From an uncultured Bacteroidota bacterium (GTDB lineage Bacteria > Bacteroidota > Bacteroidia > UBA4408), in assembly GCA_903842515.1 (NCBI GenBank), contig CAIMMJ010000132.1:1-33808 (forward strand): DNA of 33,808 nucleotides. The letters are read 5' to 3'. The notes under the pieces were generated by a model. The model was given only the letters and a program-made list of their open reading frames with translations. It was not told where the DNA came from and did no database searches. The first letter of the stretch is position 1, and each line of letters starts with the position of its first letter. Below, one piece after another: positions 1 to 33,808 of the stretch. A program made the position numbers and the translations under genes.

Positions 1-68
1 AATGAAAACGGAACGTACAAGTACCTTTTCAACCCGCCATTTTGCAAATGTGCTGTTAATGGCAGTTT

Positions 69-1253
69 TTATTTTATTTCGTTCATCTTATTTATTGTTT
101 CATCAATGTTGTTCGTCAAAATAGTTGGTTTATAATTTTCTCTTGGTGTTCCGTTTATATGATAAAGTCGTTCCGTTGGAATTTGAAAACCAATTTTTGT
201 TTCTGACATCATAAAATCATTGATTGCTCCTAACAAACCTGCCATTTCAGTTCCAATAATTTTTGCTCTTTTCATACCGTCAAAACCAATAGTAATTCCT
301 TCTCCCATACTTCCTGTCCAATGTCCAACTAATATAAAAACATTTCCTTTAAATTGTATTTTTCTTGATGTAACATATTCAACCCATTTTCTTTTTGTGT
401 CAAATTCTTTTTCATCAAATTCGTGTTGTTGGTAAGGCAATGTTTTATTTATAAATCGTCCCATAATGCACCTTGCAACTGTTGAATTTCCGCCACTTGG
501 TGTTTGTGTTAAGTCAATTACTAAATTTTTGTATTGTAAAATGCTGTCAATGGCTTTGTCAAATTCTTCAATGGTATTATTGTTACCCAATGCGTCATTT
601 ATTTTAATATAGGCTGTTGTATTACTTAGAATTTTTGCTTCAACCAAATTTCTATTTTCGGTTAATTTCAAACTATCTGGATTGAAATTAATTTGATTTC
701 CATTTCTCCTTATTGTAATTTGTCGCTTTATGTTATGTGTCCCTGCAAATAGCATATTGACTGCATACTTATACATTTTGTCTGTATGTTGAGTTGTATA
801 TTTTGGCAAAAACTGTACAACTTGTTCTGTCACTGGTTTACCATTAAAAAGCAAAATTTCATCTCCAATTTTCAGACCTGATTTTTCTGCTCTAAATTCT
901 TTTTTTAAATCTGTTATGATAAATTTATCATTCTGTTTTTGCACAAACATATCTTGTCCACTTGGAATTATCCTGTTTGATGAATTCAAGTTCGTATTTA
1001 ATGAAATATGTCCATTATGAAACTCGTTTATTATATTCTCTAAAAAACGAATAAAATCATTATCGTTTGTTATTTCGATTACTTGCGGCTGATAAATTTC
1101 TTTTACTTTCTGCCAATTTATTTGTTGCTGGTCAAAATAAGCATAGTTATTATTTATGTCGTTCCAAAATTCATTAAAATCCTTTTCATATTTTGTCTGT
1201 CCAAAAGTTAAGTTGGAAATAAGTATTGTAAAAATGGTTATAAAAATTTTCAT
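69..1253 (-). CDS. S41 family peptidase (C-terminal processing protease-like, PDZ-containing), secreted
   Basis: ORF 69..1301; start at 1253 (MKIFITIFTILISNLTFGQ signal peptide) preferred because a promoter at 1304-1334 lies just upstream. PDZ-like 'AEKSGLKIGDEILLFNGKPV' and S41-like 'LVIDLTQTPSGGNS...GHWTGSMGEG' motifs. Confidence 0.85.
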   Translation of the reverse strand: MKIFITIFTILISNLTFGQTKYEKDFNEFWNDINNNYAYFDQQQINWQKVKEIYQPQVIEITNDNDFIRFLENIINEFHNGHISLNTNLNSSNRIIPSGQDMFVQKQNDKFIITDLKKEFRAEKSGLKIGDEILLFNGKPVTEQVVQFLPKYTTQHTDKMYKYAVNMLFAGTHNIKRQITIRRNGNQINFNPDSLKLTENRNLVEAKILSNTTAYIKINDALGNNNTIEEFDKAIDSILQYKNLVIDLTQTPSGGNSTVARCIMGRFINKTLPYQQHEFDEKEFDTKRKWVEYVTSRKIQFKGNVFILVGHWTGSMGEGITIGFDGMKRAKIIGTEMAGLLGAINDFMMSETKIGFQIPTERLYHINGTPRENYKPTILTNNIDETINKMNEIK

Positions 1254-1303
1254 TCTATTTTGTCTGTGAAGTCTAGACTGTCGGTTCGTTAAAATTGCCA
1301 CTA

Positions 1304-1334
1304 CAAAAATATTTGAACGTTATTTCATCTCAAA
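1304..1334 (-). promoter_or_regulatory. Bacteroidetes-type promoter for the S41 peptidase gene
   Basis: Minus strand reads TTTG-N19-TATTTTTG, an exact match to the Bacteroidetes sigma-ABfr consensus TTTG-N19-TAnnTTTG. Confidence 0.7.
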
Positions 1335-1438
1335 TTAAGTAATTTTCTTTGGTTTTTTTTAATTTAAATTGAATTTATAATGTGATAATAATCTGTATAT
1401 TTTTTATTGTCAGAAAATTAAAACTAATATTTTTTTAA

Positions 1439-1451
1439 GTGGCAGAGCCAC
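1439..1451. repeat. Hairpin GTGGC-AGA-GCCAC downstream of the RAYT gene
   Basis: Perfect 5-bp stem with 3-nt loop. Confidence 0.6.
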
Positions 1452-1486
1452 AAAAGATTCATAGACAAAGTTCTAGATTTTGCAAT

Positions 1487-1499
1487 GGTGCATAGCACC
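1487..1499. repeat. Hairpin GGTGC-ATA-GCACC directly after the RAYT stop codon
   Basis: Perfect 5-bp stem, 3-nt loop; same stem as the type A hairpins at 2003-2510 with a different loop. Confidence 0.75.
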
Positions 1500-1513
1500 A
1501 AAACATTTTTAAT

Positions 1514-1990
1514 TTAAATATCATCAATGTTTTCAAAGAATTCAAATATGTATTCTTCCTTGTATTCTATTTCATTTTTTTTCAACATTTCTAAATATTC
1601 GCTTTTAAATGAATTTTTTTTGTGGTGTTCTTCCTGATTCAAAATGTACTTTATCACCACATCTAATTGAGAACGTGAGTGAGAAAATGCACCGTAACCC
1701 TTTTGCCATTCAAATTTAGAATTTAGTAGTTTGTTTGTTTTTATCCAAGCATTACTAGATGTTTTTATGTTTTCTACCAATTGGGGTATTAATTGATTTA
1801 CATTGTAGCCTATTAATAAATGAATATGATCTGGCATGGAACCAATTGCCAATAGCTTATGGTTATGGTTTTGAATTATTCCTGTGATGTATTTTTCTAG
1901 ATTAGCCCTCCAGGATTTTTGAATTAGTGCATTCCTGTTTTTTACAGCAAAAACCAGGTGGATGTATAATTGTGTATATGTATTTGCCAT
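1514..1990 (-). CDS. IS200/IS605-like Y1 HUH transposase, probable REP-associated tyrosine transposase (RAYT)
   Basis: 158 aa; HUH motif in 'GSMPDHIHLLIG', catalytic Tyr in 'VVIKYILNQEEHHKK', small single-domain size; flanked on both sides by short hairpins. Confidence 0.9.
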   Translation of the reverse strand: MANTYTQLYIHLVFAVKNRNALIQKSWRANLEKYITGIIQNHNHKLLAIGSMPDHIHLLIGYNVNQLIPQLVENIKTSSNAWIKTNKLLNSKFEWQKGYGAFSHSRSQLDVVIKYILNQEEHHKKNSFKSEYLEMLKKNEIEYKEEYIFEFFENIDDI

Positions 1991-2002
1991 TGGTTATGTT
2001 GC

Positions 2003-2555
2003 GGTGCTCTGCACCTTTTTTGTTTTTCTATTTAATATTTTACAGAGGTTTCGCGACTGTGTCGCTAAAATAATTATTTTATTTCTAATTAATTTGCAGT
2101 GCTCTGCACCTTTTTTATTTTTGCTTAATCTGCTACAAAGGTTGGGCGACTATATCGCTACATTTTTATTTTCAATTCTATCTTTGTTGCGGTGCTCTGC
2201 ACCTTTTTTGTTTCTCTATTTAATATTTTACAAAGGTTTCGCGACTGTGTCGCTACATTCACTGCAATTAACTAGATATTATAATTTTTCTATTGCGGTG
2301 CTCTGCACCTTTTTTGTTTCTCTATTATATATTCTGCAAAGGTTTCGCGTCTATGTCGCTAAATTCATTTCAATTAACTAGATATTATAATTTTTCTATT
2401 GCGGTGCTCTGCACCTTACTTGTTTCTCTATTTAATATTCTACAAAAATTACGCGACTATGTCGCTAAATTGTTATTTTTAATTCTATCTATTTTTCGGT
2501 GCTCTGCACCTCTCTTCTTTTTGTGTTTTTAGCAATTTGTAGCAACTCTGTAGCT
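2003..2555. repeat. Array of six ~95-106 bp units, each with hairpin A (GGTGC-TCT-GCACC) and hairpin B (GCGAC-TRT-GTCGC) ~50 bp later
   Basis: A hairpins at 2003, ~2098, 2191, 2297, 2403, 2498; B hairpins at 2053, 2146, 2241, 2347, 2453 and a decayed copy at 2541-2555. Conserved spacer 'CTTTTTTGTTTCTCTATTTAATATTTTACAAAGGTTTC'. Confidence 0.92.
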
Positions 2556-2603
2556 AAAAAAATACAACACTTATCTTAGCTGTTTAAATATTGAATTCTA
2601 CAT

Positions 2604-3911
2604 TCAATGCTTTATACCATACTTCTGAGAATACCTGTGGTACAATTCTTTTTGATGATTATTTAAATCAATAGTTCTTCCATCAATAAATGCTTGCTCT
2701 ACATTGTTGGTCATCATATCTAGTGCATTGCCGGTGGATATAAAAAGCGTTGCACTCTTGCCTACTTCAATAGACCCATATTTCTTATCAATACCTATAA
2801 TTTTTGCAGCATTAATTGTAATTGCACACAGTGCCTGCTCCGGCTCTAAACCATAAGCCATTGCAGTGCCTGCTAAAAAAGGCAAATTCCGTAATCCCAT
2901 TGCTTCCATATCGCCTTCGTATTGCAAACAAAATAATATGCCCTCTTTTTGAAGAAGTGCAGGAAGTTTATAAAAATAATCTATATCTGCGTCGGCATTG
3001 GGTGGCAATGAATGAGCTCTCTGCAGCATCACCGGCACATTAAATTTCTTGAGTATTGAAATTGCTTTTTTTGATTCTGCCCCACCTACAATAACCGGTG
3101 AAACAATTTCTAATTTTTTACACATAGAAATGGCATCGTATATTTGATTGTAACGCTGAGCATGTACGTACAATTTTTTTGAACCATCAAACAAGCCCTT
3201 TAATGCCTCTAGTTTTAAATCTTTTTCTTGCGTTCCTGAATAGTTTTTTGCTTTTAACAATAAATCAATTAATGAATTTATTCTTTTTACATAACTATTT
3301 CCTTTTTCAGATTTCTCTTTTGCATCTTTATCATCTGAATTAAAATTAGGAGAATCTATGTCTGGCCAATTAACATGTATTCCGTCGGCAGATTTTATTA
3401 AAGCATCTTCGTAGTTCCAGGCATCCAAATTTAATATTGAGGAAGCACCGCTTATAAATCCACCTCGTGGAGTTGATTGAACAACCAAAATACCATTGCT
3501 CCTTACCGTTGGTATAACTTTTGAATCTGTAAAAAAAGCAATAGATGAATTTGCATTTGGATTTATTGAGCCCACCTCATACAAATCGTTTGTTGCTCTT
3601 ACTGCTTCAATTTCTGTTAGCCCAAGTGAGTTATTTGTTGCAATTATTCCGGGATAAACGTGTTTTCCACTTGCATCAATAATGTTTGTACTTGCAGAAA
3701 CTGTAGCTTGATTAAATTGTGTACCAATCTCTTTGATAATACCTTTATCAAATACTACAAAAGCATTTTCAATAATTTTTCCATTGCCAACGTGTAGTAT
3801 TGCATTTTTAATTACTACCTCATTCTTTTGCTCAGCTGCAGGTGTTGGTCTTTGAGAAAACACAAATGAATTTACAACTAATACAAGTGCTATTGTTATA
3901 TTCTTAATCAT
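2604..3911 (-). CDS. Amidohydrolase-family protein (imidazolonepropionase-like), secreted, degenerate metal site
   Basis: 435 aa, signal peptide; amidohydrolase layout 'IKNAILHVGNGKIIENAFVVFDKGIIKEIG...YPGIIATNNSLG...AITINAAKIIGIDKKYGSIEVGKSATL'. Confidence 0.8.
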   Translation of the reverse strand: MIKNITIALVLVVNSFVFSQRPTPAAEQKNEVVIKNAILHVGNGKIIENAFVVFDKGIIKEIGTQFNQATVSASTNIIDASGKHVYPGIIATNNSLGLTEIEAVRATNDLYEVGSINPNANSSIAFFTDSKVIPTVRSNGILVVQSTPRGGFISGASSILNLDAWNYEDALIKSADGIHVNWPDIDSPNFNSDDKDAKEKSEKGNSYVKRINSLIDLLLKAKNYSGTQEKDLKLEALKGLFDGSKKLYVHAQRYNQIYDAISMCKKLEIVSPVIVGGAESKKAISILKKFNVPVMLQRAHSLPPNADADIDYFYKLPALLQKEGILFCLQYEGDMEAMGLRNLPFLAGTAMAYGLEPEQALCAITINAAKIIGIDKKYGSIEVGKSATLFISTGNALDMMTNNVEQAFIDGRTIDLNNHQKELYHRYSQKYGIKH

Positions 3912-3920
3912 ATTTTTAAA

Positions 3921-6920
3921 TTAATACAGTTCGTCAAGGTAAGTATCGTTAGACAAATCATCGCAATGGTAAAGTCTTTTGTTTTTAGCTTTTGGCTTTT
4001 CAGTTTTATCACCACCTCTTTTTGCCTTAATCATTAAATTTAAAATTCTTTGTCTTTCTACTCTAATATTTTCTCTCTGCAAAACATCGCTTTTTGCATC
4101 GTAATAAATTCTACCATCAATCATTGTTGTTTCTACTTTTGCCATAACGCTAAGCGGATTCTGGCTCCACAAAACTAAATCGGCATCTTTGCCCACTTTT
4201 ATTGAACCGGTAATTTTATCTAAATGCAAAAGTTTAGCAGGGTTTAATGTCACCATTTTCCAAGCTTCTATTTCTGATACTCCCCCGTATTTAAACACTT
4301 TTGCAGCTTCCTGATTTAGTCTTCTTCCCATTTCCGGATCGTCAGAATTTATAGCAGTAACAATTCCCATCCTATAAAGTAGTGCAGCATTGTAGGGTAT
4401 TGCATCATTCACTTCAAACTTGTAAGCCCACCAATCAGAAAATGTAGAAGCGCCTACACCGTGTTTTTTCATTTTATCTGCAACCTTGTAGCCTTCTAAA
4501 ATGTGTGTAAAGGTATTTACTCTAAATCCAAACGAATCTGCAACATGCATAAGCATATTTATTTCTCCCTGTTGATATGAATGACAAGTAATAAATCTCT
4601 TTTTCTCTAAAATTTCTACCAATGATTCCATCAACAAATCTCTTCTAAAATTTGTGTTGGTTGTAGCATTCTTTTTTTGTTGTTGGTATTCTCTTGCCCT
4701 CGAAAAATATTCTACATAAACCTGCTCTACTCCCATCCTACTTTGCGGATAACGAATAGAATATCTATCGCCCCAATTAGATTGTTTTACGTTTTCGCCT
4801 AGAGCAAATTTTATAAAACCATCGGCACCGGCAATTTTCATTTTTTCTGGTGATAATCCCCAACGGAGTTTTATTAATGCACTCTGCCCACCAATGGCAT
4901 TGGCCGAACCATGCAATAACTGAGCTGCAATAACTCCACCCGAAAGTTGCCTATATATGTTTATATCATCTGAATTTATAACATCACCAATTCTTACCTC
5001 CGCAGTGGCGGTATTACTTCCTTCATTTACTCCCGAAGAAATTGCTATATGTGAATGTTCGTCAATTATTCCAGAAGTTAAATGCAATCCCGTTCCGTTT
5101 ATAATTTTGGCATCCGCAGGAATTGATATTTTTTCTCCGATAGCTGCAATTTTTCCCTTGTCAACCAAAACAGAAACATTCTTTAAAACACCCTCCTCTT
5201 CATTCGTCCATGCTGTTACGTTAGAAAAAACTACTTTTTCTTCTTTGGGCAACTCTCCAAAACCATAAGCCATATTAGGGTAGGTGATACTTATACTGGC
5301 AATAGCGTTTAAGGCACTATCTTTTTTTTCTGAAATATACTCTGCATTCTTTTTCCAAAATACTTCTTCCTCTTTTCCATCGTCAAAATACAACTTTCCA
5401 AAAAATTCTTCTTTATCATTTTTAATCTCGTAAACGGTAACAGAATTTAATCCTCCACAATTTAAGTAGGTGCTGCTAACGTTATAGCTTCCCAAAGTGG
5501 CACTTGACTTTCTGGTAAGAGTATCTACTTTTATTGTTGTGGCGAGTTTATTAATTTCTCCTTCTATTTTTAGTTCAACTTTTTTTAGACTGCTGGAATT
5601 AACTAAAGTATAATTACCTCTAAAATCAAATTGCTCTAAATTGTTTTTTCCATAAGGAATTCCATTCACCCAATTTTGAATGACGTATGAATTTTTTTCA
5701 AAAATATCACCCGAAGAAATTATAAAATTAGCAATGTATCCTTTTTTTATTGCACCAAGTTTATCCGAAACGTTTAACATTTGAGCCGGATTTGTTGTTA
5801 ATGCTTTTAGTGCCATTTTTTTTGACAAACCCATATCTATTGCCTTCCTTAAATTTATAAGAAATTCTGATTTGCTTTTTAAATCGGATGCAGTGATAGC
5901 AAATTGCAGGTTGTTTTTTTCGAGAATTGATAAATTATATGGCGCCATTTCCCAATGTTTTAAATCATCTAGCTCCAGTAAATCTGCTTCGGCAGGATTT
6001 TCTACATCAGGAGTTTGGGGATAATTTACAGGCACGATAAGTTTTCCATTGCACGATTTAATTTCTTCTATTCTTTGGTATTCATTGCCATTTGTTTTAA
6101 AAATATATTGAACGCCAAATTCATCTCCAATTTTATCTGCTCTAACTATGTTCCATTTATCATTTGCTTCAAAAATTGAAGGCAGCTTTTTTTGCTGATT
6201 AAATGCATAGAGCGATAAGCTATTTTCTTGATTTTCTTTTGATTTTTCAAACCACTCTGCATCTAAATACGTTTGACGCAACAACGCAATTGCACCCATT
6301 AGAGAAGAAGGATATTCTTGCCTTGAACTTCCTTTGTTAAACGAAAACATAGTTGCAACTTTTGAATTTATTAACGTATAGTTTTCTTTTTGATCGCTTA
6401 AAGTAACTATGGCTGATGTGCCTCTTGCTATGCCATCTTTTACAAAAGTATTTACAGCACCAAAACCTATGTTCCTTATCTCCTCGGCTTGTGATGCATT
6501 TGAGCTGAACAATCTTGCAGCATCTTGCTCCGGTTTAATTGCTTCGTTCCAATAATAAGCACCTTTTTGTTTTGTTTCGTACTGAGGTCCACCATAAAAT
6601 GTAGAATTTTCTTTCTCTACCACAACACCATAATTACTGTACATGTCAATGAATGATGGATAAATGTTTTTCCCCTTTAAATCATATACAATTGAATTTT
6701 TTGGTATTGAAATACCTGAACCTACATCAATTATTTTCCCTTTGCTAACAATTAAAATTGCATTACTTAGAACTGTGTTTTCATCGATATTAATGTTTGC
6801 GTTTTTAAAAACAAAAACATCATTGTCTACTTTTTTTATTCCATTTGCAGGAAACACTGATTGGGTAAAAGCCTTTGTTGCAAATACAATAAAGACCACA
6901 AGAAAAATGATTTTTTTCAT
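3921..6920 (-). CDS. Two-module amidohydrolase-family protein, secreted
   Basis: ORF 3921..6992; likely start at 6920 (MKKIIFLVVFIVFATKAFTQ). Second module has 'GIIDEHSHIA' (HxH) and 'NPAKLLHLDKITGSIKVGKDADLVLW'; first module has the same layout without HxH. Confidence 0.85.
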   Translation of the reverse strand: MKKIIFLVVFIVFATKAFTQSVFPANGIKKVDNDVFVFKNANINIDENTVLSNAILIVSKGKIIDVGSGISIPKNSIVYDLKGKNIYPSFIDMYSNYGVVVEKENSTFYGGPQYETKQKGAYYWNEAIKPEQDAARLFSSNASQAEEIRNIGFGAVNTFVKDGIARGTSAIVTLSDQKENYTLINSKVATMFSFNKGSSRQEYPSSLMGAIALLRQTYLDAEWFEKSKENQENSLSLYAFNQQKKLPSIFEANDKWNIVRADKIGDEFGVQYIFKTNGNEYQRIEEIKSCNGKLIVPVNYPQTPDVENPAEADLLELDDLKHWEMAPYNLSILEKNNLQFAITASDLKSKSEFLINLRKAIDMGLSKKMALKALTTNPAQMLNVSDKLGAIKKGYIANFIISSGDIFEKNSYVIQNWVNGIPYGKNNLEQFDFRGNYTLVNSSSLKKVELKIEGEINKLATTIKVDTLTRKSSATLGSYNVSSTYLNCGGLNSVTVYEIKNDKEEFFGKLYFDDGKEEEVFWKKNAEYISEKKDSALNAIASISITYPNMAYGFGELPKEEKVVFSNVTAWTNEEEGVLKNVSVLVDKGKIAAIGEKISIPADAKIINGTGLHLTSGIIDEHSHIAISSGVNEGSNTATAEVRIGDVINSDDINIYRQLSGGVIAAQLLHGSANAIGGQSALIKLRWGLSPEKMKIAGADGFIKFALGENVKQSNWGDRYSIRYPQSRMGVEQVYVEYFSRAREYQQQKKNATTNTNFRRDLLMESLVEILEKKRFITCHSYQQGEINMLMHVADSFGFRVNTFTHILEGYKVADKMKKHGVGASTFSDWWAYKFEVNDAIPYNAALLYRMGIVTAINSDDPEMGRRLNQEAAKVFKYGGVSEIEAWKMVTLNPAKLLHLDKITGSIKVGKDADLVLWSQNPLSVMAKVETTMIDGRIYYDAKSDVLQRENIRVERQRILNLMIKAKRGGDKTEKPKAKNKRLYHCDDLSNDTYLDELY

Positions 6921-7024
6921 AAAATAATAATTTCCAAATATATATAAATTGCTGCATCTACCTAAAAATATAGAATATTTATGCAACTCCAATTTTTAGT
7001 ATAAAATGAAAATCTTTTAATGAG

Positions 7025-7058
7025 TTTGATTTGAAATTAATTGTAATGACTAAATTTG
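7025..7058 (+). promoter_or_regulatory. Putative Bacteroidetes-type promoter upstream of the phosphatase gene
   Basis: TAAATTTG (7051-7058) matches TAnnTTTG; TTTG at 7025 and 7030 upstream; ATG at 7078. Confidence 0.5.
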
Positions 7059-7077
7059 AGAACAATAATTTACTGTT

Positions 7078-8697
7078 ATGAAAAAACTAAGCTTGCTTTC
7101 TCTACTCATTCTATTTTTTGTTATTAATTCTGGCGCACAAAACAAACCCAAACTAATTGTTGGAATTGTTGTAGATCAAATGAGATACGATTATTTATAC
7201 CGCTTTGAAAAACATTATTCTAACGGAGGTTTTAAAAGATTACTGAACCAAGGATTTGAATTTACTAACGCACAATACAATTACGTACCCACATACACCG
7301 CCCCAGGGCATACAAGTATATACACGGGAACCACGCCCTCTATTCACGGAATAATTGGCAACAATTGGTTCGATAAAAAATCAAATAAATCTGTGTATTG
7401 CACCGATGACGAAACAGTAAAAAATGTGGGAGGTCTTGGCAACGAAGGAAAAATGTCTCCACGCAAAATGTTAACTACCACTTTTGGCGATGAACTTAAA
7501 TTGAGCAACAAAAAATCTAAAGTTATTGGCATTGCATTAAAAGATAGAGGTGCAATACTTCCTGCCGGTCATTTAGCAAATGCAGCATATTGGTTTGAAG
7601 GAAAAAGTGGCAATTGGATAAGCAGCACTTATTACTTTGATACTTTACCTGATTGGGTAAATAAATTTAACAACAAAAAGTATCCAGAAATGTATTTAAC
7701 TCAAAAATGGCAAACATTTTTACCTATCGAAAACTACAGCGAAAGCATTGAGGACAATAATAATTTTGAAAAAGCATTTGATAAAAATGGAAGCACCAGC
7801 TTTCCTCATGACATACCCGCATTGTTTTTAAAAAACAAAAACTTTGATTTGCTAAAAGAAATTCCGTTTGGAAATACCTTCACAAAAGACTTTGCAATTG
7901 ATGCAATAAAATCTGAAAATTTGGGCAAGGGAGAATCTACTGATGTGTTAACCATAAGTTTTTCTTCTACAGATTATGTTGGGCACAGATTTGGAGTAAG
8001 TAGCAAAGAAGTAGAAGATACCTATATTAGACTTGACAGAGACATTGAAGATTTATTAAAATTTTTAGACACACAATTTGCAAAAGGTGAGTATACCGTT
8101 TTTCTAACGGCAGACCATGGCGCTGCAGACAATGCAAACTACTTAAAAAGTTTAAATATTCCGGCAGGCACAATAAACGATAATAAGCTAAGTGATACCT
8201 TGAAGTTTTTTATTACTAAGAATTTTGGCGATTCTATTTTCCTGAATTTTTCTAACCAACAAATTTTTATAAACGAAAATTTATTTGCCGAAAAAAAATT
8301 ATCTCTTCAAGAGTTTGAACAAAAAACAATTGCATTTCTCATGACATTAGACGGAATTCAAAATTGCAATACCGCAAGCGACATGATAAAAAGCTCGTAT
8401 GCAGACCTTCCAAGATTGATGATGCAAAATGGATACAATGCAAAAAAATCCGGAGTTATTTTGGTCAATTATCAGCCCGGCTGGGTAGAATATGCCCCAA
8501 AAGGCTCAACCCATGGCGCTCCTTTCAGCTACGACACAAGAGTTCCTTTGTTGTTTTTTGGCAAGGGTATTAACATTGGAAAATGCCATGAAAAAGTAAA
8601 TATTATTGATATTGCCCCAAGTATTTCAACACTGTTAAATGCTCCTTTTCCCAACGGTTGTAGTGGCAAACCCTTGAACATGTATTTTACAAAATAA
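7078..8697 (+). CDS. Alkaline phosphatase superfamily protein, PafA-like
   Basis: 'VGIVVDQMRYDYLYRF', nucleophile region 'APGHTSIYTGTTPSIHGIIGNNW', 'TADHGAADN', 'STHGAPFSYDTRVPLLFFGKGI'; N-terminal signal peptide. Confidence 0.9.
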   Translation: MKKLSLLSLLILFFVINSGAQNKPKLIVGIVVDQMRYDYLYRFEKHYSNGGFKRLLNQGFEFTNAQYNYVPTYTAPGHTSIYTGTTPSIHGIIGNNWFDKKSNKSVYCTDDETVKNVGGLGNEGKMSPRKMLTTTFGDELKLSNKKSKVIGIALKDRGAILPAGHLANAAYWFEGKSGNWISSTYYFDTLPDWVNKFNNKKYPEMYLTQKWQTFLPIENYSESIEDNNNFEKAFDKNGSTSFPHDIPALFLKNKNFDLLKEIPFGNTFTKDFAIDAIKSENLGKGESTDVLTISFSSTDYVGHRFGVSSKEVEDTYIRLDRDIEDLLKFLDTQFAKGEYTVFLTADHGAADNANYLKSLNIPAGTINDNKLSDTLKFFITKNFGDSIFLNFSNQQIFINENLFAEKKLSLQEFEQKTIAFLMTLDGIQNCNTASDMIKSSYADLPRLMMQNGYNAKKSGVILVNYQPGWVEYAPKGSTHGAPFSYDTRVPLLFFGKGINIGKCHEKVNIIDIAPSISTLLNAPFPNGCSGKPLNMYFTK

Positions 8698-8768
8698 GAA
8701 TAAGCCTGCTCCTTCTACTTGGCAGAAATGTTTTTAAGTACAGCAAAAATCCTCTTGATTTAATAGGA

Positions 8769-8818
8769 AAAATAAAATTCTAGTACAGCACTTATTGCCT
8801 TAAATAGAATTTTATTTT
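8769..8818 (+). terminator. AT-rich hairpin terminator after the phosphatase gene
   Basis: Perfect 14-bp inverted repeat AAAATAAAATTCTA (8769-8782) / TAGAATTTTATTTT (8805-8818), 22-nt loop, T-rich tail. Confidence 0.55.
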
Positions 8819-8868
8819 AATTTTTATAATTGACTTTGAGCACTTTAGAAATTTTATAGTACTATGTA

Positions 8869-8900
8869 TTGCATAATACTATTTTTTACATTTATCTTTG
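8869..8900 (+). promoter_or_regulatory. Putative promoter of the PadR-PspC operon
   Basis: TATCTTTG (8893-8900) matches TAnnTTTG with TTG at 8869-8871, spacing 21; ATG at 8950. Confidence 0.45.
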
Positions 8901-8949
8901 TATCGCCAAGTAATAATTAAAACATAATACAATTTAAACATCCAAAACT

Positions 8950-9276
8950 ATGAGTTTAGAACAAGCAAAATCACAAATGAAAAAAGGGCTTTTGGAGTTT
9001 TGCATATTATCGGTTTTATCAAAAAGAGAAGCCTACCCTCCTGATATTATTGAAACACTCAAAAATGCAAAACTAATTGTGGTTGAAGGTACACTCTACC
9101 CAATTTTAACCCGCTTAAAAAATGAAGGTTTACTTTCATACCGTTGGGAAGAATCGCCTTCTGGCCCACCCAGAAAATACTACCAGTTAACCAGCCAAGG
9201 GAAAGCCAGTCTTGAGGAACTGAGCAATGCCTGGCAAGAAATTTTAACTTCAGTAAATCAACTATCAAAAAACTAA
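8950..9276 (+). CDS. PadR family transcriptional regulator
   Basis: 'KKGLLEFCILSVLSKREAYPPDIIETLKNAKLIVVEGTLYPILTRLKNEGLLSYRWEESPSGPPRKYYQLTSQGK'. Confidence 0.95.
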   Translation: MSLEQAKSQMKKGLLEFCILSVLSKREAYPPDIIETLKNAKLIVVEGTLYPILTRLKNEGLLSYRWEESPSGPPRKYYQLTSQGKASLEELSNAWQEILTSVNQLSKN

Positions 9277-9282
9277 TATACC

Positions 9283-10986
9283 ATGAATAAAACTCTAACC
9301 ATAAACATAAGTGGAATTATCTTTAATATTGAAGAAGACGCTTATGAAAAACTAAAAAATTATATTTCTCAAATAAAAAGTCATTTTGTAAACGACTCTG
9401 GTTGCGATGAAATTATGGCTGACATAGAAGCAAGAATTGCAGAAATGTTACAAGCAAAATCCAATCAAAATAAACAAGTATTAATAATTTCAGATATAGA
9501 TTCTATTATTAATACAATGGGCAGACCCGAAGAATTTGATGATAATTCCAGCAACCGTTCAAACAACAATAAATCAAGTTTTTCTGAAGGGAATAATTAC
9601 ACTGGTAACAAGAAAAAAAGAGTATACAGAAACGGCGAGGATAAAGTTGTGGGTGGCGTATGCAGCGGAATTTCTATGTATTTTGACATTGATCCACTTT
9701 GGCTTAGATTAGCTTTTGGTGTTAGCTTTTTAGCATTTGGCTCGGGATTGTTGTTTTATATTTTACTGTGGATAGTATTGCCTGAAGCAAAAACAACGGC
9801 CGAAAAATTAGAAATGAGAGGCGAAAAAGTTGACATAAATAATATTGGAAAACAAGTAAGTGAAGAATTTGAAAAGATTAAAAATAAATTTGAAACCGAA
9901 GCACAAGACTTTAAGCAAAATTATGGAACAAAATCCAGAGGTGCAGTTGGAAATTTTGTAAATTTTTTTGTAGAAATAGTAACTAAAATTGCCTTTGCGT
10001 TTGCAAAATTTATTGGCATCTTCTTTATAATTTTTGGTTTAATGCTTCTTGTTGTTTTTTTAAGCTCCATTTTTGGCTCCAGTAATATTTTTCATTTTAG
10101 TAATGGAGCACAATCAATTTCATATTCCTTAAAAGATTTGATGGTGCTTTTAATAAATAACGACAGCCAGAGAAACTTAGCAATTATTGGCATTTTTCTT
10201 ACCTTTTGTATCCCTTTAATAATGCTGGTTTACAAAGGACTTAGGCTAATTTTAAATATAAAGTATAAAAATAGAATTTTTGGTGTAATTGCCTCTATTC
10301 TCTTCTTAGTGGGAATTTCAATTATGGTGTATTTAATTGCCGACGTTGCAAGCGATTTTAAAAAGAACGGAAACAGCGTTGACAGGTTTTCATTTTTGCC
10401 CATCGGAAAAGTATTAACCATTCAAACCAACGACAAAGATTATGATTTTGTAGATACCCAAGAGGAACAAGATGAAGACATCAACTCACTAAAACTTGGA
10501 AAATGGAATTACAAAATAAATGACAAAAGCATATCCATGAGTAACATTCAATTTGATATTGAAAAAAGCAATACAGATTCTTTTGAACTATTAATTTCCA
10601 GAATGGCCAAGGGCAATACTTCAAAAGCTGCGTATGCAAGGGCCGAAAGCATCACCTATAAATTTGTTCAAACAGATTCTACTTTAACTTTGCCTTCAAC
10701 TTTTGAATCGGAAATTGCTAACAAATGGAGAGGCCAAAAAATTAGAATGAAACTAAAAGTACCTGTTGGAAAAATAATATTTTTGGCAAAAAATTCTGAA
10801 CAAATTATTTACGACATAAAAAACGTTACCAATACACTTGATTCCGAAATGACAAACAGAAGATGGCTCATGACAACCGATGGATTAAGCTGTGTAGACT
10901 GCGCAGACATTACTACAACAACAAAACAAAAGAGAGATAGAAGTAGCAAAGACGAAAACGAAGAAGACATCGATTTAGATTTTTAA
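9283..10986 (+). CDS. PspC domain-containing membrane protein
   Basis: 'KKKRVYRNGEDKVVGGVCSGISMYFDIDPLWLRLAFGVSFLAFGSGLLFYILLWIVLPEA' PspC domain, several TM segments; 6 bp after padR. Confidence 0.92.
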   Translation: MNKTLTINISGIIFNIEEDAYEKLKNYISQIKSHFVNDSGCDEIMADIEARIAEMLQAKSNQNKQVLIISDIDSIINTMGRPEEFDDNSSNRSNNNKSSFSEGNNYTGNKKKRVYRNGEDKVVGGVCSGISMYFDIDPLWLRLAFGVSFLAFGSGLLFYILLWIVLPEAKTTAEKLEMRGEKVDINNIGKQVSEEFEKIKNKFETEAQDFKQNYGTKSRGAVGNFVNFFVEIVTKIAFAFAKFIGIFFIIFGLMLLVVFLSSIFGSSNIFHFSNGAQSISYSLKDLMVLLINNDSQRNLAIIGIFLTFCIPLIMLVYKGLRLILNIKYKNRIFGVIASILFLVGISIMVYLIADVASDFKKNGNSVDRFSFLPIGKVLTIQTNDKDYDFVDTQEEQDEDINSLKLGKWNYKINDKSISMSNIQFDIEKSNTDSFELLISRMAKGNTSKAAYARAESITYKFVQTDSTLTLPSTFESEIANKWRGQKIRMKLKVPVGKIIFLAKNSEQIIYDIKNVTNTLDSEMTNRRWLMTTDGLSCVDCADITTTTKQKRDRSSKDENEEDIDLDF

Positions 10987-11028
10987 TTTTTTACAATTAA
11001 TTTTTTTATAACAATTAGTCTATTGCTA

Positions 11029-11069
11029 AATTCTCGCAAGCTAAATAGAATTGGTTATGTTGAACAAAG
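11029..11069 (+). repeat. Degenerate intergenic repeat, copy 1
   Basis: AATTCTCGCAAGCTAAATAGAATTGGTTATGTTGAACAAAG aligns without gaps to 30121-30161 (29/41 identical by hand count). Confidence 0.5.
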
Positions 11070-11135
11070 TTTATATGCCGCTTAAAAATATTTGATAAAA
11101 AACTTATTTTTTATCTTAGTACGCAGCTACAAGAA

Positions 11136-11186
11136 GTTGGCGATTTCCCTGCCGGCAGCCAGGGGAGACGTAAACTGTCTGCCAAC
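11136..11186. repeat. GC-rich nested inverted repeat
   Basis: GTTGGC (11136-11141) / GCCAAC (11181-11186) enclosing CCCTG...CAGGG (11147-11164). Confidence 0.4.
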
Positions 11187-11238
11187 ACTGAACTTGATTG
11201 GCCGTGGCTAAGAAGCACAAAACATAATTTAACCACTA

Positions 11239-11270
11239 AACCGTCAATTTCTTATAGGTGCTGTTAACGG
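11239..11270. repeat. Cassette-boundary-like element, similar to 31-62
   Basis: AACCGTCAATTTCTTATAGGTGCTGTTAACGG; shares GTGCTGTTAAYGG and AACC start with 31-62; imperfect stem CCGTCAA/TTAACGG. Confidence 0.45.
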
Positions 11271-11306
11271 ATGGGGTATTTTTCCAGCATTGCATAATTA
11301 TTCGTG

Positions 11307-11480
11307 TTATACAGTAACTTTTGTTTTTACTGAGGTTTTTATCTTGCGAACTTGTTTTTTAATTCTCAATAATTTTTGAGCTTTAATAAATTCACTAATT
11401 GCTTGTTCTTCACTTTTTGTTAAAGGTCCTTGTCCTCCAATAAAGTCCACGTCAAGTTCTGTTGATTTATTTTTATTCAT
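11307..11480 (-). CDS. Small 57-aa protein, possible antitoxin-like partner of the GNAT-like protein (missing from ORF track)
   Basis: Hand translation: MNKNKSTELDVDFIGGQGPLTKSEEQAISEFIKAQKLLRIKKQVRKIKTSVKTKVTV*; 43 bp downstream of and same strand as 11524..12051; acidic N-terminus, basic C-terminus. Confidence 0.65.
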   Translation of the reverse strand: MNKNKSTELDVDFIGGQGPLTKSEEQAISEFIKAQKLLRIKKQVRKIKTSVKTKVTV

Positions 11481-11523
11481 GTTTGTTTATTTTTAATAGT
11501 ATTCATGATTCGCCTCGCTTGAT

Positions 11524-12051
11524 TCATTGTGGGAAGTATTTATTTAAAAGTTTTAATGCTGCATTGGTGTCAATAATCATAACTCGTCCGCCAAAATGTA
11601 AAGCACCTAAAGTGTCAATGTAGTGCTGAACAAGTTGTGTTTTAGAGAAAAAAGAAACGTTGCCATCGTGTCCACGTTGAAAAGAAAGTTTACAAGCAAA
11701 TGCAACCAAGTTACCAGGTACTCCAGCATAAATTTTTGTCTTGCCTTTATTGAATGGAGCACTTTCAACCAAATGCATGTATACATGGTCAGATTTGATT
11801 TCTAAACTAATAAGACCTTGAACAATTGATTGATTATTTACGATTGTCAATTTGTAAACATCTCTTTGGGGTTGCTTTAATTCGTCTTTCCAGTCAAAGG
11901 CCCAACCTTTTTTTTTGGAAACATTCTTTAAGTCAGAATTTGAAATAATCGAAATATCTGTTGAAAAACTATCACCGGTCACAACATTTTCTATAGAGTT
12001 GGTCAATTTGTCAACTACAAAATCAAGTCCTATTTGTTTCTTCTTTTTCAC
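11524..12051 (-). CDS. GNAT-fold-like protein of unknown function (possible toxin-like component)
   Basis: 175 aa, GTG start; 'GVPGNLVAFACKLSFQRGHDGNVSFFSKTQLVQHYIDTLGALHFGGRVMIID' resembles the acetyl-CoA-binding half of N-acetyltransferases. Confidence 0.65.
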   Translation of the reverse strand: MKKKKQIGLDFVVDKLTNSIENVVTGDSFSTDISIISNSDLKNVSKKKGWAFDWKDELKQPQRDVYKLTIVNNQSIVQGLISLEIKSDHVYMHLVESAPFNKGKTKIYAGVPGNLVAFACKLSFQRGHDGNVSFFSKTQLVQHYIDTLGALHFGGRVMIIDTNAALKLLNKYFPQ

Positions 12052-12168
12052 TCATCAAAGATACTAAAAATGTCACACTAAAAATGTCTAACAATTACAC
12101 AAATGTTTCAAAATAGCACTGTCCCCAATGCTTTCCGCTAACTAATTAACAGGCTTTAAAACTGTGGC

Positions 12169-12225
12169 AAACTCAATAGAATTATCAAACTTAGATAAAA
12201 ATATATTTTTAAAATCTAACGTTTT
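12169..12225 (+). repeat. Degenerate intergenic repeat, copy 3
   Basis: Ungapped 57-bp match to 30130-30186 (about 42/57 identical by hand count). Confidence 0.55.
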
Positions 12226-12362
12226 AAAGTGGTAAATTTCTTTGTGTTTTCTGCCGAATTGGGATGGTATGACATACATCTAACTAATCTTTTATAAAAA
12301 AATTAACAATCCTACTTTTTGGGAGACAACAAATAAATTTCACTCTAAGAAAAGCTCTCTTA

Positions 12363-13556
12363 TTATCTTATTTTGTCTAAAGCACTATTTATTATTTGCA
12401 AAGCCTTTTCTAATTCTTTAAAACTAATGCACAGCGGTGGAGCAATTCTAAATGCATTGTCACAAAACAAAAACCAATCTGTTATCAAGCCCAATTCTAA
12501 ACAACATTTTATAAACGCTAAATTCACCTCAAAACTTTCTAATTCCGCTGCCATCATAAGCCCTCTACCTCTAATTTGTTTTATTGACGGATGCCTTAAA
12601 TTTTCTCGAATAAATTTTTCTTTATTAGGAATCTCATGCAGCCAATTTTCGCTTAAAATTAATTGCAGGGCTGCCATGCCAGCTGCACAACAAACAGGGT
12701 GCCCCCCAAATGTTGTTATGTTGCCAAGCACAGGATTATTTCTAAGTTGTTTCATTAAATAAGTAGATGAAATAAAAGCACCCAATGGCATTCCTCCACC
12801 CAAACCTTTGGCCGTTACCAAAATATCAGGCACCACATTATAATGCTCAAAAGCCCATAACCTGCCTGTTCTTCCCATGCCACATTGTATCTCATCAAAA
12901 ATGAGCAGTGCTCCTGTTTCAGTACACTTTTTTCTTAGTTCTTGCAAAAACTCTTCTGAATTTTCTATGGCACCGGCCTCCCCTCTTAATGTTTCAATAA
13001 CAACACAGGCTGTTTTTTCAGAAATCTTATTAAGTTCGTCAATGCTATCCGTTAGTAAAATTTTAACGTCTGGTAGAAGAGGTCTAAATGCTTGCTTAAA
13101 AAATTCATTGCCCATTAAACTTAATGCACCGTGTGTGCTTCCATGGTAAGAATCTTTAAATGAAATCATCTCCGTGCGACCGGTTGCTCTCTTGGCCAGT
13201 TTTAATGCACCCTCAATTGCTTCGGTGCCGCTATTAGTAAAAAAAACATTGTTTAAATTTTCAGGCAAGGTTGTACTCAACAACTTTGCATAATTCACTT
13301 GTGGCGATTGAATAAACTCTCCGTACACCATCAAGTGTGCATGCTTTTCGGCTTGGTTTTTTATTGCTTCAATAACTTTAGAATTACCATGTCCAACATT
13401 ACTCACCGAAATACCCGAAATAAAATCTAAATAAGATTTTCCATCGGTGTCGTACATAAAAACTCCTTTAGCCGATTCAATTTCCAGTGACATTGGAAAA
13501 TCAGATGTTAGAGCTAAATTTTCGAAGAACAAACTTCTATTGCTTACATGTTCCAT
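12363..13556 (-). CDS. Class III pyridoxal-phosphate aminotransferase (acetylornithine/aspartate aminotransferase family)
   Basis: 'YLDFISGISVSNVGHGN', 'FFTNSGTEAIEGALKLAKRATGR', 'LLIFDEIQCGMGRTGRLWAFEHYNVVPDILVTAKGLGGGMPLGA'. Confidence 0.93.
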   Translation of the reverse strand: MEHVSNRSLFFENLALTSDFPMSLEIESAKGVFMYDTDGKSYLDFISGISVSNVGHGNSKVIEAIKNQAEKHAHLMVYGEFIQSPQVNYAKLLSTTLPENLNNVFFTNSGTEAIEGALKLAKRATGRTEMISFKDSYHGSTHGALSLMGNEFFKQAFRPLLPDVKILLTDSIDELNKISEKTACVVIETLRGEAGAIENSEEFLQELRKKCTETGALLIFDEIQCGMGRTGRLWAFEHYNVVPDILVTAKGLGGGMPLGAFISSTYLMKQLRNNPVLGNITTFGGHPVCCAAGMAALQLILSENWLHEIPNKEKFIRENLRHPSIKQIRGRGLMMAAELESFEVNLAFIKCCLELGLITDWFLFCDNAFRIAPPLCISFKELEKALQIINSALDKIR

Positions 13557-13719
13557 TTTGCAAAAGTAAACTCCTTTGTTGGATTATTTCATCAAAATTT
13601 CAAAACAAAGCACCATAAATTTTTACAGTAAAAAATTAGGGCCACCGCATAAAAAAAACTTCTTTTTGCCAAAATCTTACTAAATAACTCAAAAATAACT
13701 GAAAATAAATACATTTTAT

Positions 13720-13734
13720 CCCACTTTTTCCCAC
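13720..13734 (-). promoter_or_regulatory. Inverted pair of MraZ-box-like sites
   Basis: CCCAC at 13720-13724 and 13730-13734, i.e. GTGGG-N5-GTGGG on the minus strand. Confidence 0.5.
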
Positions 13735-13815
13735 CAGCTATAAACCATATAAAACAAGTGTTTTATGCGAAACATATCTTATTTTTATCCGTAAAAATCA
13801 AAAGTTTTCAACATT

Positions 13816-13840
13816 AGTGGTAGAGAGTGGATAAAAGTGG
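13816..13840 (+). promoter_or_regulatory. Putative MraZ operator: three AGTGG repeats at exact 10-bp period
   Basis: AGTGG at 13816, 13826 and 13836; 36 bp upstream of mraZ. MraZ is known to bind direct GTGG/TGGG-type repeats of 10-bp period upstream of its own gene. Confidence 0.75.
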
Positions 13841-13852
13841 GAATTTTTGTTT

Positions 13853-13860
13853 TAAATTTG
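13853..13860 (+). promoter_or_regulatory. Putative -7 element of the mraZ/dcw promoter
   Basis: TAAATTTG matches TAnnTTTG, 15 bp before the mraZ ATG. Confidence 0.5.
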
Positions 13861-13875
13861 TTCCGATTGTAAAAA

Positions 13876-14343
13876 ATGGTAACATTCATAGGAGAATTCG
13901 ATTGTAAGCTAGACCCAAAGGGAAGGCTATCGTTGCCCGCAGGACTGCACAAGCAGTTTGATGCAGCCTATAAAGACCGTTTTGTAATCAACAGAAGTAT
14001 TTTTCAAAAATGTTTAATTCTTTACCCGCTCAACACCTGGGAAAGTATTGTTGCAGATCTATCCAAACTAAATAGGTTCATCAAAGACAACGATACTTTT
14101 ATTAGGCAATTTACAAACGGTGCAATCTCTGTTGAAGCCGACAGTGCAAACCGTTTATTGTTGCCTAAAAGATTAACAGATTATGCTTCAATAGAAAAAG
14201 AAGTGATACTTAGTGCCAACCTCAACAAAATTGAGATTTGGAGTGCTGATTTATTTAATAAGGTTATGGATGAGTTTAACCAGGAATCATTTGAATCGCT
14301 TGCAGAAAAAGTGATGTCTAAAATTGAAACCAACAAGTCCTAA
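13876..14343 (+). CDS. mraZ: Division/cell wall cluster transcriptional regulator MraZ
   Basis: 'FIGEFDCKLDPKGRLSLPAGL' and second SpoVT/AbrB-like repeat 'SVEADSANRLLLPKRL'; first gene of dcw cluster. Confidence 0.96.
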   Translation: MVTFIGEFDCKLDPKGRLSLPAGLHKQFDAAYKDRFVINRSIFQKCLILYPLNTWESIVADLSKLNRFIKDNDTFIRQFTNGAISVEADSANRLLLPKRLTDYASIEKEVILSANLNKIEIWSADLFNKVMDEFNQESFESLAEKVMSKIETNKS

Positions 14344-14352
14344 ACTTTTGTA

Positions 14353-15261
14353 ATGAACGAAACAAACTATCACCAACCCGTTCTTTTACATGAAAGCATA
14401 AACTGGCTAAACATTCAACCCCATGGCGTTTATTTTGATGTAACGTTTGGTGGAGGCGGACACAGCAAAGAAATTCTAAACCGTATTGGAGAAAATGGAA
14501 AACTTTTTTCTTTTGATCAGGATACCGATGCTGCTGCCAACTCTATTGACGCACAAAATTTTACTCTCGTTCAAAGCAACTTTAGGTTTATAAAACAGTT
14601 TGCACAATTTTTTAAGGTTGAACCTATTGACGGAATATTAGCAGACTTAGGAGTTTCGTCGCATCAGTTTGATACATCCAACAGAGGTTTTTCTATTCGA
14701 TTTGATTCAAAGTTAGACATGAGAATGAATAGCACTCAAAAATTAGATGCATACGAGGTTGTGAACGAATATTCAGAAGAAGCACTTTCAAAAATAATTT
14801 TTGAATACGGAGAAATTAATCAGTCTAAAAAATTAAGTGCTGCTATTGTGGAGGCAAGGAAGAAAAAAAAGATTTCTACCACCTCGCAACTCTGCGAAAT
14901 TGCTGCAGCATTCACAATTAAAAAGGAAGAACATAATTTTTTTGCTCAACTTTTTCAGGCCATAAGAATTGAAGTTAATCAAGAAATGGATGTATTAAAA
15001 GACATGCTTTTACAAAGTTCCCAAATTCTAAAACCTGGTGGAAGACTTGTTGTAATTAGTTACCATTCATTAGAAGATAGATTGGTAAAAAATCTTTTTA
15101 AAACAGGAAATCTAGAAGGCAACGCAGAAACCGATGTGTTTGGAAATAAAAATTTAATTTTTAAAGAACTAACAAAAAAACCTGTTACACCTGGAATTGA
15201 AGAACTAAGAAAAAACAACCGAAGCAGAAGTGCTAAGCTTAGAGTTGCAGAAAAAATATAG
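14353..15261 (+). CDS. rsmH: 16S rRNA (cytosine(1402)-N(4))-methyltransferase RsmH
   Basis: 'YHQPVLLHESINWL', 'FDVTFGGGGHSKEIL', 'DGILADLGVSSHQFD', 'YHSLEDRLVKNLFK'. Confidence 0.97.
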   Translation: MNETNYHQPVLLHESINWLNIQPHGVYFDVTFGGGGHSKEILNRIGENGKLFSFDQDTDAAANSIDAQNFTLVQSNFRFIKQFAQFFKVEPIDGILADLGVSSHQFDTSNRGFSIRFDSKLDMRMNSTQKLDAYEVVNEYSEEALSKIIFEYGEINQSKKLSAAIVEARKKKKISTTSQLCEIAAAFTIKKEEHNFFAQLFQAIRIEVNQEMDVLKDMLLQSSQILKPGGRLVVISYHSLEDRLVKNLFKTGNLEGNAETDVFGNKNLIFKELTKKPVTPGIEELRKNNRSRSAKLRVAEKI

Positions 15262-15263
15262 AA

Positions 15264-15716
15264 ATGGAAGAAAAAATAAATACAGAAAAACCTGAAAATT
15301 TTATTCCAACCCTCGAAGACATCGAAGGCAGAAAAAAAGCCGCCGAAAATTTAGCTAAAAACAATTCCAATAAAATATCAAAAAAAAATCAAACGAGTTC
15401 TTTAAACATTGCAAAACTTCTTACCAACATTTTTAATGGAACTTTTCTCACTTCTGAAAGGTCTGTAAAACAATGGCCTTTTGTTGTTTTTTTAGCACTA
15501 ATTGGCATGTTCTATATAGCAAACAGTTATGTGGCAGAAAAAAAAGTTAGAAAAATAGAGCAACTATCCAAAGAGCTAAAAGACTTGCACAGCCAATACA
15601 TAACCTCAAAAGCAGAAATAATGTTTTATACAAAACAAAGCGAAATTGCTAAGCTGTCAGAAAAATATGGAATGATTGAAACCAAAGAAGCACCGCACAA
15701 AATATTAATGAAATAA
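15264..15716 (+). CDS. ftsL: FtsL-like cell division protein
   Basis: Between rsmH and ftsI; one TM segment 'WPFVVFLALIGMFYIANSYVAEKKVRKIEQLSKELKDLHSQYI' followed by coiled coil. Confidence 0.8.
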   Translation: MEEKINTEKPENFIPTLEDIEGRKKAAENLAKNNSNKISKKNQTSSLNIAKLLTNIFNGTFLTSERSVKQWPFVVFLALIGMFYIANSYVAEKKVRKIEQLSKELKDLHSQYITSKAEIMFYTKQSEIAKLSEKYGMIETKEAPHKILMK

Positions 15717-17852
15717 TTGAAAAAAGAAATTAAAAATACAGATAAAGATATCCAAAAAGATATTAGAATAAGGGCAAGAGTTGTCTATGCCATTGTTTTT
15801 GTATTTGCCATTTCTATATTTTCTAGAATTCTATTTCTTCAATTGGTTGAAGGTGATTTTTGGAAAGAAAAATTAAAAAAACAAAACACCGAAATAATAA
15901 CCATTGAAGCAGCAAGAGGAAACATTTTTTCTTGCGATGGAAGTTTAATGGCAACTTCTATTCCCGTTTTTGAATTGAGATTTGAGGTTGCAAGTATTAA
16001 TATTTCTGATGAACTATTTAATTCAAAAATTGATTCGTTGGCAATTTGCTTAAGCTCTTTTTTTAAAAAGAAAACAATAAAACAATACAAGAGAGATTTA
16101 ATTAGAGCCAGAAGAAATAACTCTCATTCATTTTTAATTGCCAAGGAAGTAAACTTCAATGAACTAAGAGAAATAAAAAAATTCCCAATTTTTAGGCTTG
16201 GAAAATACAAAGGTGGATTTTTAACGCTGCAAAAAAACAAAAGGATAAGACCCTTTAAAAATCTTGCACTAAGAACTTTGGGTTATGATAGAATATCTAA
16301 AAACCCAGTTGGAATAGAAGGTTCTTTTGATAATGATTTAAAAGGAATTGGTGGAGAAAGACTCGTTCAGAAAATATCTAAAAATGTGTCTATTCCTGTA
16401 AACGATGAAAACGAAATTGAGCCAAAAGATGGAAACGATATCGTTACCACTATTGACATAAAAATTCAGGACGTTGCTCACAAAGCTCTAGAAAAACAAC
16501 TCATTGCTGAGCATGCCGATCACGGTTGTTTAATTTTGATGGAAGTAAAAACCGGAGAAGTAAAAGCCATTGTAAACCTCTCTAAAATTGATTCTACACA
16601 ATACGAAGAAATTAAAAACTATGCCATTGGAGAATCTACCGAGCCGGGTTCTACATTTAAATTAGCTTCGCTGCTTGTTGCACTAGACGACAAAGTTTCT
16701 ACTTTGGATGAAATGGTTGAAACAGGCGATGGCACTTACAACTACAGAGGTTTAATAATTAAAGATTCGCACGACGGAGGCTCAGGAAAGATTAGTTTGC
16801 AAAGAGTTTTTGAAGAATCGTCTAATGTTGGAACTGCAAAAATTATTACAAGACATTACGAAAAAAATCCACAAAAATTTATTGATGGCTTAAATAGAAT
16901 TGGCATTACAAGAAAATTAAACTTAGACATTCCGGGCGAAAAAAAACCCTACATAAAAAATACCAAAGACCCTCTGTGGAGCGATTTTTCTTTACCCGAG
17001 ATGAGTATTGGATACGAAGAACAATTAGCTCCCATTCAAATATTAACCTTTTACAATGCTGTGGCCAACAATGGCAAAATGATGAAACCGCAATTTATTA
17101 GGGAGATAAAATCAAAAGGTAGTGTTGTAAAAAAGTTTGAGCCGGTAGTGCTTCAAGAAAAAATTGCTGCCGAAGAATCCATACAAATGGTTAAAAAAAT
17201 GTTAGAAGCTGTTGTTGAACATGGAACTGCAACCAACTTAAGAAATTCTTACTACAAAATAGCTGCTAAAACAGGAACTGCTCAAATTGCACAAGACAAT
17301 AAAGGATACAAAAACAACAAAGGAAAAAAAAGTTATCAAGCCAGTTTGTGCGGTTACTTTCCTACTATAAATCCTTTATATTCTATGATAATCGTGGTTA
17401 CTAATCCATCTAAAAGAGCTTATTACGGGAACGAAGTAGCCGGTCCTGTATTTAGAGAAGTAGCAGATAAAGTTTATTCTACATCCACAGAAATGCACCA
17501 ATTAATAAGTGTAGATACTAATAAAGTATTAAGCAGAATTCCATTTCTTAAAAATGGCTCAAATGACGATATAAATATTATTGCCAAAGCATTAGCAGTT
17601 CCTTTAACTGGAGCTATAGAAACTGAATGGGTATATGCCCAAGAAAATCAAAAATCAATCTCGCTTAATGCTCTGCCGGAGGTAGCTAAAGGATTGCCAA
17701 ATGTAATTGGCATGGGATTAAAGGACGCAATTAGCATTTTAGAAAACAACAAATACCATGTTATAGTAAATGGAAAGGGAAAAGTAAAAAAAATGTATTT
17801 ACAGCAACTACAGAATACAAAAAAACCAAGTGTAAAAATTGAACTAGGATAA
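15717..17852 (+). CDS. ftsI: Penicillin-binding protein 3-like transpeptidase (FtsI) with C-terminal PASTA domain
   Basis: TTG start abutting ftsL stop; 'STEPGSTFKLAS' (SxxK), 'SSNVGTAKI', 'AAKTGTAQIA' (KTG), C-terminal 'LPNVIGMGLKDAISILENNKYHVIVNGKGKV'. Confidence 0.96.
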   Translation: MKKEIKNTDKDIQKDIRIRARVVYAIVFVFAISIFSRILFLQLVEGDFWKEKLKKQNTEIITIEAARGNIFSCDGSLMATSIPVFELRFEVASINISDELFNSKIDSLAICLSSFFKKKTIKQYKRDLIRARRNNSHSFLIAKEVNFNELREIKKFPIFRLGKYKGGFLTLQKNKRIRPFKNLALRTLGYDRISKNPVGIEGSFDNDLKGIGGERLVQKISKNVSIPVNDENEIEPKDGNDIVTTIDIKIQDVAHKALEKQLIAEHADHGCLILMEVKTGEVKAIVNLSKIDSTQYEEIKNYAIGESTEPGSTFKLASLLVALDDKVSTLDEMVETGDGTYNYRGLIIKDSHDGGSGKISLQRVFEESSNVGTAKIITRHYEKNPQKFIDGLNRIGITRKLNLDIPGEKKPYIKNTKDPLWSDFSLPEMSIGYEEQLAPIQILTFYNAVANNGKMMKPQFIREIKSKGSVVKKFEPVVLQEKIAAEESIQMVKKMLEAVVEHGTATNLRNSYYKIAAKTGTAQIAQDNKGYKNNKGKKSYQASLCGYFPTINPLYSMIIVVTNPSKRAYYGNEVAGPVFREVADKVYSTSTEMHQLISVDTNKVLSRIPFLKNGSNDDINIIAKALAVPLTGAIETEWVYAQENQKSISLNALPEVAKGLPNVIGMGLKDAISILENNKYHVIVNGKGKVKKMYLQQLQNTKKPSVKIELG

Positions 17853-17853
17853 G

Positions 17854-19314
17854 ATGAAACTATTAAGCGATCTATTATACAAAGTACGTTTAGAAAAAGT
17901 GTCTGGCAACACTCATTTAGCCATTTCTGAAATTGAATTTGATTCAAGAAAAATTGTAAACTTTGGATGTTTTGTAGCTATTAAAGGAACTGAGTCTGAT
18001 GGACACTTGTTTATTTCTAAAGCAATTGAGAACGGAGCAATAGCTGTTATTTGCGAAACTTTTCCGGAAAAAATTAATGAAAATATTACCTATGTAAAAG
18101 TTAAAGACAGCTCTTCTGCCTTAGCAATAATGGCATGCAACTTTTACGATGATCCTTCCAGAAAAATAAAATTAATTGGTATTACCGGTACCAATGGCAA
18201 AACAACAACTGCCACCCTACTCTATCAATTATTTATAAGTCTCGGCAAAAAATGTGGTTTAATTTCAACCGTTAGAAATTACATCAACACCCAAGAAATA
18301 AAAGCCACTCACACCACGCCTGATAGTTTAAGCCTTAATAAATTATTAGCAGAAATGGCGGAGAATGGCTGCACCTATTGTTTTATGGAAGTAAGTTCTC
18401 ATGCAGTTGTACAAAAAAGAACAGAAGGTTTGCACTTTACTGGAGGTGGTTTTACAAACATAACTCATGATCATTTAGACTATCACAAAACTTTCGAAAA
18501 TTATTTAGGTGCAAAAAAAGAATTTTTTGATGTACTTCCTTCGTCTGCATTTGCCCTTTCTAATAAGGACGATAGAAACGGACAAGTAATGTTGCAGAAT
18601 ACAAAAGCCGAAAAAAAATATTACTCACTCACTAGCATTGCCGATTTCAAAGGAAAAGTAATCGAAAGTTCTTTCAGTGGTTTATTAATGAACATAGATA
18701 ACATAGAAGTATGGTTAAAACTCATTGGAAATTTTAACGCAAACAACATTATGCTTATTTATGGCATTGCAATGCTTTTGGGAGAAAACAATACAAATGT
18801 TTTAACTGCCTTAAGCAACTTAAATCCTGTTGATGGTAGATTCCAATTTCTTAAATCAGATTCCGGAACTACAGGTATTGTAGATTATGCACATACACCC
18901 GATGCATTGCAAAATGTATTAAACACAATAAGACAAATCTCCGGAGGAAAAGAAAAAGTAATAACGGTAGTAGGTTGTGGTGGAGACAGAGACAAGTCAA
19001 AAAGACCATTAATGGCCAATATTGCTTGCTCCATGAGCGACAAAGTAATACTAACATCAGACAATCCAAGATCCGAAGAACCTGTGGAAATTTTAAATGA
19101 AATGCAAAAAGGGATTGACGCAGTTTCTTTAAAAAAAGCCCTAATAATTGCCGACAGAAGAGAGGCTATAAAAACAGCGTGTATGCTGGCGCAAAGCGGA
19201 GATATTATTTTGGTTGCAGGAAAAGGTCATGAAAAATACCAGGAAATAAAAGGAGAAAAATTTCCATTTGACGACTTAGAAGAAATTAAAAATGCTTTTA
19301 AAAATATAAACTAA
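17854..19314 (+). CDS. murE: UDP-N-acetylmuramoyl-tripeptide synthetase MurE
   Basis: '[18 protein letters not shown]', '[15 protein letters not shown]', '[14 protein letters not shown]', '[13 protein letters not shown]' (DNPR motif typical of meso-DAP-adding MurE). Confidence 0.96.
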
Positions 19315-19319
19315 AAGAT

Positions 19320-20591
19320 ATGTTATATTATTTATTTGACTATTTACATACAAATTTTGATCTACCGGGCTCTGGGGTTTTTCAATACATTTCTTTTAGA
19401 GCAGCTATGGCATTAATTTTTTCTTTGATTATATCATTGTTGTTTGGCAAACGTATAATTTCTTACCTGCAAAAAAAACAGGTTGGAGAAACCGTTAGAG
19501 ATTTAGGCTTAGAAGGACAAATTTCTAAGCAAGGCACTCCAACAATGGGAGGTTTAATAATTCTTGCAGCCATACTTATTCCAACACTACTGTTTGCCAA
19601 AATAAACAATTCATACATTATTTTAATGCTTGTATCCACTGTTTGGCTGGGAATAATTGGATTTATCGACGATTACATAAAAGTATTTAAAAAAGACAAA
19701 CAAGGATTAAAAGGAATTTTTAAAGTAATTGGGCAAGTTGGATTGGGCTTGCTGGTTGGAGGAATTTTATACTTCAATCCAAACATTGTTATTAAGGAAA
19801 AGATTATAAATGCAACAGAAATTTCTTTCGACGAAGGCGAACTTTTTACCAAAGATGTAAAATCTGATAACTTGCCTAAGTACAAATTAGAAACAGAAAA
19901 ATCTACCAAAACAACAATCCCTTTTGTAAAAAACAATGAATTTGATTATGCAAAATTAATTTCGTGGCTTGGCGATGATTATGCCAAATATGCCTGGTTA
20001 ATTTTTATTCCCATTGTAATTTTTATTGTAACAGCTGTTTCTAACGGAGCTAACATGACCGATGGATTAGATGGATTGGCAACAGGAACATCGGCAATTA
20101 TTGGTGCCACTTTAGCAATTTTTGCCTATGTATCGGGCAATACAATTTTTGCACACTACCTAAACATTATGTACATACCAAACGCAGGCGAACTCGTGGT
20201 TTACATCATGGCATTTGTTGGTGCTTGCGTGGGTTTTATGTGGTACAATTCATACCCCGCACAAGTATTTATGGGAGACACCGGCAGTTTATCTCTGGGA
20301 GGAATTATTGCAGTTTTTGCACTAGCAATTAGAAAAGAATTATTGATTCCTATTTTATGTGGAGTTTTTTTAATAGAGAACTTATCTGTTGTAATGCAAG
20401 TAGCCTATTTTAAAAGAATGAAGAAAAAATTTGGTTTAGAACATGCCAAACAAAACAGACTTTTTAAAATGGCACCGCTGCATCATCACTACCAAAAATC
20501 TGGATACCATGAAGCAAAAATAGTAACAAGATTTTGGATTGTAAGTGTAATGCTTGCCGTAATTTCTATTGTAACACTTAAGCTCAGATAA
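19320..20591 (+). CDS. mraY: Phospho-N-acetylmuramoyl-pentapeptide transferase MraY
   Basis: 'GTPTMGGL', '[18 protein letters not shown]', '[12 protein letters not shown]', '[12 protein letters not shown]', '[15 protein letters not shown]'. Confidence 0.97.
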
Positions 20592-20596
20592 TAAAG

Positions 20597-21937
20597 ATGA
20601 ACAAACAAAAAGTAGTCATTTTAGGAGGAGGAGAAAGTGGAACGGGCTCTGCTATTTTAGCTAAGACCAAAGGATATGACGTATTTTTAAGTGACGCGGG
20701 AAGCATTAAAGAAAATTACAAAAAAGAACTTTTAGAAAACGAAATTCAGTTTGAAGAAGGCAAACACTCACAAGACATTATTCTTTCTGCAAGCCTTGTA
20801 ATAAAAAGCCCGGGTATTCCTGATAAAAATCCACTACTACTAAAAATAAAAGAAAATGGAATTGCAATAATTTCTGAAATAGAATTTGCAGCACAATTTA
20901 CTACTGCTAAAATTATTGGAATTACCGGAACTAATGGAAAAACCACCACAACATCTCTTGTTTATCATATATTAAAAAAAGCAGGATTAAATGTTGGTTT
21001 GGGCGGAAACATTGGAAAAAGTTTTGCACGACAAGTAGCAGAAAGTAACCACGATTACTATGTTTTAGAATTAAGCAGCTTTCAGCTGGACGGCATGTTT
21101 AATGCAAGAATACACATTGCTATTTTATGCAACATAACGCCTGATCATTTAGACAGGTACGACTACAAACTAGAAAATTACATTGACTCCAAATTTCGCA
21201 TTACTCAAAATCAAACTGCCCAAGATTATTTTATTTATTGCATTGACGATGAAATTACAACTTCTTGGATGGCAAAAGTTAAAGGCCAAGCCATACAAAT
21301 TCCAATAAGTATAAAAAAAGAGCTAAGCCAAGGAGCTTACTTAAAAGATAAAACCATCCATTTTAATATAACCCAAAACCCATTTACCATGTCAATTGAC
21401 GATTTAGCATTACAAGGCAAGCACAATGCCTACAACTCTATGGCCGCAGGAATATCGGCAAGAGTTCTGGAAATTCGTAAAGAAATAATTAGAGAAAGTC
21501 TTTCCGATTTCGAAAATATTGAGCACCGTTTAGAATTTGTTGCTAAAATTAATGGAATAGATTTCATTAACGACAGCAAAGCTACTAACGTAAATTCTAC
21601 CTGGTATGCCTTAGAAAGCATGCAATCTCCAACAGTTTGGATTGTTGGTGGTCAGGACAAAGGCAACGATTACGACATGCTTTTAGATTTAGTGAAAGAA
21701 AAAGTAAAAGCTATTGTTTGCCTTGGTGTAGATAATTCCAAAATTATTAGTGCATTTAGCAAAGCAATTCCAAACATAGTAGAAGCACAAACTGCTGATG
21801 CTGCTGTGCAAGCCGCCTATAGAATTGCTAAAAAAGGCGAAACTGTTTTACTTTCACCAGCATGTGCAAGTTTTGATTTATTCGAAAATTACGAAGACAG
21901 AGGAAGACAATTTAAACACGCCGTTCGAAGACTATAA
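20597..21937 (+). CDS. murD: UDP-N-acetylmuramoyl-L-alanine--D-glutamate ligase MurD
   Basis: '[19 protein letters not shown]', 'ELSSFQLD', 'HRLEFVAKINGIDFINDSKATNVNSTWYAL', 'GGQDKGNDY', 'LLSPACASFDLFENYEDRG'. Confidence 0.97.
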   Translation: MNKQKVVILGGGESGTGSAILAKTKGYDVFLSDAGSIKENYKKELLENEIQFEEGKHSQDIILSASLVIKSPGIPDKNPLLLKIKENGIAIISEIEFAAQFTTAKIIGITGTNGKTTTTSLVYHILKKAGLNVGLGGNIGKSFARQVAESNHDYYVLELSSFQLDGMFNARIHIAILCNITPDHLDRYDYKLENYIDSKFRITQNQTAQDYFIYCIDDEITTSWMAKVKGQAIQIPISIKKELSQGAYLKDKTIHFNITQNPFTMSIDDLALQGKHNAYNSMAAGISARVLEIRKEIIRESLSDFENIEHRLEFVAKINGIDFINDSKATNVNSTWYALESMQSPTVWIVGGQDKGNDYDMLLDLVKEKVKAIVCLGVDNSKIISAFSKAIPNIVEAQTADAAVQAAYRIAKKGETVLLSPACASFDLFENYEDRGRQFKHAVRRL

Positions 21938-21947
21938 TTTATAAATT

Positions 21948-22478
21948 ATGGACAAGAAAATAGAAAAATCTAAATCTCTTAAAGAAAACTTTCTCACAAA
22001 AAGAAAAGATATTCTTAAAAGTTATTTTGAATCTGAAAAAAATAACGAACACCAGTTAGAAAATCTTGGCGAAATAAATGGAGTTGTTTTTATTAACGAT
22101 TCACATAGCGTTGATATAGATAAAACATGGTATTCTTTAGAAAAAACAGAAGCACCAATAATTTGGATTGCAGGGGGTGTAAATAAATCTAATGATTATT
22201 CTATTTTAAAAGGAATTGTAAAAGAAAAAGTAAAAATGATTGTTTGCTTGGGCAACGACGACATTAATATTGTAAACGGTTTGCACAAGTACGCACAACT
22301 AATTATTAATGCAATTAACATAAATGATGCAGTTAAAACTGCTGTAAAATTTGCTGCTCAAGGCGATGTTGTTTTGTTTTCGCCGGCTTGCCCCAGCTAT
22401 GATAAATTTGAAAACTATCAAGAAAGAGGGAGAGCTTTTAAGGCCGAAGTAGAAAAACTTAAATGGGGAGGTTTATAA
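21948..22478 (+). CDS. Stand-alone MurD C-terminal-domain paralog (no ATP-binding central domain)
   Basis: 176 aa; 'INGVVFINDSHSVDIDKTWYSLE', 'WIAGGVNKSNDYSILKGIVKEKVKMIVCLG', 'VVLFSPACPSYDKFENYQERGRAFK' align to the C-terminal third of the adjacent MurD; no GTNGKTT motif; intact ORF 10 bp after murD and 12 bp before ftsW. Confidence 0.9.
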   Translation: MDKKIEKSKSLKENFLTKRKDILKSYFESEKNNEHQLENLGEINGVVFINDSHSVDIDKTWYSLEKTEAPIIWIAGGVNKSNDYSILKGIVKEKVKMIVCLGNDDINIVNGLHKYAQLIINAININDAVKTAVKFAAQGDVVLFSPACPSYDKFENYQERGRAFKAEVEKLKWGGL

Positions 22479-22490
22479 TTTTTTTAATAA

Positions 22491-23675
22491 ATGGACTTTT
22501 TTAAAAATAATATTCACGGCGATAAAGTAATTTGGGCAGCAGTAGTAATACTCACTTTACTTTCTACTCTTGTTGTATATTCCTCAACAAGTGCCTTGGC
22601 ATTAAAATACCAGGGTGGCAATACCGAATATTATTTACTTAAGCACGTGTTTACCTTAGCTTTTGGGTTATTGCTAATGGTGGGTACGCACAAAATAAAA
22701 TTTCACCTATTCTCAAGATTTTCTCAAATAGCATTTTTCTTTGCCATTCCTCTTTTACTCTATACCTTAGTTAAAGGGCCCGATATAAACTCTGCCAGCA
22801 GATGGATACAACTTCCTGTTATTAATTTAACCTTTCAAACTTCCGACTTTGCAAAGCTTGCCATTATAGCTTTTACGGCAAGGCAACTAGCAAAAAAGCA
22901 AAATCTATTAGACAATTTTAAAGAAGGTTTTTTACAAATTGTTTGGCCAGTAGTATTGATTTGCGTTTTAATTTTACCGGCAAATTTTTCTACTGCGGCT
23001 GTTTTATTTAGCACTTGCTTCATTACAATGTTTTGCGGAAGAGTTCCATTCAAATTTTTATTAGGCCTGGTTGGAATTGGAATTGTAGGTATCTTAATTA
23101 TTCTTTTGGTAGGAAATTTTGCACCTAAAGTTTTTCCTCGTTTTGGAACTTGGGTAAAAAGAATAGAGAATTTTTCTGGAAAAGAAGCGCCAAACTCAAA
23201 AGGCAGTTTCCAGCCCGATCAAGCAAAAATAGCTATTGCTACCGGCGGAGTTTTGGGCAAAGGACCCGGTAAAAGCATCCAGCGAAATCAGCTTCCTCAC
23301 CCCTATTCCGATTTTATTTACGCAATTATTATTGAAGAATACGGCTCCACTTTTGGACTATTTATTATTTTACTGTACCTCATTATCTTATTTAGAGGGC
23401 TAAGAATTTCAAATAAATGCAACAATACATTTGGCTCTCTTCTATCATTTGGCCTCTCGTTTGGACTGGTATTTCAGGCCATGGTAAACATGGCAGTTGC
23501 AGTTAATCTTTTTCCTGTAACGGGTCAACCCTTGCCGATGCTGAGCATGGGAGGAACTTCTATTTGGTTTACTTCTATTTCTTTGGGCATCATTTTAAGT
23601 GTTAGCAGAGAGCTTGAAAAAGAAGAGAAGTCTGCAGAAAACAACAACAGCACGGAGGGCTTAGTATATGCTTAA
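22491..23675 (+). CDS. ftsW: SEDS-family peptidoglycan glycosyltransferase FtsW
   Basis: Polytopic; 'SASRWIQLP', 'PHPYSDFIYAIIIEEYGSTFGLF', 'FPVTGQPLPMLSMGGTS'. Confidence 0.96.
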   Translation: MDFFKNNIHGDKVIWAAVVILTLLSTLVVYSSTSALALKYQGGNTEYYLLKHVFTLAFGLLLMVGTHKIKFHLFSRFSQIAFFFAIPLLLYTLVKGPDINSASRWIQLPVINLTFQTSDFAKLAIIAFTARQLAKKQNLLDNFKEGFLQIVWPVVLICVLILPANFSTAAVLFSTCFITMFCGRVPFKFLLGLVGIGIVGILIILLVGNFAPKVFPRFGTWVKRIENFSGKEAPNSKGSFQPDQAKIAIATGGVLGKGPGKSIQRNQLPHPYSDFIYAIIIEEYGSTFGLFIILLYLIILFRGLRISNKCNNTFGSLLSFGLSFGLVFQAMVNMAVAVNLFPVTGQPLPMLSMGGTSIWFTSISLGIILSVSRELEKEEKSAENNNSTEGLVYA

Positions 23676-24768
23676 AGCCATTATTAGCGGCGGTGGCACC
23701 GGAGGACATATTTTTCCTGCACTTGCCATTGCAGATAAAATAAAAGAAAAATACCCCAATGCAGAAATAATTTTTGTGGGAGCTAAAGGGAAAATGGAAA
23801 TGGAAAAAGTTCCTGCTGCCGGCTACAAAATTATAGGACTAGAAATAGCAGGGTTTCAAAGAAACTCTATGCTAAAAAATTTATTTCTTCCTTTTAAGAT
23901 CATTAAAAGTATACTAACGTCCATCTCTATTATTAATAACTACAAACCTAGCTTTGTTATTGGTGTTGGCGGATATGCCAGTGGTCCACTGCTATTTGCA
24001 GCTCAGCTAAAAGGGATTCCTACATTTATTCAGGAGCAAAATTCTTTCCCGGGAATTACAAATAAGCTTCTTTCAAAAAAGGTTAAAAAAATTTGTGTAG
24101 CCTACCCAAACCTGGATAAATTTTTTCCGGCCAGCAAAATAGTTCTTACAGGAAATCCAATCCGCAAAGACATTTTAAATTTAAAGTCAAAAAAAGAGAT
24201 CGCTATTTCGCACTTTAAGCTTAACCCTAATTTATTTACGGTATTTATTACAGGTGGCAGCTTAGGCGCAAGAAATATAAACTTGGCTGTAAAAAATAAT
24301 ATTCAAGCCTTATCAAAAATGCCAATAGAAATAATTTGGCAAACTGGTAAATTATTTTTTGAAGAAGCAAAAGAAACCGTCTTAAAAAATGAAGTAAAAA
24401 ATATTTTTGTTTATGAGTTTGTAAAAGAAATGGATTTAGCCTACTCAGCCGCTAAACTGGTAATTTCAAGAGCAGGTGCAGGAGCTATTTCTGAATTATC
24501 TGTTGCAAACAAATGCTGTGTATTAGTTCCTCTGCCATCGGCAGCAGAGGATCACCAAACACAAAATGCAAAATCTCTTTCTAGCAAAAATGCAGCTATA
24601 CTTATTTCTAACGATAATATTTTAACCGAGATAACAACTGTTATTCAAAAACTAATGAACAACAATAATCTGGTTTTAGAAATGGAAAAAAACATTGCAG
24701 AATTTGCAAAACCCAACGCAGCCGAAGAAATAGTAAACGTAATTACTAATGAACTAAAAATTGGATAA
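23668..24768 (+). CDS. murG: UDP-GlcNAc:undecaprenyl-PP-MurNAc-pentapeptide GlcNAc transferase MurG
   Basis: 'ISGGGTGGHIFPALAIAD', 'GVGGYASGPLLFAA', 'QEQNSFPGITNKLLS', 'TGGSLGARNIN', 'ISRAGAGAISEL'. Confidence 0.97.
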   Translation: MLKAIISGGGTGGHIFPALAIADKIKEKYPNAEIIFVGAKGKMEMEKVPAAGYKIIGLEIAGFQRNSMLKNLFLPFKIIKSILTSISIINNYKPSFVIGVGGYASGPLLFAAQLKGIPTFIQEQNSFPGITNKLLSKKVKKICVAYPNLDKFFPASKIVLTGNPIRKDILNLKSKKEIAISHFKLNPNLFTVFITGGSLGARNINLAVKNNIQALSKMPIEIIWQTGKLFFEEAKETVLKNEVKNIFVYEFVKEMDLAYSAAKLVISRAGAGAISELSVANKCCVLVPLPSAAEDHQTQNAKSLSSKNAAILISNDNILTEITTVIQKLMNNNNLVLEMEKNIAEFAKPNAAEEIVNVITNELKIG

Positions 24769-26143
24769 GAACATAAAAAATATTTTCTTTTTAGGTATTG
24801 GTGGAATTGGAATGTCTGCTTTGGCCAAATATTTTCATGCAAAAGGTTATATAGTTTCTGGATACGATAAAACCAGCACTCCTCTCACAAAATCTTTGGA
24901 GCAACAAGGAATAAAAATTCATTATAACGATACTGAGAATAATATTCCTAACGAAATAAAAAACAATTCGCTCCAAAGTCTAATTGTAATTACACCTGCA
25001 ATCCCTAAAGAAAGTATAGAGCTAAACTTTTTTTTACAGAATAATTATACCGTTATAAAAAGAGCTGCCATCTTAGGTGAAATTACAAAAGGTGCAAACA
25101 CAATTGCAGTAGCAGGAACACATGGAAAAACTACAACCTCTACTCTTGTTGCACACCTTATGAAGGAAGGAGAAGTGGATTGCAGCGCTTTTTTGGGAGG
25201 CATCTCCTCTAACTTCAATTCTAATTTACTTATTGGCAAAGACAACTGCGTGGTAGTGGAGGCCGACGAATACGACAGGTCGTTTTTAACGTTATCGCCA
25301 AACACTGCTATTGTAACTTCTGTTGATCCGGATCATTTAGACATATACCATGAACACAAAAACTTAAAAGAATCGTTTGAATTATTCACAGAAAAAATTC
25401 TTGCAAACGGAAATTTAATAGTTAAGCTAAACCTGGATTTTACAACACGAGAAAATAATTCAGTAAAAAAATACACCTACAGCATCAGTGGAAAATCAGA
25501 TTTTTTTGCAAGCGACATCCAATTAAAAAATGGATTATATTTTTTTACGCTAAATACACCTTCCGGAAAAATTGAAAATCTGGAGTTAGGAATGGCAGGT
25601 TTGCACAACTTAGAAAATGCTATCGCTGCTTCTGCAGCGGCCCTTTTAAATGGCATTTCTGGAGAGAATCTAAAAATTGGTTTAAAAACATTTAGTGGAG
25701 TAAAAAGAAGATTTGAATACATTTTTAGAAATGAAAAACTAGTATACTTAGACGATTACGCTCACCATCCCCAAGAATTATTAAAATGTATAGAATCTGT
25801 AAAAACAATTTTTCCGAACAAAAAAATAACCGGAATTTTTCAGCCTCATTTATTTTCTAGAACAAGAGATTTTATGGATGATTTTGCCAAGTCATTGTCC
25901 TTGTTAGACAAATGTATTCTACTTGATATTTATCCGGCTAGAGAAATTCCTATTCCAGGCATAACTTCAGATTTGTTGTTAGCTAAAATAACCTCTCCGG
26001 TAAAAGAGAAAATGTATTTAAACACCATTGTAAATGAGCTTAATTTTTTAGATGCAGAAGTTTTACTTACTCTTGGTGCAGGAGATATAGATACAATAGT
26101 TGAACCAATAAAACAGGAATTAATTAATTATTTTAAAAATTGA
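24761..26143 (+). CDS. murC: UDP-N-acetylmuramate--L-alanine ligase MurC
   Basis: TTG start, 8-bp overlap with murG; 'FLGIGGIGMSALAKYFHAKGYIVSGYD', 'AVAGTHGKTTTSTLVAHLM', 'VEADEYDRSFL', 'DDYAHHPQEL'. Confidence 0.97.
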   Translation: MDKNIKNIFFLGIGGIGMSALAKYFHAKGYIVSGYDKTSTPLTKSLEQQGIKIHYNDTENNIPNEIKNNSLQSLIVITPAIPKESIELNFFLQNNYTVIKRAAILGEITKGANTIAVAGTHGKTTTSTLVAHLMKEGEVDCSAFLGGISSNFNSNLLIGKDNCVVVEADEYDRSFLTLSPNTAIVTSVDPDHLDIYHEHKNLKESFELFTEKILANGNLIVKLNLDFTTRENNSVKKYTYSISGKSDFFASDIQLKNGLYFFTLNTPSGKIENLELGMAGLHNLENAIAASAAALLNGISGENLKIGLKTFSGVKRRFEYIFRNEKLVYLDDYAHHPQELLKCIESVKTIFPNKKITGIFQPHLFSRTRDFMDDFAKSLSLLDKCILLDIYPAREIPIPGITSDLLLAKITSPVKEKMYLNTIVNELNFLDAEVLLTLGAGDIDTIVEPIKQELINYFKN

Positions 26144-26970
26144 AAAAGAAAATTTTAAAAATATCTTCTTGGGTTTTAGTGCTAAGTGTATGCATTTTGC
26201 TTTGGTCTTTTTCTAATTCCGAACAAACTAAAGTAACGTGCAAGCAAGCAATAGTAAGCGTGGATATTAACGATGAAAATTTTTTCTTAAGCTCTAAAGA
26301 TATCATTCAAGCCATTAATAATTCCGGAGATTCAATAATTGGACAAACAATGGATGAATTAAATGTGAATAACTACGAAAACTTAATTAATCAAATACCG
26401 GAAGTAGAAAATAGTGAAGTATACAAAACACTTAATGGTGAAATTTACTTTAATGTAAAACAACGAAAACCCATTGCCAGAATTATAAATTACAAAAACG
26501 AAGGTTTCTATATAGATGACAAGGGAAAACTTATGCCTCTGTCAGAAAACTTTACTTCTAGAGTTCTTGTAGTAACCGGAAATTTTCATCATTCTTATGC
26601 AGGAAATAATTATAGAAACTTAAAAAAAGACATGGCCGATTCTTCTGAATTAGACATGGAAAAAGATTTGCTTTACAGTATTTTCAGGCTTGCAAATTTC
26701 ATCAATAAAAATGAGTTTTGGAAAGCTCAGGTAGAACAACTAAATATTGAAAACAATATTTTTCAAATCATTCCAAAGGCCGGCGACCACATAATTATTT
26801 TTGGTGATGCAAACAACACCGAAAAAAAATTTAAAAAGCTTTTTAACCTCTATCAGCAAGGACTTCCTAAAGTTGGTTGGAACAAATACGAGTCTTTGGA
26901 CCTCCGTTACGAAGGACAAATAATTGCTAAAAGAAAACAAGAATTTATTAAACAAATAAAACAACGATAA
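26140..26970 (+). CDS. ftsQ: Cell division protein FtsQ
   Basis: Between murC and ftsA; N-terminal TM, POTRA-like region, 'YKTLNGEIYFNVKQRKPIARIINYKNEGFYIDDKGKLMPLS'. Confidence 0.88.
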   Translation: MKKKILKISSWVLVLSVCILLWSFSNSEQTKVTCKQAIVSVDINDENFFLSSKDIIQAINNSGDSIIGQTMDELNVNNYENLINQIPEVENSEVYKTLNGEIYFNVKQRKPIARIINYKNEGFYIDDKGKLMPLSENFTSRVLVVTGNFHHSYAGNNYRNLKKDMADSSELDMEKDLLYSIFRLANFINKNEFWKAQVEQLNIENNIFQIIPKAGDHIIIFGDANNTEKKFKKLFNLYQQGLPKVGWNKYESLDLRYEGQIIAKRKQEFIKQIKQR

Positions 26971-26985
26971 TAATACTCTATAACT

Positions 26986-28317
26986 ATGGAAAAAAATAAA
27001 AATATAGTAGTTGGTTTAGATATTGGAACAACAAAAATTGCTGTTCTAGTTGGTAAAAAAAATGAACATGGAAAGCTGGAAATTCTTGGAATGGGAAAAT
27101 CAGAATCCATGGGTGTTAGAAAGGGAATGGTCATGAACATCGACCAAACAGTTCAATCCATAAAAGAGGCAGTAGAAATGGCTTCTAACATTTCTGGTGT
27201 TGACATAAAAAAAGTTCATGTAGGTATTGCTGGTCAGCACATAAGAAGTATGCAACACCGAGGACTTAAAACACGTCAATCAACAGAAGAAGAAATAAGT
27301 CAAAAAGACGTGGATGAACTTATTGAAGACATGTACAAATTGGTGATGCAACCAGGTGAGGAAATAATTCATGTGCTGCCACAAGAATTTATTGTAGACA
27401 ATGAACAAGGTATAAAAGATGCTGTGGGAATGGCTGGTGTAAGGCTAGAAGCAAACTTTCATATCATCACCGGACAAGTTGCGGCAATAAATAATTTAAT
27501 ACGTTGTGTGCAAAAAGCAGGCTTAGAAGTACAAGATATTTTCTTGGAACCAATTGCTTCATCGGCAGCAGTGCTCAGCGAAGACGAAAAAGAAGCTGGT
27601 GTTGCTCTTATAGATATTGGCGGTGGAACAACAGATGTTGCAATATTTTACGAAGGAATTATCAGACACACTGCCGTTATTCCGTTTGGTGGAAATGTAG
27701 TAACCGAGGATATTAAAATGGGTTGCAGCATCATTAAATCCCAAGCAGAATTGCTAAAAACAAAATTTGGCTCTGCAGTAGCAAGCGAAAATCAAGAAAA
27801 CGAAATTGTATCAATTCCAGGATTAAGAGGAAGAGAACCCAAAGAAATTTCTCTTAAAAATCTTGCCAGTATTATTGAAGCCAGAATGGAAGAAATTCTT
27901 CATCATGTGATGTATGAAATTAAAAACTCTGGATTTCAAAAAAAATTAGGTGCCGGAATTGTTATTACTGGCGGTGGCTCTCAATTAAAACATATATCGC
28001 AACTTACAGAGTTTGTAACAGGTATGGTTATTAAGCTTGGCTATCCTACCGAGCACTTAGCCCAGAGTGCCGAGGAAATTAAAAAACCCATGTATTCTAC
28101 AGGTATTGGCCTAGTTTTATTGGGCTTTGAAGAATTGCAGAAAAAGGCACTTTCTAATCCTGATTTACAAATTAAAGAAGAAATAAAAGAAGTAAGTGCA
28201 GATACTGTTCAAGAAGAAACAACAACCAATAATCAAGTAGAAGTACCGGAAAGAGCAGAAAGTGCGGGGTTTTGGGAACGTTTTAAAAAATGGTTTAGCG
28301 ACGACATCAAAGAATAA
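26986..28317 (+). CDS. ftsA: Cell division protein FtsA
   Basis: 'VVGLDIGTTKIAVLVG', 'GVALIDIGGGTTDVAIF', 'GAGIVITGGGSQLKHI', C-terminal amphipathic helix 'FWERFKKWFSDDIKE'. Confidence 0.96.
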   Translation: MEKNKNIVVGLDIGTTKIAVLVGKKNEHGKLEILGMGKSESMGVRKGMVMNIDQTVQSIKEAVEMASNISGVDIKKVHVGIAGQHIRSMQHRGLKTRQSTEEEISQKDVDELIEDMYKLVMQPGEEIIHVLPQEFIVDNEQGIKDAVGMAGVRLEANFHIITGQVAAINNLIRCVQKAGLEVQDIFLEPIASSAAVLSEDEKEAGVALIDIGGGTTDVAIFYEGIIRHTAVIPFGGNVVTEDIKMGCSIIKSQAELLKTKFGSAVASENQENEIVSIPGLRGREPKEISLKNLASIIEARMEEILHHVMYEIKNSGFQKKLGAGIVITGGGSQLKHISQLTEFVTGMVIKLGYPTEHLAQSAEEIKKPMYSTGIGLVLLGFEELQKKALSNPDLQIKEEIKEVSADTVQEETTTNNQVEVPERAESAGFWERFKKWFSDDIKE

Positions 28318-28434
28318 TTTACAAAATTCACAATTAAAGGTTGAAAAGTTTGAGCCCTATCAAAAATATTTAATAATAAATTAAAGTAACATCACATTCT
28401 GAAATCTATAGACAGAAATTAAACAATCAAAAAT

Positions 28435-30024
28435 ATGGAAAATCAATTATTGTCATTTGACATAAACAACGAAAACACCAACATTATCAAAGTAGTAGGC
28501 GTTGGTGGAGGTGGAAACAATGCAGTTAATCACATGTATCGTCAAGGCGTTAAGGGTGTTGATTTTATTGTTTGCAATACCGATTCTCAAGCATTGGAGA
28601 ACTCTCCGGTTCCTACAAAAATTCAAATGGGTTCTACACTTACGCAAGGAAGAGGTGCTGGATCAATTCCCGAAGTAGGAAAAAATGCAGCAATTGAGAA
28701 CATTATTGAGATGAAAGAAATTTTTTCTCAAAATACAAAAATGGCTTTTATTACTGCCGGAATGGGTGGTGGAACAGGCACTGGAGGAGCACCTGTAATT
28801 GCTGCGGCAGCTAAAGAATTAGGAATTCTAACTGTTGGCATTGTTACCTTGCCATTTAACTTTGAAGGAAAGAAAAGAAAACTTCAGGCAGATTATGGAA
28901 TTGAAGAACTAAAGAAAAATGTAGATACTTTAATTATTATCTGCAACGATAAATTAAGAGAAATTTATGGCAATCTTAAATTAACAGAAGCCTTTGGACA
29001 TGCCGACGACGTTGTTACAACTGCCGCAAAAGGAATCTCTGATATTATTACTACAACATTACACATCAATACAGATTTTGCAGATATAGAAACTGTGCTC
29101 AGAGAAAGTGGCGTTGCTATTATGGGAAGTGGCTCTGCAAAAGGAGAAAATAGAGCTCAAAATGCAATTGAATCTGCATTAAATTCTCCTTTATTAAACG
29201 ACAACGACATTACTGGGGCAAGATATGTTTTGCTAAACGTTACGTGTGGAGATCCAGAAATAACCATGGATGAGTTAAGCGAAATTACAGATTACGTTCA
29301 GGCTGCAGCAGGGCAAAGTGCAGATATTATACACGGTTACGGAATTGATCCAACATTGGGCGACGAGGTAAAAGTTACATTAATTGCAACTGGTTTTCAA
29401 AACAAGCAAAACCTTGGTTTAGGATTAGAAAGTAATGCAAAACAAAACAGAAATGTTGTTCCCTTAATTGATGAAAAACCGGCACAAGAAATTATTCAAA
29501 CTTTTATTCCACCAGTTGAAGTAAAAGTAGAGCCTACAAAAATCATCAGAAATTTAGATGAAGTTGTTCAAGAAGAAATTTCTGAAACAAGCTTTGAATC
29601 TAAGGTAGAAAGCAGCCAAGAATCATTCATACAAGATAACCAAGAACAAGAAAATCAGTTAAAAGTAGAATTCGAAATAAATCTGCTCTCTGCTTATTCT
29701 GAGTCATTAGAACCTGTTTTAAAATCTGAAATTGTTTCGTCAACAAACATTCATTCAGAAAGTGCAACTGATAGCAATGATGCAGATAAAATTGCAAACG
29801 AAAGAGTAAATAAATTAAGACAATTTAATTACCGTCAAAAATTACAACAAGGTCAAATTAGCGAACTAGAGAGCATTCCAGCATATGTAAGAAAAAACCT
29901 TAACCTTGATGAAGTAGCACATTCTTCAGAGACTAATATTTCTAAATTTACTTTAGGAGAAGGCGAAGATGGCAAAGGTGAGTTAAGACAAAACAATTCA
30001 TTTCTACACGACAACGTAGACTAA
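28435..30024 (+). CDS. ftsZ: Cell division protein FtsZ
   Basis: '[17 protein letters not shown]', '[19 protein letters not shown]', long linker and C-terminal peptide '[10 protein letters not shown]'. Confidence 0.98.
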
Positions 30025-30050
30025 ATTTAAGTTTACATTTCTACAACACT

Positions 30051-30086
30051 AAGCCCGAAAGAAATTTTGGGCTTTTTGTTTTTTTT
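30051..30086 (+). terminator. Rho-independent terminator after ftsZ
   Basis: AAGCCC-gaaagaaatttt-GGGCTT followed by a T-rich tract. Confidence 0.85.
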
Positions 30087-30120
30087 TAAATTATTCAACA
30101 CTAAATAATAGCCCCCCTTC

Positions 30121-30186
30121 AATTCTCGTAAACTCAATGAAATTAGTTGACTTGGATGAAGATATACGATTTTAATCTACCGTTTT
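30121..30186 (+). repeat. Degenerate intergenic repeat, copy 2
   Basis: AATTCTCGTAAACTCAATGAAATTAGTTGACTTGGATGAAGATATACGATTTTAATCTACCGTTTT; similar to 11029-11069 and 12169-12225. Confidence 0.55.
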
Positions 30187-30262
30187 TCTGTTCAAATTAT
30201 TAAAAACATGGTGTTTTTCCGGAACGTTTTACGGCATCATTTTATCTGTTTATTTTTATGCA

Positions 30263-30527
30263 GCAAAATGCGGGGTACCCAAAGGGAAGTTCCCGACTTT
30301 AGGAGGGAAATCACCCTTTGGGTCGCAATTTTGCAAGTAAAAATAATTCCGACGTCCGCCGCGGCGGAGGAGGAAAAGATAAAATGGAGCCTTGTTCGCC
30401 GCGGCGAATTTCTTGTTTACTTCTTTGTTTCAAGACAAAGAAGTGAATGGGTTTGGGCAAAGCCCAATTGAAAAAATTACAAAACGACTTTTTGAGGCTC
30501 AACTAAATAGACAACAAACATTGTTGT
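30263..30527. repeat. GC-rich palindrome cluster: at least six inverted repeats in ~265 bp
   Basis: ACCCAAAGGG/CCCTTTGGGT (30277-30286/30314-30323) with outer GCAAAATGC/GCAATTTTGC; TCCGCCGCGGCGGA (30355-30368); TTCGCCGCGGCGAA (30395-30408); CTTCTTTGT/ACAAAGAAG (30420-30443); TTGGGC-AAA-GCCCAA (30453-30467); ACAACAA-ACA-TTGTTGT (30511-30527). Confidence 0.85.
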
Positions 30528-30678
30528 TTTTAAAAACTAAGGTGAAGTAAATTATCATCCTCACAAAAAAATTTCATAGGAAGTAAAAATCTCAGTTTCA
30601 TTTTATACATTTGTTGATAGAGTTATTAAACTTAAACAACTATCTAACCAAGCAATCTAATCAGTAAAATAAAAAATT

Positions 30679-31194
30679 TTGACACTGGATCTGCACAATA
30701 AAAAATGGCATGTTTTAGTTACTCATCCCAGAGCTGCAAAGAAAGTTGGAATGAGATTGTCTGAAGTTGAAATTGAAAATTTTGTACCTCTACAAAAACA
30801 GCTCAGGCAGTGGCACGATAGAAAAAAATGGGTAGATGTTCCACTTTTTAGTTATTATATTTTTGTTTACATAAGCACTAAAAAAAGACACGAAGTATTT
30901 CAGATAATGGGGATAACAAAATTTCTTTCAATAGATGGTAAATTAAGCACAATTCCTACAGAGGAAATAGAAAGAATAAAGAGACTTTGCTCTTATGCAG
31001 GCAAAGTTAAAGTAGAACAAGGAATATTAAATATTGGCGACGAAGTTGATATTATGGAAGGACATTTTATTGGACTGCGGGGTCAAGTAATAAATTCCAA
31101 CGACAATAAAAAAATTAGAATTTCAATTCCCTCATTAAATTGTTCTGCAACAGTTTTGCTCGACAAAAATAATGTTCAAAAAATATTTGTTTAA
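30679..31194 (+). CDS. UpxY/NusG-like transcription antiterminator
   Basis: 'KKWHVLVTHPRAAKKVGMRLSEVEIENFVPLQKQLRQWHDRKKWVDVPLFSYYIFVYI' NGN domain and C-terminal KOW-like 'GDEVDIMEGHFIGLRGQVI'; apparent TTG start. Confidence 0.9.
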   Translation: MTLDLHNKKWHVLVTHPRAAKKVGMRLSEVEIENFVPLQKQLRQWHDRKKWVDVPLFSYYIFVYISTKKRHEVFQIMGITKFLSIDGKLSTIPTEEIERIKRLCSYAGKVKVEQGILNIGDEVDIMEGHFIGLRGQVINSNDNKKIRISIPSLNCSATVLLDKNNVQKIFV

Positions 31195-31413
31195 AGATAA
31201 AAAAATTATACATTTGAATTTCCAATCTCTTGTTAGTTATTGTTACTGACCAAGGCGAAGCCATAAAAAATCATTTCATCTATCTATAAATGAAAACAGA
31301 ACTTGCTAAAAGCATTAATGAATTTTTGTTTGAGTATTTGTGTGGCACAGCCAAAACAAAGGCACAATAATTACTTGAAAAAACAAAAATAATTTTCCAG
31401 ACAATAAAGTTAA

Positions 31414-32493
31414 ATGGATATAAAAGCCAACATAATAAAGCATAAAAACGAGAGTCGTATTGCGGTTCAATTTCCAATAAACAATGAACTCAATCAAAGA
31501 TTTAAAATGCTTGATGGTGCAAAGTGGAGCAGAACATTAAAGGTTTGGCATTTGCCTGATAATCTAGAAAACAGAATAAAATTTCACATTCCCGAAACAG
31601 AACAAAAAACTATAAATCCTAACAACAAAATAATTCTTTCGCAACCAGTAGATGTTCAGTTGGCAGAACACATTACAAAGTTCAAAAGATGGTTATTAAG
31701 CAGGCGATACAGTCCAAACACAATAAAAACATACAGTGAAGCATTGGCAGTTTTTCTAAATTATTACAAAGAAAAATCAGTTAACGAAATAACAAATAAC
31801 GATATTATTGCATTTAACAATGATTATATCATCGCAAAAAAGTTATCATCTACTTATCAAAATCAGATGGTTAATGCCATTAAATTATTTTATTCAAAAA
31901 TTCAAGACACCAAAATAAATGTACAATTAATTCACAGGCCAAAGATTGCAAAAGTTCTTCCAAATGTTTTAAGTAAAGAAGAGGTAAAGGAATTATTGGA
32001 GAAGCCAACAAATTTAAAGCACAAAGCCATGTTGTGTTTAATATACAGTTGCGGATTAAGGAGTGGCGAATTATTGAGTTTAAGGATGGAGGATGTTGAT
32101 TCAAAAAGAAATTTATTACTAGTAAAATTAGGCAAAGGAATGAAAGACAGAATAGTTCCTTTGAGTCCAAGAATACTTGATATTTTGCGTGAATATTACA
32201 AAGCATACAAGCCGCAGAAATATTTATTTGAAGGGCAGATTAAGGGTGAGCGGTATGATGAGAGAAGTTTACAAAAAGTATTAAAATTTTCTTTAGCCAA
32301 AACAAAAATAAAAAAGCCGGTTACATTGCATTGGCTCAGACACAGTTTTGCAACCCATCTTCTTGAAGGTGGAACAGACCTAAGATTTATTCAAGAAATA
32401 TTAGGACACAGTAGCAGCAGAACAACAGAAATTTATACACATGTGAGCACAAAAAGCATTCAAAAAATTATTTCACCATTCGACACACTCTAA
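31414..32493 (+). CDS. Tyrosine recombinase/integrase (XerC/D-like catalytic domain) with extra N-terminal domain
   Basis: 'YSCGLRSGELLSLRMEDVD' (Arg I), 'HWLRHSFATHLLEGGTDLRFIQEILGHSSSRTTEIYTHVS' (HxxR, GH, Tyr); SAM-like core-binding 'FKRWLLSRRYSPNTIKTYSEALAVFLNYY'. Confidence 0.95.
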   Translation: MDIKANIIKHKNESRIAVQFPINNELNQRFKMLDGAKWSRTLKVWHLPDNLENRIKFHIPETEQKTINPNNKIILSQPVDVQLAEHITKFKRWLLSRRYSPNTIKTYSEALAVFLNYYKEKSVNEITNNDIIAFNNDYIIAKKLSSTYQNQMVNAIKLFYSKIQDTKINVQLIHRPKIAKVLPNVLSKEEVKELLEKPTNLKHKAMLCLIYSCGLRSGELLSLRMEDVDSKRNLLLVKLGKGMKDRIVPLSPRILDILREYYKAYKPQKYLFEGQIKGERYDERSLQKVLKFSLAKTKIKKPVTLHWLRHSFATHLLEGGTDLRFIQEILGHSSSRTTEIYTHVSTKSIQKIISPFDTL

Positions 32494-32654
32494 AAAATTA
32501 TTTTGGCACTTTATCTTGAGGCTAAATTATCTGTTAAAGTTCAGGTTGCTTAACTAAATTAAAGTCCTACATTATACTATTGCCCACTTAATAGCAATTA
32601 AAAAACTAACAGACAGTTTCTTGGATGGGGTCTTCAAAAACCTTTTAATAATAA

Positions 32655-33808
32655 ATGAATCAAATTGCGAAACGAAAAACCTACGACACAAGAGTAAAAT
32701 ATTTGGTACAACGTGGATTACTTCCTGATATTTACCGCAAACAAATTCATCGCAGTTTACTTAGCAAATGGAAACGCGAAGCACCCGACAAATATTATGG
32801 ATATGAACTAAACGATGACATTGAAGAACTTTACGAACTAATGAAAAAAGTTTCTGAAGATATTACTTTACAAAAAGCATTAAAACAATTTTACCGCATA
32901 AACAAAACACTAAAAGACATCATTGGAAATGGACAAGAGTACATTAGCAAACTTAAAGAAAACAAGTATAAAGTAGTTGATTCAATTCAAAGATGTAAGA
33001 ATACTATTGGAATTCAAAAAGCGATAAAACTATTTGGAATAAGCAGAAGCACTTACAGAACGTGGGCCATGGAATCATTTTTTAAATGCGAAAAATCAGT
33101 TACAAAAATGTGTAACAATGCATATCCGCAGCAGCTCACAATTATGGAAGTTCACAAAATGCATCGTATGTTAACAAGCGAAAAATATTTGCATTGGCCA
33201 ATTGTTTCGGTAGCATACTATGCAATGAAAAAATCATTATTAAAAGCACATCCAAATACTTGGTATAAGTATGCAAAATTGATGCATATAAAGCGGCGAC
33301 GAAAACGCAAATTTATTCGTAAATACGAAGTAGGAATTAGGGCAACATATCCAAATCAAAAGTGGCATGCCGACATTACTGAAATTAAAACAGCCGATGG
33401 AAAAACAGCTTATATTTATTTGGTGGTCGACAACTATTCTAGATACATTACTTCGTGGAGAGTAGCTGATAGAATTTGTGCAAAAATTAGATTAGAAACA
33501 TTTATCGAAACCATAAACAATGCAAAAATTAAAGAAACAGTAAGCGATGAAATTAAATCTGCATTAATTGTTGATGGAGGATCAGAAAACAACAATAAGC
33601 AAGTAGAGAGATTTATTGAAAAATATCCAGTAGAAAAACTTATTGCGTTAAAAGACATAATGAAATCTAACGCACTTGTTGAATCAGTGAACAAACTAAT
33701 TAAATACGACTATTTATTTCCCAAAAAATTACAAAATCAAATACAGTTAACCAACTACCTTAATAGTTTTGTAATTCCGGACTACAACAACAAACGGCCA
33801 CATGGTTC
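32655..33808 (+). CDS. DDE (rve integrase-core) transposase, IS3/IS481-like, partial at window end (not in ORF track)
   Basis: Hand translation from ATG 32655 stays open to the window end: MNQIAKRKTYDTRVKYLVQRGLLPDIYRK...; DDE motif 'QKWHADITEIK', 'SALIVDGGSENNN', 'KSNALVESVNKLIK'. Confidence 0.88.
   Translation, partial: MNQIAKRKTYDTRVKYLVQRGLLPDIYRKQIHRSLLSKWKREAPDKYYGYELNDDIEELYELMKKVSEDITLQKALKQFYRINKTLKDIIGNGQEYISKLKENKYKVVDSIQRCKNTIGIQKAIKLFGISRSTYRTWAMESFFKCEKSVTKMCNNAYPQQLTIMEVHKMHRMLTSEKYLHWPIVSVAYYAMKKSLLKAHPNTWYKYAKLMHIKRRRKRKFIRKYEVGIRATYPNQKWHADITEIKTADGKTAYIYLVVDNYSRYITSWRVADRICAKIRLETFIETINNAKIKETVSDEIKSALIVDGGSENNNKQVERFIEKYPVEKLIALKDIMKSNALVESVNKLIKYDYLFPKKLQNQIQLTNYLNSFVIPDYNNKRPHG

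Follow-up and report, generated by a model that had tools for sequence, protein, structure and literature searches.

PAR, a stand-alone paralog of MurD domain 3 encoded between murD and ftsW in Bacteroidia

The dcw cluster is among the best-studied bacterial gene clusters. In MurD, the hinge at residues 294-304 contains P300, H301, R302 and E304, and R302, which touches an ADP phosphate, is the handle for the rotation of domain 3 (PMC4816537), while K348 together with T321, and S415 together with F422, hold the two carboxylates of glutamate-like inhibitors (PMC3527612). MurG binds MurD, MurE and MurF and has been proposed as their scaffold (PMC6420597). In a search that most subscription papers lay outside of, we found no relevant paper on a truncated or second MurD, on murD2 or on a gene between murD and ftsW. 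Here we describe such a gene from a 33,808-nucleotide stretch of Bacteroidota DNA (the whole stretch is called the window below). Its product, a stand-alone MurD domain-3 paralog that we call PAR, belongs to a new family of domain-only Mur ligase paralogs, for which we propose, with a probability of about 50%, a role as a non-catalytic binding or regulatory subunit in a precursor-synthesis complex, the partner and the effect being what we infer.

A MurD domain-3 protein in an ordinary dcw cluster

PAR is encoded on the forward strand of the window, at 21948-22478, by an intact ORF with an ATG start and a product of 176 residues. The gene lies 10 bp downstream of murD (20597-21937, forward strand), a complete, parent-type copy with all the active-site residues checked, and 12 bp upstream of ftsW (22491-23675, forward strand), its constant downstream neighbour; mraY (19320-20591) precedes and murG and murC (23668-26143) follow on the same strand in the same dcw run. 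The gene order in the window is mraZ-mraW-ftsL-ftsI-murE-mraY-murD-[ORF]-ftsW-murG-murC-ftsQ-ftsA-ftsZ, names being given by sequence resemblance with the exception of the Mur ligases, and the cluster, extending from mraZ (13876) to ftsZ (30024), is otherwise ordinary, in keeping with the initial annotation of an intact, tightly spaced ORF within a canonical dcw operon. PAR is the sole stand-alone Mur_ligase_C protein in the genome of the window. Translations read by eye also showed a NusG/UpxY-type antiterminator-like protein just downstream of ftsZ (30679-31194), a tyrosine recombinase-like protein further on (31414-32493) and, at 1514-1990, a small transposase-like ORF of the IS200/IS605 TnpA (REP-associated) type.

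The initial annotation had read this ORF as a paralog of MurD domain 3 only, and sequence comparisons bore this out. In a single BLASTP comparison with the adjacent MurD, PAR aligned without gaps to residues 291-446, with 72 identities in 156 residues (46%; E 3e-49); the NCBIfam murD model TIGR01087 matched PAR at model positions 297-440 only (E 6e-38), with 131 bits against a cut-off of 212, and Pfam Mur_ligase_C gave 25.9 bits, slightly under its cut-off of 28.4. As had also been proposed, by Pfam PAR has neither the UDP-binding N-terminal domain (MurD_N or MurD-like_N), which is present in the adjacent MurD, nor the P-loop ATPase middle domain (Mur_ligase_M, GTNGKTT). Because the UDP-MurNAc and ATPase domains are missing, PAR alone cannot be a ligase.

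AlphaFold2, run on PAR with 39 aligned sequences (pLDDT 85.6, pTM 0.80), modelled a helix at residues 2-28 (21948-22031, forward strand) followed by the domain-3 fold, and Foldseek with this model placed MurD structures at the top (7u35, E 7e-12, 2.2 A over 143 columns), followed by other Mur ligases, so that PAR is a Mur ligase domain 3 in sequence as well as in fold. From residue 16 onwards the N-terminal helix aligns with the helix that leads, in MurD, to the hinge between domains 2 and 3, and residues 16-33 as a whole match the stretch of MurD that immediately precedes and then enters this hinge (LEIRKEIIRESLSDFENIEH). The new N-terminus, originally put at some 55 residues, is thus really about 15 residues long.

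Distribution across Bacteroidia

A first search covered 38 genomes of the class, many of which had a second, stand-alone match just after murD. We then ran a profile search of 155 class genomes, with 63 families sampled, and read the loci. The PAR family was defined as stand-alone domain 3 proteins of about 155-215 residues whose gene lies on the strand of murD and ftsW, directly between the two, a description that fits the window copy. A contig-start MurD fragment (L108) and a frameshifted MurD (L105), both of which resembled PAR when listed automatically, were removed. PAR was found at the same place in 17 of the 63 families sampled: in the loci read, the order was murD-PAR-ftsW in f1, f4, f5, f9, f10, f12, f13 and f22, and likewise in f25, f29, f31, f36, f40, f42, f44 and f53 (family codes are labels internal to this analysis), and PAR-ftsW without murD in f55. 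Stand-alone orthologs between murD and ftsW in related Bacteroidota, the first check suggested for this locus, therefore exist, and an assembly error joining a murD fragment is contradicted by independent assemblies with the same order, including two single-contig genomes (G118 and G144), both PAR-positive. We also considered, and rejected, a MurD in two pieces with PAR as the provider of domain 3, since MurD is complete in every PAR-bearing locus where it was readable.

The PAR-bearing named records are MAGs designated as Bacteroidia, Bacteroidota or Flavobacteriales bacterium (L104, L135, L142, L154, L170), and no PAR was found in named records of Flavobacteriaceae, Sphingobacteriaceae, Chitinophagaceae, Spirosomataceae, Prolixibacteraceae or Rikenellaceae. 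Outside the class, no stand-alone copy turned up in 90 genomes from the phylum's other classes, save for an 88-residue piece at a contig end. Within a single genus, PAR is present in one genome (G028) and absent from four others (G068, G101, G129 and G154), and it is absent as well from G001, a member of the window's own family. Because of these losses, PAR is dispensable, which counts against the role proposed below.

PAR always lies directly upstream of ftsW, or of a small ORF that precedes ftsW. In f12, the two genes are separated by a small ORF of about 65-90 residues that has a single hydrophobic stretch, probably spanning the membrane (L070, about 2490-2710, reverse strand; L029, about 2510-2770). 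Two genomes have dcw clusters broken, independently, directly after murD, with opposite fates of PAR: in G083 (L210/L211), the cluster on contig 1 stops at murD, with PAR immediately ahead of ftsW on contig 2, and in G001 (L224) the cluster is interrupted after murD by an MBOAT-type acyltransferase-like gene and PAR is gone. The constant position by ftsW, kept in G083 though murD is elsewhere, would fit a role in the divisome unrelated to MurD chemistry, in which PAR would be an FtsW-side factor, e.g. a cytoplasmic partner of FtsW or MurG, that reuses the fold, as a Mur ligase fold has been reused by PAP11/MurE-like in the plastid RNA polymerase (8ras_Q; PMC9456514). We regard this as an unlikely alternative to a subunit of the precursor machinery, given that it is one split cluster only that points to it, that the position of the break may be chance, and that in G001 a break at the same place went with the disappearance of PAR.

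Families f4, f44 and f55 encode, outside the dcw cluster, a second stand-alone relative of MurD domain 3, PAR2, which is more degenerate (genomes G010, G116, G089, G050 and G083; 179-205 residues from the first Met; loci L205:5983-6522, L206:5995-6597, L207:6017-6556 and L208:5971-6588). PAR2 retains the hinge helix (EIRKDIIRESLSDI in f4), but EHR, K319 and the NYxxRG loop are gone. Its neighbours in f4 and f44 are unlike those in f55 and gave no clear functional clue.

Active-site residues, selection and descent

E. coli numbering was anchored by a PDB alignment (query 34-165 to chain 300-430 of 1e0d) and by published papers. In the window PAR, H35, Q36, E38, N50 and D51 correspond to H301, R302, E304, N316 and D317 of E. 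coli MurD, and H53, V55, K80, S150 and Y157 to K319, T321, K348, S415 and F422. The positions R302, D317, K319, T321, K348, S415 and 422 are therefore occupied by Q, D, H, V, K, S and Y, and the change of NDSKATN in MurD to NDSHSVD, read from the sequence in the initial annotation, is confirmed; the full domain-3 catalytic set K319, T321, R302 and K348 is lacking in the window copy, which has H, V, Q and K. Among MurDs, 98-99 of 99 sequences had the expected residue at each active-site position checked (Y or F at 422). Among 46 PARs, the original residue was kept at R302 in 27, at D317 in 37, at K319 in 25, at T321 in 33, at K348 in 9 (R in 11, an acidic residue in many) and at S415 in 41, with an aromatic residue at 422 in 41, whereas H301, E304, N316, P411 and G426 were present in 46 of 46. 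The losses of R302, K319, T321 and K348 fall in different PAR families, the MurD of the same genomes keeping these residues, and all seven checked residues are kept only in f12 (4 of 5 PARs), at least one having been lost in every PAR elsewhere. Since the catalytic residues vary while the hinge and structural residues are invariant, what selection preserves is not chemistry but the fold of PAR, its hinge segment and much of the surface facing the central domain. The catalytic lysine is gone from the window copy, but loss of K319 is not general in the family, more than half of which keeps K, so that the chief ground for the earlier label of pseudoenzyme is the absence of the ATPase and UDP domains.

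PARs keep most of the D-Glu pocket, and PAR might be a ligand sensor that binds D-Glu or a nucleotide through the retained half-pocket and reports precursor supply to MurD or FtsW. The frequent S415 and aromatic residue at 422, which in MurD hold one inhibitor carboxylate (PMC3527612), agree with such a sensor; we nevertheless consider it improbable, as the partner of T321 in holding the other carboxylate, K348, is seldom kept, the ADP phosphate contact R302 is lost in 19 of 46 PARs, and PAR2 is without nearly all of the pocket. Quite improbable, too, is that PAR serves as a swappable acceptor domain, joining MurD's N-terminal and ATPase domains in trans and altering substrate or kinetics: the retained hinge segment and active-site face, and the f12 PARs with all seven residues, would allow it, but MurD always has a complete domain 3 of its own and every PAR outside f12 is deficient in at least one of the seven.

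To return to what selection acts on, dN/dS was calculated from Nei-Gojobori counts for pairs with estimable synonymous change, several of them with dS >1 and hence rough. In close pairs from families other than the window's, PAR dN/dS was 0.013-0.31, and it was well under 1 in at least 14 unsaturated pairs. PAR and MurD values were 0.056 and 0.10 for L019/L062, 0.014 and 0.09 for L070/L071, 0.156 and 0.05 for L023/L142, and 0.28 and 0.31 for L026/L092. PAR was more constrained than MurD in f12 (0.013 vs 0.15), and evolves faster than MurD overall (mean distance 1.17 vs 0.44). Consistently with the selection suggested at the outset, for which dN/dS had been the proposed check, these values indicate that PAR is under purifying selection where it is kept.

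Domain-3 trees were built on 139 columns. Without a root, PARs and MurDs were split by one branch (SH-aLRT 89, 133 rows), which had a support of 88/91 and occurred in 93% of bootstrap trees when 64 rows were used. With 10 MurDs from other classes as the root, one clade (100/97) held all 42 C-domains of class MurDs and none of the 22 PARs, which argues for an old duplication, with the caveat that PARs are long branches, possibly drawn towards the outgroup; a single PAR clade was not rejected in this rooted set (AU p 0.39). Even PARs from distant families share derived residues absent from MurD, namely F144 (an invariant L in MurD), S63 (A in MurD), A122 and A136. PAR distances track those of FtsW, MraY and the MurD N/M domains (Mantel test, 0 of 2000 permutations as high), and the presence or absence of PAR requires at least 10 changes on the dcw tree. 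No tree showed a PAR and the MurD from its own family as sisters. Forcing PAR and own-family MurD together lowered lnL by 20-47, and the AU test on the 139 columns gave p values of 0.004 for f10, 0.066 for f1, 0.082 for f22, 0.125 for f5, 0.134 for f12 and 0.174 for f36; a family-specific origin of each PAR is disfavoured, f10 alone being formally rejected. These results are best read as one old event, at or near the root of the class, in which the 3' third of murD was duplicated, followed by mainly vertical descent and repeated loss. The competing view of a decaying tandem duplicate or assembly artefact without function, raised in the initial annotation, could draw on the patchy presence and the fast evolution of PAR, but is, for the family, highly improbable in the face of orthologs in 17 families and in single-contig genomes, ORFs intact at every locus, low dN/dS and deep branching.

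In f12 (L029, L065, L070, L071 and L072), the rate of evolution of MurD is several times that of PAR, and in trees the MurD domain 3 groups, with weak support, beside a Spirosomataceae MurD. It is possible that murD of this family was replaced by transfer and the old PAR retained.

Proposed role and related systems

In our preferred reading, PAR would act non-catalytically, as a binding or regulatory subunit of the cytoplasmic machinery for precursor synthesis whose genes surround its own. That PAR would work by binding is suggested by the missing nucleotide and UDP domains, by its position between murD and ftsW, and by a fold and surfaces kept without the chemistry. Making contact through its hinge helix and the preserved active-site face, PAR may dock at MurD's own domain-3 site on the MurD central domain, or on a membrane-side partner, candidate membrane partners of MurD being MurG, MraY and FtsW; as an outcome, MurD activity would be tuned, or MurD would be tethered to the lipid II/FtsW site. 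In an AlphaFold2 model of an artificial MurD-PAR read-through fusion (L135, stop read as G, 625 residues), both parts folded, with a pTM of 0.70 and a low-confidence linker, and no PAR-FtsW or PAR-MurD gene fusion was seen in the loci read. A mirror-tree test of rate coupling gave no preferential coupling to MurD or FtsW (partial r about 0.1 with either, and 0.44 with MraY, a short fragment). More tentatively, domain-only MurD paralogs might have coupled MurD-stage synthesis to lipid II/FtsW since about the origin of Bacteroidia, and have been lost in Flavobacteriaceae, Bacteroidales, Sphingobacteriaceae and Chitinophagaceae, the cultured model groups.

A conserved extra member of the dcw cluster that derives from part of an enzyme both essential and targeted by drugs would be a sign of an unseen step of control or coupling in peptidoglycan precursor synthesis, one that model organisms have not shown. 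Moreover, a natural domain-3 paralog, which may compete for or extend the contacts of MurD, would provide a handle on the membrane-near organisation of Mur ligases, and might show how MurD could be disturbed by way of its moving domain.

TIGR01087 matches each of the 16 PARs scanned, the window copy lying under the curated Pfam and NCBIfam cut-offs, and no NCBIfam or Pfam model names PAR. The closest described protein is MurD itself, with which PAR shares, besides nearly half of its aligned residues and the modelled fold, H301 and E304 of the hinge and N316, S318, S410, P411, R425 and G426 of the loops; PAR differs in the absence of the UDP-binding and P-loop ATPase domains, in its variable catalytic residues, in a TIGR01087 score far from the cut-off and in being a separate old lineage that stands beside a complete MurD. 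PAP11/MurE-like of the plastid-encoded RNA polymerase is likewise a Mur ligase relative turned complex subunit (Foldseek matches 8ras_Q and 9epc_Q; PMC9456514), but it is MurE-derived, eukaryotic and part of a transcription complex, and not a domain-only dcw protein. By analogy, PAR resembles mycobacterial CwlM, a homologue of a peptidoglycan enzyme (amidase) that acts as a cytoplasmic regulator of MurA (PMC4946905), although CwlM has an unrelated fold, is not a paralog of the enzyme it regulates and is controlled by phosphorylation. Finally, the MurG scaffold, which unlike PAR is an active glycosyltransferase and has its own gene here, offers a precedent for MurD in a membrane-near complex (PMC6420597).
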